Shown here: in pieces, positions 1 to 64,000 of the stretch
Layout: the number at the start of each line of letters is the position of its first letter
Position numbering within the stretch: position 1 is the stretch's first letter
Source: Flavobacterium gillisiae
Lineage (GTDB): Bacteria; Bacteroidota; Bacteroidia; Flavobacteriales; Flavobacteriaceae
Direction of reading: 5' to 3'
Assembly: GCF_900107635.1 (NCBI RefSeq)
Contig: NZ_FNRD01000015.1
Span: 62,001 to 126,000 of the forward strand
Length of the DNA stretch: 64,000 nt
The notes under the pieces: generated by a model
What the model was told of the DNA's origin: nothing
Databases searched by the model: none
Seen by the model: the letters and a program-made list of their open reading frames with translations, nothing else
Made by a program: the position numbers and the translations under genes

Positions 1-2
1 TA

Positions 3-935
3 GATAATATCTATAATGAATATAGAGGACTACCAATCAAAAAGGAAGAGTACATAGCCTCTTATTACAGAAAATTTTTAGCTCGAATACAAAAGCTAGT
101 CGGTATCGAAATAAAACAAAATACCTATGAAAAATTCGTTTATGTTGGAAACCACTTGGAAGCTTTTATAAAATGGAATCATAATAAAAACGATTTCCCT
201 TTAAAAGAATTGAGCTTACAGTTCCTAAATGATTTTGATTACTATCTAAAGACAGAAAAAAAGATAAAGCAAATTACTATCAATAAAATCATTCAAAGGC
301 TTAGAACTCCCATAAAACAAGCTATTTCGGAGACATATTTAGATAGAGATCCATTTATATTATACAAATCAAAAAAAACACATAAAGAAGTTGTATTCCT
401 CACTACAGAAGAACTTAAATGCATCGAAGGAACCATATTCCAACTTAAGAGATTAAGCATCATTCAAGACTTATTCGTTTTCTGCTGTTATACCGGATTA
501 GCGTATAATGAAATGAGAAGCCTTTCCATAAACAATATTCAAATAGGTTTTGATAGTATGAATTGGATCAAGATGAAACGAGAAAAAACACAACGCCAAA
601 TATCGATTCCATTGCTACCAAAAGCACAGGAAATTATCAATAAATATTTAATCGAAAGTAATTCTGTTTTCCCTCCTTTAAGCAATCAAAAATTCAATGC
701 CTACCTCAAAGAAATAGCAATTATTACTAAAATCGAAAAAAGAATTACCCATCACACAGCCAGAAAAACATTTGCCTCTACTGTATTACTATACAACGAT
801 GTTCCAATGGAAATAGTTTCTGAATTATTAGGTCATTCCAACATGTCAATCACTCAAGAAAGTTATGGAAAAGTAGTCCAAAAGAAAGTAAGTGAAGAGA
901 TGCTGAAATTAAAATTAAAGATAAATAATAGCTGA
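3..935 (+). CDS. Tyrosine recombinase (integrase), 5' end outside window
   Basis: The frame is open from base 3 to the stop at 933-935, so the gene starts upstream of the window; an in-frame TTG at 156 is only an internal codon. The part upstream of 156 reads like the SAM-like core-binding domain of Bacteroidetes site-specific integrases. The catalytic domain follows, with CCYTGLAYNE, HHTARKTF (H-x-x-R) and LLGHSNMSITQESYG (His box and nucleophile Tyr). At the usual first catalytic Arg position after TG-L there is Ala, a substitution that recalls the IntDOT group, where this Arg is also missing. It is related to the integrase at 12100-13314 and probably serves the left element. Family call is firm; the target site is inferred. 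Confidence 0.9.
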   Translation, partial: DNIYNEYRGLPIKKEEYIASYYRKFLARIQKLVGIEIKQNTYEKFVYVGNHLEAFIKWNHNKNDFPLKELSLQFLNDFDYYLKTEKKIKQITINKIIQRLRTPIKQAISETYLDRDPFILYKSKKTHKEVVFLTTEELKCIEGTIFQLKRLSIIQDLFVFCCYTGLAYNEMRSLSINNIQIGFDSMNWIKMKREKTQRQISIPLLPKAQEIINKYLIESNSVFPPLSNQKFNAYLKEIAIITKIEKRITHHTARKTFASTVLLYNDVPMEIVSELLGHSNMSITQESYGKVVQKKVSEEMLKLKLKINNS

Positions 936-1501
936 AATATCACTAAAATCGGGTATTGTATTTAGGTTAGAGAAGTTGTTTTTTTGCTTTTACAGTTTTT
1001 AGGATGGCATTAATTGCAGTATCAGATATCACTGTATCGTTTTAGTTACGGTTTTGATAGCGTAATACTGCAATACCAGAGTTATAAATAGCCGTATAAG
1101 CTACAGCATTAAAATTCAGCATTAAGTATCATCGTATCATTTGCTTTAGTTTTTGATACTTTTTCCTTCAAATGTGGTTTTACGTAACTTAATCAACTGG
1201 ATTATTACTAATGTTGTCTTATTACTTCCTCCGCTTTACTAACTAGAAAGCGTAAAATAAGGGATTTTAACATCAAATTAATAAACTTGAATCTCTAATA
1301 ATAAACAATTCAATAAAAAAGTACAATTAAACCTTGAATTAATTGATAAAAAAAAACAATTAGATTATTTACCTTCTAATGCAAAATAATCAATAATTTA
1401 GCTAATGGAAGAATTATGAACATAAATAAAACCTTGCAGTAAATTGATTGACTACTTAAGGATTTTCAAAACTGAGTGAGCTATAATAAAACGAAATCAA
1501 C
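936..1501. repeat. Non-coding stretch with a 100-bp-spaced imperfect direct repeat
   Basis: No credible gene is visible. Two related copies of about 32 bp lie at 1027-1059 and 1127-1158; both begin TATCA and end TTTTGATA, and their starts are exactly 100 bp apart. A further 26-bp segment at 935-960, overlapping the integrase stop, recurs inverted at 41207-41232 with three mismatches. Repeats beside an integrase gene may be arm-type binding sites, but that is inference. Confidence 0.4.
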
Positions 1502-1876
1502 ATGAAAAATAATATCATCGATATAAAACACATCACCTGTATTATCAATTTACAGAATACTTCTGCATTTCATTATTTAAATCTGGTATTTGACATAGAA
1601 CATAAGTTACTAACTAGCAGCGGTCGGGCTTATGAAGACCGCCTCCTTGATCACAAATACCTGGTTATTTATATCTTACCTAGTCCTATAGACAAGAAAA
1701 TCACAACTAAGCTAATACAATTAATACAAGAAGAAAAGATAGATTATGTAATAATTGACGAACTATTTCCTGAGGATAATTCTCTTTTTTTAAATCAAAA
1801 AGAGATTCCTACAACAGCAGAATGGATTGCAAATAGTCATTTTTCTAAACACCAATCATTTATAGAAGTACTATAA
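1502..1876 (+). CDS. Unknown small protein upstream of the helicase operon
   Basis: 124 residues, not recognised. It has no signal peptide or membrane segment. The middle alternates hydrophobic strands and charged helices (LVIYILPSP near residue 53, then IDYVIIDELFPED near 80), suggesting a small alpha/beta fold. It ends 39 bp before the nuclease-helicase-methyltransferase gene on the same strand with no terminator between, so it may be part of that operon. Start taken at the first ATG. No function can be assigned. Confidence 0.6.
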   Translation: MKNNIIDIKHITCIINLQNTSAFHYLNLVFDIEHKLLTSSGRAYEDRLLDHKYLVIYILPSPIDKKITTKLIQLIQEEKIDYVIIDELFPEDNSLFLNQKEIPTTAEWIANSHFSKHQSFIEVL

Positions 1877-1915
1877 GTCGTATCGAAAATAAAGTGTCAA
1901 AATTAAAGATAAAGA

Positions 1916-4900
1916 ATGAACAATAAATCGTTAGCAATTATTTATATCGAGGAATTATCGGAAATTCATTTCGATAACATCTTGACAATTCCTGAAAAGT
2001 ATAAAAAACTAAGAGACCTATTAGAAAAAATAACCAAAGAGCTGACTAAAAACGAAGTAGTTAATTTTTCCAATTTATTTTCAAGGCTAACATTTATTGT
2101 AGACAAATACCAAACAAAAAGGAATATCCACAGATTCAGAGGTACCGCAAACGAAGTAGTCTATAAACAGAAAATGGTGAGTTATGAAGAGTACAATACC
2201 CACTTCAAGTATATTGCAGAATTCATTGCTAAAGTTTTTAATTATAGTATTCCACAATTAATTCAAAACGAATTCCCAATTGAAGAGTTTAAACCGGTAT
2301 ACGACAAAAAATCAGGGAAGATTGTATCTGAATTACGAGCTGAAATTATCGAAATTCAAGATCGCTTCCTCATTTGTGATTTTGAAAACAATCAAGACGA
2401 TAATTTCATTAAAGTAAGTATTAATGATGTAACCCATAATTCTCTATTCACTTCAGTCAATGACTTTTGGAAGCATGCTCAAGTAAATTTAGTAAATGTT
2501 ATTATTGATGAAAATGGAATATATTTTCCAAAAATAATTATCCTTGAACCAGACTATCTTGTAGATGTTTCAGCAATTGCTGAGTGCTTTCAAGATTATG
2601 GGACATCAGCATTAAATTATATAAAATCAAAATTTGAGGAAACTCCAAACAATAAACATATTAGGTTAGGGAATTTTGCCAACTTAGTAATGGATAAGAT
2701 GTTCGCCAAGCAAGACGATGAAATTCTAGAATTTAAAGATGTTATAAAGGAAGATTTCAGGCAGTATCCCATCGAGTATGCTACTTGTAATGATATTGAA
2801 GCAACTGCAGACATGCAAGAATATGTTAGGAACTGCCAAACCCAATTCAGCAATATCAATAAAGTTGTAGTAAATGATTTCAGTCGTGAACCAGTAAGTA
2901 TTGACATAAAAAAAGCTACGTTAGAACCAACATTTCTTAATAAACGATATGGTATCCAAGGTCGATTAGATGTACTACAGAATATCGAGAAACAAAAGGG
3001 GAAATCCAAAATTATTGAACTAAAATCAGGAAGTCCACCTTTTCCGGATGATGGAGTGAGTATGAAACCAAACCATGCTACGCAACTATATTTATATTAT
3101 CAATTGATTGGTTATATAAATCAGTTAGATTTTAATGAAATAAACGGGAAAATTGAAGGACATATTTTATATTCAAAACTTCCAAATAATAATATTCGAT
3201 CTGATAAACCCTACTTAAAAAGAATACAAGAAATTTTTAATTTAAGAAATGAAATAGTATTAAATGAATTTCTATTATCGAAAGATGACATGAGTATTAC
3301 GAGCGAAATTATTGAAAATATCACTCCTGAAAACATTATAAAATACAAAATATATCCAGCTTTTAAAGCTTTATTAGAACCTCAAATTCTCAAATTAAAT
3401 TTTGTTCTACAAAACTGTTCTAAATTAGAAAAAGCCTATTTTTTTTCCTTCTTTAGTTTTGTAGCAAAAGAGCAATATTTAGCAAAACTGGGCAATGGCC
3501 AATCTGATAACAGTAATGGTTTAGCAAACTTATGGCTAAACCAATTTACTGAAAAGGCAGAAAGATTTGAAATACTTTACGATTTAAAAATTATAGAAAA
3601 TTTAGCGAATCAAAAGGCTGTAGAAATTACATTTACTCGTACAAATGAAGCAAATAAATTCGTGAATTTTAGAAAAGGAGATATTTGTGTTTTATATCCT
3701 AGAGTAGTAGAAGAAGATATTGCTACAGACAATCAAATTTTTAAATGTACCATCAAGAATATTACAACGACAGAAGTAACTGTCGGTTTCAGAAACAAGC
3801 AAAATAATACTATTTTTTTTAAAAAATACAGTACATGGGCTATTGAACGTGATTTTATGGATAGTTCTTTCACAGCTATGTATCGAAATTTATTTAGTTT
3901 TATTGACGCCAATACAATTAAAAAAAACATCATTTTGGGGATTGAGCAACCCAAAATTGTTCAGGATTATAGCTTCAATAAAAAGCACTTATCAGATGAG
4001 CAAAACCGTATTATTTCAAAAGCATTATCTGCTGACGATTATTTTTTACTTAATGGACCACCAGGTACTGGTAAAACATCAATAATAATAAAAGAATTAG
4101 TAAAAGAAATAATCACAAATTCAGAAAGTACAACACTACTTTTGGCTTATACAAATAGAGCCGTAGATGAAATATGTGAAGCTGTTTCAGAAGCAACAGC
4201 AGAAATAGCACATGACGTTTTAATAGATAATATAAATACTAGTTTTATAAGAATCGGAAGTGAATTGTCTTGTAATGAAAAGTTTAAACGAAATTTAATT
4301 AATAACGTCTGTAGCAATGCACAAAATAGAAATGAAGTCCGACAAATTTTAACTTCAAAACGGATATATATTGCTACAGTTGCATCAATGTCAAGTAAAT
4401 CAGAGCTATTTAAATTAATAAACTTTGATAGAGTAATAATTGACGAAGCTTCGCAAATACTAGAGCCACAAATCATAGGAATACTTACCAAAGTCAAAAG
4501 ATTTATTATGATTGGTGACCATAAACAATTACCTGCAATTGTCTTACAGGATCCTTTATCTTCTTCAACAAAAAATGAAAGTTTAGAAAAAATAGGCTTA
4601 GCAAATCGCAAAAATTCTTTGTTTGAAAGATTATACAAATATTGCGAACAAAATAAAATTGAGTGTGCATATGATATTTTAACTTACCAAGGAAGAATGC
4701 ATAAAGAAATTGCTTTATTTCCCAATCATATTTTCTACAATTCACTATTGAATCAGGCTTTTGACATTCCAAATTTAAAAGACTCAAGCAAAGTGAACTT
4801 AATGAGACAAGTTCTTGACTTAGACCTTAATTCAAAAACAAAAAACACCTTAGAAGATCTACTTACTAAAAAAAGAATGATATTTTTTCCTAGTAAAGTT

Positions 4901-6301
4901 GATGACAAAAATCATTTTAGTAAGTCCAACGAATATGAGGCTAGATTAGTTGTCAAAATAGTAAAGCAAATAATTGAAATATACAATAATAACCAATTAG
5001 AATTTTACCATTCGAAAACAATAGGAATCATAGCGACCTATCGCAATCAAATTGCAATTATAAAACAACAATTAGAAGAAGCGAAAATTCCAAATTTTGA
5101 AGATATTACGGTAGACACGGTAGAGCGGTTTCAGGGTAGTCAAAGAGATATTATTATAGTTTCATTTGCAGTTAACAATCATTATCAATTAAATGGTATT
5201 GTTAATTTAAATGATGAAGGAGATGTAGACAGAAAATTAAATGTTGCTTTAACTAGAGCCAAAGAACAATTAATTGTAATTGGTAATGATGATATTCTTT
5301 CAACAAACTTAATTTATTACAAATTAATTGAGTTTATCAAATCCAAAGGTGGATATGTTTGGGATAATATAGAAGATGTGCTTGCAGATAGCCTGAAATT
5401 CGATTATTTTGAGAGTGACATTATAATAGCTGGAAAAATTTTTATACTGGATAATGACTTTAAGACCATGTTTGATGATATAATTATTAATCCTTTGAAA
5501 TTTGATAAAAGAACTATTAAATATCCTGAATTAATTTTAGGTAAAAGCAACGATTTTATTCGTAGTAATATAATTGAATACGGTAGAGCTAATTTTGATA
5601 CCTCTTATACTTATCAAACTAATCTATTTACGCAAGAATTTAGTATAAAGGACAAAGTAATGTTATATTGTTTTTACAATATGAGAAAGCATTATTTTTC
5701 TAATATTTCAGTATTTGATTCCTATTTCGATCTATTCAAATTAGAATTAAAACAAAATTCAAATAGGATAACTTTTATTGATTTTGGTTGTGGTCCTTTA
5801 ACTGCTGGGATAGCTTTTAATCAATTTGGAAAAAAAATAGTTGAAAATTTTAATATGAACTATTTTGGTATTGACATATCAAGTGGAATGGTAGAAATGG
5901 CTAAAGAATTTAGTAAAGAAAACATCTTTCACAATAACTCAACTTTTCATTTTAATAAAAGTTATACTGAAATTAACGAAGAATTATTAGAAGAATTATT
6001 TACTTTGCCAAATCTTGTAATTTTAAATTTTTCATATTTATTTGCAAACTTAGATTTAGAGCAAACAATTGAATTGGCTCAGCAAATAAATAATACGGTT
6101 GACAAATTTCCTTTAAACAAATACATTGTCATTTACCAAAACCCTGTACAAAGACATCATAATTTTACACGATTTAAAAAAGAATTGAAAGAAATAAATA
6201 AAAATAATATTCGTAAAACAGAAACTGTATCTTATAGAAACAAAGAAAACAGTAGTTATGATAATTCAGAAACATTTACTTACGAAATAATAACTAATTG
6301 A
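1916..6301 (+). CDS. RecB/Cas4-like nuclease + SF1 (Dna2-type) helicase + SAM methyltransferase fusion
   Basis: 1461 residues in three parts. Residues about 340-400 carry a PD-(D/E)xK-type signature: GRLDV with D352, then IELKSG with E368 and K370, then a HATQLYLYYQL helix as in RecB/Cas4 nucleases. Residues about 690-1125 form an SF1 helicase of the Dna2/Upf1 type: Walker A GPPGTGKT at 714-721, Walker B IIDEAS at 841-846, GDHKQLP at 867-873, VDTVERFQGSQRD from 1066 and LNVALTRAKEQL from 1108. The C-terminus from about 1285 has a class I methyltransferase motif I (FIDFGCGP, 1287-1294) and a GIDISSGM acidic loop. Its motif IV region (LNFSYLF) lacks the N/D-PP-Y of DNA amino-methyltransferases, so the substrate may be RNA, a base modification or a small molecule. 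The stop overlaps the AlkB gene. Domains are clear; the biological role is unknown. Confidence 0.9.
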   Translation: MNNKSLAIIYIEELSEIHFDNILTIPEKYKKLRDLLEKITKELTKNEVVNFSNLFSRLTFIVDKYQTKRNIHRFRGTANEVVYKQKMVSYEEYNTHFKYIAEFIAKVFNYSIPQLIQNEFPIEEFKPVYDKKSGKIVSELRAEIIEIQDRFLICDFENNQDDNFIKVSINDVTHNSLFTSVNDFWKHAQVNLVNVIIDENGIYFPKIIILEPDYLVDVSAIAECFQDYGTSALNYIKSKFEETPNNKHIRLGNFANLVMDKMFAKQDDEILEFKDVIKEDFRQYPIEYATCNDIEATADMQEYVRNCQTQFSNINKVVVNDFSREPVSIDIKKATLEPTFLNKRYGIQGRLDVLQNIEKQKGKSKIIELKSGSPPFPDDGVSMKPNHATQLYLYYQLIGYINQLDFNEINGKIEGHILYSKLPNNNIRSDKPYLKRIQEIFNLRNEIVLNEFLLSKDDMSITSEIIENITPENIIKYKIYPAFKALLEPQILKLNFVLQNCSKLEKAYFFSFFSFVAKEQYLAKLGNGQSDNSNGLANLWLNQFTEKAERFEILYDLKIIENLANQKAVEITFTRTNEANKFVNFRKGDICVLYPRVVEEDIATDNQIFKCTIKNITTTEVTVGFRNKQNNTIFFKKYSTWAIERDFMDSSFTAMYRNLFSFIDANTIKKNIILGIEQPKIVQDYSFNKKHLSDEQNRIISKALSADDYFLLNGPPGTGKTSIIIKELVKEIITNSESTTLLLAYTNRAVDEICEAVSEATAEIAHDVLIDNINTSFIRIGSELSCNEKFKRNLINNVCSNAQNRNEVRQILTSKRIYIATVASMSSKSELFKLINFDRVIIDEASQILEPQIIGILTKVKRFIMIGDHKQLPAIVLQDPLSSSTKNESLEKIGLANRKNSLFERLYKYCEQNKIECAYDILTYQGRMHKEIALFPNHIFYNSLLNQAFDIPNLKDSSKVNLMRQVLDLDLNSKTKNTLEDLLTKKRMIFFPSKVDDKNHFSKSNEYEARLVVKIVKQIIEIYNNNQLEFYHSKTIGIIATYRNQIAIIKQQLEEAKIPNFEDITVDTVERFQGSQRDIIIVSFAVNNHYQLNGIVNLNDEGDVDRKLNVALTRAKEQLIVIGNDDILSTNLIYYKLIEFIKSKGGYVWDNIEDVLADSLKFDYFESDIIIAGKIFILDNDFKTMFDDIIINPLKFDKRTIKYPELILGKSNDFIRSNIIEYGRANFDTSYTYQTNLFTQEFSIKDKVMLYCFYNMRKHYFSNISVFDSYFDLFKLELKQNSNRITFIDFGCGPLTAGIAFNQFGKKIVENFNMNYFGIDISSGMVEMAKEFSKENIFHNNSTFHFNKSYTEINEELLEELFTLPNLVILNFSYLFANLDLEQTIELAQQINNTVDKFPLNKYIVIYQNPVQRHHNFTRFKKELKEINKNNIRKTETVSYRNKENSSYDNSETFTYEIITN

Positions 6302-6921
6302 TGCAAATAGATTTATTTAATACTGATAAAAAATCGAATCGGGAACTAACGATTGAAACCGCTAAATTAATAGAAGGTTTAAGGCTGCACTTTGACTTTA
6401 TTAATGCAACTGAAGAAAAAGAACTATTGAAAATAATTGATGAGAATAGTTGGTTAAATGATTTAACAAGAAGGGTGCAACATTATGGATATAAATACGA
6501 TTATCGAGCAAGGAAAATTGACAAATCATCTTATTTAGGTGATATGCCAAAATGGTTAAATGGCTTAAGTCAGAAATTAGTAAATGAAAAAATTATAGAT
6601 TTCATACCAGATCAAGCTATTATCAACGAGTACGAACCTAGTCAAGGTATTGCCTCTCATATTGACTGCGAACCATGTTTTGGAGACACGATTATTTCAA
6701 TATCATTAGGTTCTCATTGTGTAATGAATTATTCGAAAGAAGTCAACAGTAAAGAAAAAGAAGAACTGTTAATCGAACCTAGATCTTTAATTGTTATGAC
6801 AAACGAAAGCAGATACAAATGGTACCATGGCATACCGCCTAGAAAAACTGATAAGTTCAACGATGAAATACTGAAACGACAAAGAAGAGTTTCTATCACT
6901 TTTAGAAAAATAATTATATAA
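6301..6921 (+). CDS. AlkB-type 2-oxoglutarate/Fe(II) dioxygenase
   Basis: 206 residues from the ATG at 6301; a TTG at 6298 is the other possible start. AlkB enzymes oxidatively remove alkyl groups from DNA or RNA bases. The iron ligands are visible as HID within GIASHIDCEP and a distal His in KWYHGIPP, and the 2-oxoglutarate-binding arginines as RRVSITFR. NEYEPSQGIASHID matches the family's central strand. The ATG overlaps the stop codon of the nuclease-helicase-methyltransferase gene by one base (TGATG), so the two are almost certainly translationally coupled. Coupling a methyltransferase to a demethylase makes a modification-based role plausible; alkylation repair is the alternative. Confidence 0.92.
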   Translation: MQIDLFNTDKKSNRELTIETAKLIEGLRLHFDFINATEEKELLKIIDENSWLNDLTRRVQHYGYKYDYRARKIDKSSYLGDMPKWLNGLSQKLVNEKIIDFIPDQAIINEYEPSQGIASHIDCEPCFGDTIISISLGSHCVMNYSKEVNSKEKEELLIEPRSLIVMTNESRYKWYHGIPPRKTDKFNDEILKRQRRVSITFRKIII

Positions 6922-7103
6922 AATCACTTCACTAACAGAATTATCAATAGATCAAGTGCATCAAATAATTTATTTTCATTACAAAAATCAAGATTGGTTC
7001 ATAATCTAATTGGTGTAGAAATACTTTCTGGTTTTGTAGTCCCTAAAGTTAAGAGCAATTAGAATCGTCAAACTTTATATTTAATCTGCTATAATAAGTC
7101 TTT

Positions 7104-7655
7104 ATGATAATATTTCTACTATATATCACTCTAGGTTTGGTGCTTAATTTTTGGGGTTCTCTTGCTAATTATTTAAAAAAAGAAGATGCTTCTTTACTTG
7201 AACTTAATAAAGGTGAGAGTTGGTTTTACAAATATTCTCTAATATTTTGTGTTAGGTTAGTAAGCGTGATTTTTTTTCCTATATTTTATTTTAACTTGTA
7301 TATACGTAAAGTAAAACCTGAAGCTCCTGTTTCTTTTCAAGACAAAATAGATCTAGGTTTAGTGAAAAGGTTGAGAAGCATTGGGAAATTCAACAATACT
7401 GCTCCAACTGAGAAAACAACAGACAAAAAAATAGTAGAAATATATCAATTAATTTGTACATCTTTTAGAGACTTGGCAAAGAATAAAAAGGAACACATAC
7501 CCGCAAATTCACTCAACACTATTGCTCTTAAATTCATGAAACTATATGAAGATATGGGTGAAGATTTTATGAAAGAGCATTTAGAATATGAGTTAGAAAA
7601 ATATAATACCGAAGGATTAAGAGAAGAGTATAAAGGAGGAATTTCATTATTCTAA
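7104..7655 (+). CDS. Unknown membrane protein
   Basis: 183 residues. Two hydrophobic segments (about residues 2-20 and 43-65, FCVRLVSVIFFPIFYFNLYI) are followed by a charged, helical cytoplasmic tail with IYQLICTSFRDLAK and KYNTEGLREEYKGG near the end. No family was recognised. It lies 180 bp after the AlkB gene on the same strand, in a region with little codon bias, and could be a separate unit. The intervening bases show no clear terminator. Confidence 0.6.
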   Translation: MIIFLLYITLGLVLNFWGSLANYLKKEDASLLELNKGESWFYKYSLIFCVRLVSVIFFPIFYFNLYIRKVKPEAPVSFQDKIDLGLVKRLRSIGKFNNTAPTEKTTDKKIVEIYQLICTSFRDLAKNKKEHIPANSLNTIALKFMKLYEDMGEDFMKEHLEYELEKYNTEGLREEYKGGISLF

Positions 7656-7949
7656 AATCTATTAAAAAAAACTATAATATAGAAAGGCCAGCAATGGAAA
7701 CATCAGGAAAAAAGTACGCGGTTTATTCTAAATGAACTTGCAACATACAATACACGTAGAAAAAAATAAAGTTTCAAAACAACGATTACGTTAAAAATAA
7801 CGTGCAATCAAGCGGTCTCCCTCCGGTCGTTCCCTTTGTTCCGCTCGGCAGTTCCAGTCGGTTCACCCTGAACTCGTTTCAGGGTCTTTATCGTGATTTT
7901 CTTTAGGGTTTCCCTCCATTCCACAGACACTACACAGCACAAAAAAATA

Positions 7950-7992
7950 TAGCAGTCCCGCTAAAAGAAAAGGCGGGACAGCTATTTTTTTT
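7950..7992 (+). terminator. Strong rho-independent terminator
   Basis: The arms TAGCAGTCCCGC (7950-7961) and GCGGGACAGCTA (7973-7984) form an almost perfect 12-bp stem with an A-rich loop, followed directly by a run of eight T (7985-7992). The nearest upstream gene ends 295 bp before, so it may end that message or an unannotated RNA. Confidence 0.75.
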
Positions 7993-8375
7993 GCGCCGTT
8001 CCGTTCCTCATCTCCACACGGTCACTTCCTGCGTTCGTCGGGGCTATTACAGCCACAATACAGCTTCATTCCGTTCCGCTACGCTGCTCTGCAGTCAGCA
8101 GTATTATGTCTGTCGCCCCTTATCTTTTCAGCGGTTGCTCCTTCGCACAGCCATCGGGGTTGGCTCCGTTCGGTGAAAAACCTCACTTTGCCCTAAATCA
8201 AGGTTTCCCTCCAAAAAAAGTCGGGAGTGTTTTATTTTTTCCCCGCCGTTTCACGCTCCTATCCGCTACGTTTCGCTCCGTTTACCCTGATAAAAATCAG
8301 GGTCTCCTCCGCTTAACTCCCGCGTCCAGGGTGGCTATTCGATTGCCGCAACCCCGCCACTGCGCTCCTCATCCG

Positions 8376-8423
8376 CAATAAAAAGTTCCTTCTCGTCTAA
8401 AAAGACGAGACCACTTTTTATTG
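8376..8423. repeat. Two-tier inverted repeat
   Basis: Outer arms CAATAAAAAG (8376-8385) and CTTTTTATTG (8414-8423) are perfectly complementary. They enclose a second perfect hairpin, TCTCGTCT-AAAA-AGACGAGA (8391-8410). The nested structure could form a cruciform or a stable RNA element. No function is assigned. Confidence 0.6.
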
Positions 8424-8608
8424 CTCCTTGCGGTGCTTGGGGGTGTTTAATTGCCGCTTTCAAAAGAACGACCGCAAAAGAAGAACAGTAACGAGAATGT
8501 TTTGTGATACAAGAAAAAAAATAAAAAAAAGAAAGTAAAGCTAAGTTCCGGTTTCAAAAAGTAAAGTTCAAGCCCTCCGGGTTTTTGAAAAAAATCTCCA
8601 CCCTTCAA

Positions 8609-8634
8609 CCTGAATTCATTTCAGGTTTTTTTTT
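8609..8634 (+). terminator. Hairpin with T-run
   Basis: CCTGAA-TTCAT-TTCAGG (8609-8625) followed by nine T. This is a textbook intrinsic terminator shape on the plus strand, though no gene lies directly upstream. It is the third copy of the CCTGA/TCAGG hairpin theme of this region. Confidence 0.6.
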
Positions 8635-8810
8635 GGCTACACATGACTGCCGCTCCTCCTATTTCCTGTAGATAATCGGGTAGTATTTTTTCAAAAAAAC
8701 TGGACTCCTTTTGAACCCTCCACTTCTATGAAGACTTTCTTTTTTTTCTTTTTCTTTTAAAATATTAGGGTGCCGAGCGCAGCGAGGCACATAATCTAAA
8801 ACCAGAAATT

Positions 8811-9236
8811 ATGCCAAACTTTATCGTCAAAACCCATCAGAAAGACACCATTTACAAGGGAAACCAAATCTTCATCCTTAACAAAGGAATGAACAGCGGC
8901 AAGCCGCAAAAAGAGCCATTTACCAATAGTTTTGTGATTGTTTTCTCAAACGAAAAAGATGCGGAATCAGTGTACTGGTTGGCGTATAGCCTTTGGAAAG
9001 CCAAATTCTGGCACCAATTCCTTTATGGTTCTGTAATTCCTTTTTTGCGAATTCAAGATTTCAGAAAAGATTTTTCGCATAAAGTCAACGAAATGCTACA
9101 AGATTTTGAGCAGCATCAAAAAGAAGTTGACGCACTGAGGTTGCTGGAACAACAAGAAAATCACTTTCATCAAAATATCAATCTTATCAATGAAATGCGC
9201 AGGGTTATTTTAAACCGTTACTGCAAGAAAAATTGA
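8811..9236 (+). CDS. Small conserved flavobacterial protein (DUF6943-like)
   Basis: 141 residues. The opening FIVKTHQKDTIYKGNQIF and ILNKGMNSGKPQKEPFTNSF resembles a family of unknown function often seen in flavobacterial mobile DNA; I believe it is DUF6943, from memory. There is no signal peptide. The C-terminal third is a charged helix, probably coiled coil (residues about 95-125). It sits just after the hairpin-rich stretch and 23 bp upstream of another small gene on the same strand. Function unknown. Confidence 0.7.
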   Translation: MPNFIVKTHQKDTIYKGNQIFILNKGMNSGKPQKEPFTNSFVIVFSNEKDAESVYWLAYSLWKAKFWHQFLYGSVIPFLRIQDFRKDFSHKVNEMLQDFEQHQKEVDALRLLEQQENHFHQNINLINEMRRVILNRYCKKN

Positions 9237-9259
9237 TTATTAACTTAAAAAATACAACT

Positions 9260-9439
9260 ATGAAACTATATATTTTATACCAAACAGATATGTGGAAAAG
9301 CAAAGCATCAAGAGTTTGCTTTGGAATTTTCGATAGCAGAATTAAAGCAATTGACAGTGCAAAATATAATGGTTTATATTGTTCTTGCGCTAAAGTGGTA
9401 GTCGAAGAGGTTACTTTGAATCAATTTGAAGAAAATTGA
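9260..9439 (+). CDS. Small conserved protein, unknown function
   Basis: 59 residues from the ATG at 9260; the longer frame beginning at a TTG at 9233 is less likely. It begins MKLYILYQTDMWKSKASRVC and continues with a short alpha/beta pattern ending KVVVEEVTLNQFEEN. I have the impression of similar small flavobacterial proteins that report a value (LYILYQTD.W.S..SRV.FGIF), but no function is known to me. Same strand as the preceding gene, 23 bp apart. Confidence 0.65.
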   Translation: MKLYILYQTDMWKSKASRVCFGIFDSRIKAIDSAKYNGLYCSCAKVVVEEVTLNQFEEN

Positions 9440-9512
9440 AACAAAAAAAGTCCAAACCTTACGGAATGGACTTTCTAAAATGCAATTCACGGTCACCACA
9501 ACTTGAATTGCA

Positions 9513-9689
9513 TTATTTTTTGTGCTTTCGAATCAAAAATTTAAGTATAATCGAAATTGTAAAACTGACAATTGCGCCCAAAGTGGCTAAAATAACAGTT
9601 TTTACAACATCTTCTGATTGCAAATTTGGCAAAATACTCAAAAAAGTACCGCCAGCAGTTCCAACCAAAGCTGAATTACTAGACTGCAT
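9513..9689 (-). CDS. Very small single-span membrane protein (holin-like size)
   Basis: 58 residues, found by reading the reverse strand. It starts with MQSSNSALVGTAGG, has a hydrophobic stretch VKTVILATLGAIVSFTISII (residues about 30-49) and a basic tail FLIRKHKK. Its ATG lies inside the 3' end of the upstream membrane protein gene (11-bp overlap), which supports coding and co-translation. The size, single span and basic tail resemble small holins or other membrane-active peptides; that is inference. Last gene of the four-gene minus-strand cassette that begins at 11086. Confidence 0.65.
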   Translation of the reverse strand: MQSSNSALVGTAGGTFLSILPNLQSEDVVKTVILATLGAIVSFTISIILKFLIRKHKK

Positions 9690-9903
9690 TGGTTTTTGAG
9701 TCGTTTATAGTAGTCAATTGACTAACAGCTGAAATAATGCCACCAGCAACAGCAATGTATCCACCAATTGATACTATTCCAACTGGCAATACCACAGGCG
9801 CAGCCAAAATAGTTCCACCAACTGCAGCTAATGCTAAGCCAATATTTCGAAGCACTTTAAAAAATTTCGGCGTTGGAGCTTTCGCTCGTTTTATTACATT
9901 CAT
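9679..9903 (-). CDS. Small Gly/Ala-rich membrane protein
   Basis: 74 residues. A basic N-terminus (VIKRAKAPTPKFFKVLRNIG) is followed by two Gly/Ala/Val-rich hydrophobic stretches (ALAAVGGTILAAPVVLPVG and IVSIGGYIAVAGGIISAV). It lies 3 bp from the DUF5675-like gene and overlaps the next small membrane gene by 11 bp. The basic amphipathic start plus GxxxG-rich spans suggests a protein that inserts in or acts at a membrane. Function not established; no cytotoxic role should be assumed. Confidence 0.7.
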   Translation of the reverse strand: MNVIKRAKAPTPKFFKVLRNIGLALAAVGGTILAAPVVLPVGIVSIGGYIAVAGGIISAVSQLTTINDSKTNAV

Positions 9904-9906
9904 AAT

Positions 9907-10329
9907 TTATTTCTTTGTCATTCCCTTTTGGGAATCTGATTGAACAATTAAACTAACTTCCTCGCCACGATCCAAAACTTTATATACCAAATCTTTCAAT
10001 TTATAAAATGCCTTTCGTGACATCAGGCCTAAACCTGGTCCAGAAAACTGAGTTACGGGAGCAATACAGCCATTTAATTCTAAAAGTGCATTGTTAGCGG
10101 GATGAATCAGAATGAATTTCCTGTTTTCAACATTCATGACCTCCAAATGCCACTTAAACTTGTTGCTGTAACGCTTTCTTATAAAATATTTCCCTTCCGG
10201 AATGCAAGAAACCTTCGTTTCGTTTTTCTTCCATGGTAATTCAATGTTGTTACAAATAAATTTGCCCTCGCATTCGAGTTTGCTATTTGTTCCATTAGGG
10301 AAATAAGTTCTTGATAGTAGTAAAACCAT
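9907..10329 (-). CDS. DUF5675-like protein
   Basis: 140 residues. The pattern ICNNIELPWKKNETKVSCIP, EGKYFIRKRYS, then FILIHPANNALLELNGCIAP matches, from memory, the DUF5675 family found in phages and genomic islands. The IHPxN...GCI arrangement recalls the active-site Cys region of YkuD-like L,D-transpeptidases, so an envelope or peptidoglycan role is possible. There is no signal peptide. One base separates it from the upstream 251-residue gene and three from the downstream membrane gene. Confidence 0.75.
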   Translation of the reverse strand: MVLLLSRTYFPNGTNSKLECEGKFICNNIELPWKKNETKVSCIPEGKYFIRKRYSNKFKWHLEVMNVENRKFILIHPANNALLELNGCIAPVTQFSGPGLGLMSRKAFYKLKDLVYKVLDRGEEVSLIVQSDSQKGMTKK

Positions 10330-10330
10330 C

Positions 10331-11086
10331 TTACAATCCGCTTACGCTAACCAAAGCTAACGGGTTGTAGGATCCATTTTTCAATGGGTACATCTGGCCA
10401 TTTACTTGTTGGTAAAACTCAACACCTAAAGCCAAAAACAACGGTTTTGTGCTGTTTGGCGTGACCGGGTTTACATGACTAATCGCCGCTGTTGCTGTCA
10501 TATCCCATGGAAGAATAGCAGTTTCAGAATTCGTTGATACGAAAGTCTCTGCCTCAAAATCAATTTCAGCACCAGCTGAAATAATTTTAAAATGTGTCGT
10601 TCCTCCTGGAGCTGCAATCATATTAGCGGGAATAAACGAATCCAAATCAACGCTGATATCTCCAGATACTCTGTCGATTATCCCTACATAGGGAGCAAAC
10701 AAACTAGTCCCCAGTTTCCCTCTGATGTTGAACTCAAAACCAGCAAGCAACTCTGCTTCGCCGTCAATTACATTTCGTAACCCACGCTCGCTTATGGTAT
10801 CGGCTTGAATCACTTTTACCATCGCTTGAGTCAATCGACTCACCACTCTACCGTCCGCAGAATTCAAAAGCAACGCTCTCAAAGCCGTTCTCAATATTTT
10901 CCCAGCCTTTCCCGCTCTTCCAAATTCAGAACCGTTCTCACGCGTTCTTTGAAACGCAGGATCATTCTTGATTCTGCTGGCATCAATACCTCCTTTTTCA
11001 CGTGCTAAATGTCCGTCTTGGGTTTTGTAAAAAGTAATATCTCCAATAGTACCTTTCAATTTAATTATGCCTTTCTGTCTTGCCAT
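10331..11086 (-). CDS. Conserved flavobacterial protein of DUF5675 cassettes, unknown function
   Basis: 251 residues. It begins MARQKGIIKLKGTIGDITFY, with GGIDASRIKNDPAFQRTREN soon after, a combination I recognise as recurring in flavobacterial genomes beside DUF5675 genes but without a known function. The first ~100 residues are basic and helical; the rest is strand-rich (ISVDLDSFIP, ATAAISHVNP, LFLALGVEFYQQ) and could be a beta-sandwich as in phage or pilus structural proteins. It heads a tightly packed minus-strand set with the DUF5675-like gene and two small membrane genes. No signal peptide. Confidence 0.7.
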   Translation of the reverse strand: MARQKGIIKLKGTIGDITFYKTQDGHLAREKGGIDASRIKNDPAFQRTRENGSEFGRAGKAGKILRTALRALLLNSADGRVVSRLTQAMVKVIQADTISERGLRNVIDGEAELLAGFEFNIRGKLGTSLFAPYVGIIDRVSGDISVDLDSFIPANMIAAPGGTTHFKIISAGAEIDFEAETFVSTNSETAILPWDMTATAAISHVNPVTPNSTKPLFLALGVEFYQQVNGQMYPLKNGSYNPLALVSVSGL

Positions 11087-11397
11087 AATTCCTAAAATTT
11101 AAGTTTATAATTTGTTTTAAATATTCTTTAAATCCACTTTCCGTTGCAACAATTCCAATGGATCCTAAAACAAATTTTAGCCAATTAAATCACATTAAAA
11201 AGACTCCCCTATTCCATATGTCCCTTTTAAGTATAAATGGCAAGAAACAGCGTAAATGTCACATCCCAGCAACCAAAAAACCGCAACAATTGTCCCTTCT
11301 GAACAAAAGAGATTTTTTACTAATTTTATGGAGTCAAATAAATTGGATTACAGGAGTTTCAAGTAAGTCAAAGCCCAATCAAAGCTATAGATACAGT

Positions 11398-11601
11398 ATG
11401 AAAACAGAATATAAGAGATTGTGTATTTATCCAAAGGATATACAACGCATTACCGGAAAGAGTTATCGCCAAAGTATTAGACTGTTACAAAACATCAGAA
11501 AAGAACACAATAAGCTCCAAAATGAGCTTGTATCAATAGAAGAGTTCTGCCAATACACCAGCCTAAAAATGGAACAGGTTGAACTATTAATTATTGGATA
11601 A
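11398..11601 (+). CDS. Small conserved flavobacterial protein, possibly DNA-binding
   Basis: 67 residues from the ATG at 11398. The frame extends back to 11158, but the extra 80 residues have no family look and run through upstream non-coding DNA. The sequence MKTEYKRLCIYPKDIQRITG continues with YRQSIRLLQNIRKEHNKL and VSIEEFCQYTSL, a pattern known to me from many flavobacterial genomes. The ITGKSYRQSIRLL part looks like a helix-turn-helix with a recognition helix. Function unknown. Confidence 0.7.
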   Translation: MKTEYKRLCIYPKDIQRITGKSYRQSIRLLQNIRKEHNKLQNELVSIEEFCQYTSLKMEQVELLIIG

Positions 11602-11829
11602 AAAATGTAATCAACTTATCCATATTTTGAACTTTTACATGTTCAAAATATAATACCTCACTAGTTCAAATTTTGATAATCAAAGGTCTTTATTATTGGT
11701 TTTTTTCGTATTTTTACACTCATCAACACAGTTGATAAACTACGAAATATTTAAAGGGGCACATTTAGGGGTACTTGAATAAATAAGACATATAACTATC
11801 AATATATCAGCTACATAGCAAAGAGCCAC

Positions 11830-11849
11830 AAATCCCTCTTTCTCCGCCA
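11830..11849 (+). other. tRNA-Ser-like 3' end, probable attachment site (att)
   Basis: The 20 bases AAATCCCTCTTTCTCCGCCA match the end of a tRNA: part of the T-loop (AAAT), T-stem 3' strand (CCCTC), acceptor 3' strand (TTTCTCC), discriminator G and encoded CCA. Discriminator G with this acceptor fits tRNA-Ser. No 5' part of a tRNA is found in the 90 bases upstream, so this is a fragment, not a gene. A complete tyrosine recombinase starts 250 bp downstream. Such fragments mark the end of elements inserted in the 3' part of a tRNA gene. No second copy was seen in the window. Confidence 0.75.
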
Positions 11850-11880
11850 CATAGAGTTTCAAAAGAAACTTTAAAAGTCA

Positions 11881-11916
11881 AAAGCCTTTAAATACTAGTA
11901 TTTAAAGGCTTTTTTG
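11881..11916. terminator. Perfect 32-bp palindrome with T-run
   Basis: Bases 11881-11912 form a perfect palindrome (AAAGCCTTTAAATACT and its complement), followed by more T. It sits 31 bp after the tRNA 3' fragment, exactly where a tRNA gene terminator is expected, and would serve as terminator on either strand. Confidence 0.8.
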
Positions 11917-11957
11917 TTTTCTGTCAAGACTCAAAAGACACATATACTATCAAAGGC

Positions 11958-12035
11958 TAGTGTCCCTATTAGTGACCCTCTTATTTTTCATTAAAAATAG
12001 GGACACTAAAATTCAAGTATTCCCTGGGAATTCCC
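11958..12035. promoter_or_regulatory. Repeat cluster upstream of the second integrase (possible arm sites or operator)
   Basis: TAGTGTCCCTAT (11958-11969) is mirrored by ATAGGGGACACTA (11997-12009) with one extra G. A direct near-copy, TAGTGACCCT, follows the first. ATTCAAGTATT after 12011 is inverted relative to GGTACTTGAAT near 11769, on the other side of the tRNA fragment. Repeats flanking an att core and preceding the integrase are typical of integrase arm sites or autoregulation, but no site is proven. Confidence 0.4.
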
Positions 12036-12099
12036 CGTGAATGCTAGATACTTTCAAAGTTTTTAAATCAATTTGATTATTAATTTAAAAACCTAAATT

Positions 12100-13314
12100 A
12101 TGTTAAAAGTAATTTTTTTCCTAAAGGCCGGAAAAGCAAATACAAAAGGAGAATCTCCTGTCTTTGCGCGAATCTCCCACAATCAGCAATCTATTGATAT
12201 GACCACCAGTAAACGTATCTCTAAAGAGAGATGGCAATTTACTAACAACCTTCGAAATGTACTTAAACTTGAAAAAGAAAAAGTACTCAAACAGGCCTTG
12301 GACATATTTGAGTTGAACCTCGAAAAAAAATTTAATGAGTTGACCAAAGTTGATCCAGAAATCTCATTAACTCAACTTAAAAATGAGTTTACTGGGAAAA
12401 CAAAAACTGAAGGGACAAGCATATTACATCTCATAGAAACGCATAATAAATTTTTTCAAAAAAAGGTCAATACAGACGAGAGGTCTAAAGCATCATTCCA
12501 AAAATATGAACGCTCCAAAGAACTGCTGACCATCTTTATGAAAAAGCAATATGGAATTCAAGATATTCCATCAAATGAAATTTCCAGCGCTTTCATTTAT
12601 AATCTAGAATCTTTCCTTAAATACGAAAGTGTTTATAAAGGGCGAGTTGGCATTAAAAACAACTCGGTGGTAAAATATATGAGAATGTATAAAACAGCCT
12701 GTTATTATTGTATTAGGATGGGTTTGATAGATAAGAATCCATTTGCTCTTTACAATGGAAAACTAAATATTAAGGATGCAGTTTTCCTAACTCAGCAGGA
12801 GTTAAACCGCATTGAAGATAAAAAGTTTGCTGCTGAGCGTCTAGAGAGAGTAAAAGACACTTTCCTTTTTAGTTGCTACACTGGATATGCACCTGTAGAT
12901 GCATGTAATCTTACTTCAAATAATATATTCCAAGATAATAATGACGCGCTTTGGATTATGACTAACAGAACAAAAACAGCAATCAGGGCAAACGTACCTG
13001 TACTCCCTCCCACTCTTAAAATTATCAATAAATATAAAGATTTACAAATAGGATTAATTCCTAAAATATCAAATCAAAAAATGAATGCCTACCTAAAAGA
13101 AATTGCAGATTTATGCGGAATTGATAAAAACCTGACCTGGTATGTCGCAAGACATACTTTTGCAACCACTGTAACTTTAGGTAATGGTGTCAGAATAGAA
13201 AATGTTTCTTCAATGATGGGGCATACAAATATTAAACAAACGCAACATTATGCTAAGGTTTTAGATGTCAACGTAATGGAAGACATGGCAAAACTGGGGG
13301 AAAAATATATGTAA
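12100..13314 (+). CDS. Tyrosine recombinase (integrase) of the conjugative element
   Basis: 404 residues, full length for Bacteroidetes element integrases: an N-terminal arm-binding part (FFLKAGKANTKGESPVFARI, about 5-80), a SAM-like core-binding domain (about 105-215) and the catalytic domain (about 225-404). Catalytic R351 (WYVARHTFAT), H375 (MGHTNIKQTQ) and nucleophile Y384 are present. The usual first Arg after TG is Ala (CYTGYAPVDA), and the His of H-x-x-R is Tyr348. Loss of the first Arg is known for IntDOT-like enzymes. It lies 250 bp from the tRNA-like att fragment and is followed by a strong terminator, so it most likely integrates this element. Confidence 0.93.
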   Translation: MLKVIFFLKAGKANTKGESPVFARISHNQQSIDMTTSKRISKERWQFTNNLRNVLKLEKEKVLKQALDIFELNLEKKFNELTKVDPEISLTQLKNEFTGKTKTEGTSILHLIETHNKFFQKKVNTDERSKASFQKYERSKELLTIFMKKQYGIQDIPSNEISSAFIYNLESFLKYESVYKGRVGIKNNSVVKYMRMYKTACYYCIRMGLIDKNPFALYNGKLNIKDAVFLTQQELNRIEDKKFAAERLERVKDTFLFSCYTGYAPVDACNLTSNNIFQDNNDALWIMTNRTKTAIRANVPVLPPTLKIINKYKDLQIGLIPKISNQKMNAYLKEIADLCGIDKNLTWYVARHTFATTVTLGNGVRIENVSSMMGHTNIKQTQHYAKVLDVNVMEDMAKLGEKYM

Positions 13315-13371
13315 TCTTTTATCACCATACCTAATAGAAGATATCTTTTAAACAAACCAAGTATACTCAAC

Positions 13372-13404
13372 AAAAAAGGATTCCCGCAGGAATCCTTTTT
13401 TATT
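13372..13404. terminator. Bidirectional terminator after the integrase
   Basis: AAAAAAGGATTCC-CGCA-GGAATCCTTTTTT (13372-13401) forms a perfect stem with flanking A and T runs. It lies between the plus-strand integrase and the convergent minus-strand regulator genes and can stop transcription from both sides. Confidence 0.85.
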
Positions 13405-13509
13405 CTAACTATTCTATAAATGCAGCTACAATTGTTTTCGAGATCTTACATTTGGGTAATTAACTAATAACACTGTAAGAATCTTAAAATCCTTGTGTTA
13501 TTACTATTA

Positions 13510-13800
13510 TCATTGCCCATTTTTATTCAGTAATTTTTCTATTTTGCCTGCCTCATACAAAAATATATCACCAAGCTTTGTATATGGGAGTACACCTGTT
13601 TGGCGGTATTTTATAATGGTATTATTAGATAGTCCGAATATTTTCTTTAAATCCTCATTTCTATAATACTGCAATCGTGGCTTTACATCTTGACCGCTAA
13701 TCTTAGAATCGATCTTTTCAAGTCTAGATTGTAAAGGCTCAAGCAAATTTTTAATTGCTGTCAGATATGCGAATATATTAGCTTTTCCTTCTTTTGACAT
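13510..13800 (-). CDS. Helix-turn-helix (excisionase/MerR-like) DNA-binding protein
   Basis: 96 residues. Residues about 44-92 (YYRNEDLKKIFGLSNNTIIK, then YRQTGVLPYTKLGDIFLYEA) match the HTH_17/excisionase type: helix-turn-helix, then a wing, with a short helix at the end. The N-terminal 40 residues are a predicted coiled coil (LEPLQSRLEKIDSKIS). Such proteins act as excision factors or regulators in Bacteroidetes conjugative elements. It is the most distal minus-strand gene, next to the integrase terminator, which fits an excision role. Confidence 0.8.
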   Translation of the reverse strand: MSKEGKANIFAYLTAIKNLLEPLQSRLEKIDSKISGQDVKPRLQYYRNEDLKKIFGLSNNTIIKYRQTGVLPYTKLGDIFLYEAGKIEKLLNKNGQ

Positions 13801-13874
13801 GATCTATGAATTTTTAATGATTTAAATAGAGAATGAAGCACAACCGAATAGTCAGAAATCTTTTAGGTGAATTA

Positions 13875-14312
13875 TCATTTAACGCTAATTTTTTCTCTTC
13901 GTTTCTGCAAGACCCTAATAATTTTATCCACAAATTTAAGATGACTATCTCCGTAGGTAAAACCCTTGGCTTCTGAAAACTGCTTGCTTATTGTACCGAT
14001 ACTTACTTGATTACCAAAATCACCAGAATAAGTAAAATTATCTTCAATAAACTTTTGCATCTTACTTCTGTTCTCTTTTTCGTTTATATCGTCAAAAAAT
14101 AAGATTCCTTCGTCCATTAAGATATAAAATAGTTGTGCTATTTCATTTTTATTATATTGAGAAGCACATTTAAACCTACTTCCTTTTCCTATAGCGCTTT
14201 CTCTATTTAAAGTATTAGGATATCTTTGTCCAAGTAAGGATTCGAATTGTTCTATCTTGGTAAATAATACTTCTACCGAAACAGAAAGTTCGCCAACTGT
14301 TACTTTTTTCAT
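13875..14312 (-). CDS. RteC-like conserved protein of conjugative elements
   Basis: 145 residues. The C-terminal half (NEIAQLFYILMDEGILFFDD, VSIGTISKQFSEAKGF, FVDKIIRVLQKRREKI) follows the layout of the RteC C-terminal domain: a helix that reads 'LiYaL', a linker, 'f...', and a final basic helix. RteC promotes excision gene expression in Bacteroides CTnDOT. The protein is much shorter than RteC and the similarity is weak. It is grouped with two other regulator-like genes between the integrase and the tra genes. Confidence 0.5.
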   Translation of the reverse strand: MKKVTVGELSVSVEVLFTKIEQFESLLGQRYPNTLNRESAIGKGSRFKCASQYNKNEIAQLFYILMDEGILFFDDINEKENRSKMQKFIEDNFTYSGDFGNQVSIGTISKQFSEAKGFTYGDSHLKFVDKIIRVLQKRREKISVK

Positions 14313-14340
14313 CGTACTACTATTTTGAAATTCTTAGCTA

Positions 14341-14637
14341 CTAACTAGGGAACGAACAAGAAAAATAAATCCTACTCCCTTGATTTCTCTTAAAAGAGGG
14401 TTCGTACTTAATATAGCCATACTCGTTTAATTCTTTGACACATTTATGATAAGTGCTTGATGCAGATATTTTTGCTATGTGCATAATTTCATAGCTAAAA
14501 ACCTGGATTGGACTAGTAAAACCCCTATCCCCACTGTATTTCAACAATGCGGCATAAACACCGATATGCGTAATACTGATACGGTAATCCTTTTCAATAG
14601 CTAAAAAGAAATCAGATAAGGGTTTTAGACTTTCCAT
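14341..14637 (-). CDS. Winged-helix regulatory protein of the conjugative element
   Basis: 98 residues. The pattern SITHIGVYAALLKYSGDRGF, PIQVFSYEIMHIAKISASS and TYHKCVKELNEYGYIKYEPS is a winged helix-turn-helix: two helices, a recognition helix rich in Ser/Thr, then the wing. Similar small proteins occur in this position in Bacteroidetes elements. Six bases separate it from the next gene upstream. Target unknown. Confidence 0.65.
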   Translation of the reverse strand: MESLKPLSDFFLAIEKDYRISITHIGVYAALLKYSGDRGFTSPIQVFSYEIMHIAKISASSTYHKCVKELNEYGYIKYEPSFKRNQGSRIYFSCSFPS

Positions 14638-14643
14638 TATTTA

Positions 14644-15447
14644 TCAAATTGAATTAGACTGCTTTTTCACTCTTTTTTTTACTTCCTTTGGTATGTCAGG
14701 CTCCTCGTTATCGGCACTTGACCGTTGTTTTTTATTGCTCTGTTTAACGGAAGGCTTTTGGCCTTCCGACTGTTTTTCTACTTTAGCTTCTCTATTATCA
14801 ATACGCTTCATGTTCGTATCATATACATTAATGGTCTTGAATTGCGGATTAACTTCAATAAATTGCTTAACTTCTTTACCATCCTTCAAAAATGTAGCCG
14901 ATTGTAAGTTCCCTTTCTTGAGAGAATCCATTAAATCTTCTTTGTATTTTGGAGTTTCTAATTCTTTTATAGGTAGTTTACTCAAGCTAGCTTCAAGATC
15001 GTATCCATAATTCTGATGGTATTGATTTAGTTTAAAATTTCCATTACTGTCTGTCTCCTTAAAATCCATTTGAACCCAAGAATTATAAAGCTGTCCCTCT
15101 TTATTAGTAAGTTCTTTATTAACTGCTCTACCTTCCATTAGATTGTAAGCTTCCTTCATCGTAATATTACTTCCTTTATTAATATAGAAAGTTTGCTCCA
15201 GCGATTCTTTAGAATTGTCTTTCTGCAAATCCACCTTGTAAGAATTAAAAAAATACATCTCACTCTGATCTGATTTTTTAAAACTTAGTGTTGCTTTGGC
15301 ACGATCAACTCCGTACAGCACTTCATGATTCAATGTAAAATTAGAGGTTTGCTGCTGCATTTTCTCCTTTAATTCATTGTCCAATCCTTCTCCAAAACCA
15401 GTGTACTTAACCTGGTTACGCAAGTATTCAAAATTTTTCTCGTTCAT
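14644..15447 (-). CDS. Conserved conjugative-element protein (DUF3945/DUF4099-like)
   Basis: 267 residues, soluble. The middle and C-terminal half contain MDSLKKGNLQSATFLKDGKE and KQFIEVNPQFKTINVYDTNM, the kind of repeat unit seen in DUF3945/DUF4099 proteins of Bacteroidetes conjugative elements. The last 60 residues are a basic, low-complexity Lys/Ser/Gln tail (VEKQSEGQKPSVKQSNKKQR), plausibly nucleic-acid binding. It lies directly downstream of the tra operon. Function unknown. Confidence 0.65.
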   Translation of the reverse strand: MNEKNFEYLRNQVKYTGFGEGLDNELKEKMQQQTSNFTLNHEVLYGVDRAKATLSFKKSDQSEMYFFNSYKVDLQKDNSKESLEQTFYINKGSNITMKEAYNLMEGRAVNKELTNKEGQLYNSWVQMDFKETDSNGNFKLNQYHQNYGYDLEASLSKLPIKELETPKYKEDLMDSLKKGNLQSATFLKDGKEVKQFIEVNPQFKTINVYDTNMKRIDNREAKVEKQSEGQKPSVKQSNKKQRSSADNEEPDIPKEVKKRVKKQSNSI

Positions 15448-15473
15448 GATTCTTATATTTAAATGATTACTAT

Positions 15474-16319
15474 TTATAATTTCGGCAGAACAGTAAGCTG
15501 TAAAAGCTTTTTATTCTTCAACCTAAGTTCAAGGTGCCGACCACCATTCTTCTCTATTAGTTGAATTACTAAATGTTTCTTATCTGGAATCGTAAACTTG
15601 GGCAGCGCAAAAACCGCCGTGTTCTCAGACTCTCCTTTTATAGCATTTGGTTTATTATAACTCATTATCGGTACGATTTCCAATTCTTGGGAAGCGGTAC
15701 GTTTTACCTTTTTGCTGTCCCGTATAAAAAATCGGAGCTGGTCGATATCATAATTTATTTTAGAACCGTTGAGAACTCTTGTCCTATAATACAAGACATC
15801 ATCTCGTATAAAGATTCCATTTAGTTGGAATTTAATCTCATCCTTTTTTTTCTTTGCACCGGAGATCTTATTTCCATTGTAAAAAGCAACTTTGGAATAT
15901 TTTTCTACCTCCTCTTCGTTCGCACCCTCCGCTGAAAAGTACATTTCTGGACTTTCTGCCTTAGTTGTATGTAGACTGAGATTTAATTGCGGTGATTCGT
16001 CATCGTAGTTTACCACAAAGGAATATAGCTTGGCATCTGAGGTGATCACCGTAAGGTTGGTAGAAATAAAGCCCTGCTGTGCCGCTTTAATATGCAATAC
16101 ATTCTCTAGTCCTTTCGCTTTCTGCACTAAAACATCTTGGCTTCCTCGGTCTACGGTTTTAATAGTATAAGGAAATACAATAGTCGTAGTTTTCGAATAC
16201 CCGATAAAAAGTGAGTCCGACACGACTTCTTCAAAATAATTTCCTTCCGTTTGCTGTGCAAGGGCTCCATTGGAAAACATCCATAAAAAAGCCACTAGCA
16301 ATACATTAATTTTTTTCAT
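15474..16319 (-). CDS. traN: Conjugative transposon protein TraN (VirB9-like)
   Basis: 281 residues with a signal peptide (KINVLLVAFLWMFSNGALAQ) and beta-rich remainder. The FIGYSKTTTIVFPYTIKTVD start, the GLENVLHIKAAQQGFISTNL block and the LYSFVVNYDDES segment are characteristic of Bacteroidetes TraN (DUF4138). The protein belongs to the outer-membrane end of the type IV secretion channel. It is the last tra gene of the operon, 18 bp after traM. Confidence 0.9.
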   Translation of the reverse strand: MKKINVLLVAFLWMFSNGALAQQTEGNYFEEVVSDSLFIGYSKTTTIVFPYTIKTVDRGSQDVLVQKAKGLENVLHIKAAQQGFISTNLTVITSDAKLYSFVVNYDDESPQLNLSLHTTKAESPEMYFSAEGANEEEVEKYSKVAFYNGNKISGAKKKKDEIKFQLNGIFIRDDVLYYRTRVLNGSKINYDIDQLRFFIRDSKKVKRTASQELEIVPIMSYNKPNAIKGESENTAVFALPKFTIPDKKHLVIQLIEKNGGRHLELRLKNKKLLQLTVLPKL

Positions 16320-16337
16320 GTTTTTAAGTTTTAGATT

Positions 16338-17648
16338 TTAATTGGAATCATTTTGTTTTTGGTTGTCATCGAGAAGCAATACTTGATATCCAGCTTTTAC
16401 AACCACTTTAACCAACTTAACTTTCTTGCTTAGTAGGCTTTTGGCAGCCTCTATTCCTGCTCCCGCAGCCTGCGCTCCCCAGGAATCGTCAAGAGTTCCC
16501 ATTCCGATACTCTGCATCGAACGATCTGCAGTTGTTTTTGCAACATCTCTATTAATAGTCCCAGGGATATAAATCCCATCCAATCCATCCATATCGTAGA
16601 CAGAAAGTACTACTGGAAACAAGCAGTTATTATATCTAATACTATTTATTTTGATGCTCAATCGCTCCCCTTGTAAAGAAGCTATTCCAAATAGAAAATG
16701 ATCTTTTGGTATTGCGAATCCATTAATATAAATCGCATTGGTTAGCCTCAGCTTTACTGTTGCCCCAGTAACGATGGTTTGCGTTTCATGAATCACAGCC
16801 GATATCGTATTTTGCATATCGACCGTACTGGCATTTTCATCAAAAGAATAAAATCCATTACGCCTGGATTGTCCATCAGTGCCTAACGGATTTTCAGGAC
16901 TGCTTTGTAATAAAGAAACCATCCCTTCCATCGTTTTGGTACTAATCGTAAATACTTGTCCCCGATTTTCTTTCGAAACTTTTCGCAGTCTCTCTTGTAC
17001 TCTTTCAGGATGCTGAATATCAAGTATGTTTTCTAGCATTCCACTGAGCTGCTTCAATTCAGGATCCTGCTCTTCTTTTCGTCCATCCATAGAACTTATC
17101 ATGTATTCTAACCTATTAACATCTTCAGAATGCATTTCTAAAGTAGTGGGTTTTGCATATTGATTCGAACCATGATTCTGTTCCGCAACTTTAGTTGGGC
17201 TATTAATAGCCTTTTGAAGTGCTTCCAGTTTTTTATGAATCTTTTCTTCATTTGAATCTCGATAAACCGATGTATTTAATCCACCGTTTCCATTGGTATA
17301 ACTACTTCCTTTAAAAGTGGTATCCGTATCGGTTTCCGTTCCAGATACGTGAAAAGATTGGCTCAGGTAATTTGGATCATTTTTGATCAGTTCATCCAGC
17401 TTTGCCGAATCGATTGCAGCTTGTTCGTAATATTTCATCTTATCTAAGAAAAGAGCTTCTCTCCCATTTGCATCTGGAAGCTTTGTATTAAAACCTGTTT
17501 TTTCGACTGATTCTAAAGTTGCGCCATCCATTTTACCTCCTCCTAGAATCCAAAATAGAGCTGTAATAAAGGGAAGGACCAACAGCGGAAATACCATAAG
17601 CATCTTGCGCTGTCTTTGTGTTTTTAGTGATTCTGTTTTTCGTTCCAT
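16338..17648 (-). CDS. traM: Conjugative transposon protein TraM (VirB10-like)
   Basis: 436 residues. A basic start (QRQRKMLMVFPLLVLPFITA) leads into one membrane span (about 14-33), then a long Gln/Ser/Asn-rich periplasmic linker and a beta-rich C-terminal domain with GATVKLRLTNAIYINGFAIP and HFLFGIASLQGERLSI. This order is that of Bacteroidetes TraM, the scaffold bridging inner and outer membranes. It lies one base from the upstream gene and 18 bp from traN. Confidence 0.9.
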   Translation of the reverse strand: MERKTESLKTQRQRKMLMVFPLLVLPFITALFWILGGGKMDGATLESVEKTGFNTKLPDANGREALFLDKMKYYEQAAIDSAKLDELIKNDPNYLSQSFHVSGTETDTDTTFKGSSYTNGNGGLNTSVYRDSNEEKIHKKLEALQKAINSPTKVAEQNHGSNQYAKPTTLEMHSEDVNRLEYMISSMDGRKEEQDPELKQLSGMLENILDIQHPERVQERLRKVSKENRGQVFTISTKTMEGMVSLLQSSPENPLGTDGQSRRNGFYSFDENASTVDMQNTISAVIHETQTIVTGATVKLRLTNAIYINGFAIPKDHFLFGIASLQGERLSIKINSIRYNNCLFPVVLSVYDMDGLDGIYIPGTINRDVAKTTADRSMQSIGMGTLDDSWGAQAAGAGIEAAKSLLSKKVKLVKVVVKAGYQVLLLDDNQKQNDSN

Positions 17649-17649
17649 A

Positions 17650-18147
17650 CTATTGATTTTTAAATTGTGAGCGATAATAATCCTCTACGATAACAAGGCT
17701 GTCTAGTAATCCAGGGCGTAATCTTAGCATACTGTCCTGTACTTGCTTTCCATTAGGACTCCGTCCCAAACTATCCATGTACATCTGAAAACGAGCCATT
17801 CGTTCTAAGTGGGTTTTACTTAATGATGTATTAAGCGTTGTACTTTTAGTATCTAATACTAGTGCATTGGTCGGCCTACTGATGAGACTGCGCTCTATCT
17901 TGTTTGAGTTTCCATTTAGGCCATCTACAATTAAATAAATGTTCCCTCCGACCGTAAATACTACAAAACAAAATAGGATTACGATCCAGCTTTTTGCAGA
18001 TAAATGTGCCGTCTTCTGTTCCAGCCACTGAGCGCATTTATGCTGCAACAAAAAAATGGCTTCGTTGCATCGTTCTAGTAGAAAGCGTTCTTTGTACTTG
18101 ACACTTTCAGGATTATTTTTGCTGTTTCTTTTAAATGTGAATTTCAT
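17650..18147 (-). CDS. Conjugation protein at the traL position
   Basis: 165 residues with one membrane span (about 53-75, IVILFCFVVFTVGGNIYLIV) after a basic cytoplasmic part, and a periplasmic helix-rich tail (RMARFQMYMDSLGRSPNGKQ). Gene order between traK and traM places it as the small TraL-type component; the sequence itself is weakly conserved. It shares the compact operon spacing. Confidence 0.7.
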   Translation of the reverse strand: MKFTFKRNSKNNPESVKYKERFLLERCNEAIFLLQHKCAQWLEQKTAHLSAKSWIVILFCFVVFTVGGNIYLIVDGLNGNSNKIERSLISRPTNALVLDTKSTTLNTSLSKTHLERMARFQMYMDSLGRSPNGKQVQDSMLRLRPGLLDSLVIVEDYYRSQFKNQ

Positions 18148-18160
18148 AATCAGTTTTTTA

Positions 18161-18781
18161 TCATTTTCTGTTTTTTGAACTTAAATCTCTATTTTCAATA
18201 GTGTTCCACCGCTCAATTAAAAAACCATGTGGATTGTTGTCGCTTCGTGAAACATTGCGAAGATTGCCTTCCGTTATTAGACTTCGATAAGCAATACTTG
18301 TGGGTCTTATGATATTTTGAGTCGCATAACAACGGAACTGATAGGGATATTCATTGATGTTAATTGTTACACTATCCACAGCTATCGTTTGGCTGACATT
18401 ACCGGATATAATCCCAGAATAATATCCGTTTTCCTTTAAATCGTCATATATTCTTTTTGCGCTATCATCCGCCAGATAAAGCGCCTTGGTTACATTTATT
18501 TGTATCACTTTATCATCGGGATCAAGACTAAAAAACAGTCTATGAAAGGTCTTTACATGATCCTTTGCTTCAACTGAAATATTATCCTTTCTATCCGATG
18601 AGAATGCCTCCAATGCTTTACCGTTAGCCAGTATATAAACCTTATCCTGCATTTGCGAAACCAGACTAAAACTTTTGTAAAGAGCAAAGCAACAGAGAAT
18701 CACACATCCAATTATAACTAGCATCGTAAAGCCTCGAACATATCGAAAAGCCGTGTCAATATTTTTCATTTTACTAAACAT
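18161..18781 (-). CDS. traK: Conjugative transposon protein TraK (VirB8-like)
   Basis: 206 residues. The short cytoplasmic start MFSKMKNIDTAFRYVRGFTM, one membrane span (about 16-38), then a periplasmic domain with SVEAKDHVKTFHRLFFSLDP, VTKALYLADDSAKRIYDDLK and ENGYYSGIISGNVSQTIAVD are hallmarks of Bacteroidetes TraK. It is the inner-membrane assembly factor equivalent to VirB8. Operonic with traJ (18 bp). Confidence 0.93.
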   Translation of the reverse strand: MFSKMKNIDTAFRYVRGFTMLVIIGCVILCCFALYKSFSLVSQMQDKVYILANGKALEAFSSDRKDNISVEAKDHVKTFHRLFFSLDPDDKVIQINVTKALYLADDSAKRIYDDLKENGYYSGIISGNVSQTIAVDSVTININEYPYQFRCYATQNIIRPTSIAYRSLITEGNLRNVSRSDNNPHGFLIERWNTIENRDLSSKNRK

Positions 18782-18799
18782 GATATTTCAATTTAGAGA

Positions 18800-19996
18800 T
18801 TAAGAATTGCCTTTTAATTTATCACCCATATGACTATTCTTGTCATTGAAGTACGGAGTGGAACTACTAGAACCCGACATGCTTTGAGACATACGACTTG
18901 CTGCATTTCCCATCGCATCCGCCATCATACTGGCACCAGTACCCACACTACTTACTGCAGAATTTGTAGTATTACTAAAAATGGTGGTTACCTTTTGACT
19001 CAATGCTCCGCCACCGCCGGCATGAACTATGTAATTAGCTACTGAGGGAACTGTAAAATAACCGACAATCCCTATAATCATGAATACCAGATACGCCATA
19101 TCGGTTCTGCTAAAAAAAGTATCTCCATAATCATTTACCTGAGCAATGTCCAGTTGTAACATCTTCTCCTGTATTTTACCGATGATACTACCAAAAATAT
19201 TAGCAACAGGAAGCCACAGATAAATATTGATGTATCTTGCCAGCCAAACGGTCAAAGTATGTTGAAAACCATCAAATACAGCGATACCAAATACTAAGGG
19301 CCCTAATACGGAAAGAACCACCAGTTGAAATGTGCGCAGAGTATCGATACAAAGTGAAGCTGCTTCAAACAATACTCTTAGTACTTCACTCATCCATTCC
19401 TTGACCGAATTGCGAAAATTAAACGATGCCTTCGCCATAGCAAATTTGACATCGTTTCCGATCCCTTCAAGCATTCCTTCATTATCAGGATTAGCATTGT
19501 CGTGTGTATATTTATACCATCTGTCCTGATCACCACTTCCTGATTCTCCTACATACATCTGCCAAGAGTTGCTACTTTTAATAGCTTCTTCTTTCTTTTG
19601 CAACAACAATCCAATAGCCTTGTTGGATCCTTCTACCATCGCCGCTGTTGCTGTAACGGTAGGCTTCATTACTCCGTTAATCAAGTCCAAGACCGAAGGA
19701 AAAATCATAATACAGAAACCAATAACAAAAGGCCTTAGCAGCGGATAAAAATCTATTGGTTCTGCACTGGCAATATGCCGCCACACTCTTGAGCCGATAT
19801 ACCAAATAGCTGCAAAACCAGCAATTCCTTGACCTACCCCCAATAAATTATTACATAAAGGCATCATCTCCTCGTAGAGTTGGTCCAGTACACCATGCAA
19901 GCTATTCATGTCGTCCGCTACACTTTGCGCCTGACTCGCAAAGGGCAATAGTATTCCTAGGGCAGTAAATAATACTCCCTTACTTGTCTTTGCCAT
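18800..19996 (-). CDS. traJ: Conjugative transposon protein TraJ (VirB6-like)
   Basis: 398 residues with an N-terminal signal (LGILLPFASQAQS) and several membrane spans: near 50-70, 95-115, 205-245, 260-280 and 305-330. NLLGVGQGIAGFAAIWYIGS and FYPLLRPFVIGFCIMIFPSV are typical TraJ. The multi-span protein forms part of the inner-membrane channel. The C-terminal 70 residues are Ser/Met/Gly-rich and likely disordered. Confidence 0.93.
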   Translation of the reverse strand: MAKTSKGVLFTALGILLPFASQAQSVADDMNSLHGVLDQLYEEMMPLCNNLLGVGQGIAGFAAIWYIGSRVWRHIASAEPIDFYPLLRPFVIGFCIMIFPSVLDLINGVMKPTVTATAAMVEGSNKAIGLLLQKKEEAIKSSNSWQMYVGESGSGDQDRWYKYTHDNANPDNEGMLEGIGNDVKFAMAKASFNFRNSVKEWMSEVLRVLFEAASLCIDTLRTFQLVVLSVLGPLVFGIAVFDGFQHTLTVWLARYINIYLWLPVANIFGSIIGKIQEKMLQLDIAQVNDYGDTFFSRTDMAYLVFMIIGIVGYFTVPSVANYIVHAGGGGALSQKVTTIFSNTTNSAVSSVGTGASMMADAMGNAASRMSQSMSGSSSSTPYFNDKNSHMGDKLKGNS

Positions 19997-20008
19997 ATCA
20001 TTCTTTGT

Positions 20009-20644
20009 TTAGTTATTTGCCTTGTAAATGTTACGCATTACACGCACATCATTATGCTCTTTTGCACGCTGGATCGCTAGTACAGTAGTATTGTTATTAA
20101 AGCTTCGCAGAAATAAAACTTTGTCCTGCATATCAGCATAAATCTTGTCAATCGCTGTAAGTCTTTCCTCATCGGTCATTCTTAATGTATTAGCAGTAAT
20201 AACCATGACCAATTCGTCTAAATTTCGGAGACTCTGTTTCAGCAAATTATCATATACTCTTGCGCAATAGTCGATTTCATCGGGACTAAAATTGCCACCA
20301 TTTCTGAACCCTTCAAATGCGGATTTGTATTCTTTTACTAAAAGCAATTGGTATTTCACAATCTCACCCACTCTCTTATATTTACGTACCGTTGGACTTA
20401 CCTGCATCAATGCGTCAAGGAATGTTTCATGGAGGCTAAAATTACCCTGAGATAAATCTTTGATCGTTTTGTACCCTCCACTAACGATTTGATACCCTTT
20501 TTTCATATCACTAAGAATCTGCTTGAATTGAGCCAATTTTTCTATGTTGAGCAGTAGTTGCTGCATTTCCTGTGATTGGGCTGAAATCCGAGGGGGGCAA
20601 AATAAACCCATCAAAAGAATCCCTATAATTATTATCTTTTTCAT
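20009..20644 (-). CDS. Secreted conjugation protein, TraI/VirB5-like (copy 3 of 3)
   Basis: 211 residues with a signal peptide (KKIIIIGILLMGLFCPPRIS) and then an all-helical body. Motifs KMKKGYQIVSGGYKTIKDLS-type, NFSPDEIDYCARVYDNLL and VLAIQRAKEHNDVRVMRNIY are shared with the two genes upstream, so the three are tandem paralogues. Automatic pipelines tend to call such proteins TerB-like; the context says conjugation. Position after virB4 and before traJ fits a VirB5/TraI-type periplasmic pilus component. Confidence 0.75.
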   Translation of the reverse strand: MKKIIIIGILLMGLFCPPRISAQSQEMQQLLLNIEKLAQFKQILSDMKKGYQIVSGGYKTIKDLSQGNFSLHETFLDALMQVSPTVRKYKRVGEIVKYQLLLVKEYKSAFEGFRNGGNFSPDEIDYCARVYDNLLKQSLRNLDELVMVITANTLRMTDEERLTAIDKIYADMQDKVLFLRSFNNNTTVLAIQRAKEHNDVRVMRNIYKANN

Positions 20645-21270
20645 TAGAAATTGGAATTAATACCATACATGCTACGACTTATTTTCAGATCATTCTTCTC
20701 TTTGGCTCTTGACAAAGCCAATAATTTTGTTTGCTTATTAAAACTTTCACCAAAGCTGTAATTATCTAACATATTGAGATATAAAACGTCTATGCATTTG
20801 ATTCTCTCCTCTTCTTTCATTTCAAGTTGGCCATCCATTACAATAGTCAGGAGCTCCTCCATATTAGCTTCACAATTTTCAACCAAACGATCTACTACTC
20901 TTTTGATATACGCTATTTCATCTCCGTGAAATAAATCGTCCCCTTGCACTTGCTTAATAATGAAACGAGAACTATGAATTATCTTTAGCTGTAGCGCAAT
21001 AATATCGGCCACCTTGAAATAGTTTTTTATTTTCGGATTGACTGTTTTTAAAGAGCTGAAATAATTGCTGTGAAGATTAAATTCCCCTCGCTTGAAATCT
21101 CCTATTGTCGTTAGTCCATTTTTGACTACAGAATACCCCTTTTGTGCATAATCAGTATAGATCCTTAAAGCAGCAATTTGCTGCAGCAACACTTTTCTTT
21201 GCTTAGCTTGTCCTTGTAAATTATTGGCGAGCAAGCCTATAAATAATAGATATAAAAATAATTTTTTCAT
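20644..21270 (-). CDS. Secreted conjugation protein, TraI/VirB5-like (copy 2 of 3)
   Basis: 208 residues with a signal peptide (MKKLFLYLLFIGLLANNLQG) and a helical body. It matches its neighbours in QKGYSVVKNGLTTIGDFKRG, DEIAYIKRVVDRLVENCEAN and LLALSRAKEKNDLKISRSMY. Its stop overlaps the ATG of copy 3 by one base. Three paralogues in a row suggest a hetero-oligomeric tip or stalk of the transfer apparatus; this is inference. Confidence 0.75.
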   Translation of the reverse strand: MKKLFLYLLFIGLLANNLQGQAKQRKVLLQQIAALRIYTDYAQKGYSVVKNGLTTIGDFKRGEFNLHSNYFSSLKTVNPKIKNYFKVADIIALQLKIIHSSRFIIKQVQGDDLFHGDEIAYIKRVVDRLVENCEANMEELLTIVMDGQLEMKEEERIKCIDVLYLNMLDNYSFGESFNKQTKLLALSRAKEKNDLKISRSMYGINSNF

Positions 21271-21282
21271 CGCCTTATTATT

Positions 21283-21972
21283 TTAGTGAGGAATTCCGTA
21301 AAGCTTCTTAATCTTCTCTGCATCATGCTTCGTTTTTGCTCTTTGTAAGCTGAGTTGCCTATTTTGACTATTGAACAGTCTAAGGTCATCATAGTTAGCA
21401 TCAATTTGATCAGCGGCGGTATTGATGATTTCCAATCTTTTGGCGTCACTCATTTGGATCGTAAAAGAATCCAGAATTAGAAAAATCTGGTCTATGTTTT
21501 TTAGGCTCTCGTTTAATATACCCGAATACACTTTATGCATATACTCCAGTTCTGCCACATTAAAATGTGGGTCTTGTTTAATGAGATTCCAAGCTCTGTC
21601 ATATTCATCCACTAGCCGTACTTGCTTCTGCGTAATATCCCTAATGCGCTGGTAATAACTAATTATTGATTTGACTTTCATCAGCTCCTCGTAGTAATTC
21701 TTATACAAGTCCTTTTGCTTCTGTGTCCATTGAGAAATCTCTCCTAGTTTTAGTTTGGAAAGCGTATTCTCCAGTTTCTTGTGTGCATTTTGAAGCCAGA
21801 TAGTTTTATTTTGCAACCGCTGTATTCGCAAGTCTATCGCCAAAATCACTTTTTTAATTGCGGCAGTTATCACTCCAACTATAGGCAAAGCAACGACTGC
21901 TGCAGGCCTTGCTGGACTACTGACCAGCAGTAGACAAAGCAAACACAAGCTTATTTTTCTCTTTGTTTTCAT
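21283..21972 (-). CDS. Secreted conjugation protein, TraI/VirB5-like (copy 1 of 3)
   Basis: 229 residues with a signal peptide (ISLCLLCLLLVSSPARPAAV). A hydrophobic patch VVALPIVGVITAAIKKVILA precedes a long coiled-coil region (about 50-100, RLQNKTIWLQNAHKKLENTL). The C-terminus NRQLSLQRAKTKHDAEKIKK aligns with the two downstream paralogues. It lies 55 bp after the VirB4-type ATPase gene. Likely periplasmic partner of the transfer channel. Confidence 0.78.
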   Translation of the reverse strand: MKTKRKISLCLLCLLLVSSPARPAAVVALPIVGVITAAIKKVILAIDLRIQRLQNKTIWLQNAHKKLENTLSKLKLGEISQWTQKQKDLYKNYYEELMKVKSIISYYQRIRDITQKQVRLVDEYDRAWNLIKQDPHFNVAELEYMHKVYSGILNESLKNIDQIFLILDSFTIQMSDAKRLEIINTAADQIDANYDDLRLFNSQNRQLSLQRAKTKHDAEKIKKLYGIPH

Positions 21973-22027
21973 AATGCATTTAATTTAGGTTTGTTTTCTC
22001 CTCTATTAGAGCGTTATAGTCTCTTTT

Positions 22028-24508
22028 TCATCCTTTTGCTTCCCCCCGTAAGTCAGCTGCTAATGCAGCGATTCCTTTTTGAATATCGCCTCCAAACATT
22101 TTCGAATAGGCTTGGACTTTTAGTTTTTCCGTTTCCTCGGTGGTATAAGCGAGATACTCTTCTAGCGAAACTTCTGTTCGGTAAACTTTAGATAGCATTC
22201 CTCCCAGTGAGATAAATACTTCCTTGTATTTCTTGTCTGGATCATTGGATTTATTTACAGATAATACCAATGCTTTTTCTTTTTCTGTGAGCCCCAATAG
22301 TTCTTGAATCTGCTCAAATTTATTTTGATACTTACTCTGGTCTAGTAATATCTTACAGTCACTATTATTGATGATAGCTTGCTTCACTACAGGTGACGAA
22401 ATGATATCTTCCACTTCTTGAGTAACTACGATTGCCTCTCCAAAAAACTTTCGAACGGTCTTAAATAAATACTTAATGTATTCTGCCATACCCTCCTTAG
22501 CAATAGCTTTCCACGCTTCTTCTATTAGTATCATTTTACGAACCCCTTTTAGCTTCCGCATTTTACTGATAAACAGCTCCATTATAATAATAGTAACTAC
22601 TGGAAAAAGTATCGGATGATCCTTAATATTGTCTAATTCGAATACTATAAATCGCTCTTGCAACAAGTCTAAATTTTGAGTAGCATTGAGCAAGTAGTCA
22701 AATTCTCCTCCTTGATAATACGGGCGCAGTACGTAGAGAAAGTTATTTACATCAAAATCCTTTTCTTTTACCTTATCCCCTTCCAATATTTTTACAAAAT
22801 CCTCTTTTAGAAAATCATAAAATGTATTAAAGCTGGGAAAAAGTTGCGGATTTATAGCTAGTTTCTCATAATACAATTGTAAAGCATTCGATAAGGCTAC
22901 ATATTCAATCCGATTAAAAGTCTCATCGTCTTTTTTCCAAAGTGCCAAGAGCAAGGTCTTTATACTTTCTTTTTTCTCTGTATCTAAAGTATCGCCTTCA
23001 CTGATGTAAAAGGGGTTGAACTTGATTGGATTCTTTTCATCATAGGTGAAATAGTATCCATTGACCATATCACACAACCCTTTGTAACTATGACCTACAT
23101 CGACAAGTACAACATGGGTTCCTTGTTCGTAATAGCTTCTAACCATATGATTGGTGAAGAAAGATTTTCCGCTTCCAGAAGGTCCTAGTATAAACTTATT
23201 TCGATTGGTGCATATCCCCATTTTTATTGGTTCATCGCTGATATCTACATGTACTGGCTTTCCAGTCAAACGATCTCCTAGTCTGATCCCAATGGGACTT
23301 AGTGACGAACGATAGCCAGTTTCCATATTTAGAAAGCAGCTTGCTTGCTCCACAAACGTATCAAAGCTATCATTCATCGGAAAATCAGCGGCATTTCCAG
23401 GAATCCCTGCCCAATAAATCTGGGCTGCTCCAACTGTTTCTTGTTTTGCTGCTGCATCCATTTGTACTAACGCAGAAGAAACCTTGTTTTTAATGTCTTT
23501 CAATTCTTCTTTTCGATCCGTCCAAACCAATACATTAAAATGCGCTTTGACAGGGAGCCGTTGCTGACTAATGGCTTCATTAAGAAAATCATTTGTAGCA
23601 TCGCGAGCAATTAGATTTTCCCTGCTGTATGCTGATAGAGATTGTAGTCGCAGTCTTTTACTTTCCAACTTCTTCAAGGTTTTTTGGAAATCTTCTATAA
23701 AAATGTACTGATTATAAATGTGATTACACGAAAGTAACTGACCTAGAGTAGAAGCAAAACCAATGCTAAATTTGGTCCTATCGGTTGAATACCTATCATA
23801 GTTAATTCTAGAACCACATAACGCAGGCAAATCGGCTGCATCTCCTAGAGTATAAATCTGGCAATGTTTGTCTCCCACCTGTAAACTATCCTTGAAAGCA
23901 ATGTCATTGAATACAAAGGATTCCGGTTTCTCAGACAAGGAACAATAGCGTTCTATAATACCAATCTTTCTGCTGTGACTTCGTAGCTCATCATCGCTAA
24001 GACGCTGTAACTTTACAAATCCGCTGTCTTCCAATATTCGTCTGAATTGTCCAGTGCTATCGACAAAATCTTGACGCACTTGTTCATTTAAGGTTTCCTC
24101 AGGGACAATTGAATACCTAATTAAATTAGAAAATAGCGAGCTAGAGGTTTTTCTTCCCACTGGCTTTTTAGTCAAAAAAATGTAGCAAGAATGATCTAGA
24201 AATGGACGCTCATTAAAGAATCGCTCACTACAACGACTGAGAAAACTATGGTCGTCGTTGGCAAAATGTGGTTGATGCTTGCTATCAATAAACCAGTCTT
24301 GCTTATGGAAAACGCTAAACTTTGGCAATAGCTTTATAGCTTTCACCCAAGCTTGGTGAAATGCCTCGTATTCTTGATCTGATAATGTAAATATCTCTGG
24401 TAGGGCTACTTTAAACACCACGGTAACATCTCCTTGCTTTGATAGAATACAGTCGTGTTCTATATCCATTATCGGTAAAACAGCTTCGATCCTCTTTTCC
24501 ATCTTCAT
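22028..24508 (-). CDS. traG: TraG conjugation ATPase (VirB4-like)
   Basis: 826 residues, normal length for Bacteroidetes TraG. The N-terminal half has ERIEAVLPIMDIEHDCILSK, typical of the family. Walker A GPSGSGKS lies near residue 441 (KFILGPSGSGKSFFTNHMVR) and Walker B is MILIEEAWKAI further on. It also has VVTQEVEDIISSPVVKQAII. It powers assembly or transport in the secretion channel at the inner membrane. Next to traF and traE, 27 bp from traF, in the standard order E-F-G. Confidence 0.96.
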   Translation of the reverse strand: MKMEKRIEAVLPIMDIEHDCILSKQGDVTVVFKVALPEIFTLSDQEYEAFHQAWVKAIKLLPKFSVFHKQDWFIDSKHQPHFANDDHSFLSRCSERFFNERPFLDHSCYIFLTKKPVGRKTSSSLFSNLIRYSIVPEETLNEQVRQDFVDSTGQFRRILEDSGFVKLQRLSDDELRSHSRKIGIIERYCSLSEKPESFVFNDIAFKDSLQVGDKHCQIYTLGDAADLPALCGSRINYDRYSTDRTKFSIGFASTLGQLLSCNHIYNQYIFIEDFQKTLKKLESKRLRLQSLSAYSRENLIARDATNDFLNEAISQQRLPVKAHFNVLVWTDRKEELKDIKNKVSSALVQMDAAAKQETVGAAQIYWAGIPGNAADFPMNDSFDTFVEQASCFLNMETGYRSSLSPIGIRLGDRLTGKPVHVDISDEPIKMGICTNRNKFILGPSGSGKSFFTNHMVRSYYEQGTHVVLVDVGHSYKGLCDMVNGYYFTYDEKNPIKFNPFYISEGDTLDTEKKESIKTLLLALWKKDDETFNRIEYVALSNALQLYYEKLAINPQLFPSFNTFYDFLKEDFVKILEGDKVKEKDFDVNNFLYVLRPYYQGGEFDYLLNATQNLDLLQERFIVFELDNIKDHPILFPVVTIIIMELFISKMRKLKGVRKMILIEEAWKAIAKEGMAEYIKYLFKTVRKFFGEAIVVTQEVEDIISSPVVKQAIINNSDCKILLDQSKYQNKFEQIQELLGLTEKEKALVLSVNKSNDPDKKYKEVFISLGGMLSKVYRTEVSLEEYLAYTTEETEKLKVQAYSKMFGGDIQKGIAALAADLRGEAKG

Positions 24509-24535
24509 TTAAATTTAACTGATTCTTCATTCCTT

Positions 24536-24868
24536 TCACTGCAGCATTCGCATTTTGTAAATCCTTCTACTTTGAGTCTTAACTACTGTAGGTAATTGTC
24601 TTTTCGCTAGCTCTTTCATCATTCCGTGCTCTCCGTATTTGTGACTCATTTTATAAATCTTTACAGACATCACCGTTCCTGCTATGCCAATAATTCCCAA
24701 CGAGATAAAAGAGGGTAAACCGATAAAATACATCATCGAAAAAAGAATCATTAACACTACTATTCCTCCTCCAAAATACCAGATGTACTGCGCTTTTAAC
24801 CCTTTAAATTCGATACTCTTATTAATTCCTTTATTTATATGATAGACGCTAATTCCCATATTTACCAA
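24536..24868 (-). CDS. traF: TraF (VirB3-like, DUF4133)
   Basis: 110 residues with two membrane spans (about 27-65). ISVYHINKGINKSIEFKGLK and LKAQYIWYFGGGIVVLMILF are diagnostic for Bacteroidetes TraF. It lies between traE (3 bp) and traG (27 bp). It is expected to anchor the ATPase to the inner membrane. Confidence 0.94.
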   Translation of the reverse strand: MVNMGISVYHINKGINKSIEFKGLKAQYIWYFGGGIVVLMILFSMMYFIGLPSFISLGIIGIAGTVMSVKIYKMSHKYGEHGMMKELAKRQLPTVVKTQSRRIYKMRMLQ

Positions 24869-24871
24869 GCT

Positions 24872-25210
24872 TTAAACCCCAAAAAAGGATTTGATTACGG
24901 TGGTGACAACAACAAGAAATACACAGCTACCAAACCAGGCTGCTGCTACTTTTCCTGTATCAGGATCGCCCGCATTCCATTTCTGATAGACCTTAACAGC
25001 TCCTATCAATCCTAGTAAAGCACCAACAGCGTACATCAATTGCGTACCTGCATCAAAATAACTTCTCACTTTTTGATTGGCTTCATTAATTCCTGCGAGA
25101 CCATCCTGTCCATATCCTTGATAACTAAATACCAGTAATACCACTATGCTAACGCCGATCACCTTCTTTTGTCGGCTCATTCTTTCAATGTTCCAGTCGT
25201 ACTTCTTCAT
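24872..25210 (-). CDS. traE: TraE (VirB2-like, DUF4134)
   Basis: 112 residues with a signal-like N-terminal hydrophobic segment (VIGVSIVVLLVFSYQGYGQD), then GLAGINEANQKVRSYFDAGT and LMYAVGALLGLIGAVKVYQK, the DUF4134 signature, and a second span at the C-terminus. The two-span, Gly/Ala-rich layout resembles VirB2 pilins. First gene of the compact E-F-G block. Confidence 0.94.
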   Translation of the reverse strand: MKKYDWNIERMSRQKKVIGVSIVVLLVFSYQGYGQDGLAGINEANQKVRSYFDAGTQLMYAVGALLGLIGAVKVYQKWNAGDPDTGKVAAAWFGSCVFLVVVTTVIKSFFGV

Positions 25211-25345
25211 AATTCCTTGTTTTAAAGTTCCATTCGTTTAAAATAATGTAGAGCATGCCGCTGTCTCAATTTCTCATTCTTGTCACATTAAGCCATACCG
25301 CACTGAAATGGACAGGGGCAATTCCTCCACATTGTAACATTGTTC

Positions 25346-25819
25346 TTATTCATTCCACAAGTCCTCCACCTCTACATGGCTTAAACTTATAGTATCTAGT
25401 TTTTCACATTCTGAAATAATCAGTTCACTGACTGAGGATCTAAAAGGAGAGTTTTTAATACTGGAGTATTCGGTAAATAGCAAACTGAGATGTCCAATAA
25501 ATTCTGATTTGATAACTTCTCTTTGACTTGCATCTTTTACTAGATTTTTTAGCTTTTCGGCGAAAGCATCTATATCAAGAATAGTTTCTTCTGTTTCTCC
25601 AAATGATGTTTTTTTGGAACTATCAGTAAAAGTTTGCGGACGAACTACATCATAATGAATTTCTAAATCATTAATTCTGTGATTCCGAAGTTTCCGCTTT
25701 CCTGTCACAATTTCTGTGATGTCAAATAAATAATATCTAAATCCAATAAATAGATACCAACTGGCTAATAGCAGTACAATCACAAAGATGTAATTGCCCC
25801 ATGAAATGTTTGTAAACAT
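25346..25819 (-). CDS. Conjugative-element membrane protein, traD position
   Basis: 157 residues. One N-terminal membrane span (YIFVIVLLLASWYLFIGFRY, about 10-29) and a soluble cytoplasmic domain of charged helices (DIDAFAEKLKNLVKDASQRE). Small anchored proteins of this design precede traE in many Bacteroidetes elements. The sequence alone gives no function. A 135-bp gap to traE holds nothing recognisable. Confidence 0.6.
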   Translation of the reverse strand: MFTNISWGNYIFVIVLLLASWYLFIGFRYYLFDITEIVTGKRKLRNHRINDLEIHYDVVRPQTFTDSSKKTSFGETEETILDIDAFAEKLKNLVKDASQREVIKSEFIGHLSLLFTEYSSIKNSPFRSSVSELIISECEKLDTISLSHVEVEDLWNE

Positions 25820-25997
25820 AGTTTCTTAATTAAATGTTCAACTTCCTTTTTTTTACCTCAAACACAAAAACAATTGATGTTTGGTTTCATAAGTCAAAAG
25901 AACAATTAGTTAACTTTACTCACAAGTACAACTTTAAGTTGTACCCTTTAGTACCCCTGATTAAAAGAGCTATATAATCTATTTTATATATTAATAA

Positions 25998-27200
25998 TTA
26001 GTAGCCGTTTATTTTGGTAATCATCTTCTCCAGTGTCTTAATGGCAACTGCCTTATCACGGTCTTCAGCATTGTAAGACTTGCTCCTTACTGATTGATAG
26101 GAAAGCTCTTTTTTAAACGGGGTAGACAAATAAGGAACAATACTTTTAAATACCTGACTCATAGAACGGGCTTTTACGACACGAGATTCATCTGCAGCTC
26201 TCAAAATAAGAGCAATTTGATCGCACGATAAATCACATTCCATTTTAAGATTGGAATCGATTACTGTTATGTCACTTTGAGAAGTTGTAACTACAACAGC
26301 TTCTTCTTTGGTTTTTATTTGCTGTTCCAGGTAGCGAATTTCATGTTGAAACCAAGTGTGTAAAACCTCTTTCAAATGAGGTTCCTGGGGGTCAAACATT
26401 CTTTTGGGCTTACAATAGAGCTGCCCAAATTCTTTGTAAATAAGTAAGATAGCGGCCAATCTGTCGCCAACTTTATCATAATGATCGAGTTGGAGTAGAA
26501 TCCTATTCTTAAGATAAGTACTGTATTCCTGACAATTAAAATTAAAACATATGAGTATTTCATCTGCTACCGAATACGTACTGCTTTGTACAAGTTCTAG
26601 CGTATCGTTAGTTAAGGCATTCAATAATTCCTTCCTATAGACTATTTCCCTATAGGTACTCTTATTGCTGTGTTCAGATACTACTTTTTGATACAGTTTT
26701 GAGATAACAAGTTGTAAAGGTTTTTCCGTATCATAAGACATTACATTGTTACTTTTAAACCTGTCCAACTTGGCCAGCATTTCTCTTTTGGAAACTATTT
26801 GATAGGTGATTGGAACACGCACATCCAAACTAAGGTACTTGTAAAAACGATTTTCGACAAAAGATATTAAATCTTCTAAAACGGATGTAATGGTTACTCC
26901 AATATAATGAAGATGAGGTTCTTTAAAATGCTCATGTTGTTGGTTTTCTATACTACAATCTAAAAGATAAATAAAACTAGAGTGGTATTTCCGAACCAAA
27001 AGCCGAAACTGTCTCTTTTTTCGAACAGAAAAAACTTCTTGCTTAATTTGTATTTGAATCCTACGAGATTCCTTTACAATATGAGTAACCAGTTCCTTGC
27101 TTTCAGCAAGTGATATGGATCGTAGTACGCCACTCCTGGGGTTAAGTTCCTGCACTATTAAACAATCGAACCATTCTAAGGGGTATTTTGTTTGTATCAT
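25998..27200 (-). CDS. Conjugative-element protein with RteC-like C-terminal domain
   Basis: 400 residues, soluble. The C-terminal 85 residues (KMECDLSCDQIALILRAADE, SMSQVFKSIVPYLSTPFKKE, LSYQSVRSKSYNAEDRDKAV, AIKTLEKMITKIN) match the layout of RteC: two helices around 'L.Li.al', a middle segment, then Y..S.R..R and a final helix. RteC regulates excision in CTnDOT-type elements. The N-terminal 300 residues are unassigned. It lies at the upstream end of the tra block, next to an AraC regulator. Confidence 0.6.
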   Translation of the reverse strand: MIQTKYPLEWFDCLIVQELNPRSGVLRSISLAESKELVTHIVKESRRIQIQIKQEVFSVRKKRQFRLLVRKYHSSFIYLLDCSIENQQHEHFKEPHLHYIGVTITSVLEDLISFVENRFYKYLSLDVRVPITYQIVSKREMLAKLDRFKSNNVMSYDTEKPLQLVISKLYQKVVSEHSNKSTYREIVYRKELLNALTNDTLELVQSSTYSVADEILICFNFNCQEYSTYLKNRILLQLDHYDKVGDRLAAILLIYKEFGQLYCKPKRMFDPQEPHLKEVLHTWFQHEIRYLEQQIKTKEEAVVVTTSQSDITVIDSNLKMECDLSCDQIALILRAADESRVVKARSMSQVFKSIVPYLSTPFKKELSYQSVRSKSYNAEDRDKAVAIKTLEKMITKINGY

Positions 27201-27250
27201 AGAATTGTTTTATTGGTTGTGAAAAACAATTAATTAAGGGAGCGGTAAAT

Positions 27251-28135
27251 CTATTTGCTTAAACTACTACGGTATACTGACGGTGCTATTCCAACATGCT
27301 TTTTAAAAAAGGTACTGAAAGAAGAAGGACTGTTAAAACCCAACTCCTCTGATAAACGATTTATAGTAATTTGGTCGTCATCAAGCCTATTTTTTGCTTC
27401 CATGATAAGGGTTTCTTCAAGAATTTTCTTTACTGGTTTACCTGTAGTCTGCTTGACCACCTTGTTCAGATGCCCGGCCGTAACATATAAAACACCTGCG
27501 TAAAACTGTACGCTATGCTGCTCTTTAAAATGAATCGCTAGAATATTTAAAAACTTAATAGCAAGGTTTTCATTTCTTGTGAAATTCAAGTGGTACTCAC
27601 TCGCAAAATGCCCATAAATACAACGGAGTTCATATAAAAAGAGATTAAAACTAATACGCTGTAGCTCTGTAGCCGCTTGCCGAATTGCGGAATCTTTGTT
27701 CACTTGATATATTAACTTGTAGATTAGGGAGACTACTAAAGAACTTTTAAGATCTAAACTAACCTTTCTAACACTTTTACCACTAAGAAAATAAAAAGCA
27801 TCAAGGAGGGCTTGTTTAGTACAATTTTCTATGGCAAAGCGAGTGCTAAATGAAAGATAGAAAAGTTGTAACTGAGGATCCGTACCTAAAATGGCTAAAG
27901 AAGCTCCTTTCGAAAGCACTACTAAATCATTTTCGAATAACTCAAAAAAAACGTCACGAAACGAAAGCCTTAGACTTCCTGATTTTATAAGCAGTACAGC
28001 AGTATTGTTTATAAAGAAAGCTTCATGCTTCTCTTTCGTAAGAATACAATCTTTTAGAATTTGAACGTCTAAGCCTTTAACAGGAAGCTCATTTAAATCG
28101 ATATGTAGTAAAGTCGTTAACATAAGCTCACTCAT
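27251..28135 (-). CDS. AraC-family transcriptional regulator
   Basis: 294 residues. Residues about 190-292 form the double helix-turn-helix AraC domain: AVQFYAGVLYVTAGHLNKVV-like first HTH, then INRLSEELGFNSPSSFSTFF and KKHVGIAPSVYR, the usual signature. The N-terminal half is a cupin-like sensor (RLSFRDVFFELFENDLVVLS). It is a minus-strand gene 51 bp upstream of the RteC-like gene and may control the tra module or the cargo. Ligand unknown. Confidence 0.92.
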   Translation of the reverse strand: MSELMLTTLLHIDLNELPVKGLDVQILKDCILTKEKHEAFFINNTAVLLIKSGSLRLSFRDVFFELFENDLVVLSKGASLAILGTDPQLQLFYLSFSTRFAIENCTKQALLDAFYFLSGKSVRKVSLDLKSSLVVSLIYKLIYQVNKDSAIRQAATELQRISFNLFLYELRCIYGHFASEYHLNFTRNENLAIKFLNILAIHFKEQHSVQFYAGVLYVTAGHLNKVVKQTTGKPVKKILEETLIMEAKNRLDDDQITINRLSEELGFNSPSSFSTFFKKHVGIAPSVYRSSLSK

Positions 28136-28172
28136 TTAAAAAAATCAAGATTTATAGTAAACTAAAGTCCTA

Positions 28173-28415
28173 CTAATGGTTCTTATCTGATTTTTCGATA
28201 ACAATCAAGAAAAAAAAATACAGATTAGACAGTGTTGTAGCAAACATCAAATAACCCATGGATTGAGTACTCACATTTTTCCTGCGACCATTAATCCAAT
28301 AGCCAACTATTTCATCATAGCTTAATAAAGCTATAATGAAATAGAGACTAGTGAGGTTAAAAATGACCAACAATAAAAAAAAGTAAATGCGTAGTTTCAT
28401 CAGTATAAAGATCAT
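28173..28415 (-). CDS. Small membrane protein, unknown
   Basis: 80 residues; a start five codons later (28400) is also possible. Two hydrophobic segments (IYFFLLLVIFNLTSLYFIIA and YLMFATTLSNLYFFFLIVIE) flank a short polar loop (YWINGRRKNVSTQ). No family recognised. Located between the AraC gene and the lipoprotein gene, same strand. Confidence 0.5.
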   Translation of the reverse strand: MIFILMKLRIYFFLLLVIFNLTSLYFIIALLSYDEIVGYWINGRRKNVSTQSMGYLMFATTLSNLYFFFLIVIEKSDKNH

Positions 28416-28440
28416 TTTTTGTTATAAAAAGATTCTTCTG

Positions 28441-29136
28441 TTATAGGTAAAAACGCAGATGAACGATTACTGAAATTAGGGAAGCCTGAAAAGGACCAAA
28501 TTTTGACGGTACTTTCTTGTTTCCCACAGAAATTTCCCAATCTCGATCCTTATGCCCTCCTTCGGCATCAAGTGCGTATCTGGTTACTGAGGTAATCCCT
28601 AAAATCGTTTCCAGCTCTTGGACTGTTAGATTGGTAGAGTCCAATATACCAGCTTCATATGCTACAATGAAATCATACAATAAGCTGTACTCTGCTTCTT
28701 TATTTTGAATGAGAGAGACAAAGAAACTTAATAAACTACTTTTTGCCGTCTCGCTTAATGTGGCCGTTGCAAGTGTTGAAGTAAGCGTGTTTTCTAGATT
28801 ACTCACGCTGACAGTAATACCGTCTTCCGTTATCAAAATGTTACTTTTACCAAAGACATCGTTTACCTTCAACTTTGCTCCCACATAATTTACCTGAGCA
28901 GTCAAATCATGAATAGTTTTAGAATTTCCATGAATCTGATAGTAGTCTGTAAGCCATTTACCATATCTTTTTCCAACTTCATCATAAGGATTAGCATCAT
29001 TGGCGGGGCCCAATTGTTTCACTGTGCTAGCTTGAGTAGAAACATCATTACCATTTACGGCTGTTATTCCATATTCTTCCGACGAGCAGGAAATCATTAC
29101 CAAAATAACAAACAAACCTAAAAATAAATTTTTCAT
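28441..29136 (-). CDS. Putative lipoprotein, unknown function
   Basis: 231 residues with a lipoprotein signal: KNLFLGLFVILVMISC, lipobox Cys at 17 followed by SSEE, the acidic stretch typical of surface-exported Bacteroidetes lipoproteins. The mature part is helical (LLSFFVSLIQNKEAEYSLLY) with no recognised domain. The 335-bp region upstream contains 16-bp direct repeats and a divergent regulator gene, so this gene is a candidate target of that regulator. Confidence 0.75.
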   Translation of the reverse strand: MKNLFLGLFVILVMISCSSEEYGITAVNGNDVSTQASTVKQLGPANDANPYDEVGKRYGKWLTDYYQIHGNSKTIHDLTAQVNYVGAKLKVNDVFGKSNILITEDGITVSVSNLENTLTSTLATATLSETAKSSLLSFFVSLIQNKEAEYSLLYDFIVAYEAGILDSTNLTVQELETILGITSVTRYALDAEGGHKDRDWEISVGNKKVPSKFGPFQASLISVIVHLRFYL

Positions 29137-29287
29137 AATTACTAGTTATAAAATGTGACTGAGAATAATTTCTCCGTTCATTTACCCGGGTAAGCAGAAC
29201 CTTTATTTAGCACGATGCTAAACTTTTTGCTTTTGAATTCGTTACAAATCTATGTGCTCAAAAAATGCCTTACAACACTTTAGTAGT

Positions 29288-29325
29288 GGATATTCACGAA
29301 TTCAAGTATGGATTTTCACGAAATC
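29288..29325. promoter_or_regulatory. Direct repeat in divergent promoter region, candidate operator
   Basis: GGATATTCACGAATTC (29288-29303) and GGATTTTCACGAAATC (29310-29325) are direct copies 22 bp apart, about two helical turns, within a larger imperfect inverted repeat (AGTAGTGGAT ... ATCCACACTACT, 29282-29334). The site lies between the lipoprotein gene (minus) and the TPR-HTH regulator gene (plus). Two same-face half-sites fit AraC-type proteins; both neighbouring regulators have such domains. Confidence 0.6.
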
Positions 29326-29372
29326 CACACTACTTTTCTCATAATAAAACTCTATTTTTCAGGAGATTATAG

Positions 29373-29380
29373 TATTTTTG
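29373..29380 (+). promoter_or_regulatory. Candidate Bacteroidetes -7 box (TATTTTTG)
   Basis: TATTTTTG fits the TAnnTTTG -7 consensus and lies 92 bp upstream of the TPR-HTH regulator ATG, just downstream of the 22-bp-spaced direct repeats. No clear -33 TTG is seen, which would suit an activated promoter. Confidence 0.4.
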
Positions 29381-29471
29381 AAATATGCTTTATTGAGAAT
29401 ATTCCAGTATTTACATCTTAAAACAAAAAAAGAATATTTCGCAGCTGTCCCTGAACTTAATTGATGCACTT

Positions 29472-31151
29472 ATGAAGAAATTTTTTATTTTAGTGTTAAT
29501 TGGTCCCATGTGGATGCAATCTCAGAATACCTCTTTTATAATTCCAGATTCCATCCAAAATAGAGATTTCCGTTATTTGGAAAATAGAATTGATCATTTT
29601 AACAATGACAGCGCTAGAGCTGCCGTATACCTGTTTACTTACATCCAAAAAGCGAAAAGGGAACGCAACTGGGAGGAACTAAAAAACGGCTATCAAAACA
29701 TAATGCACCAGTCCCCAGCATCATTGCGTTCTGTTTACGCTGACAGCATGGTTTATGCCGCAAAAAAGACCAAAGACAATGCAACTATAGGTAGTGCGTT
29801 TTTATCCAAAGGAATTGTTTCTTTTGCGGACAAAAAACACAAAGAAGCGCTAGATGATTATCTGATTGCTAACGAGTATATAAGCAAAACTGACGACCAC
29901 TATCTTATTCATAAAGTGAAATACAACATTGCACAATTAAAAAGCAGTATGGGGTTTTATGACGAAGCCATCGTTTTACTGAGGGAATGTGTAAAATATT
30001 ACAAAAAGAATGACGACAGACCTTATCTCAATTCACTTCATTCTTTAGGACTTTCTTATAATAAGATAGGAAATTACGGCAAGTGTTCGCAAACTAACGA
30101 GGAAGGAATCAAAGAAAGCGCCAAACGTGCTCTTCCTCAAATGGGAGTCTATTTCAGGCATTCTGAAGGTGTCAACCAATACTTTATAAAAAATTATCAA
30201 CAGGCTATTGATAATCTAAAGAGTACTATGCTTGAAATACAAAGTAACAACGATTTTGCTAATGAGTCTGTTGGAAACTTTTACATTGGCAAAAGTTATT
30301 GGGAACTTAAGAAAAAACCTAAGGCTATCCCCTATTTTAATAAAGTGGACAAGATTTTTAATAGCACTCAATTTATACGTAAGGATTTGTTAGAGACCTA
30401 TGTATTATTAATCAACCACTATAAAACAAAAAAAGAGGATAAACTACACCTGTACTATATAGACCAACTTCTTAAAGCAGAAGGCGCCTTACGTGAAACC
30501 AATAATTATCTTGTCTCTAAAATTAATAAGGAATATGACAATAAAACAATTTTGTTTGAAAACCAAAAACTAAAGAAAATAGCAGATGTACAGCAATCTA
30601 AAAAATTAATTTTTATAGTCCTTGGCACTTTCATATTCTTAGCTCTACTTTTCGTAAGCTATCGCAACTTTAAAATTAAAAGTATGTACAAAAAAAAATA
30701 CGACGCATTGATGAGTAAAGATCTACAGCCGAAAAAAGAATACAGTAAAACGTTACACGCTGGTATCGAAGACATGAATTCCTTTGCAGTTAGCGAATTA
30801 GTAACCCAACTTGCTAAATGGGAAAAGGCAAATAAATTCCTACAGAAAGACATCACCTTAGCAAAGTTAGCAGCTACTTTTAATTCCAATACAAAATACC
30901 TTTCTCTTGTTATCTACCATTACCGAAAGAAAAATTTCATACCCTATATAAATGATCTTAAAATAGATTATATGGTCGAGGCACTTAAAAATAGTAAACA
31001 GCTGCAGCAATATACAAATACAGCATTGGCTGAGGAAAGTGGGTTTAGTTCCACCCAACGATTTGCGACTGCATTTAAAACCAGAACGGGAATGCCTACC
31101 CCCTATTTTATTGAAGAACTTAAAAAAGAAGAAGCGAAAGTAGTAAAATAA
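29472..31151 (+). CDS. TPR - membrane span - AraC-type HTH regulator
   Basis: 559 residues. An N-terminal signal/anchor (FFILVLIGPMWMQSQ) is followed by tetratricopeptide-like helices (about 60-340, for example YDEAIVLLRECVKYYKKNDD and YLNSLHSLGLSYNKIGNYGK). One membrane span (LIFIVLGTFIFLALLFVSYR, about 376-395) leads to a C-terminal cytoplasmic HTH of the AraC type (LAKLAATFNSNTKYLSLVIY ... FSSTQRFATAFKTRTGMPTP). Such proteins sense something in the periplasm and regulate transcription directly; they are common in flavobacteria. Signal and targets are unknown. The 22-bp-spaced direct repeats lie just upstream. Confidence 0.88.
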   Translation: MKKFFILVLIGPMWMQSQNTSFIIPDSIQNRDFRYLENRIDHFNNDSARAAVYLFTYIQKAKRERNWEELKNGYQNIMHQSPASLRSVYADSMVYAAKKTKDNATIGSAFLSKGIVSFADKKHKEALDDYLIANEYISKTDDHYLIHKVKYNIAQLKSSMGFYDEAIVLLRECVKYYKKNDDRPYLNSLHSLGLSYNKIGNYGKCSQTNEEGIKESAKRALPQMGVYFRHSEGVNQYFIKNYQQAIDNLKSTMLEIQSNNDFANESVGNFYIGKSYWELKKKPKAIPYFNKVDKIFNSTQFIRKDLLETYVLLINHYKTKKEDKLHLYYIDQLLKAEGALRETNNYLVSKINKEYDNKTILFENQKLKKIADVQQSKKLIFIVLGTFIFLALLFVSYRNFKIKSMYKKKYDALMSKDLQPKKEYSKTLHAGIEDMNSFAVSELVTQLAKWEKANKFLQKDITLAKLAATFNSNTKYLSLVIYHYRKKNFIPYINDLKIDYMVEALKNSKQLQQYTNTALAEESGFSSTQRFATAFKTRTGMPTPYFIEELKKEEAKVVK

Positions 31152-31239
31152 AGAAGAAACTGCTCCAATTCTATTGCGTAAGTAGTTAAGCTAAAGACTA
31201 AATTACTATTTTTACGTCTTAACTTAATAAAAACCTATC

Positions 31240-31416
31240 ATGAAAGATCTTATTCAAAAAATCAATGCTGAGTTTGAAACCTTTAAAACAGAATCTCAAT
31301 CTCTCGTTGAGAAAGGGGTTAAAGCAGCAGGACCGAGAGCTCGTAAAGCAACATTGGAGCTTGAGAAACAATTAAAAGAGTTTAGAAAAGTTTCTGTGGA
31401 ACAATCTAAAAAGTAA
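31240..31416 (+). CDS. Histone H1-like (Hc1-type) small basic protein
   Basis: 58 residues, read directly because it is short. It begins MKDLIQKINAEFETFKTESQ and contains AAGPRARKATLELEKQLKEF, then RKVSVEQSKK. This is the histone-H1-like protein widespread in flavobacteria and other Bacteroidetes, thought to bind and compact DNA. An AT-rich leader precedes the ATG. It stands alone, 82 bp upstream of the IS256-family insertion. It could be a chromosomal or element-borne nucleoid factor. Confidence 0.88.
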   Translation: MKDLIQKINAEFETFKTESQSLVEKGVKAAGPRARKATLELEKQLKEFRKVSVEQSKK

Positions 31417-31497
31417 TATTATTTGTCTAGTCCTAAATAAACGATACAGATTATTAGGCTAAAAATAATTAATTAAACACTTGCAAAAACGTTTGCA

Positions 31498-32836
31498 GGC
31501 ACTGTCTCATAAAGTGTGTAAGTTTTAAAATCTCAGGTTATTAGTTGACCTGAGATTTTTTTATTTATTAAATTTAACTTTTATACACTTATGAAACCAG
31601 AAGACATTTTAAACGAAGATTTTTTAAAGCAATTTAGAAACGGTCCAGAACTCACTAATTTTTTAGAACAACTTCACAAACGTGGTATTGAAAAAATTCT
31701 TGAAGGTGAGTTAGATGCTCATTTAGACTATGAAAAGCATCAAAAAAGCAAGGCCAATAACTTAAGAAATGGCTATACAAAAAAGAAACTAAAAACCACT
31801 TTAGGTGAAACAGAGATACAAGTTCCACGTGATCGTGATAGCTCTTTTAGCCCCATGATTGTTAAGAAAAGAGAAAGTGCAACAGATGGTGTTGAAAATG
31901 TTATTATTTCACTGTACGCTAAATGGTTGATTAACAGTGATATTGAAAAACAGATAAGAGAACTCTACGATTTTAATATCTCTACATCCACTATTTCAAG
32001 AATCACAGATCGCATTACCGATGATATAATAGCTTGGAAAAACAGACCCCTGGAAGGCACTTATCTCATTGTTTGGATGGATGGAATCGTTTTTAAAGTT
32101 AGAGAGAATTCCAAAGTAGTAAACAAAACCATTTACATCGCAGTTGGTCTAAGAACGGATGGTAAAAAAGAAGTTCTTGGTTTATGGTTAGGAAAAAATG
32201 AATCTTCTGCATTCTGGATGAGTGTTTTAACGGATATAAAAGCCAGAGGAACAGAAGACATATTAATTACAGCAACCGATAATTTAAACGGTTTTACAGA
32301 CACTATAAAAACCATTTTCCCAAACTCAGTGACTCAAATATGTGTAGTACATCAAATTAGAAACTCCTGTCGATATGTAGTTTGGAAAGATAAAAAAGAA
32401 TTTAGCAGGGATATGAAACAAATCTATACGGCACCTACTAAAGAAGCGGCAAAAGCAGCCTTAAAAGACTTTAAAATTAAATGGGACTCAAAGTACTCTT
32501 ATGCTATCAGAAGTTGGGAAAACAATTGGGATGAACTCACTGTGTTCTTCGACTTTCCTATCGAGATTAGAACTATTATTTACACAACAAATTTAATAGA
32601 AAACCTCAATGGAAAGATTAGAAAATACACCAAAAACAAGCTGTCGTTTCCAACAGATGAAGCTGTTATGAAATCCGTGTTTTTAGCTCTAAATGAAAGC
32701 ACTAAAAAATGGACAATGCCAATTAGAAATTGGGGAGTTATACTCAATCAATTTTTAGCTATATTTGAAAACAGGATTAAACTATAAAAAATTTAACCCT
32801 GAAATTTTAAACTTACACAGATTTTAGGATAGTGTC
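31498..32836 (+). mobile_element. IS256-family insertion sequence
   Basis: One transposase gene is bounded by imperfect inverted repeats of about 33 bp: the left end starts GGCACTGTC (31498) and the right end, read inward, starts GACACTATC (from 32836); both continue with GTGTAAGTTT. An internal hairpin (CTCAGGTTA..TGACCTGAG) follows the left repeat before the transposase ATG. IS256 elements usually make 8-9 bp target duplications; the flanks here (CGTTTGCA left, AAAATAAC right) do not match, so the copy may have recombined or lost one flank. Confidence 0.88.
31591..32787 (+). CDS. IS256-family (Mutator-type) transposase
   Basis: 398 residues, full length and intact. It contains the family order: [70 protein letters not shown] with the first catalytic Asp, TATDNLNGF with the second, and [15 protein letters not shown] before the end, which is highly typical. 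It catalyses cut-and-paste or copy-out transposition through a DDE active site. It appears functional since no stop or frameshift is seen. Confidence 0.97.
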
Positions 32837-33131
32837 AAAATAACCCTAAAAACACAATACTTCCTAGAGCAAAATCATATAAATCCGTCATTGTAAAAGA
32901 AGCAAAGGACTTCCTGTAACTAAAGTATTTTAATCGTTTTGTTGAAAAAGCGTCTACCAGCTTTTTATTGTGCTTGTCTTCTCTACCATTTTGTAAAGAA
33001 ATAACGGCCCAAATTGCCGCTGGAATCCAACCAATAACAGTAATTTGTAAGATCAAACAAATTATAGATGTCAGTATTCTTCCTCTCAGAAAAAAGGAAA
33101 CAAAGGGAAAGAAAATGGCAATTAATGTCAT
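32835..33131 (-). CDS. YqaE/Pmp3-like small membrane protein, 3' end fused to IS
   Basis: 98 residues. The N-terminal 50 (LIAIFFPFVSFFLRGRILTS, IICLILQITVIGWIPAAIWA) match the two-span YqaE/Pmp3 family. These proteins usually end soon after the second span; here 45 further residues follow and the stop codon (32835-32837) uses the last two bases of the IS256-family element. The original 3' end was therefore probably removed or altered by the insertion. Confidence 0.7.
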   Translation of the reverse strand: MTLIAIFFPFVSFFLRGRILTSIICLILQITVIGWIPAAIWAVISLQNGREDKHNKKLVDAFSTKRLKYFSYRKSFASFTMTDLYDFALGSIVFLGLF

Positions 33132-33391
33132 ACTTATAATTTTAGAATTATTCTTTAAATAGAATGCTATATTACATCTAAGTCATTATAAAAGTGTACA
33201 AAATCACTGTTAATGATAGTATTTCGATACCTATTTCCAAGAAAGAACCTTTAGTAAAATCCGGTAACTTACTATTTAAAGTTAACAATTAGTCTATAAA
33301 CGCTTTCAATAGTTACAGCTAGTTGTTGCATTACCCGCGATTTAATAGTACTTTAACATTTAGTCCGGTAGTTATGATACGACTAATCTAA

Positions 33392-34321
33392 TTACCAATC
33401 TTCATACAAAAAACTTCCAATCTCTTTTGCTATTGAATGTTTTAACTTAGCCATATATTCTAGAATAATGTCTGGCAAAATCGCTTCTATTTCATTTATT
33501 CTTAAATTATGGTTAACGAGTTTCTCCCCATTTTCAAATTTATCGGTCACAATTAGAGAAATAGATTGCTTTGTGCTTGAATCAATAGCAGATAGACCAT
33601 TTTTGTTAAAATGTAAATCTTCTAAAGTTAGAATTAAAGCATTTGGCAAATCTTTTGATTCTTTGATTTCTTTATTGCCAGTAATAGGAATAAATACCCA
33701 AAGAGATTTACCTAGGTTTTGCATTATCCCCGTTGTATAGGGTCTTGCTGAACAAATTAGAATTTTTTTATTCCCATCATCTAAAATGAATAAACCATTT
33801 AATAAATGCTCAGATTGCTGTAAAAGAATTTTATGCTGATTTTCTTTTTCGTGAATTGTTGTAACTTCAAGAAACAAGGAATTAATCATATTTAGATTGT
33901 GCTTCAGGGCATTTATAAGTGTAACCCCCATAAGAACTCCTGCTTCTCTATGTGCGAACCTATTTCTCCATTCTTTGGCATCTAACCACTGTTGATGTAA
34001 ATGTTTAGAACAATATTTTTCCAGACGATTAAGTTTAGAATGTAAACTTTCAAATCCTTCTTTCTTTTTAAGCCCTACAACTTCAAGTTTTAGTGTAACG
34101 CTTGCTTCAAATATTCGAGTCGATTTTGAAAATGCTTCATCCAGTAAAGCATAATGAAAATAACTATAAAACAGAAGTCTTTCAACAAGTTTATAATCAT
34201 CCACAATTTCTTCTGGTACTAAACAATGGAATTTTCCTTTCAACACAAATTTCTCGATAAAATCTGTTTCCGACTTCACATCAAAACTTTTCCAAATATT
34301 ATCAGGTTGAAGATAATTCAT
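33392..34321 (-). CDS. HEPN-motif protein, possible RNase of a defence system
   Basis: 309 residues, no signal peptide. RNRFAH at 119-124 fits the HEPN signature R-x4-H within WLDAKEWRNRFAHREAGVLM, preceded by a helical four-bundle-like region (about 45-115). The C-terminal half has a strand-rich pattern (KKILICSARPYTTGIMQNLG, KSLWVFIPITGNKEIKE, QSISLIVTDKF) of unknown fold. HEPN proteins are often RNases in toxin-antitoxin and anti-phage systems. It is alone on the minus strand, the first gene of the repeat-spaced array. Confidence 0.65.
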   Translation of the reverse strand: MNYLQPDNIWKSFDVKSETDFIEKFVLKGKFHCLVPEEIVDDYKLVERLLFYSYFHYALLDEAFSKSTRIFEASVTLKLEVVGLKKKEGFESLHSKLNRLEKYCSKHLHQQWLDAKEWRNRFAHREAGVLMGVTLINALKHNLNMINSLFLEVTTIHEKENQHKILLQQSEHLLNGLFILDDGNKKILICSARPYTTGIMQNLGKSLWVFIPITGNKEIKESKDLPNALILTLEDLHFNKNGLSAIDSSTKQSISLIVTDKFENGEKLVNHNLRINEIEAILPDIILEYMAKLKHSIAKEIGSFLYEDW

Positions 34322-34386
34322 CTTTTGTATTATATTACCATCCGTTTGTATAAAATATCTAAACGAACTATGTTTTTATTAATTTA

Positions 34387-34499
34387 AAAAGTAAATATAT
34401 AGGACTTAAACTACTTCCAGCTCATTTCAACACAGCTTTCATTGTTTGTGCTGCGCACGCAACGAAACGCTAGCTGTTAGTGGCCGTTTTTCTTGGCGG
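34387..34499 (-). repeat. Inter-gene repeat unit (attC-like), copy 1a
   Basis: Directly downstream of the HD-hydrolase gene on its strand. It contains a 22-bp segment (34425-34446) that recurs with one mismatch at 35273-35294, preceded in both places by AAGTAAATATA...TTAAACT. Short inverted parts (GCTAGC; GGCCG..CGGC) and CTAAC/GTTAG boxes recall integron attC sites. Assignment as attC is not proven. Confidence 0.45.
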
Positions 34500-35099
34500 T
34501 CAGTTAGTTTTTTTTATTAGAATTCCTTTGTCCACACTTTCGTTTATTAAATTCTCAGCATAATTCCAAATTGCAGACGAACCGTTTTTAATTGCTTTTT
34601 TCTTATCATAAACTTTTTGATACGGCACATTAAATTCCGTCCAAGTTCCACCATTATTTGAAGTATTTTGCAATAGTGGTTCAAATCTATCCATTGATTT
34701 TGCAAATTTTGCTTCGTCCGTACTACCTTCTTCAAATTCTTCCCAAATAGATGTGAGTTCTTCGGCTTGTTCTGATGGTAAAAGTCCAAATATTCGCTTT
34801 GCCGCAATAAGTTCTTCTTCTGTATTTGTATGACTTTTTGTAGAATCGTAAATAAAAGTGTCACCAGCATCAATTTCCACGATATCGTGGATTAAAACCA
34901 TTTTCAAAACTTTAAGTACATCTATCGGTTTGTCCGAATGTTCTGCCAATACAATTGTCATCATTGCTAAATGCCAACTATGTTCTGCATCATTTTCGTG
35001 TCTATCGCTGTTAAATAGTTTAGTTTTGCGTTGAATGTATTTCAACTTGTCTATCTCTTTTATGAAGCTTACTTGTTTTAATAAATTGTCTGTCTGCAT
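34500..35099 (-). CDS. HD-domain hydrolase (YfbR/HDDC2-like nucleotidase)
   Basis: 199 residues. RHENDAEHSWHLAMM and then KMVLIHDIVEIDAGDTF give the HD metal-binding set (H...HD...D) of the YfbR/HDDC2 type, enzymes that remove phosphate from deoxynucleoside monophosphates. The remaining helices and the WNYAENLINESVDKGIL end fit the family length of about 190-200. Such enzymes can influence nucleotide pools; a defence role is possible here because of its neighbours but is not shown. Start at the first ATG. Confidence 0.88.
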   Translation of the reverse strand: MQTDNLLKQVSFIKEIDKLKYIQRKTKLFNSDRHENDAEHSWHLAMMTIVLAEHSDKPIDVLKVLKMVLIHDIVEIDAGDTFIYDSTKSHTNTEEELIAAKRIFGLLPSEQAEELTSIWEEFEEGSTDEAKFAKSMDRFEPLLQNTSNNGGTWTEFNVPYQKVYDKKKAIKNGSSAIWNYAENLINESVDKGILIKKTN

Positions 35100-35210
35100 A
35101 TTTATATAATTATTGAGAGAGTTTTACTGTCCTTGTAATGTCGTTTAAAATTGCCACTAAAGTCAATTCGTCTAAAAAACTTAAAACGATCTTTATTTTA
35201 TTAATTAGGA

Positions 35211-35308
35211 AGTAAATATACAGAAATTAAACTGCCTCTAGTTTCCGTTCAACGCAGGCTTAATTGTTGCCTTTTCAACACAGCTCTCATTGTTAGGCGC
35301 TGCTTTTT
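35211..35308 (-). repeat. Inter-gene repeat unit (attC-like), copy 1b
   Basis: Follows the AbiC-like gene on its strand. It holds the second copy (35273-35294) of the 22-bp segment and, read on the minus strand, begins GCGCCTAAC, an RYYYAAC-like box. The same AAGTAAATATA...TTAAACT flank occurs as in the first copy. Together they suggest a repeated 3' unit for each gene. Confidence 0.45.
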
Positions 35309-36292
35309 TTAACTTAAAATATCTTCTCTGCTCTTTAAATTTATTCCTTCCACGTTATTATGTTTTTTATATATTAACTCTTCTTTTTGTAAGTTTTCAA
35401 GTGAATTATATTTTACAATTAATTTTTTAAATTTAGGAAAAGCTAGTGAATTATAAAATGTTAGAAATAATTCCGGCGTGGTCATTTGTGCTTGTACAAA
35501 ATTTGCATATTGATAAAATTCGTTCTCAACTTTCGTCTTTTCATCTGCTTGTATTAATTGAGCTTTTTTTTCTTCTTCTGATTTGTCTATAAACAGTAAA
35601 ATATGGTATATATGTCTAAAATAATGACCATAAACGTGTGAGAATTTATTAAAAAACTTAACGTAAATAAATTTGATAAGCTCCAAATCATTTAGTTTTT
35701 GAGCATTATCCCAATCTTGGTTATTAATATTATAATATTTTAAAGTATAAGCTAATTTTCTACTTTTAAACAAACTATTTTCTTCCCATTCACTTTCAGG
35801 AGCATGTAAATGTTCATCATATTCATCCCATTCTTTAAAATTTTCAAAAGGAAATTTAAGAGCTTGTTCTATTCTTTTGAGCTCAAACTTTGAGCGCATA
35901 AAAAATGTACGTCCATTAGTTTCATAATATGAATATGAGTTATATGATTTTAGATTAACAATAGTTGTTGAAATCTCATTAGCAATTTGTTGTTGTGTTT
36001 TTATTAGATTAAAAAAAGTTGTTTGAAAATTTTGGTCTTTAAATTCTTGTCTTGTGTCTGACAATTCTTTTCTCTGAAGATTTAGTTCTTTTTGTTGAAG
36101 AATTATTGAGTAAATTATAACAGCAAGTGCTAAACCCGAAAATAATGAATTAATAAAACCAAACTTATCTCCGAAGTTTGATCTTTGTTCAATTGGGACA
36201 AGTATGTCAATAAATATCCAACTCCAAACCCATATTAATGATATTGATAGCAATAAAATAATAAATTTTAAATTGCCATTTTCTTCTTTCAT
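35309..36292 (-). CDS. AbiC-like (putAbiC) membrane protein, putative phage abortive infection
   Basis: 327 residues with two N-terminal membrane spans (about 9-31 and 43-63), a coiled coil (ILQQKELNLQRKELSDTRQE) and a helical cytoplasmic domain. Features of the putAbiC family are seen: NFQTTFFNLIKTQQQIANEI, VYGHYFRHIYHILLFIDKSE and YANFVQAQMTTPELFLTFYN. The family is named for lactococcal abortive infection; the mechanism is not known. One gene per repeat-bounded unit, no partner on this strand. Confidence 0.82.
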   Translation of the reverse strand: MKEENGNLKFIILLLSISLIWVWSWIFIDILVPIEQRSNFGDKFGFINSLFSGLALAVIIYSIILQQKELNLQRKELSDTRQEFKDQNFQTTFFNLIKTQQQIANEISTTIVNLKSYNSYSYYETNGRTFFMRSKFELKRIEQALKFPFENFKEWDEYDEHLHAPESEWEENSLFKSRKLAYTLKYYNINNQDWDNAQKLNDLELIKFIYVKFFNKFSHVYGHYFRHIYHILLFIDKSEEEKKAQLIQADEKTKVENEFYQYANFVQAQMTTPELFLTFYNSLAFPKFKKLIVKYNSLENLQKEELIYKKHNNVEGINLKSREDILS

Positions 36293-36882
36293 TCTTTCAT
36301 TTTTTTAAAGTTGCGCCTAACGTCAGTCTGTGAAAAGACCTCCGTTGTATTACCACCAAATATAACAAAATACTTGCGTAAAAAGAGGATTATTCTTATT
36401 TATAAGATTACAACACATAACTGGAATTTCCCGCCTACAAATGCGCTTTTAAAGTTTAGAAGACATAAACCCTAATTTTCGGCTTCGCCTTTTGGATAGG
36501 AACCGCAAAAACAGCGAGTGGTTCCAAAACATTTTTAAAATAAAAAAAATCCATTTGTGGGTAAGGTTAGCTCTGTCTCAAAAATAGAAAAGATGGCCTC
36601 ATTACTTTTGATTGCCTAACAAAAAGGTTAAAAGAAAACCTACAAGCTACTAATTCCCCTATATTAGCGCAAACCAATTAGCAGGTCTTAGACAATACCA
36701 ACTAAACGAAAAAAAACCTCTCAACATTCTTGATTGACTTGCTTTTAAGTTTTTTTTACCTAGTTTGCTACATGTTTAGCGGTGTACTAAATCAAAAGTT
36801 AAGTTTCCTTTAAAAATAATTTTAAGTTTCTTTTTTTCCATATATTTGCCATATATATTTATATATATAAAACTTCAATGTT
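36293..36882. repeat. Intergenic with repeat unit copy 2a and no gene
   Basis: About 590 bp without a convincing gene. At 36317-36331 lies CTAACGTCAGTCTGT, identical to 37581-37595. Downstream of both copies, ACA.CATAACTGGAATTTCCCGC-type text recurs in looser form, so the similarity extends beyond the core. The rest is AT-rich with a promoter for hicB at its right end. RYYYAAC-like CGCCTAAC occurs at 36313-36321. Confidence 0.45.
36841..36848 (+). promoter_or_regulatory. Candidate -7 box (TATATTTG) of hicBA
   Basis: TATATTTG matches TAnnTTTG and lies 35 bp upstream of the hicB ATG (36883). This gives a short leader. No convincing -33 TTG box. Confidence 0.45.
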
Positions 36883-37275
36883 ATGGCTAAATTAACAAAA
36901 ATTCCTCTTGAAATTCAACCTCAAGAAGATACTATACGAATTAAAGGAGGCGATTTAACTCTGGAAGCTACTGTCGTTAGTGGCAAAGATGGAGATCATT
37001 TTATATCTATTATTCCTTCTTTAATGATTAGTGGATATGGTTCTACAGAACAAGAAGCAATTAATTCTTTAGATGAAAATGTTGAAACTTTTTGTGAAGA
37101 TTTTATGAAATTGGGAGCAGAACAAAGAAAATTAGAATTAGTTAAACTTGGATTTTCACAAGTTCCTTATCATAGAAAGAATTTTTCTAAATTATTTGTT
37201 GACGAAAATGGATTGTTACAAGGATTAGAAAATGTTACCATTAGAAAAAATAAGCAATATAAAGTAGCTTGCTAA
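36883..37275 (+). CDS. HicB-like antitoxin
   Basis: 130 residues. The central part (DGDHFISIIPSLMISGYGST, EQEAINSLDENVETFCEDFM) follows the HicB partial RNase H fold with a substrate-like strand and G-x-T/S-x-x-E-A. The C-terminal 45 residues (YHRKNFSKLFVDENGLLQGL) may hold a DNA-binding or partner element. It precedes a HicA-type toxin by 9 bp. HicB usually neutralises HicA and binds DNA to repress its own operon. The order antitoxin first is less common for hicAB. Confidence 0.8.
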   Translation: MAKLTKIPLEIQPQEDTIRIKGGDLTLEATVVSGKDGDHFISIIPSLMISGYGSTEQEAINSLDENVETFCEDFMKLGAEQRKLELVKLGFSQVPYHRKNFSKLFVDENGLLQGLENVTIRKNKQYKVAC

Positions 37276-37284
37276 TTTTTATAA

Positions 37285-37521
37285 ATGGGAAATAATAGAC
37301 CAGTAAAAACGAAAGATTGGGTTTCGTTTCTAAAAGCACACAACTGTAAATATCTTCGAACAAAAGCCTCACACGATCATTATAAATGTCCAAATTGTAT
37401 TCGGACAATAACTCATCGTGAAAAAGATAAAGATATTCCAGCGTTGCATTTAAGAACTAATCTTTTTAGTATGGGATTAGCTATTGATTATTTATATAAA
37501 TGGATAGAGGAAAATTGTTAG
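37285..37521 (+). CDS. HicA-like mRNA interferase toxin
   Basis: 78 residues. It has the double-stranded RNA-binding-like HicA pattern: FLKAHNCKYLRTKASHDHYK with the catalytic His in SHDHY, then CPNCIRTITHREKDKDIPAL and LFSMGLAIDYLYKWIE. The extra Cys pair in KCPNCI is unusual for HicA and may be a local variant. Nine bp after hicB in the same operon. Expected to cleave mRNA when unbound. Confidence 0.8.
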   Translation: MGNNRPVKTKDWVSFLKAHNCKYLRTKASHDHYKCPNCIRTITHREKDKDIPALHLRTNLFSMGLAIDYLYKWIEENC

Positions 37522-38007
37522 ACATTTAAGCGAAATCAATCAAAATAACTGTCCTTTTTCATTTTTTCGGCGTATTACCGCTAACGTCAGTCTGTAAAAA
37601 AACGTAGCTATATTCTTTCAAATATAACGCTTAATATAAAACAAAAGCAAGAAAAGTTGTACATTTAATAATGTAACACATCACTGAAATACCGCGTACT
37701 CAGAGTGTAATTTTGAATTTAGAAGATACTCTTATACCACATAATCAAGTTCGTTTTGTATATGCTTTTTCGGATCATTTATCTTGTTCAATTAATTAAG
37801 GAAATCACGAAAAAAACTGCTCTTATAAAACTGCAAAAAAAAGAGGCGTACTAGCCTCTTAACATTCTTAAATTTACTTTATGATAACTCCATAGTATTG
37901 ATGGTATGTAATTGGTTGTCCCGAAAAATCGGGACAGGCGGTTCAACCGTAGCTTTATTGTTGGCTTTTCAAGCCCAACGACCCCTTAGCTGCTAGCTGT
38001 AGACTTT
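37522..38007. repeat. Intergenic with repeat units 2b and 3a
   Basis: No gene seen. It holds CTAACGTCAGTCTGT at 37581-37595 (copy of 36317-36331) and a 25-bp segment at 37957-37981 repeated exactly at 39180-39204. The latter folds as GTTGG-CTTTTCAAG-CCCAAC with one bulged base, a shape seen in attC sites. Hairpins AAGAGGC..GCCTCTT (about 37842-37862) and GTCCCGA..TCGGGAC (37918-37935) may act as terminators. Confidence 0.5.
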
Positions 38008-39147
38008 TTATTTATTTTGTAATTCGTAGTCTTCGAATGATGAATAATTTTTCAAAACTCCTTTACTTTTATTCACTTTTGCTAAAATAGTTCTATCTAT
38101 ATTTTTTTGTAAATATGAAGTTAATTCTAAAAAACGTGTTTGTGGAATATGAAAAAAGCCACCTGATTTAAAGTCTTTTTTCACTTTACCATAAAAACTT
38201 GCGTAGTTAAATTCTTGTCCTTTAGGTTTTAGTTCAAAATTTTTAAATTCGGAATATCTATCAGCTAAATATTTTGAATAATTATACATAATAATATTTT
38301 GTCCGATTGAGCCTTCAGGATATTTTTGGATGACCTTTTTTTTCTGCATTTGGTTTTTCACAGTCAAATTCACCACATTATTGTTTCCCAAAATAGGATT
38401 GTGAAATGTACTATTTGATATTTCAATATTTGATTTATTCGCCTTATCCTCTAATAAATATTCATTTTTTAAATTCGATTTTTTTATTAGAACTTCATCT
38501 TCTGTAATTGCTTTTTCACCAATTAATGAATGACAATTGGGACAAACAGAAATTAAATTTTCTAATATTGTATTTGCTGAATTCTCATCAATATGATGAA
38601 ATTGAATTCTCCCTGCATCTGAAAAGTCACAAAAGGCACATTTGTTTTTTGATTCTTGTAGAAGCCTAACTTTTTGTCTATAGGTTGGGTTTTTTCGTTT
38701 TTCTGTCATATTTCTTTTACTCGTATTTTTTTCGTAGTGAATTTTACTAAATTCAGCACATTCGCTATAATGTCTATAATTGAAATTTTTGAATTTATCA
38801 TTTCTTAAATCATCCCATTCGCCACTTATACTGGCTGTATTTTGAGAATGTCTAAATCCGATTGAGTCAAATAAGTTAACTTCTGGACAAAAATTTTCAT
38901 AAACCTTGTATTGTTTTCCATTTATATATGAAGGTATTTCTCCTGCCAAATTAATAGATTTTTCATCAAAATCGGATTTTAATAAATCATTTTTTTGCAG
39001 TATTTCTACGATACTTTTATTTTCGCCACCTTTCAATTCATTTAAAAAATATAGAGTATAAGCTCTTCTCGTGCAATATTCCAAAATAGGGCATCTTGCA
39101 GGAAGTTTTTTGTTTTCACTTATTTCAAAATATTCTCTTTCGTTCAT
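38008..39147 (-). CDS. HNH endonuclease-domain protein
   Basis: 379 residues. The HNH core is CAFCDFSDAGRIQFHHIDEN followed by ILENLISVCPNCHSLIGE, with CxxC pairs holding zinc (about residues 170-215). The N-terminal region has further cysteines in the pattern CPILEYCTRRAYTLYFLNEL and ENFCPEV, which I do not recognise as a known domain. The C-terminal half (IGQNIIMYNYSKYLADRYSE, ELTSYLQKNIDR) is helical. HNH nucleases are common effectors in restriction and anti-phage systems. Single gene bounded by repeat units 3a and 3b. Confidence 0.75.
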   Translation of the reverse strand: MNEREYFEISENKKLPARCPILEYCTRRAYTLYFLNELKGGENKSIVEILQKNDLLKSDFDEKSINLAGEIPSYINGKQYKVYENFCPEVNLFDSIGFRHSQNTASISGEWDDLRNDKFKNFNYRHYSECAEFSKIHYEKNTSKRNMTEKRKNPTYRQKVRLLQESKNKCAFCDFSDAGRIQFHHIDENSANTILENLISVCPNCHSLIGEKAITEDEVLIKKSNLKNEYLLEDKANKSNIEISNSTFHNPILGNNNVVNLTVKNQMQKKKVIQKYPEGSIGQNIIMYNYSKYLADRYSEFKNFELKPKGQEFNYASFYGKVKKDFKSGGFFHIPQTRFLELTSYLQKNIDRTILAKVNKSKGVLKNYSSFEDYELQNK

Positions 39148-39164
39148 TTTTTTTTAAGGTTACA

Positions 39165-39221
39165 GCTAACCGCGAGTTCATTGTTGGCTTTTCAAGCCCA
39201 ACGAACCCTTATCTGTTGGCA
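39165..39221 (-). repeat. Inter-gene repeat unit 3b (attC-like)
   Basis: Immediately after the reverse transcriptase gene. It has the exact 25-bp match to 37957-37981 and the bulged hairpin GTTGG..CCAAC, with boxes GGTTACAGCTAACC and TGTTGGCAG outside. The unit overlaps the end of the gene upstream, as attC sites in cassettes do. Confidence 0.5.
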
Positions 39222-40237
39222 GAAGTTTTTTTTAATTCTTGTGTGATTTTTTTACTATAATTAGGTTCTATAGAGTTTATAAAATGTAACCAACCAAATA
39301 TTCTATCACGAGTTTTGTCTATTTCATTAATGATTAAACCTTTAATTTCTTGATGTTTTAATTGATGTTTTTTGATTTTTAATTTCCGCATAATATGTTC
39401 TTCATACCCATATTTTCCAATGTAATAAGCTTCTAATCTTAATTCTCTCTTTATTTTTTTTGGAATTCTCGGATAATTATGGTCAAATACAGAAAGTCCT
39501 GTAACATATTGTTTTTGACCTCTTTTCATTAGTTTAGTTTTGGAATTGTTAATTTCAAAACCATATTTAGTAATGATTTTAGTAATTAATTCGAGGCTCA
39601 TTTGAGTTGAATCACTTGAAAAATATAAATCATCTGCGTAACGAGTATAATTAATTGTTTCATCAATATTTTTAAAGATTTCTAAATCCATTTCTATTGC
39701 AACAATATTAGCAAGAATTGGACTTGTGCTAAAACCTTGTACTAAATATCCATTTACGCAAGCGATATTTGAAATCCACTCAGAAACTTGAATGTTTATG
39801 CCCAATTTAGTAAGTGATTCAATAATTTGTTTTTGGGTGATTGTTTCAAAAAAATCTTTAATGTCTAGTGTAAGAATTTGTTTTTTTGCTAAATGCACAA
39901 AAGCATTTGTTTTAATGTTTTTTTTTAATACAAAACCTTGTACACAACCTAATGGTTTATAAATATTAGATAGTCCAGTATTTAATGTTTTTTGACAATG
40001 TTCTAATTCGTGATTTAAAGAATTATGTATAGTTCTATAACCTAAAGTTGGATTTCTTTTCTCAATATAAAATCTTTCAATTGCTATTGTGTTTTCAAGT
40101 ATTTCAAAATCAACATTTTTATTTTTTTTATTATCAATTATAACATATTCTCTTAAATTGACAGAATCTAAAAAAGATTCTCTGCATCTTAAAAAATATA
40201 AAAATTCCTTTTTTGTTTCTATTTGAAGTAAATCCAT
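39209..40237 (-). CDS. Retron-type reverse transcriptase
   Basis: 342 residues, typical retron RT length. It has the two retron hallmarks: NAFVH (NAxxH, residues 111-115) and YVTG (VTG, residues 245-247), and the catalytic YADD box at 200-203 in YTRYADDLYFSSD. Earlier RT motifs include ILTLDIKDFFETITQ and GFSTSPILANIVAIEMDLEI. A retron RT copies part of a paired non-coding RNA into branched msDNA. Upstream lies a DUF3800 gene, a partnership I associate with type VII retrons. The intervening 90 bases form a large inverted repeat. Confidence 0.92.
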   Translation of the reverse strand: MDLLQIETKKEFLYFLRCRESFLDSVNLREYVIIDNKKNKNVDFEILENTIAIERFYIEKRNPTLGYRTIHNSLNHELEHCQKTLNTGLSNIYKPLGCVQGFVLKKNIKTNAFVHLAKKQILTLDIKDFFETITQKQIIESLTKLGINIQVSEWISNIACVNGYLVQGFSTSPILANIVAIEMDLEIFKNIDETINYTRYADDLYFSSDSTQMSLELITKIITKYGFEINNSKTKLMKRGQKQYVTGLSVFDHNYPRIPKKIKRELRLEAYYIGKYGYEEHIMRKLKIKKHQLKHQEIKGLIINEIDKTRDRIFGWLHFINSIEPNYSKKITQELKKTSANR

Positions 40238-40244
40238 TTCTAAT

Positions 40245-40342
40245 ATAATAAGTGGGCGTTAGGGTAAGGTAGATAGTAATTTATTCTAATAATCGGATAC
40301 GAACTCATATCCATAATTTTACCCTAACTACCCACTATATTC
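40245..40342 (-). ncRNA. Candidate retron ncRNA (a1/a2 stem) between DUF3800 and RT genes
   Basis: On the minus strand, from the DUF3800 stop codon to about 15 bp before the RT ATG, arms GTGGGTAGTTAGGGTAA and TTACCCTAACGCCCAC are complementary over about 15 pairs. They enclose a smaller hairpin GGATA-TGAGTTCG-TATCC. This fits an a1/a2 stem with an msr-type hairpin, but the whole unit (about 90 nt) is short for msr plus msd. Alternatives: the ncRNA lies upstream of DUF3800, or this is an attC-like site at the end of the DUF3800 cassette. Confidence 0.35.
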
Positions 40343-41062
40343 TCTTTTTAAATTGATTATATTGATTTTTTTATCTTCTGTTTTTTTTCTTCCTAAAAAA
40401 ACATTTTTATGCAAGATATTAATAACTCCGATTCTTGGTGAAATTAAATTGAAGTTTTTTTCCATTCGGTCATCTTTTTTATCACTTTTTAAAATACTAT
40501 AAAGAATGTAATTTAGGTAATCGATTATTGATAGGTTAATTAATTCTTTACCTGTAATATGATATTCAAGGTCAAATGTCTCGTCAAAAGATTCAAAAAT
40601 ATCTTTCACAATGTTTTTGAAAGATTTCTTTGCAATCTCAATATCCTCAAAATAAAAGATGTTTTTGTCATTTTTATTACTTTGTATTCGGTCTTTTATT
40701 AGTTTCTTTAAAAATATTTCAAATATTTCAAAATCATCTTTTTCAGCTTTTAAATTTTTAAAATATTCAGAATTTTTATTAACGACAACAAAATATGCTC
40801 TAAAGTTAAAATAATGTAAACGCTTGTAATAGTGTTTTCTAACGTCAGGATGATTGTCTGTTGCGTGAAAACCTTGCTGTTTAATTGTCTCAATATCTTC
40901 TATGAAATAATCATCATTTAAAATTTCATCCGTTATTTCATTAATTGACTCTAATAAGGTTTCGGGAGAATCTGTTTTAACACAGCCGTGAATAAAAATA
41001 GTTGAGTTATTGTTGATATGCCCAGCTTCATCAATATAAAAATAGTTTGTTTTTTTCATCAC
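40328..41062 (-). CDS. DUF3800 protein, probable retron effector
   Basis: 244 residues. FYIDEAGH (7-14) is the DUF3800 signature, followed by TIFIHGCVKTD, then acidic/His residues in TIKQQGFHATDNHPDVRKHY and NIFYFEDIE. The family has an RNase H-like fold with conserved acidic residues, so nuclease activity is likely. It is 90 bp upstream of the retron RT on the same strand, separated only by an inverted repeat. The likely role is the toxic arm of the retron. Confidence 0.82.
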   Translation of the reverse strand: MMKKTNYFYIDEAGHINNNSTIFIHGCVKTDSPETLLESINEITDEILNDDYFIEDIETIKQQGFHATDNHPDVRKHYYKRLHYFNFRAYFVVVNKNSEYFKNLKAEKDDFEIFEIFLKKLIKDRIQSNKNDKNIFYFEDIEIAKKSFKNIVKDIFESFDETFDLEYHITGKELINLSIIDYLNYILYSILKSDKKDDRMEKNFNLISPRIGVINILHKNVFLGRKKTEDKKINIINLKREYSG

Positions 41063-41328
41063 TTACTTTCAATTTTCCCTCGGTTTTCCCAAAATTTCTG
41101 CCAACTAGTTTTTAACATCAAGAAGTACCCTTTTTTTAAGTTTTTACCATAACTCGTCCTATATGCCTTGTTGTATGTTGTAAATAAAACCTTTTCAATT
41201 TATTATTACAATACCCATATTTAGTGATATTTGACTTAAATTAAAACATAATCGAAAGTTTACATGAGACACAAGGAACCGTAAAACAGAAAAAGATACC
41301 TAAGCATCTTTTTCTTTCTATTTTAAAT
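41063..41328. other. Region upstream of the retron genes
   Basis: About 265 bp with no gene. It contains a 26-bp segment (41207-41232) that repeats, inverted and with three mismatches, the sequence at 935-960. The promoter of the DUF3800-RT genes and possibly their ncRNA would be here. The rest is AT-rich without clear structure. Confidence 0.35.
41290..41318 (-). terminator. Terminator of the Xre-like gene
   Basis: AAAAAGAT-ACCTAAGC-ATCTTTTT: an 8-bp stem with flanking A and T runs, just downstream of the stop at 41329 on the minus strand. It separates the regulator from the DUF3800-RT unit. Confidence 0.65.
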
Positions 41329-41550
41329 TTACAAATCCAATAACTTAAAAAACTCTGAAAGCTTAATATTTCTAGCTTCACAAATTTTATTTAAAGTGTA
41401 GAGAGTGATAGTATAATTTTTATCATTGTAAATTCGACGGGCTGTTTTTTCATCAATATTGTGATTTAATGCAAACTCAGTTTTTGCCTGAGTCTCACCA
41501 ATCCACTCAGTGGCAACATAGTCGCATATTTTCCTATTTAAATCACCCAT
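41329..41550 (-). CDS. Small Xre-type helix-turn-helix regulator
   Basis: 73 residues. QAKTEFALNHNIDEKTARRI, YNDKNYTITLYTLNKICEAR and NIKLSEFFKLLDL match a small Xre/Cro HTH. A perfect 7+2+7 palindrome lies 35 bp upstream of its ATG, probably its operator. It is followed by its own terminator, so it is a single-gene unit. It may control itself and the rightward transcript that starts at the TATATTTG box beside the palindrome. Confidence 0.8.
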   Translation of the reverse strand: MGDLNRKICDYVATEWIGETQAKTEFALNHNIDEKTARRIYNDKNYTITLYTLNKICEARNIKLSEFFKLLDL

Positions 41551-41584
41551 AAAAACAAAATAAGCCGTTAAAAATTAAATTTAA

Positions 41585-41600
41585 TCGGACACCTGTCCGA
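41585..41600. promoter_or_regulatory. Palindromic operator TCGGACA-CC-TGTCCGA
   Basis: Two perfect 7-bp arms with a 2-bp spacer. It lies between the Xre-like gene (minus) and a rightward TATATTTG box at 41618-41625, covering the expected -33 region of that promoter. Binding would repress or activate the rightward promoter and probably regulate the leftward Xre gene too. Confidence 0.75.
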
Positions 41601-41617
41601 ATATGAAAAACATTTCC

Positions 41618-41625
41618 TATATTTG
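41618..41625 (+). promoter_or_regulatory. Candidate -7 box TATATTTG, rightward
   Basis: Matches TAnnTTTG, 18 bp after the palindrome's right edge. No plus-strand gene follows before susC, 484 bp away, so it may drive a long leader of the susCD operon or an RNA. Confidence 0.45.
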
Positions 41626-41639
41626 TTTTAGAATTAATA

Positions 41640-42108
41640 TATTTGCGATTCTTCATATAAAATATTTGAAGCATTCGCTTTGAATCTCGTATCAGAAAAT
41701 TGGCGTTTTAAAACCACGAGATGATAAGTAAGATGCTCACGTCCCATGGCGTGGGCTCACTTATTTGTGGTTAAGGTATGCCAATGCCTCTGATGCAATA
41801 AGCTGAGTTCCATGCCATTTTTTATGCCTATTATTTAGGCTAAACTCAACTTATATTCTTAGCACTGCTTCCTCCTTTTAATAGTCTCGCATTGACAATT
41901 ACTGTTTAACCGTATAAACTTTCGCTTGCCTATGATTTAAAAAAAAGAATCTCTATTGAATGCCTGTACTGCCTTATTCTCTATTTTGAATTAGTAAAAA
42001 TGCAGTACAGGCTATTAAAACAAAAAAATGGCCCTCTAACTCTTCTTGGCGGTTGACTAGAGGACCATTGCTAACAAAACTAACGTTTCTATTAACTAAC
42101 CCAATATT
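41640..42108 (+). other. Long leader of the susC operon with inverted repeats
   Basis: No gene. GCCTGTACTGC (41962-41972) and GCAGTACAGGC (42002-42012) are perfect 11-bp arms with a 29-nt loop. Next to the ATG, CCTCTA (42033-42038) pairs with TAGAGG (42058-42063). CACGTCCCATGGCGTGGG near 41749-41766 is also partly palindromic. Structured leaders upstream of susC-type genes are known sites of regulation in Bacteroidetes; here a regulatory or attenuator role is only suggested. Confidence 0.45.
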
Positions 42109-45100
42109 ATGAAAAATAATTCATTTTACAAGGGGAGATTGGCTTTTTGGTGCCTGATTGTTTTCGGGTTCCTCATCTCCTACACCCCTGCTTTATCAAA
42201 AACTGCCCTGAAGCCAATTCAGTATTCGCCGCAACAAAACCAAATAAGCGGCACCATCACTGATGGTACAGGACCTTTAGTTGGCGTAACCATAACTATA
42301 AAAGGACAACAAAAAGGAGCTATCTCTGACTTTGACGGGAAATTTACTATCAATGCATTACCCAACGATATGCTTATTTTTAGCTTTATGGGCTTCAAAA
42401 CCCTAACTATTCCTGTTGATGGACACTCTATACTAGCTATTCGTATGCAAGAAGATGCGACTTCACTACAGGAGGTCAAAATTAATGCGGGCTACTATTC
42501 CGTTAAAGAAAGCGAACGCACTGGAAGTATCGCTAAAATCACGGCAAAGGATATTGAAAAACAGCCTGTGACTAATCCGTTAGCAGCCATGCAAGGACGT
42601 ATGTCTGGCGTCAATATCACACAAGCCACAGGAGTACCTGGTGGTGGCTTTACTATCCAGATTCGTGGGATTAATAGCATCCGTGCCGAAGGCAACGAGC
42701 CACTATACATCGTGGATGGCGTGCCTTACAGCTCGCAATCGCTGGGTTTCAGTTCCGCTTCTTCAGGTATACTTGCGGGTACTACCAGTCCATTAAACGG
42801 TATTAATCCATCTGACTTAGAAAGTATAGAAGTACTCAAAGATGCAGATGCAACCGCTATTTATGGATCTCGTGGTGCTAATGGTGTTGTCCTGATTACT
42901 ACCAAAAAAGGTAAAGCAGGAAAAACAAAATTTAACTTAAATGCCTACAGCAGCTTTGGAACACTAACCCGTACACTCGATTTAATGCATACGGACCAAT
43001 ACTTGTCTATGCGCCGTGAAGCTTTCTCAAATGATGGGATCACAACCTATCCTGGTTATGCATATGACGTCAATGGAAAATGGGATCAAACAAGGTATAC
43101 CAATTGGCAAAAAGAACTAATTGGAGGGACTGCAACAACCAATAATCTACAGGCTACCTTATCTGGAGGCAGTTCTGGAACCCAATATTTAATAAGCGGT
43201 ACAATGCACAAGGAAACTACCGTTTTTCCAGGAGATGCCAAGTACGGCAAAGGAGCGCTACATACCAACCTGACCCACAGAACTGAAGACGGTCGTTTCA
43301 AAATAAACTTTTCAGCAAATTACACAGCCGATAAAAACATACTTCCCCCATCTGACTTTACCTATAAGGCAGCGGTTCTTGCTCCTAATGCACCCGCTTT
43401 GTATGATGCAAATGGAAATCTAAACTGGGAAAAAAATTCTTGGACCAACCCTCTAGCTACCTTAAATGGACGATATACTGGTACTACCGCTGCGCTAATT
43501 GCCAATACATTGCTATCGTACCAAATTTTAGAAGGTTTAGAATTAAAAACGAACCTAAGTTACACGGATAACCGAGTAGAGGAAAGTCGCATCAATCCTT
43601 CTACAATGTATAATCCTGCGTTTGGAATTGGTAGTGAACGTTCTACTCTTTACCTCAACAATGCATCTAGCCATTCATGGACTATTGAACCACAACTAAA
43701 TTGGCTTAAAAAAATAGGTAAAAGCGAAATTAATATCCTTGCAGGAGCTACTTTTCAGGATCAAAAGTCCAGTCAGTTAGCACAAACAGGTTCCGGATTT
43801 CCTAGTAACGGTTTGATATATAATCTTGCCGCTGCATCGCGCTTAAGTATTTCAAGCAACACCTTTTCTGAATATAAATACCAAGCTTTTTTTGGCCGAA
43901 TTAATTTCAATTATAAAAGCAAATACATTCTCAATGCAACGGGCAGACGCGATGGTTCCAGCCGATTTGGACCTGGTAACCGCTTTGCTAATTTTGCCGC
44001 TGTTGGTGCCGCTTGGGTATTCTCAAAAGAATCCTTCCTTGATACTAGTACCTTTCTTAGCTTTGGAAAACTTAGAGCTAGCTATGGAACCTCTGGAAAC
44101 GATCAAATTGGCGATTACCAGTTCTTAGACACCTATGATGTTACAGGAAACAATTATAATGGTATCATCGGACTCCAGCCTTCGAGACTATTCAATCCTA
44201 ATTTTGCTTGGGAAACGAATAAAAAATTAGAAATTGCTATAGAATTAGGATTTGTCAACGATCGTGTTTTTTTAAGTACAGCTTATTACCGCAACCGATC
44301 TTCTAACCAATTAGTAGGTATCCCATTAGCGGGTACTACAGGGTTTTCCTCTTTACAAGCCAATCTAAATGCAACAGTTCAAAATTCGGGATTAGAACTG
44401 GAATTACGAGTCGAACCATTCCGTTCTAAAAATTTTAATTGGACTTCGGATGTCAATCTGAGTCTTCCCAAAAACAAGTTGTTGGAATTTCCTAATCTAG
44501 AAAGCTCTCCCTATGCTAATAGATACCTAATTGGGCAATCTATTAGCATTCAAAAAGTATATCACTATACGGGAATCAATCCACAAACGGGACTGTATTC
44601 TTTCGAAGATTATGATAGTGATGGACAGATTAGTAGCCCCAATGATCAGCAATGGATTGAAGACACTGCTCCCAAATGGTTTGGAGGTTTTGCAAATCAA
44701 TTAAGTTATAAAAATTGGTCCATGGATTTCTTATTCCAATTTGTAAAACAAAAAGCAAGAAATTATTTATACAACACTTCTTGGGCTGGAGATATGGTCA
44801 ATCAACCTGTAGCAATAGGAAACCATTGGCCCTTGGATGGATTAAACTCTCAAACGCAATTGTATACTACAGGTGAAAACGGAGAAGCGCTCGATGCTTG
44901 GTCTTCTTATAGCAATAGTAGTGCAACCATCAGCGATGCCTCTTACATCCGTTTAAAAAGTCTTAGTCTATCGTACACAATCCCTACCAAAGGATCGGCT
45001 ATCAGTACGGCTAGAGTGTATTTACAGGCACAAAATCTATTGACTTTTACGAACTACAAAGGAGCAGATCCTGAAAACCAATCTTCCTTTTTCATAGCAC

Positions 45101-45141
45101 CATTGCGTCAGATCTCATTGGGTGTGCAACTGGGTTTATAA
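42109..45141 (+). CDS. SusC/RagA-type TonB-dependent outer-membrane receptor
   Basis: 1010 residues. Signal peptide (about 1-31), then a carboxypeptidase-like domain (NQISGTITDGTGPLVGVTIT; about 45-110), the plug with PLAAMQGRMSGVNITQATGV, IQIRGINSIRAEGNEPLYIV and YGSRGANGVVLITTKKG, and a long 22-strand barrel ending in LRQISLGVQLGL with a C-terminal hydrophobic residue. It imports a ligand across the outer membrane with TonB energy. The SusD-type partner follows at once and then an S9 peptidase, which suggests a peptide rather than a glycan substrate. Confidence 0.95.
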   Translation: MKNNSFYKGRLAFWCLIVFGFLISYTPALSKTALKPIQYSPQQNQISGTITDGTGPLVGVTITIKGQQKGAISDFDGKFTINALPNDMLIFSFMGFKTLTIPVDGHSILAIRMQEDATSLQEVKINAGYYSVKESERTGSIAKITAKDIEKQPVTNPLAAMQGRMSGVNITQATGVPGGGFTIQIRGINSIRAEGNEPLYIVDGVPYSSQSLGFSSASSGILAGTTSPLNGINPSDLESIEVLKDADATAIYGSRGANGVVLITTKKGKAGKTKFNLNAYSSFGTLTRTLDLMHTDQYLSMRREAFSNDGITTYPGYAYDVNGKWDQTRYTNWQKELIGGTATTNNLQATLSGGSSGTQYLISGTMHKETTVFPGDAKYGKGALHTNLTHRTEDGRFKINFSANYTADKNILPPSDFTYKAAVLAPNAPALYDANGNLNWEKNSWTNPLATLNGRYTGTTAALIANTLLSYQILEGLELKTNLSYTDNRVEESRINPSTMYNPAFGIGSERSTLYLNNASSHSWTIEPQLNWLKKIGKSEINILAGATFQDQKSSQLAQTGSGFPSNGLIYNLAAASRLSISSNTFSEYKYQAFFGRINFNYKSKYILNATGRRDGSSRFGPGNRFANFAAVGAAWVFSKESFLDTSTFLSFGKLRASYGTSGNDQIGDYQFLDTYDVTGNNYNGIIGLQPSRLFNPNFAWETNKKLEIAIELGFVNDRVFLSTAYYRNRSSNQLVGIPLAGTTGFSSLQANLNATVQNSGLELELRVEPFRSKNFNWTSDVNLSLPKNKLLEFPNLESSPYANRYLIGQSISIQKVYHYTGINPQTGLYSFEDYDSDGQISSPNDQQWIEDTAPKWFGGFANQLSYKNWSMDFLFQFVKQKARNYLYNTSWAGDMVNQPVAIGNHWPLDGLNSQTQLYTTGENGEALDAWSSYSNSSATISDASYIRLKSLSLSYTIPTKGSAISTARVYLQAQNLLTFTNYKGADPENQSSFFIAPLRQISLGVQLGL

Positions 45142-45157
45142 CATAAAAATTAACAAG

Positions 45158-46555
45158 ATGAAATATTACAGACAAATACAAGTTGCATTAATAGCTGCTT
45201 TAATAGTTATTATATGCCTTTGGCTTTCTAGTTGCGATAGTTTTACTGAAACGGATCTCCCGAAGACGCAACTAATCAAAACTGCCGTTTTTCAAGATGT
45301 AAAAACAGCTACCGCAGCTCTTTCCGACTGCTATGCACAAATGCGAGATTACAGCATGATTTCAGGGAATTCTGATGGGCTTTCCAGTCTGTTAGGAAAT
45401 TATGCGGATGAATTAACCTACTACGGGGTTAGTGACTCCCCCTTACAAAACTTCTATTCCCATACACTGTTACCTTCCAATAGTGGGGTTTCCGTTTTAT
45501 GGAATTCTAGCTACAATCAAATTTACGCTGCAAACGCTATAGTAGAAGGTGTAGATAATTCAACAGCGATTACAGGAGATAATCGAAACCGCTTGAAGGG
45601 AGAAGCGCTGTTTATCCGTGCTTTTATACATTTTAATTTGGTGAACTTGTTTGGAGATATTCCCTATATCACCAGTACCGATTATAAAATAAACACTATG
45701 ATTTCAAAGCAGACCCAAGCAGACGTCTACAACCAAATTATAGCAGACTTACTAGAAGCAAAAGAGCTATTACCCGAGTCGTATACTTCCGCTCAACGAA
45801 TCCGTCCCAATAAATATACCGTTTCGGCCTTACTGGCTAGAGTATTTTTATATACAGAAAACTGGCAGTTAGCAGAGAATGAATCGAATGCAATTATTAA
45901 TAAAACAGTTCTTTACCAGTGGCAGGATAATTTAGATTTAGTTTTCTTGAAAGACAGTCCTTCCACGATTTGGCAATTGCACCCTGGTGTAGCGGGCTTA
46001 AATACAATAGAAGGTCGAACTTTTATTTTTACTAGTGCGCCGCCAAATATTGAAGCTATAAGTCCGGACTTACTCAATGCCTTTGAAACTGGAGATCAAA
46101 GAAAAAATCAGTGGTTGGGTAGTGTGAATGATGGAACAGACACCTATTATTTCCCTTTTAAATACAAGCTCGATACGAATTCAGGAACATCTCAGGAGTA
46201 TTCCATTATTTTTAGATTAGACGAGCAATACTTAATTCGAGCTGAAGCTAGAGTACATTTAGGAAAACTAGCTGAAGCCAAAAACGATATCAATAAGATA
46301 AGACAAAGAGCAACTTTAACAAATACGAGTTCTAGTACTCCAGAGGAACTATCACAAGCTGTCTTACAGGAGCGAAGAGTGGAATTGTTTACTGAATTCG
46401 GGCACCGTTGGTTTGACTTAAAACGTACTGGAAAAGCTGGTACTGTTTTGAGTGTAATTAAACCAGCATGGAAAGATAGAGATAATTTACTTCCACTACC
46501 TGCGTCTGAACTGCTAGCAAATAGTCATTTACTACCTCAAAATCAAGGATACTAA
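45158..46555 (+). CDS. SusD/RagB-type nutrient-binding lipoprotein
   Basis: 465 residues from ATG 45158, preferred over the in-frame upstream start at 45122 because the signal peptide begins here (ALIAALIVIICLWLSSC, lipobox Cys then DS). The core has SusD helices such as RLKGEALFIRAFIHFNLVNL and FGDIPYITSTDY, and the C-terminal QERRVELFTEFGHRWFDLKR that is diagnostic. It caps the SusC barrel outside the cell. The gene follows susC with a 16-bp gap. Confidence 0.95.
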   Translation: MKYYRQIQVALIAALIVIICLWLSSCDSFTETDLPKTQLIKTAVFQDVKTATAALSDCYAQMRDYSMISGNSDGLSSLLGNYADELTYYGVSDSPLQNFYSHTLLPSNSGVSVLWNSSYNQIYAANAIVEGVDNSTAITGDNRNRLKGEALFIRAFIHFNLVNLFGDIPYITSTDYKINTMISKQTQADVYNQIIADLLEAKELLPESYTSAQRIRPNKYTVSALLARVFLYTENWQLAENESNAIINKTVLYQWQDNLDLVFLKDSPSTIWQLHPGVAGLNTIEGRTFIFTSAPPNIEAISPDLLNAFETGDQRKNQWLGSVNDGTDTYYFPFKYKLDTNSGTSQEYSIIFRLDEQYLIRAEARVHLGKLAEAKNDINKIRQRATLTNTSSSTPEELSQAVLQERRVELFTEFGHRWFDLKRTGKAGTVLSVIKPAWKDRDNLLPLPASELLANSHLLPQNQGY

Positions 46556-46558
46556 ATT

Positions 46559-49198
46559 ATGAAAGACACTATCTTATTAATCAAAAAACATATAATTTTA
46601 CTTCTTTTTTTATTGGGATCTGTAACTATATGGGGACAGATATCAGTAAAAAGAAAAGTTTCTCCTGCTGATTACAGCCAATGGAGTACACTTAACTCCG
46701 AGAAATTAGCTGCTGATGGTAAGTGGCTGAGTTATAAATTGTCGTATGATTCAGGAAACGATACTATTTTTGTACAGCAAACTTATGGTAGCAAAAAATA
46801 TACTTTCCCTTTAGCAACAGACGAAAATTTCAGTCGAGATGGAAAATGGTGGGCTGCAATAGCACCCGAAAAAGGACTTGGGATATTGAATTTAAAAACT
46901 GGAAAATGCCAATGGACTGCAGATGTTGAATCGTATGAATTTCTAGCAAATGGTAAATATTTGGCTTTCCTTAAAAAAACTGGACTGGAGCAGGAACTCT
47001 GTATTCTGAATTTGAGAACTGGACAAAAATATAGTGCAAAAGACATTGCGGAATATCGTTCTAGTCCTAATGGGAAAATTGTGGTATTTATAACAAAGCA
47101 AGAAAACGCCGTAAAATTAATTTGGATTGACGACTACTTTCGTACTGCGGAAATAATTCAGAGTTCCGCAAAACGCTTTAAAAACTTGATTTGGAATAAA
47201 GATGCAAATGCACTGGCTTTTTTACAGGAACTCCCGCAGGATCAATACCAAGGAACCAATCACAAACTGTATTTCGTCAATCATATGGATGGGGTTCCCA
47301 ACCTGCATATTCTGGATCCCTTACTTGCTGAAGATATACTTAAGGGGCTGAAAATTGTAACACCGCCAGCAAAAAATCCTTTGGAGATGGCAACGGATGG
47401 CAAAAAGGTTTTCTTTTATACAACCGCTCCGAAATTGGAAAGCAAGGACAAGGAAATCGTACAGGTATGGGATGGTGCAACACCATGGACCTACCCTAGC
47501 CAAAAGAATTCAGAAAGCTGGCAATACAATTCCAAAATGGTAGTGTGGTGGCCCGAGGAAAACAAATTATTTAATATAGGAACCGAGGAGTTTCCAAAAA
47601 CGCAGTTAATGGCAGATGGAAATTATGCTTTAAACCATAATCCGCTGCAATATGAACCACAGTATGAAATTGCCAGTCCTGTTGATTATGTACTAACAGA
47701 TGTGCGTACTGGACAAAGCAAAAAAATACTGGAAAAACAGATCCGAAAATATGATTTTATCAAGAGTTCCGGTTCCGGAAATTTCATCAACTATTTTAAA
47801 GAAAAGCATTGGTGGGTTTACAATATTAAGGAGGATAGCCATATCAATCTGACATTGCCTTTGGGAATCCCCATAGATGAGGTGGATTATGATTGTGGAG
47901 GCACTGCCCCGCCTTACGGAAGTCCGGGATGGTCAGTGGATGAAAAATACCTGATTGTTTATGATCAATATGATATTTGGTTATTGTCTGCCGATGGAAA
48001 ATCACAAAAAAGAATAACACAAGGCCGTGAAAAACGTATTCAATACAGAATCGCAGAGGACAGCTATACGGATTCACTGTTGTTAGGAAATGCTGTTTTG
48101 ACTGGGAATAAATTTGACCTGTCTAAAGGGTTATTTGTGGAAGCTATTGGAGAAGACAAATCTTCAGGCTATTTTTATTGGCATCCAGAAGGAAACATAA
48201 AAAAAATGGTGTATAAAGACCTAATGATAGATCACTTGATAAAAGCAGAACAATCCGCAAGCTACATATACAGAGAACAGTCTTTTAAATTATCCCCAAG
48301 ATTGATGTTTAAGACTGAGAAAGAGAAACAGCCAAAAATTTTGATACAAACCAACCTACAACAGAACCATTTTGATTGGGGGCGTAACGAACTGATTTCC
48401 TATACCGACTCTAGAGGGACTCCATTACAGGGAGTGTTATACTATCCGTCCAATTTTCAAAAAGGCAAACAATACCCCATGATCGTACATATTTACGAAA
48501 AACAATCGAATATACTACATCATTATTTCAATCCAGCAGAAAATGCCCTGGATGCATTTCCTCTTACCAATTATACTTTGGACGGTTATCTCGTCTTATA
48601 TCCTGATATAGCGTATGAATTAGGTGAACCTGGTAAATCAGCTGCGGATTGTGTAGTAGCAGCAGTAAAAACAGTGACTGCAAAAGGGATAGTAGAAGAG
48701 CAACACATTGGATTGACGGGGGCCTCATTTGGCGGTTATGAAACAGCTTATATTGTGTCGCAAACCAATATTTTTGCTGCAGCGGTAGCAGGTTGTCCAC
48801 TTACCGACTTTGTTAGCCAATACCTTAGTCTGGATGGTACCGGCGGTACTACTAGGATGTGGAGATACGAATCGCAGCAACAACGCATGGGAGTATCCCT
48901 CTTTGAAGATTATCAGGGATACATTGAAAACTCAGTTGTAGCACAGGCTGCAAAAATCAACACCCCTTTATTAATATGGTCTGGCCTTGAGGATACAATG
49001 GTAAGTTGGACGCAAGGACTCGAACTACACTTAGCCTTGCGTAGGCTGCAAAAGCCAAACCAATTTTTAGTATATCCAGGAGAAAACCACTCCTTTTTAA
49101 AACGGGAGACAAAAAATGACTTGACACAACGTACCAAACAATGGTTCGATCATTATCTTAAGGAGAAACCCTTTAGAGATAATTTGAGTAGCAATTAA
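46559..49198 (+). CDS. S9-family prolyl oligopeptidase-like secreted peptidase
   Basis: 879 residues with an N-terminal signal (HIILLLFLLGSVTIWGQ). An N-terminal beta-propeller (for example SRDGKWWAAIAPEKGLGILN) precedes the alpha/beta hydrolase. The catalytic triad is S723 in GLTGASFGGYE, D812 in WSGLEDTMVSW and H844 in PGENHSF. S9 enzymes cut short peptides. Four bases separate it from susD, so it should act on the peptide handled by the SusCD complex. A terminator at 49205-49235 ends the operon. Confidence 0.93.
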   Translation: MKDTILLIKKHIILLLFLLGSVTIWGQISVKRKVSPADYSQWSTLNSEKLAADGKWLSYKLSYDSGNDTIFVQQTYGSKKYTFPLATDENFSRDGKWWAAIAPEKGLGILNLKTGKCQWTADVESYEFLANGKYLAFLKKTGLEQELCILNLRTGQKYSAKDIAEYRSSPNGKIVVFITKQENAVKLIWIDDYFRTAEIIQSSAKRFKNLIWNKDANALAFLQELPQDQYQGTNHKLYFVNHMDGVPNLHILDPLLAEDILKGLKIVTPPAKNPLEMATDGKKVFFYTTAPKLESKDKEIVQVWDGATPWTYPSQKNSESWQYNSKMVVWWPEENKLFNIGTEEFPKTQLMADGNYALNHNPLQYEPQYEIASPVDYVLTDVRTGQSKKILEKQIRKYDFIKSSGSGNFINYFKEKHWWVYNIKEDSHINLTLPLGIPIDEVDYDCGGTAPPYGSPGWSVDEKYLIVYDQYDIWLLSADGKSQKRITQGREKRIQYRIAEDSYTDSLLLGNAVLTGNKFDLSKGLFVEAIGEDKSSGYFYWHPEGNIKKMVYKDLMIDHLIKAEQSASYIYREQSFKLSPRLMFKTEKEKQPKILIQTNLQQNHFDWGRNELISYTDSRGTPLQGVLYYPSNFQKGKQYPMIVHIYEKQSNILHHYFNPAENALDAFPLTNYTLDGYLVLYPDIAYELGEPGKSAADCVVAAVKTVTAKGIVEEQHIGLTGASFGGYETAYIVSQTNIFAAAVAGCPLTDFVSQYLSLDGTGGTTRMWRYESQQQRMGVSLFEDYQGYIENSVVAQAAKINTPLLIWSGLEDTMVSWTQGLELHLALRRLQKPNQFLVYPGENHSFLKRETKNDLTQRTKQWFDHYLKEKPFRDNLSSN

Positions 49199-49204
49199 AA
49201 ACAA

Positions 49205-49235
49205 CAATGCTGGATTTTTTTAAAATCCAGCATTG
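49205..49235. terminator. Bidirectional terminator
   Basis: CAATGCTGGATTTT (49205-49218) and AAAATCCAGCATTG (49222-49235) are a perfect 14-bp stem with a T-only loop. It lies between the convergent peptidase and DUF6520-like genes and serves both. Confidence 0.85.
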
Positions 49236-49268
49236 TATTACCAATAAATATTGGTATACGAACGGTTA

Positions 49269-49532
49269 CTAAATTTTTTTAAATAGCACATCTGGACAAT
49301 CAGTTCCAGCAGCATTCAGACGATAAAGCTGCTGACCACTAGAGGTGCACATTAGTGGATTGGGAGCTGTTGAACACTTTACGTTTGTTTGTTCACAGGA
49401 AGCAGGGAGATGTCCATTAACATCAATTGTGCTACTCAAATTAGAGCTTGAAACATTGTTAGCGAAAGCTCCCGCAATCGCAAAAACAACTACTGCAATG
49501 GGAAATCCCATTTTTGAAAAATTTGTTTTCAT
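49269..49532 (-). CDS. DUF6520-like small exported peptide
   Basis: 87 residues from ATG 49532; the longer open frame to 49634 only adds residues before the signal peptide. It starts MKTNFSKMGFPIAVVVFAIA with a cleavable signal, then a short mature part with four Cys (SCEQTNVKCSTAPNPLMCTS and DCPDV). From memory this matches DUF6520, small secreted flavobacterial peptides of unknown role. It lies beside a MauE-type gene (disulphide chemistry) and the SusCD-S9 operon; the Cys residues are candidate disulphides. Could be a signalling or antimicrobial peptide, unproven. Confidence 0.72.
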   Translation of the reverse strand: MKTNFSKMGFPIAVVVFAIAGAFANNVSSSNLSSTIDVNGHLPASCEQTNVKCSTAPNPLMCTSSGQQLYRLNAAGTDCPDVLFKKI

Positions 49533-49660
49533 AATACTAAAATTAAAAGTTAATGATCTACTCTTTTTTACAGGTTTTCGATCGCCATCCTGATACTGCG
49601 CAGTATATTTTAATTCCTTTTTAATAAAGATCAAGGTGCATGTAAAATCTTAAATCCTCT

Positions 49661-51163
49661 TCATTGATAAGCATTAGTCCGTATCTTATATGTAACGATA
49701 GAATAATCGTATAGGGCTACAAAAACATCCTCAACTACCCTAAAATCAGTCATTTTTTGATTTAAAAGATTAGGAACATAAAAACTAAACAAATAGGTGT
49801 TTTTCATAAAATCATAGACATCAATAATAGATGATTTATCCCACATCTCTTCCGTTTCATAACGCCCCATTAGACCGGCATGAACAAAAAGATAATTACC
49901 AAAAGTTGCTGTTCTTTTATTTACTATGATTGGAGGAGCACTTAGCTTACTTTGATTTCTTGAATGAATAGTAGTTACTTTAATTTGCGCTCGACTAATT
50001 GTATCAATAGTATGACCTCGATGTACTAAATTTAAGCTATCATCACATACCAGATACTCATTGCGATAATAGTAAGTATAAAGGACTTTTTTTAATTGCT
50101 CATTATAAATTAAATTACCATCGGTATCAAAAACACCATCAATTTGCTTTTCCAATAGCTGCGGTGCTAATCTTACTTTAATCACATCATTAATTGTTAT
50201 AGTTCCTAAAACATTTTCATGATTTTTACTGCTTACTGAACGAATAGCAAAAGACTCCTTATTTATTGGCTCTCCTTTAACAAAATAAACTTTATCGTAC
50301 ATCCATAAACTGGCTTTCCAATCGGTAAGATTACCTCTAAAGATGCAAGGAACGGTACCGTCGATCAAATAAAAATACGGTGATTGGACACGTACTTGTA
50401 CAGAACGAAAAGGAAGGTTAGATTTGGAAAGTCTTATAACATAACTTTTTTTCGTTTGTAACCCAATGTCGATTACTATGATATGAAGAGGTGCCTCATA
50501 ATTACCTAGATAAACTTTGTTCTTCTCGATTCCGGCAATATAGAAGGACGGATGTTTTAAATCTAATTCATTATTTTTTGTAATTGGATGATGCGGAAAA
50601 CGACGAATAAAGTTGTTGCGATGATGAATAATATCTTCCGATAATATAAAAAGTAAAACTACAACAGCAATACTGCTCAATAAGGTGATAGAGACCGTTC
50701 TAAAAGTTCTATTATACTGATTCTTACTACCAACATATTTTGGGTTAAATAGTAACAGCATTATACCCGTAAATGCCAGTAGAACGAATAAAATATTAAA
50801 CACCAAATGCTCAGTCCAATCTAAATTTTCAAGTATTCCTCCACAAGAGCAAGGAATAGAAGAACTATAATTCAAGATAATAATAATGTATGTAGTAAAC
50901 ATAACCATCAAACTAAAAGCAGCAAAAAGACCCACAAGACGAAATCTTGGAACAAGTAAAAATAAGGCTATGATTAGTTCCACAATTGGAACTCCCCAAG
51001 ACACCCATCCTGCAAAAGCACTTAACAATGGCGACTGTCCCAGCTGCACCTGAAAGTTCTCAAAATCCAATAATTTACTCACAGCAGCATAAACAAAAAG
51101 CAGTATGTATAACAGGCAAATTATCTCAATGATTCCATTCTTTATTGTCGCACTTAAATTCAT
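49661..51163 (-). CDS. MauE/DoxX-type redox membrane protein with large C-terminal domain
   Basis: 500 residues. Four to five membrane spans in the first 170 residues (LLYILLFVYAAVSKLLDFEN, SWGVPIVELIIALFLLVPRF and others) with the CSCGG motif of the MauE/DoxX superfamily (SSIPCSCGGILENLDW). The C-terminal 330 residues are strand-rich, beta-propeller-like (VYLGNYEAPLHIIVID, NYLFVHAGLMGRYETEEMWD). MauE-type proteins handle electrons or thiols for secreted proteins, so the Cys-containing DUF6520-like peptide next door is a likely client. Confidence 0.8.
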   Translation of the reverse strand: MNLSATIKNGIIEIICLLYILLFVYAAVSKLLDFENFQVQLGQSPLLSAFAGWVSWGVPIVELIIALFLLVPRFRLVGLFAAFSLMVMFTTYIIIILNYSSSIPCSCGGILENLDWTEHLVFNILFVLLAFTGIMLLLFNPKYVGSKNQYNRTFRTVSITLLSSIAVVVLLFILSEDIIHHRNNFIRRFPHHPITKNNELDLKHPSFYIAGIEKNKVYLGNYEAPLHIIVIDIGLQTKKSYVIRLSKSNLPFRSVQVRVQSPYFYLIDGTVPCIFRGNLTDWKASLWMYDKVYFVKGEPINKESFAIRSVSSKNHENVLGTITINDVIKVRLAPQLLEKQIDGVFDTDGNLIYNEQLKKVLYTYYYRNEYLVCDDSLNLVHRGHTIDTISRAQIKVTTIHSRNQSKLSAPPIIVNKRTATFGNYLFVHAGLMGRYETEEMWDKSSIIDVYDFMKNTYLFSFYVPNLLNQKMTDFRVVEDVFVALYDYSIVTYKIRTNAYQ

Positions 51164-51418
51164 ATCTGTTCCTTTTTGGGTTAAACCGAATGCATTCTAA
51201 ATGTTCTCAACTTTGAAGTTTCTCTGGAAAAAGATTTTAAAGATTCAAAGTCTTGCCGATTATTTAAAACAATCATTCTTAAATACTTACCAAAATTACT
51301 GCCCTTTTTTTGGAAACATGATTTAAAAATCAAGCCAAAATATTTGAAAATCAAGCCGTTTTTCGAATAAAGATTCGAAACAGCTATTATTATTAGAAAA
51401 GGAGATAATTAAAACCAA

Positions 51419-51457
51419 AGAATGCCAAATACGCAGTATCCGCTTATTTGGCATTCT
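51419..51457. terminator. 13-bp hairpin, possible terminator
   Basis: AGAATGCCAAATA (51419-51431) and TATTTGGCATTCT (51445-51457) are perfectly complementary with a 13-nt loop. It lies downstream of the minus-strand gene 51482-51775, at the switch from cargo to mobilisation genes. The following T-run is weak. Confidence 0.55.
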
Positions 51458-51481
51458 ATTAGGTTCGCTTAATATCACATT

Positions 51482-51775
51482 CTACTTCGTGGTTCCACTC
51501 AACACGTTCAGTTTTTCACTTAGTTCTATCAGTCCGGCTTTTAATAGACACTCCCCACCTAGCGACCTCAACTCCTCCAAATTTTCTTCTGGAACACTGG
51601 TCAATAAGTTTGATGCTTTATCATCTACTTTAGCCAATAATCCACGTTCGATAACATGGTTTAATAACAATACATTTTTACGGGAGATTTTCAAATCAAT
51701 CTTCACCAGCTCATTCATTCCAGGGATACTAAGGATCGTATCAAAAACCTGGGCTACATCATTTGTTGTTAGCAT
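51482..51775 (-). CDS. Conserved conjugative-element protein, unknown
   Basis: 97 residues, soluble and helical. MLTTNDVAQVFDTILSIPGM, NELVKIDLKISRKNVLLLNH and VIERGLLAKV give a pattern I associate with the mobilisation end of flavobacterial elements, without known function. The overlapping plus-strand frame (51489-51791) is a shadow. It marks the start of the mob module. Confidence 0.6.
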   Translation of the reverse strand: MLTTNDVAQVFDTILSIPGMNELVKIDLKISRKNVLLLNHVIERGLLAKVDDKASNLLTSVPEENLEELRSLGGECLLKAGLIELSEKLNVLSGTTK

Positions 51776-51921
51776 AATCTTCTCGTTTTAAATTAATATT
51801 TCAGTACTCCAAAAATAAGAAGCTTACTCCAATTTATCCCAGTCAAAATATGATGAGGATTGGTCAAGGGATTTAGCTTTTTTACTTTAGTAAGCGGAAT
51901 CTGAATTATGAACCTGATAAA

Positions 51922-52833
51922 ATGTATGTTATGAATTTCAGCAACAATAGCTTTTCAATAGAGCAAGCCAAAGCAATAGATCTAGTTAATTACTTAAAGT
52001 CCTTGGGTTTTGAACCTGAAAAAATTAGGTACAATGACTACTGGTACCTTTCGCCATTTAGAGATGAAAAAGAAGCGTCTTTTAAAATCAATTGCAGATT
52101 AAATCGTTGGTATGACCACGGCCTTGGCAAAGGCGGAAACTTGATTGATTTTGGTATCGAATTTTACAAGTGTAGCATTCCTGAATTACTACGCAACTTA
52201 AGTGGTAATCTTTCTCTTCAACAGCCACTACTTTCCTCTTTAGAAAATAGTGTTCAGCAAGAACCTAAAATTAAGATTGTGGAAGTAAATACACTGACTT
52301 CGTATTCGCTACTACGCTATCTCGAACAGCGTACTATCCCAGTTGCAATTGCTCAACAGTTTTGCAAGGAAGTTCACTACAGTTTAAATGATAATACCTA
52401 CTACGGAATTGGTTTCAAAAATGATTTGGGAGGCTATGAAATTAGAAATCCCTATTTCAAAACAACAGCTTCACCAAAGGGAATAACCACCTTCGAGAAT
52501 GGCAGTGATGAGGTAGTCGTTTTTGAAGGCTTCTTTGACTATTTATCCTTTAAAGCGATGACCAAAAACCTTCCTAAAAATAGTCAGGATTTTGTCATTT
52601 TAAACTCTGTTTGTTTTTTCGAAAGAGCACGTCTTTTTATGGAAAATCATGAATCCATTCGGCTTTATCTTGACCGGGATGAAACAGGTCAAAGTTATAC
52701 CAAGCGTGCACTATCTCTGAGTACTAAATACAAGGATGAAAGTACGCTTTATCGAAATTATAAAGACCTCAACGATTGGTCAGTGAATTTTGGAAAGTCA
52801 AAAAAGAATAATTTGAGGCATAAAAACAGTTAG
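51922..52833 (+). CDS. Toprim/CHC2-like primase-related protein of the element
   Basis: 303 residues. The N-terminal half has the CHC2-like zinc-finger fold pattern (YLSPFRDEKEASFKINCRLN, RWYDHGLGKGGNLIDF), though it lacks a complete Cys/His set. The second half has a Toprim-like core: DEVVVFEGFFDYLSFKAM with the catalytic Glu, and IRLYLDRDETGQSYTKRALS with DxD (D-R-D). Such truncated primases are common in Bacteroidetes mobile elements and may prime the transferred strand. Starts at 51922 or 51931 are both plausible. Confidence 0.85.
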   Translation: MYVMNFSNNSFSIEQAKAIDLVNYLKSLGFEPEKIRYNDYWYLSPFRDEKEASFKINCRLNRWYDHGLGKGGNLIDFGIEFYKCSIPELLRNLSGNLSLQQPLLSSLENSVQQEPKIKIVEVNTLTSYSLLRYLEQRTIPVAIAQQFCKEVHYSLNDNTYYGIGFKNDLGGYEIRNPYFKTTASPKGITTFENGSDEVVVFEGFFDYLSFKAMTKNLPKNSQDFVILNSVCFFERARLFMENHESIRLYLDRDETGQSYTKRALSLSTKYKDESTLYRNYKDLNDWSVNFGKSKKNNLRHKNS

Positions 52834-53113
52834 CTACTATCCCACTTCTCATAGGGAATTAGTACTATCCCATGCAATCCCCTAAAAACAACTTTAATGA
52901 TCGAAGGCCATTACATGTAGCTAAAAGATTGCCACGTTCCTGCAATCGGCCAGATGTCCGGTTGTTAAACAACCGAGTCTGGCTGCCTATCACTCGGGAC
53001 TCGTGGGCAGTGAAACTGAAAAGCAAAAAAAGGCCTAAACACAATGAAATGAAGTATTATCGCTCCGCAAGGACAAGTTAAAAATATTGAATTAATGAGT
53101 AAAATGATAGATA
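52834..53113. other. Candidate origin of transfer (oriT)
   Basis: 280 bp without a gene, directly upstream of the mobC-relaxase operon, where oriT normally lies. It contains CGGTTGTT-A-AACAACCG (52959-52975), a nearly perfect hairpin, and CTGCC...GGGCAG with an inner CAC...GTG (about 52983-53010). Hairpins next to a nick site are typical of oriT. The nick site is not identified. Confidence 0.5.
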
Positions 53114-53503
53114 ATGGAAAAAGGAAATTCAAACCGAACACGCATAATTGGGCTGCGTTTAACTCCCTCCGAATATGCAAAAATAGAGCGCAAATGGAAA
53201 GCAAGTACCTGTCGAAAGCTGAGTGATTATGTGCGCAGAAGTCTTTTTGACAAGCCTATAGTGACTACCTACAGAGACGCTTCGTTGGACGAATTTATGC
53301 TGCAAATGATTCAGCTGCGAAAAGAGCTCAATGCAATAGGAAACAACTTTAATCAGTCTGTAAAAAAGCTTCATATTCTACAGCAGATTCCCGAATTTAA
53401 AAGTTGGTTGATTCGCTATGAGCTAGAAAGTAAAATCCTTTTTAATAAGATTGACGAAGTTAAAAAATCCATCCAAAAATTTGCAGAATTATGGTTACGG
53501 TAA
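53114..53503 (+). CDS. MobC-family relaxosome accessory protein (MobA of Bacteroidetes elements)
   Basis: 129 residues. RTRIIGLRLTPSEYAKIERK is a ribbon-helix-helix start, followed by LSDYVRRSLFDKP and RKELNAIGNNFNQSVKKLHI, the 'G-N-N-x-N-Q' motif of MobC proteins. They bind oriT and help the relaxase. The relaxase ATG overlaps its 3' end by 13 bp. Confidence 0.9.
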   Translation: MEKGNSNRTRIIGLRLTPSEYAKIERKWKASTCRKLSDYVRRSLFDKPIVTTYRDASLDEFMLQMIQLRKELNAIGNNFNQSVKKLHILQQIPEFKSWLIRYELESKILFNKIDEVKKSIQKFAELWLR

Positions 53504-54783
53504 TCAAAACAGGGCACTATATTCATCGTATTTTAAACTACAATGAAAACAAAGTCAAAGAAGGAGTGGCAGTATTTATGGGGGCAGGAAATTACCCTAT
53601 TGACGATGCTAATTTGGCAATAAACATGAAGTTGAATCGGATGTTGAAACAAACTGCCTTAAATGAAAATGTGACTAGAAATAGTGTACATATTTCCCTA
53701 AATTTTGATCCTTCAGAAACATCTTTATCTAAAGAAAAACTAATGGCTATTGCGCATACTTATATGGAGAAAATTGGCTTTGGCCAACAACCTTATTTGG
53801 TCTATCAGCATCATGATGCGGGACATCCTCACATTCACATCGTCTCCATAAAAGTGAGGGAAGATGGAAGCAGAATTGATACCCAAAACATTGGTCAAAA
53901 CCAGTCTGAAATAGCCAGAAAAGAAATAGAAATTTCCTTTGGTTTAGTTCCCGCTGAACGTCATAAAAGAAAACAAGATTATGAACTCAAGCCAGTTGCA
54001 GCTAGTAAAGTGTTATATGGCCGTACTCCCACTAAAAGAGCTATAACTATGGTGCTCGATGTGGTGCTAAACCAATATAAATACACGAGCCTTCCAGAAC
54101 TTAATGCAGTCTTGCAACAATACAATATACTGGCTGATCGCGGTAGCGAAAATTCGAGGGTGTTTGCCAATAAAGGATTACTATATCGGATTCTAGATCA
54201 AAATGGAAATAAGGTTGGAGTACCCATTAAAGCGAGTGACTTTTACAGTAAGCCAACGCTTAAATTTCTAGAAGAGAAATTCATTCAGAACGAACAGCGT
54301 CGAAAGCCTCATAAACTAAGGAGCAAAAACACAATAGATTTTCTTTTACTAGGGAATAAACCAGTAAGACTTCCAGAACTATTAGAAAGATTGGAAAAAG
54401 AAGGTATCAATACTGTCCTTCGTCAGAATACCGATGGTTTACTTTATGGTATCACCTATGTTGACCATAGAACTAAATGTGTTTTTAATGGCAGCGCTTT
54501 GGGAAAACAATACAGTGCTAAAGCAATTCAAGAGCGTTGCGGAGCAGAATCTGCTAGTCTAAACAAAACAACTTTTAAAATTAAAAACTCTAGGGAGGGA
54601 CAGCGTCAATGGGATTCTCAAGATTCTATTTTAAAAGAGACTTCGACCGTACTCCCTATTAGCGATTTAGGAAAAGTATTGGATCAGTTACTACAGCCAG
54701 AGCAAGCATCAGATTATTTACCGAAGCAGTTAAAAGGAAAGCGCAAAAAGAAGAAAAGAAAAGGACAATCTGATAATCAGTAA
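53491..54783 (+). CDS. Relaxase (MobB type, MOBP-like)
   Basis: 430 residues. The N-terminal KTGHYIHRILNYNENKV is typical of Bacteroidetes relaxases; the His triad is HPHIH (H112, H114, H116) within YQHHDAGHPHIHIVSIKV, and VTRNSVHISLNFDPSE gives a further strand. It nicks oriT and is carried to the recipient. Gene overlaps mobC by 13 bp and is 11 bp upstream of the coupling protein. The final 30 residues are Lys-rich. Confidence 0.93.
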   Translation: MVTVIKTGHYIHRILNYNENKVKEGVAVFMGAGNYPIDDANLAINMKLNRMLKQTALNENVTRNSVHISLNFDPSETSLSKEKLMAIAHTYMEKIGFGQQPYLVYQHHDAGHPHIHIVSIKVREDGSRIDTQNIGQNQSEIARKEIEISFGLVPAERHKRKQDYELKPVAASKVLYGRTPTKRAITMVLDVVLNQYKYTSLPELNAVLQQYNILADRGSENSRVFANKGLLYRILDQNGNKVGVPIKASDFYSKPTLKFLEEKFIQNEQRRKPHKLRSKNTIDFLLLGNKPVRLPELLERLEKEGINTVLRQNTDGLLYGITYVDHRTKCVFNGSALGKQYSAKAIQERCGAESASLNKTTFKIKNSREGQRQWDSQDSILKETSTVLPISDLGKVLDQLLQPEQASDYLPKQLKGKRKKKKRKGQSDNQ

Positions 54784-54794
54784 ACTATTAAATT

Positions 54795-56783
54795 ATGGCT
54801 ATGCAAACTGGAGAAAACGACCAAGCCTTGAGGAAAATATTAGATATGACTCGGCTTATCAGCATCCTACTTTTAGGATTACATTTTTACTATTACTGTT
54901 ACTCCTCTTTCAAATTATGGGAATTGAGTAGTGCATTTAGCGACCAGATCTTAGGCAATATTTATAAGGCTGGTTTGTTTAGTAATTTTCATAAGTCAAA
55001 ATTATTTGCTTTAGGATTTCTTTTCATTTCTTTATTGGGAGCCAAAGGCAGAAAACAAGAGAAACTAAATCATAAAACAGCTTTTGCTTACATTAGTACG
55101 GGAATGCTAATCTATTTTTTAAGTTCGCTTTGCTTACTACTCAAAATCAATATAACGGAAGTAACGATTTTGTACATTTCGATTTCTTCGATTGGTTTTC
55201 TATTGATACTTTCTGGAGGTACTATTCTTTCCCGAATCATTAAAAACAGACTGAATAGCAAAGATATCTTCAACAAAGAAAATGAGACTTTCCCACAGGA
55301 AGAACGCCTACTCGAAAATGAATTTTCGATCAATCTTCCAGCGCGTTATCATTTGAAAGATAAGGTACGAAACAGTTGGATTAATATTATCAATCCTTTT
55401 CGAGCTTTGATGGTTTTAGGGTCTCCAGGATCCGGAAAATCCTATTTTGTAATTCGGCATGTAATTACCCAACATATTCGTAAAGGGTTTACGATGTTCG
55501 TCTATGATTTCAAATTCGATGATCTTTCCAGAATAGCTTATAATACGTGGCTGCATCACAAACACGAATATCCTATAGCTCCTAAATTTTACATCATCAA
55601 TTTTGATGACTTAACACGAACCCACCGATGCAATCCGTTAGATCCTTCTGCTATGACGGATATTACAGATGCAGCCGAATCCGCCCGCACTATTCTTATG
55701 GGACTCAACCGAGAATGGATCAAACGTCAGGGTGATTTCTTCGTGGAATCTCCGATTAATTTTCTAACCGCTATTATCTGGTATTTAAAAAAATATAAGG
55801 AGGGGCAATTTTGTACGCTACCCCATGTAATCGAACTTATGCAGGCGGACTATGACAGTCTCTTTACCCTATTGCGAACAGAGAAGGAAGTCGAAGTGTT
55901 AATAAATCCTTTTGTCAATGCCTACCTCAACGATGTTATGGAACAATTAGAAGGTCAGATCGCTTCCGCCAAAGTAGCGATGGCACGCCTCTCCTCACCC
56001 CAACTGTATTATGTTTTATCTGGAAATGATTTTACTTTGGATATCAATAATCCAGAAGAACCAAAGATTGTCTGTATGGGAAATAATCCTCAGAAAATTC
56101 AAATTTATGGGGCTGTTCTATCACTCTACGTAAGTAGGCTAATCAAGCAAGTTAATCAAAAAGGCAAACAGAAAAGCAGTTTAATTTTTGATGAATTCCC
56201 AACGATCTATCTCAACAATATGGATAGCCTTATCGCTACTGCACGATCTAATAAAGTAGCTACTTGTTTGGGGATTCAGGACTTCAGCCAGCTCCGTAAA
56301 GAGTATGGACGCGAACAGGCTGATGTAATTATGAATATCACTGGAAATATTGTTAGCGGTCAGGTTACTGGTGATACTGCCAAACAACTTTCGGAGCGAT
56401 TTGGGAAAATTATGCAGGACAGAGAAAGCCTCTCCATCAATAGCGGAGATACTTCTATAAGCCGGTCTAAGCAATTAGAGTCTGCTGTGCCACCCTCCAA
56501 TATTTCTTCTCTAAGTTCTGGTGAGTTCGTAGGCATGGTAGCGGATGATCCCGACTGCAAAATTGAATTGAAGACTTTTCATTGCGAAATTCTAAATGAC
56601 CATCAAGCACTTAAAAAAGAACAGGATAACTATAAAGAAATTCCAATTATTCGAAAGTTAGACAATGCCATGGTGCAGCGTAATTATCTTCAAATTAAGC
56701 AGGATGTTCAAGACATTATTCATTCTGAGATGGAACGTTTGCTGAATGATCCTGGACTGGCTTACTTGGTGTTGAAGAAGTAG
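54795..56783 (+). CDS. Type IV coupling protein (MobC/TraG of Bacteroidetes, VirD4-like)
   Basis: 662 residues. QTGENDQALRKILDMTRLIS plus three to four membrane spans (about 20-150) is typical of this family. Walker A GSPGSGKS (209-216) and Walker B SSLIFDEF (about 461-468) are clear, with QLRKEYGREQADVIMNITGN and DTAKQLSERFGKIMQDRESL following. It links the relaxosome to the Tra channel. It sits at the other end of the element from the tra genes. Confidence 0.95.
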   Translation: MAMQTGENDQALRKILDMTRLISILLLGLHFYYYCYSSFKLWELSSAFSDQILGNIYKAGLFSNFHKSKLFALGFLFISLLGAKGRKQEKLNHKTAFAYISTGMLIYFLSSLCLLLKINITEVTILYISISSIGFLLILSGGTILSRIIKNRLNSKDIFNKENETFPQEERLLENEFSINLPARYHLKDKVRNSWINIINPFRALMVLGSPGSGKSYFVIRHVITQHIRKGFTMFVYDFKFDDLSRIAYNTWLHHKHEYPIAPKFYIINFDDLTRTHRCNPLDPSAMTDITDAAESARTILMGLNREWIKRQGDFFVESPINFLTAIIWYLKKYKEGQFCTLPHVIELMQADYDSLFTLLRTEKEVEVLINPFVNAYLNDVMEQLEGQIASAKVAMARLSSPQLYYVLSGNDFTLDINNPEEPKIVCMGNNPQKIQIYGAVLSLYVSRLIKQVNQKGKQKSSLIFDEFPTIYLNNMDSLIATARSNKVATCLGIQDFSQLRKEYGREQADVIMNITGNIVSGQVTGDTAKQLSERFGKIMQDRESLSINSGDTSISRSKQLESAVPPSNISSLSSGEFVGMVADDPDCKIELKTFHCEILNDHQALKKEQDNYKEIPIIRKLDNAMVQRNYLQIKQDVQDIIHSEMERLLNDPGLAYLVLKK

Positions 56784-56792
56784 TCGATTGTA

Positions 56793-57356
56793 TTGACTAT
56801 TACGCCAAAGAAAGATTTTAGCTCAAATAAAGATCATCAATTTGCAAAAGACATGTATCTATTTAGTTTTTATTGTAGAGGAATGAATTTTATAGACTTG
56901 TTAAAATTAAACAACTCAAATTTGTACGATGATAGACTATCCTATTTAAGAACTAAAACTGGGGTACACTTGAATTTTAAGCTGCGGGATCATTCGCTTA
57001 AGATACTAGAAGTTTACACCCAAAAATCAATGAACGCCTATTTATTCCCTCTTTTACTGACGGAAGAGATGACCACTAAACAGATTACATACCGTAGTCA
57101 TAAATTACTTGGGCAAATAAATCCAGCTCTGAAACAAATGATGGAAGTTTTAAAAATTAGCAAGCATATCACTTTTTACACTGCGCGACATACGTTTGCA
57201 ACATTTCTAAAATTTGAAACTACACCAATTGATGCCATTAGTGAAATGCTTGGTCATACCGAGATCAGAACTACTCAGGCCTACCTTAATAAATTACCGA
57301 ATAAGAAACTTGATAAAATTATCGATGATGTATTTGAGAATTCAAAATATTTCTAA
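56793..57356 (+). pseudogene. Truncated tyrosine recombinase (catalytic domain only)
   Basis: 187 residues in an open frame from a TTG start. Only the catalytic domain is present: LFSFYCRGMNFIDLLKLNNS with the first Arg, HITFYTARHTFATFLKFETT, and MLGHTEIRTTQAYLNKL with the His and Tyr. The N-terminal arm and core-binding domains are absent, since the coupling-protein gene ends 10 bp upstream. It is therefore likely a remnant left by earlier recombination, though the domain could still be expressed. Confidence 0.78.
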
Positions 57357-57440
57357 AACAGTTATATTTATAGTGTAGTAAACTGTTTTATAACAAGTTT
57401 GTTTACATCAACAAAATGCGGTGGTAATTGTTGCTAATCA

Positions 57441-57481
<41 letters not shown>

Positions 57482-57487
57482 TAATAT

Positions 57488-57645
57488 TACCGCCATATCA
57501 GTAATTTCATATCTTTCTTATTTTTCAGAAATAGAAACTATCATTTATTACTTAAGTTTACTGCAATAACAGTAATATTGACTTATTTTCTATTAAAACA
57601 TCTAATACAATAAATAAATACCGTATTTTTACCGCCTAAACAGTA
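57488..57645. promoter_or_regulatory. Three HipB-type operators at exact 71-bp spacing
   Basis: TACCGCCATATCAGTA (57488-57503), TACTGCAATAACAGTA (57559-57574) and TACCGCCTAAACAGTA (57630-57645) share TAC[CT]G-N6-CAGTA. Start-to-start distance is 71 bp both times. The third ends 4 bp before the hipB ATG. HipB proteins bind palindromes upstream of their own gene; here cooperative binding or looping by the dimer is suggested. Confidence 0.8.
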
Positions 57646-57649
57646 TAAA

Positions 57650-57859
57650 ATGAATGATTTCAATTTAGGAACTTTGATAAAAGACCATCGAAAAAAAGCT
57701 GGACTTACCCAACTGGAGTTGGCAAACCTTGCAGGAGTAGGAAAAACTACTGTTTTTGATATTGAAAAGAACAAAGAAACGATACGCTTTAATAATCTGC
57801 TTGCAGTACTTAAGGTATTGAATATAAAAGTAGAATTCATCAGCCCTCTAAATAAATAA
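57650..57859 (+). CDS. hipB: HipB-like Xre antitoxin/repressor
   Basis: 69 residues. GTLIKDHRKKAGLTQLELAN, LAGVGKTTVFDIEKNKETIR and NLLAVLKVLNIKVEFISP are the HipB HTH fold. It precedes HipS by 2 bp and HipT after that. The three palindromes upstream fit autoregulation. In three-gene HipBST systems HipB is the DNA-binding partner. Confidence 0.9.
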   Translation: MNDFNLGTLIKDHRKKAGLTQLELANLAGVGKTTVFDIEKNKETIRFNNLLAVLKVLNIKVEFISPLNK

Positions 57860-57861
57860 AC

Positions 57862-58176
57862 ATGAGACAAGCAATAGTATTGGTTCACGGCAATAGAGCT
57901 GGAATCTTATCCGAGATTACGAATAAAGAGTATCATTTTGAATATGATCTTGATTATAATGGTGAGGCAGTTTCTTTGACTATGCCTACAACACATAAAA
58001 AATACAGTTACAACTCCTTTCCTTCATTTTTTGAAGGATTATTACCCGAAGGTGTGATGCTAGAAGGATTGTTGCGCATTGGCAAAATTGACAAAAAAGA
58101 TTACTTCTCTCAACTCATTGCTACAGGAAATGATTTAGTAGGATCTGTAACGGTTAAAACATTGGAAAATGAATAG
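57862..58176 (+). CDS. hipS: HipS-like small protein (HipA N-terminal subdomain)
   Basis: 104 residues. AGILSEITNKEYHFEYDLDY, YSYNSFPSFFEGLLPEGVML and QLIATGNDLVGSVTV are the N-terminal subdomain of HipA (Couple_hipA). As a separate gene it corresponds to HipS, the antitoxin in HipBST. Its 3' end overlaps the HipT gene by 8 bp. Confidence 0.88.
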   Translation: MRQAIVLVHGNRAGILSEITNKEYHFEYDLDYNGEAVSLTMPTTHKKYSYNSFPSFFEGLLPEGVMLEGLLRIGKIDKKDYFSQLIATGNDLVGSVTVKTLENE

Positions 58177-59095
58177 ATGTCCCATTACTTATGAACTGTG
58201 CGGAACAGATAAATACAGCGCAAAAGGAATGCGTCTTATCGCTCCCAAATTAACGCACTTAAATGATTTGCCCTATACTGCTGTCGAACTTCGTCAAGAA
58301 GCGGCTAATAGAGCCAAAAAACTATCCATTCAAGGGGTACAACCAAAACTTAGTGCAGCTGTTTCTATAGTAGATCAAGAGTTTAAAATTGTAGATCAGT
58401 TTGGAACGTATATCATCAAACCACAAAATGATTTATTCCCACAATTACCCGAAAATGAGGACGTAACCATGCGAATGGCAAAAGCATTCGGCTTGGACGT
58501 TCCTTTTCATGGAATGTTGTACGGAAAAGATGGAAGTTTATCTTACTTCATTAAACGTTTTGATCGTCACGGTAAAGGAAAAAAATGGGCAACCGAAGAT
58601 TTTGCACAATTAACGGCTAATACGAGAGATACCAAATACCGCTTTACAATGGAAAAACTGATTCCGGTACTGGATGAATTTTGTTCTTTTCCTGCCATTG
58701 AGAAAGCAGACTTTTTTAAAAGAATTCTTTTTTGTTTTGTAACTGGAAATGAAGACATGCACTTGAAAAACTTTTCTTTGATTACCAAAAATGGAAAAAC
58801 AACCCTCGCTCCTATTTATGATTTTCTGAATTCTACAATAGCGATTAAAAACCCAGATGAAGAAATGGCACTTCCCTTGAAAGGAAAAAAGAGCAACCTG
58901 AAAGCTTCTGATTTTATAGGTTATTATGCCAAAGACAGATTACAACTCAACGAAAAAACGATAACTAACATTCTCGAACAAATGAAAAAAGCAACTCCTA
59001 AATGGAAGGAGTTGCTTGAGATTTCTTTTCTCTCAGATGAAATGAAAGAGAAGTATTTAGAGTTGTTGGATGGTAGAGTTGCATTGTTCGATTAA
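58169..59095 (+). CDS. hipT: HipT-like toxin kinase
   Basis: 308 residues, matching the short HipT kinases. LSIQGVQPKLSA is the Gly-rich loop region with Ser that is autophosphorylated in HipT-type kinases (here SIQ); YIIKPQND holds the ATP-binding Lys, and NEDMHLKNFSLI and APIYDFLNS the catalytic Asp and DFG-equivalent. HipT of enterobacteria phosphorylates tryptophanyl-tRNA synthetase; the target here is unknown. Order hipB-hipS-hipT is conserved. Confidence 0.9.
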   Translation: MNRCPITYELCGTDKYSAKGMRLIAPKLTHLNDLPYTAVELRQEAANRAKKLSIQGVQPKLSAAVSIVDQEFKIVDQFGTYIIKPQNDLFPQLPENEDVTMRMAKAFGLDVPFHGMLYGKDGSLSYFIKRFDRHGKGKKWATEDFAQLTANTRDTKYRFTMEKLIPVLDEFCSFPAIEKADFFKRILFCFVTGNEDMHLKNFSLITKNGKTTLAPIYDFLNSTIAIKNPDEEMALPLKGKKSNLKASDFIGYYAKDRLQLNEKTITNILEQMKKATPKWKELLEISFLSDEMKEKYLELLDGRVALFD

Positions 59096-59111
59096 AATAT
59101 TATTTTTTTAT

Positions 59112-59855
59112 TTATGACTTAATAGAACTTATTAAACCAAAAAAATTATTTTTAATTTGACAAATTACTTCATCTAATGTAAGACCATTTGTCTTGGCTA
59201 AATAATTATAAACCTCAAGCAAATCATAAGGATAAATAAGTTTACCTTTATTAACTATGTATGGTCCATCGCTCTCTATTAGTACCCTATGCAAAGGTAT
59301 TCGGTTTATTAAATCAATTCCTTTTTTAGATTTTATCATAGAGGTATTGATCGAAAAATAGTATCCTGCTGTAAGAATTTTTTCAGCGTCTTCAATATGT
59401 CCAGAATACCAATGAAAAATAGCATGTTTTATATCGTAATCAATAAGCTTGCTTAAAACTTCTTTTTCGGCTCCCCTTGAATGTAAGCTAATTAGTTTTT
59501 TTGAACCACAATTCTTAATAATAGATAGAATTTCAGTAAATATTTTTACTTGTAAGCCTTTTGTCATTATTCCTTCCTTAGAAAAATCTAATCCGATTTC
59601 TCCTATATATGTAGTGTTTTTTATTAATTTTTTAAATTTTGAAATCTCTATCGAATCATATTTTTTCATAAACAAGGGATGGAAACCGAGTGCTTGCCTA
59701 ACTTTTTTCTTATCCCTAAAGTGATTATATCCTAATTCAAAATGACTAGGTAGGCTAGTCATACTTATTACTATTATTTCCCTTTTCTCGCATTCATTTA
59801 AAACTTGAATTGGATTAGGATACATATCGATATGACAATGAGTATCAATTATCAT
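59112..59855 (-). CDS. qatD: QatD, TatD-family hydrolase of the Qat defence system
   Basis: 247 residues, TIM-barrel TatD type: THCHID at the N-terminus, GEIGLDF with the metal Glu, LISLHSRGAEKEV and the terminal VLIESDGPYI Asp. Normal length for TatD. It overlaps the qatC gene by 4 bp (ATGA), so it belongs to the qat operon rather than to DNA housekeeping. In QatABCD it is needed for anti-phage activity, with unknown substrate. Confidence 0.9.
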   Translation of the reverse strand: MIIDTHCHIDMYPNPIQVLNECEKREIIVISMTSLPSHFELGYNHFRDKKKVRQALGFHPLFMKKYDSIEISKFKKLIKNTTYIGEIGLDFSKEGIMTKGLQVKIFTEILSIIKNCGSKKLISLHSRGAEKEVLSKLIDYDIKHAIFHWYSGHIEDAEKILTAGYYFSINTSMIKSKKGIDLINRIPLHRVLIESDGPYIVNKGKLIYPYDLLEVYNYLAKTNGLTLDEVICQIKNNFFGLISSIKS

Positions 59856-61210
59856 AAACCCGCCATTTTTCTTCGTTCCTGAATATTACAACTTTTATCA
59901 ACTAAATCTCTTAATTCTTTTCGAGTTTTATTAATTAAACTAATAAAATTTCCAAATTTATCATCATTGTCTACACCACCAATAGTTAACTCTTTCATAA
60001 TATCTTCATCTGACAGTTTTATACCTAAAAAATCTAACATCGCCTTTAAATCTTGTCCTTGACCAGACAAAAGGAAAGGAGTCGTTTTATTTCTCCCAGT
60101 TAACTTTTTATTAATATCATCACCATAAGTTGTCTGATCTTTTATACTTAGTAACGAAGCTTTTCTATAAGTACATGGCATACAAACTCCACAGTGCGAA
60201 GAATTTCGATTGTCTCGATTAATAACGTGTCCTCTTTTTCCACATGAATTTGAAAACTTTACCATTTGTTTGAGTAAACTTGTATTAAGACACATTTTAA
60301 CCATTTCTCCTTTAGTTTGAAATTCATATGGATTTTCAATATCACTATTGAGGTTAACCTTATCTAATGTTTTCTTAAGTAAGGAAATAAATTTAGGATG
60401 TGTTGTTCTTGTACTACACGCACCTCTTCTAGATGAGCTTAACGGGAAATTCAACGATACAGAACCATTTTCAGGAACTATAATTGGTGTTTTCCTCATG
60501 TCGGACACTAATACCGCTATTCCTAAAAATAATATTGAACGACTTCTAAATGTTTTTTCCTTGTTATTTGTACTTTTCAACGTAACCTCTACTAAACTTA
60601 CTCTTTTGATTCTATTTTGATATTCAGTTGGTAATTTACTTATTAGTATATTTTGATCATAATTAGGGCCTTTCATTTGAGAATCAAAGTGCGAAACCAA
60701 TAGTAGATTTTCTTGTTTATTACTTGGTGAAGCTAAAAAATCAATTGCTCCAATTAGTGAATCTAACCCTCCTGAAAACAAGTTTACTTGCTTATAAAAT
60801 TTATCAACATAATCAAGTGATATTATTTTGGTAGGTATTTCTATTATCGAATCTTTAAAATCAATATTCCAATAATCACCCGTTAGGAAAGAAAGAGTTT
60901 GTTGCAGTTCATCAATACTAGATTTCCATAATTCTTTAGAAAAAACAGGGAGTACAACTTTAATATTTCTGGACCACCCATCTTCAGAGTTTAATTTTCT
61001 ATTTACAAAACGATCAATACTATATATCATCGAAGATATTAAGAAAAAATCTATCGCTGTAGAACTTGATACAGATGCAAATTCACAGAATTCAGGAAAA
61101 TTAATCTTGATTACCCCCTCTTCATTAGTTTTTGAATTCTTGATTCTGATATCAATTTTTTTATCTTTTTTAGAAAAATTTGAATCTTCTATTATTATTT
61201 CGACTTCCAT
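59852..61210 (-). CDS. qatC: QatC, QueC-like nucleotide-activating enzyme
   Basis: 452 residues. SGGLDS (146-151) is the PP-loop of QueC-type ATP pyrophosphatases; four Cys that likely bind zinc lie in SCGKRGHVINRDNRNSSHCG and VCMPC. QueC makes preQ0; QatC proteins lie in defence operons and may modify a nucleoside or protein. The protein is larger than QueC (about 230) because of extra N-terminal strands. It overlaps qatB by one base and qatD by four. Confidence 0.9.
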   Translation of the reverse strand: MEVEIIIEDSNFSKKDKKIDIRIKNSKTNEEGVIKINFPEFCEFASVSSSTAIDFFLISSMIYSIDRFVNRKLNSEDGWSRNIKVVLPVFSKELWKSSIDELQQTLSFLTGDYWNIDFKDSIIEIPTKIISLDYVDKFYKQVNLFSGGLDSLIGAIDFLASPSNKQENLLLVSHFDSQMKGPNYDQNILISKLPTEYQNRIKRVSLVEVTLKSTNNKEKTFRSRSILFLGIAVLVSDMRKTPIIVPENGSVSLNFPLSSSRRGACSTRTTHPKFISLLKKTLDKVNLNSDIENPYEFQTKGEMVKMCLNTSLLKQMVKFSNSCGKRGHVINRDNRNSSHCGVCMPCTYRKASLLSIKDQTTYGDDINKKLTGRNKTTPFLLSGQGQDLKAMLDFLGIKLSDEDIMKELTIGGVDNDDKFGNFISLINKTRKELRDLVDKSCNIQERRKMAGL

Positions 61211-62022
61211 TACTCTTCTATTTTAATGATTGCTTCAAATATTTTTTCTATTTCTTCTTTTCCTTCATTACCATTCCAATCTATTTTTGATAATTTCCGA
61301 TTTGAGTTAAGCAATTGAACCCTGCTTTTTATTTCATTTTCAATTGATTTGAAAGTTTCTTTAGTAATATCTATTCCTTTTTTTTGTTTCAATTTCTCTT
61401 CAAATCTTTCCCATAAATATTCATAAATATACTTGCCAAAAAATACACATAGAAATTCAGATAATTTTGTGCTATCAACATACGCTTTCATTATGTTTTC
61501 TAAACTATCTACATCATCATCCACTTGATTCTCTAATTCCTTCATTACCTCATAAATTGCTGAATTTGCAGCAGCTTCATCCATTCCTATAGCTTCATCC
61601 CCGAAATAATCTATTAAGTAATTTATTATTTCTTTTGTAGTTTTCCCATCTAAATTTGAGAATCCAATTTGTTCAAGAGCTTTATCAATTCCAAAATTAT
61701 TTACTCCCAAGAAAAAACTAGCTATTTTTTTTGAAGATTTTAAGCCTGATTTACCGATGACATTAGATCTACCTGTACTAATACTTTTACTCCCTCCTCC
61801 AATCTTTACCAACCTATCAAGGGCTGCAATAACATGCTCACTTTTCCTTTTTTCAAGTTTTTTTTCTTTCTTTGAAAGAATATCAATTTTTACTTTATCA
61901 TCAACTGGTTTATCCACAATATCTAAAGCACTTAAATCATTAACTGCATTTGCAACGCCCGTTACTGAATTAGAAATACCTCCCCAATTCGGTCCATTAT
62001 TTATTCTTTGAGTTGTTCCCAT
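61210..62022 (-). CDS. qatB: QatB
   Basis: 270 residues, soluble and mostly helical. TTQRINNGPNWGGISNSVTG at the N-terminus and SGLKSSKKIASFFLGVNNFG are seen in QatB-type proteins next to QatA. The Gly-rich N-terminus may be flexible and, by context, could be the protein that QatC modifies; that is inference. One base from qatA and one-base overlap with qatC. Confidence 0.85.
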   Translation of the reverse strand: MGTTQRINNGPNWGGISNSVTGVANAVNDLSALDIVDKPVDDKVKIDILSKKEKKLEKRKSEHVIAALDRLVKIGGGSKSISTGRSNVIGKSGLKSSKKIASFFLGVNNFGIDKALEQIGFSNLDGKTTKEIINYLIDYFGDEAIGMDEAAANSAIYEVMKELENQVDDDVDSLENIMKAYVDSTKLSEFLCVFFGKYIYEYLWERFEEKLKQKKGIDITKETFKSIENEIKSRVQLLNSNRKLSKIDWNGNEGKEEIEKIFEAIIKIEE

Positions 62023-62023
62023 T

Positions 62024-63922
62024 CTAATTATTCAATGATTTACAAATTTTAGTTTTAGGATCTTTCTTTAATTCAGTAATAATTTTTTCCATTTCTGGGT
62101 TACTCTTAAGCACCATTTTAAACTTACTACTTAAATGACTCGGTATTCTTGATTGATCCATTTGCTTAATTATTTTTAGATAAACATCAATTGAAAACAA
62201 TGCTTTTTGCAAAATTAATTCTATGAAAATTAAATGGATTCTTTCTTCTTCAGGAGTTTTTTGAATTTCATTTTCAAACAATCCAATTAAGATTTTCAAC
62301 TTACTTTCATCCAGAATTTTTACTGAATTGGTAATAATTCCTTTTAAATTCTTTTCAGAACTATAATTAATTATTTTGGTTCTTAAATCTCTTATTTCCT
62401 TTGGCAATAAGGATGATGCTGAAATACTATCTGATAATTGATCCCGTGAAATCCAATAATAATCCCTTAAGTCAACATCAGCCAATTTGGGTTCTGTATT
62501 TAACCAGTTAACAACATCTCCCTTAGTCCAATTCACAGAATATTTTGAAACAATCTCATCGGTATTAAATTCTTGTGCTAGATCTTCAATTTCTTTAATT
62601 TCTGTTGAAAAACCGTTAGTTTCAGATTTTGCTTGCCATTCATATAATTCTCTAAATAAATCAATATTAGAATATTCTAGAACCATTAGTTTAGCAAGAA
62701 TATCTAGTTTAACGTTGTCAAGTTTAGCAATTGTTATTAATTTTCCTCTTAAGATATATGTATTTAAAAATCGTTTAATTTGCCTTGGATTTCCTTTTAA
62801 ACCATAAGTAATAATCTTAGCTGATGAGGCTAAGATTGTAATACTATTACCTAAGCTGGAAATCTCTTCCACCGATAAAACACCATCTATATTACCAAAT
62901 CCAAAAACACTGTATCTATCTTCCTTAATATGGTCCTGATACTTTTTTAGTATATCTTTAAACTTAATTGGGAAGGCTTTCTTACATAATAAAAGTGTCA
63001 GATATGTTTCAACCTCATTATCAGAAAGTTTAGGCAGGTTATATGGGATTTGTATTAATTTTTCTAGATAATCACTTACAATCCTATCATTCTTTATTTT
63101 ATCGTCAGAATTGTATGAAATATTATCGGTTTTATATTTTAATTCAATTGCGTGTCTAACGATTCGAGGATCTGCGCCAATTAAAAATGCGGTTTTGGGA
63201 ACATTAAGAAATAATTTAACCGCCTCTAAATTCTCTATTATTCTGTCAGGCGTACATCTATCTAAATCATCAATAATAACCACTAGTTTCTTAAAATTTG
63301 TACTTTCCAATAAATCTTCAAAATCGTTCCTAAAATCTGCAACTGCATTAGTTTTATCAACAGTTTCTTTTCCAGCAATTTGTAATGAATTAAAAAAATC
63401 AACACCTTCAGCACTTTGAAGCTTTCCTATTAGTTTTTCTTTGCTATCAATTCCAAATTCTATTAATTTTTGTGATGCATAAGGAATTAAACTTAAGCCC
63501 CCACTAAAATATGCCGAAACGGCAGGTAAAGCTATATTTTTCATTACCAAACCTGCTCCTCGCATCCAATTGATTGATTTCCATAATTTTTCAGCTTTTC
63601 CCTTTACAAGTTGCTTCACTTCTGAAGAAAGCTTTTTATTTTCTTCAAGTTCTTTCAAAATTGAATTTAATAAAGCTGCTTTAGCATCGTCATAACCTTC
63701 AAAAGTCCAGCCGTTAAAATATATACAAAGTGAATCTTCATACTCTTCGTTCTCAAACTCATTTTTAATTATCTGTAAAATACTTGATTTTCCACTACCC
63801 CAATCACCAAAAACTCCAATCGTTATTGGTAAGATAGTTTCATCATTAATTACATCAATTAATAAATCTGCATGTACTTTAAACCCTAAAAGGTCTTCTG
63901 ATGTTTCATTATCACTCCACAT
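62024..63922 (-). CDS. qatA: QatA, KAP-family NTPase
   Basis: 632 residues. Walker A GDWGSGKS (39-46) and a Walker B LVVIIDDLDRC (about 212-222) typical of KAP P-loop NTPases, with the insertion GAGLVMKNIALPAVSAYFSG (about 120-140) that often includes hydrophobic spans, and TAFLIGADPRIVRHAIE and FGFGNIDGVL motifs. First gene of the four-gene operon. KAP NTPases are typical of anti-phage islands, here as QatA. Confidence 0.93.
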   Translation of the reverse strand: MWSDNETSEDLLGFKVHADLLIDVINDETILPITIGVFGDWGSGKSSILQIIKNEFENEEYEDSLCIYFNGWTFEGYDDAKAALLNSILKELEENKKLSSEVKQLVKGKAEKLWKSINWMRGAGLVMKNIALPAVSAYFSGGLSLIPYASQKLIEFGIDSKEKLIGKLQSAEGVDFFNSLQIAGKETVDKTNAVADFRNDFEDLLESTNFKKLVVIIDDLDRCTPDRIIENLEAVKLFLNVPKTAFLIGADPRIVRHAIELKYKTDNISYNSDDKIKNDRIVSDYLEKLIQIPYNLPKLSDNEVETYLTLLLCKKAFPIKFKDILKKYQDHIKEDRYSVFGFGNIDGVLSVEEISSLGNSITILASSAKIITYGLKGNPRQIKRFLNTYILRGKLITIAKLDNVKLDILAKLMVLEYSNIDLFRELYEWQAKSETNGFSTEIKEIEDLAQEFNTDEIVSKYSVNWTKGDVVNWLNTEPKLADVDLRDYYWISRDQLSDSISASSLLPKEIRDLRTKIINYSSEKNLKGIITNSVKILDESKLKILIGLFENEIQKTPEEERIHLIFIELILQKALFSIDVYLKIIKQMDQSRIPSHLSSKFKMVLKSNPEMEKIITELKKDPKTKICKSLNN

Positions 63923-64000
63923 AACATTTCTTTAAATTAATTAATAATCTCTTAAACTCAATTTGATGCTTTAAATTTTCAGCAAATAAGATAAATTTAG
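63923..64000. other. Upstream region of the qat operon
   Basis: AT-rich, presumably with the qatA promoter. No clear TAnnTTTG box is visible on the minus strand in the 78 bases available. Confidence 0.3.

What the first reader, a model, noticed from the sequence alone, without database searches (positions are those of the whole stretch)
1502..6921. Nuclease-helicase-methyltransferase fusion coupled to an AlkB dioxygenase
One 1461-residue chain combines a RecB/Cas4-like nuclease (D352, E368, K370), an SF1 helicase (GPPGTGKT at 714) and a class I methyltransferase (FIDFGCGP at 1287), and an AlkB dioxygenase gene starts on its stop codon. A methyltransferase and an oxidative demethylase in one operon with a nuclease-helicase hints at a system that writes, erases or senses a nucleic-acid modification. 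The methyltransferase lacks the NPPY-type motif of DNA amino-methylases. I do not know a named system with this layout; I could not search. An unknown 124-residue gene may be a third member.
Basis: partly seen in the sequence, partly recalled or inferred. Interest (0 to 1): 0.85.

Follow-up and report, generated by a model that had tools for sequence, protein, structure and literature searches.

The report
Methylase-AlkB pair on nuclease-helicase
A bacterial island carries a Dna2-like cutting-and-unwinding protein fused to a methyl-adding enzyme and coupled to a methyl-oxidising AlkB enzyme; the methylase and AlkB turn up together beside several different, mostly defence-like, genes in distant bacteria, which suggests an undescribed writer-and-oxidiser module.

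Summary
In detail: one 1461-aa ORF (1916-6301) joins a Dna2-type nuclease-helicase to a class I methyltransferase (MTase), and AlkB (ATG 6301) overlaps its stop by one base. The interpretation needs recasting. The nuclease-helicase is common in Bacteroidota (49 of 395 genomes) and only 3 of the 49 carry the MTase fusion. What recurs is the MTase + AlkB pair: MTase of PADLOC family C3a159, AlkB ALKBH8-like. All 8 loci found with an intact MTase of this family have AlkB (next gene in 7, second gene in 1), in four architectures; only two of the eight (G012, G1024) were discovered from the MTase alone. One further, divergent MTase domain (G351) has lost its SAM motif and has no AlkB nearby. The converse fails: AlkB usually occurs without the MTase. 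Neighbours include type III CRISPR genes, a retron-like reverse transcriptase, Wadjet-like and ADP-ribosyltransferase/glycohydrolase genes; the window copy lies in a defence-like island. The 124-aa gene is not conserved. Best reading: a portable methylate/oxidise pair used in conflict systems, here attached to a Dna2-like enzyme. Substrate and direction are unknown; no activity is shown. I found no paper describing it in the listings searched.

The parts
1916..6301 (+). 1461-aa fusion: N-terminal region, Dna2/Cas4-like PD-(D/E)XK nuclease, SF1B (UPF1/DNA2-type) helicase, C-terminal class I methyltransferase
   Evidence: relative in G218 59-60% identical
2648..3355 (+). nuclease domain, about residues 245-480 (D260, E337, D352, E368, K370, Q390, Y394)
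   Evidence: these residues identical in 30 of 30 homologues; family profile colinear with DNA2 in PDB; Pfam Dna2 in 5 of 10 members scanned, not in the window protein itself
3983..5305 (+). SF1B helicase core, about residues 690-1130 (GPPGTGKT at 714, DEASQ at 843)
   Evidence: AAA_11 1e-31, AAA_12 2.6e-37; DNA2 best solved relative, 6.3e-30
5516..6298 (+). class I SAM methyltransferase domain, residues 1201-1461 (FIDFGCGP at 1287, FGIDIS at 1317, VILNFSYLFA at 1368), family C3a159
   Evidence: PADLOC PDLC01079 E 1.8e-19; alignment A5; motif positions
6301..6921 (+). AlkB dioxygenase, ALKBH8-like (H121/D123/H177 and R197-x5-R203, numbered from the TTG start at 6298), overlapping the fusion stop by 1 base
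   Evidence: best solved relative ALKBH8, 2.6e-28
1502..1876 (+). 124-aa ORF of unknown function; not conserved with the system
   Evidence: no match in G218
1..935 (+). tyrosine recombinase upstream of the system (403-aa ORF that begins 277 bases before the window)
   Evidence: Phage_integrase 4.9e-17 on the part inside the window; whole ORF L054 16724-17935

Best explanation
The functional unit is a portable pair: a class I MTase (C3a159 family) that methylates a nucleic acid and an ALKBH8-type dioxygenase that oxidises the product. The pair is attached to different nucleic-acid engines in different conflict systems. In the window the engine is a Dna2-type nuclease-helicase: it would load on flap or single-stranded nucleic acid of an invader, the attached MTase would modify it and the nuclease cut it, while the separately translated AlkB limits or reverses the modification on host nucleic acid. 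That is a modify-and-erase logic comparable to DarT/DarG (recalled); two relatives of the pair carry an ADP-ribosyltransferase/glycohydrolase gene in the same operon. Status: domains and motifs shown; MTase and AlkB together in 8 loci and four architectures shown; defence-type surroundings shown for several. That both enzymes act on the same base, that AlkB erases rather than further modifies, that the target is the invader, and DNA versus RNA, are all inferred.
For: Two pair loci were discovered from the MTase alone and both have AlkB as the next gene: G012 (then 47) and G1024 (then 68). The other six (window, G218, three Picosynechococcus plasmids, contig L047) came in through the window protein or the AlkB query, or were themselves in the MTase query; MTase searches of 395 phylum, 395 order and 349 family genomes, 72,556 plasmids and the viral contigs added no strong MTase locus without AlkB. 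MTase-AlkB spacing runs from 1 base of overlap to 31 bases in seven loci; in L047 a helicase gene lies between. G012 and G1024 share the order SF1 helicase - 2CompART/2CompARG - MTase - AlkB at 60/43/52/55% identity. The MTase-like domain of G351 lacks the SAM motif (CDFSFEAG for IDFGCGP) and has no AlkB in 19 kb. Surroundings: upstream 20 kb of the window has type II R-M-like genes, PDC-S06 (AAA_13) and a SLFN_AlbA_2 gene and an integrase; G012 is beside Wadjet-like genes (scores under curated cut-offs); pAQ6 and PCC 7003 carry a RAMP gene nearby, with CARF-HEPN identified on pAQ6, and pAQ5 a retron-like RT. SF1 helicases in three of four architectures. AlkB catalytic residues invariant in 11 of 11 rows.
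Against: AlkB is not tied to the MTase: 24 of 25 viral-contig loci lack it within the flanks held, as do 3 of 6 Bacteroidota places; of 168 plasmid records with an AlkB match (mostly distant ones) only 3 have the MTase. The window's genome and G218 have no 2CompART gene, so the ADP-ribose argument is an analogy from relatives. Direction (erase or hypermodify) is open. Nothing shows the window copy is expressed or protective. The parent nuclease-helicase sits among unrelated genes in the three loci opened widely (L053, L055, L056, identities by eye), so it may be a repair enzyme. The AlkB tree is poorly resolved, so congruent descent was not shown. Three of the eight loci are near-copies (MTase 89-96% identical). 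Defence enrichment was not tested statistically.
Confidence: 0.35

Rival explanations
1. ALKBH8-like series chemistry: the MTase makes a methylated (for example ester) wobble or other RNA base and AlkB hydroxylates it, giving a hypermodified RNA; the system protects or rewrites tRNA/RNA under attack rather than marking DNA.
For: AlkB is far closer to ALKBH8 (2.6e-28) than to E. coli AlkB (best 5.5e-10), and the ALKBH8 alignment includes the RRVQHYGYKYDY segment; eukaryotic ALKBH8 pairs AlkB and MTase activities, and the authors of PMC4051686 say bacterial ALKBH8s 'may still' be RNA modification enzymes; the Roseobacter and Rickettsia proteins had negligible or low repair activity in their comparison with R. 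etli (passages); two of three plasmid loci sit by type III CRISPR genes.
Against: [quoted passage not shown] tumefaciens mutant (passages). The MTase profile found no TRM9/ALKBH8-type MTase in PDB. A Dna2-type nuclease-helicase points to DNA.
Confidence: 0.27
2. DNA repair or mobile-element maintenance: a Dna2-type end-processing enzyme that picked up an MTase and an AlkB to handle alkylated DNA; no immune role.
For: Homologues of the nuclease-helicase are widespread and sit among unrelated genes where opened; PMC4051686 reports DNA repair activity in vitro for all ALKBH8 proteins tested, and repair of etheno adducts by the R. etli protein (passages).
Against: Does not explain an MTase that adds groups, the same pair near CRISPR, RT and ART/ARG genes, or the defence-like island.
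Confidence: 0.2
3. Restriction-modification-like system: the MTase marks self, the nuclease-helicase cuts unmarked DNA, AlkB resets the mark.
For: Nuclease, helicase and MTase in one chain resemble type IIG/type I logic (recalled); R-M genes lie upstream.
Against: No NPPY-type or C5 motif; no target-recognition domain reported by Pfam; an eraser would undo self-protection; 46 of 49 genomes with the nuclease-helicase lack the fusion (27 by fetched loci, 19 by open-frame length).
Confidence: 0.1

Closest known systems
DNA2 / bacterial Dna2-like nuclease-helicases
   Same: Colinear RecB-like nuclease and SF1B helicase, family profile E 7.6e-71 over both parts; catalytic residues kept
   Different: Extra C-terminal MTase; no conserved four-cysteine set seen (only C224 and C754 nearly invariant)
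ALKBH8 (AlkB + MTase, tRNA wobble uridine) and the bacterial ALKBH8-like AlkB group
   Same: AlkB best matches ALKBH8; an MTase is paired with it
   Different: No RRM; MTase in another chain and with no detected relation to the ALKBH8 MTase; combined with a nuclease-helicase; the bacterial group as described in PMC4051686 lacks RRM, ZnF and MTase domains (passages)
PADLOC C3a159 'methyl transferase' (PDLC01079; reading C3a as type III CRISPR accessory is my recall)
   Same: Window MTase E 1.8e-19; Picosynechococcus members match nearly the whole profile
   Different: In the window it is fused to a Dna2-like protein; the Csm1 model finds nothing in the window's genome
DarTG-type modify/erase systems (recalled)
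   Same: Proposed logic of a writer and an eraser encoded together; relatives G012/G1024 also carry an ART/ARG gene
   Different: Methylation/oxidation instead of ADP-ribose in the window, whose genome has no 2CompART; activity untested
Mokosh MkoA and 'PLuB system helicase-like protein' (NF040671)
   Same: Helicase segment matches MkoA (1.5e-68, residues 597-1130) and PLuB_AAA (7.7e-70, residues 690-1140)
   Different: Match limited to the helicase; PLuB score 235.6 bits against a cut-off of 999; no other Mokosh part among the 5 window proteins scanned

Membership tests
Dna2-like nuclease-helicase | PD-(D/E)XK/RecB motifs D, ExK, QxxxY | tested here: met
   identical in 30 of 30 rows
Dna2-like nuclease-helicase | SF1B helicase C-terminal to the nuclease, colinear with DNA2 | tested here: met
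   profile 334-1096 to chain 258-1026
Dna2-like nuclease-helicase | Four-cysteine Fe-S cluster around the nuclease (recalled feature) | tested here: not met
   by alignment only: C224 and C754 nearly invariant, no set of four; structure model unusable
ALKBH8 | AlkB core with HxD...H and RxxxxxR, closest to ALKBH8 | tested here: met
ALKBH8 | N-terminal RRM | tested here: not met
   207-aa protein, only 2OG-FeII oxygenase families found
ALKBH8 | Partner TRM9-type MTase | tested here: inconclusive
   MTase present but of family C3a159; PDB profile search gave only trans-aconitate 3-MTase at 8.4e-4 and an antibody at 0.83; model mean pLDDT 49.7
ALKBH8 | tRNA wobble uridine substrate | not testable with these tools
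   needs biochemistry
C3a159 MTase (PADLOC) | Profile match | tested here: met
   E 1.8e-19, profile 48-210 of 265
C3a159 MTase (PADLOC) | Association with type III CRISPR | tested here: not met
   no TIGR02578 (Csm1) match in G000, G218, G012, G1024; other Cas10 models and CRISPR arrays were not searched
Restriction-modification | DNA MTase motif (D/N/S)PP(Y/F/W) or the C5 PC motif | tested here: not met
   motif IV region reads NFSYLFA / IASYLLA / NTCYLFA
Mokosh | Full-length MkoA/MkoC match | tested here: not met
   helicase segment only
Anti-phage defence system | Protection against phage | not testable with these tools
   only genomic surroundings available

The most novel reading that the evidence does not exclude
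The MTase + ALKBH8-type AlkB pair is the core of an undescribed class of prokaryotic conflict systems that act by enzymatic methylation followed by oxidation of a nucleic acid, with interchangeable engines (Dna2 fusion, UvrD-like helicase plus ART/ARG, kinase-WYL near CRISPR III or a reverse transcriptase). As the pairing of an ALKBH8-type AlkB with an MTase is otherwise known from eukaryotic ALKBH8, these systems may be its bacterial counterpart or source.
Probability: 0.22. Interest if true: 0.87.

Novelty: new variant of a known kind. Interest (0 to 1): 0.62.

Why it matters
Modification-based defence is known through restriction enzymes, phosphorothioates and ADP-ribosylation (recalled). 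A recurring module that pairs a methylating enzyme with an AlkB-type oxidase would add an erase-or-oxidise step to that list, would give a context to bacterial ALKBH8-like AlkB proteins, whose role was left open in PMC4051686 (passages), and could bear on where eukaryotic ALKBH8 got its two activities. It is directly testable with two genes.

Tried and rejected
Structure of residues 1-690 from a single sequence: mean pLDDT 32.5, discarded. MTase model: mean pLDDT 49.7, with a Rossmann-like strand/helix order; its Foldseek list (TYW4, DOT1L, MnmM, CmoA and others, best E 3.6e-4, low TM-scores) is not used as evidence. The 124-aa gene as a third member: rejected. MTase in phage records: none; in viral contigs with the first alignment: none. 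The ART/ARG protein of G012 in plasmids and viral contigs: none. The genome-contig scan returned only a weak MTase relative, L033, with no AlkB among its ORFs; viral locus L063 (9e-6) is likewise a distant MTase without AlkB. Both were dropped from the pair counts as generic MTases, as were four hits at E 3.5e-5 to 4.9e-4 (L035-L038), whose neighbours I did not examine. Rfam on L054: nothing. Repeats near the integrase: only a 19-base AT-rich pair, not convincing as att sites. AlkB tree: too poorly resolved to show congruence. Papers: the listings of searches (10-20 rows each at most, of up to 316 papers) showed no description of an MTase-AlkB-helicase or nuclease system; the library lacks most subscription papers, and two papers tried by DOI were not held.
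Full report
What is there. The 5.4-kb stretch encodes, on the + strand, a 124-aa ORF (1502-1876), a 1461-aa ORF (1916-6301) and a 206/207-aa AlkB (ATG 6301 or TTG 6298, end 6921). The 1461-aa chain has helicase domains AAA_11/AAA_12. D352, E368, K370, Q390 and Y394, with D260 and E337, are identical in 30 of 30 homologues, and GPPGTGKT at 7 of 8 positions (T718 in 29 of 30). A profile of ten members aligns colinearly with DNA2 over nuclease and helicase, E 7.6e-71; the Pfam Dna2 model is found in 5 of the 10 members but not in the window protein. The C-terminal part matches PADLOC C3a159 'methyl transferase', E 1.8e-19. AlkB is closest in PDB to ALKBH8, E 2.6e-28 against 5.5e-10 for the best E. 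coli AlkB entry. The AlkB ATG overlaps the fusion's stop by one base, as in the closest relative, G218.

The nuclease-helicase is not the conserved core. A whole-protein search found homologues in 49 of 395 Bacteroidota genomes at E <= 1e-30. Loci of 30 of these genomes were fetched, and only the window, G218 and G351 have a C-terminal MTase there; L030 also has an over-long open frame, without MTase similarity. In the 19 genomes not fetched the open frames are at most 1152 aa, too short for the fusion; their flanks were not examined. None of the 28 other homologue loci (L005-L032) has AlkB within flanks of up to 1.5 kb. Three Bacteroidota records in the plasmid collection match residues 3-1148 or less, also without the MTase. 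On a tree of the shared part the window and G218 are sisters (100/100), while G351 nests with an unfused protein (100/100), so the fusion label needs at least two changes. In G351 the MTase-like domain reads CDFSFEAG where others read IDFGCGP and no AlkB lies in 19 kb. The three loci opened widely (L053 = G351, L055, L056) sit among unrelated genes (identities by eye).

The MTase-AlkB pair is what recurs. The C3a159 profile gave 3 of 395 phylum genomes (G000, G218, G012). An alignment of six members, among them the window, G218 and G012 sequences, gave 4 of 395 order genomes, adding G1024. All four have AlkB as the next gene. Against 72,556 plasmids the Picosynechococcus MTase hit three records, all with AlkB next; these are the three records first reached through the AlkB query. 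In viral contigs the one strong locus (L047/L062, contig IMGVR_UViG_3300036781_000821), also first reached through AlkB, has MTase, an SF1 helicase, then a 935-aa protein whose residues 541-727 are AlkB. So 8 of 8 strong loci carry both, 7 as neighbours, but only G012 and G1024 are discoveries made from the MTase alone; three loci are near-copies, which leaves four architectures. Weak, generic MTase hits (L033, L063 and four) were left out; L033 and L063 have no AlkB, the other four were not examined. A family sample of 349 genomes found only the window strongly. G351 is a ninth, divergent case, without SAM motif and without AlkB nearby.

AlkB-first gives the other side: 6 places in 5 of 390 genomes, 3 with the MTase; 25 viral-contig loci, 1 with the MTase within the flanks held, many of the rest cargo genes in what look by eye like alphaproteobacterial prophages or GTA-like elements; 168 plasmid records, mostly with distant AlkB relatives, 3 with the MTase. 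AlkB therefore has a life without the MTase; the dependence runs from MTase to AlkB.

Architectures. (1) Dna2-like fusion + AlkB: window and G218 (about 60% and 65% identical). (2) SF1 helicase (403 aa) - 2CompART/2CompARG (709 or 613 aa; PF22546/PF22545) - MTase (486) - AlkB (208): G012 and G1024, 60/43/52/55% identical in order; G1024 is of the window's own genus. In G012 an HD-CE/HATPase gene lies upstream and Wadjet-like genes downstream (MukB-like 2.8e-4, JetD_C 0.003, both under curated cut-offs, no PADLOC match). The window's genome and G218 have no 2CompART gene. (3) AAA_33 kinase-WYL - MTase - AlkB on Picosynechococcus plasmids, near a RAMP CRISPR gene on pAQ6 and PCC 7003 (CARF-HEPN shown for pAQ6) and near a retron-like RT on pAQ5. 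(4) MTase - SF1 helicase - AlkB fusion, near a mad8/TrwB-like gene, in a metagenomic contig. Outside the pair, an AlkB in G132 sits with PLD, SNF2-helicase, PD-(D/E)XK and ADP-ribosylglycohydrolase genes.

Surroundings in the window's genome. The 17 kb upstream of the window (in L054) hold a C5 DNA methylase, a REase_II-like AAA_5 gene, PDC-S06 (AAA_13), a SLFN_AlbA_2 gene and a 403-aa tyrosine recombinase that ends 567 bases before the 124-aa ORF. GC is 0.279 for the fusion and 0.237 for its MTase part against 0.335 for the window. This is a defence-like, mobile-looking island; no enrichment test was made. No Csm1-type cas10 was found in this genome.

Mechanism. Kept active-site residues and tight coupling make a working pair likely. 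The two chemistries can act in opposition (methylate, then demethylate) or in series (methylate, then hydroxylate, as in ALKBH8). I favour opposition, with AlkB as self-protection, because the partner here is a nuclease-helicase and because in two relatives a second writer/eraser-like gene is in the operon; odds 0.35. The series reading keeps 0.27: AlkB is ALKBH8-type, and PMC4051686 (passages) leaves RNA modification open for bacterial ALKBH8s; the same paper, however, reports DNA repair activity in vitro for all proteins it tested and no tRNA-Gly(UCC) change in an A. tumefaciens mutant. DNA or RNA is open.

Novelty. Each part belongs to a known family; the combination did not appear in the listings of my paper searches, and term searches inside the phosphorothioate, BREX, jumbo-phage, NAD-ADPr, CoCoNuT and DefensePredictor papers gave nothing on it. 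I rate it a new variant of modification-based conflict systems, with a bolder reading kept open.

Noticed in passing
L039 2882-6549, L040 2875-6549, L041 2882-6549: In Picosynechococcus the same kinase-WYL/MTase/AlkB block sits near type III CRISPR genes on pAQ6 (and in PCC 7003) but near a retron-like reverse transcriptase on pAQ5 of the same strain (PCC 7002), as if swapped between systems.
   Followed up: partly
L071 3416-10139: ALKBH8-like AlkB (G132) next to an ADP-ribosylglycohydrolase, a PD-(D/E)XK protein, an SNF2-type helicase and a PLD protein, with an integrase-like gene (by eye) on the other side; a second link between this AlkB and ADP-ribose enzymes.
   Followed up: partly
L052 116-16623: G012 region with HD-CE/HATPase gene, SF1 helicase, 2CompART-ARG, MTase, AlkB, then Wadjet-like genes.
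   Followed up: partly
L070 5116-10662: Another AlkB copy in G012 lies among small genes that include three tandem similar ~300-aa genes.
   Followed up: no
L078-L099: ALKBH8-like AlkB as a cargo gene in many alphaproteobacterial prophage or GTA-like contigs, near portal-like and capsid-like genes (labels by eye).
   Followed up: no
L009 1381-5649: G351 homologue with a C-terminal MTase-like domain whose SAM motif is lost and no AlkB in 19 kb: a possible natural co-loss.
   Followed up: partly
L054 6632-15701 (upstream of the window): Defence-like island: C5 methylase with a REase_II-like AAA_5 gene, PDC-S06 (AAA_13), SLFN_AlbA_2 gene.
   Followed up: partly
Bacteroidota homologues: A Dna2-like nuclease-helicase of mostly about 1100-1150 aa occurs in 49 of 395 genomes sampled, among unrelated genes in the three loci opened; I met no study of it in the paper listings.
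   Followed up: partly
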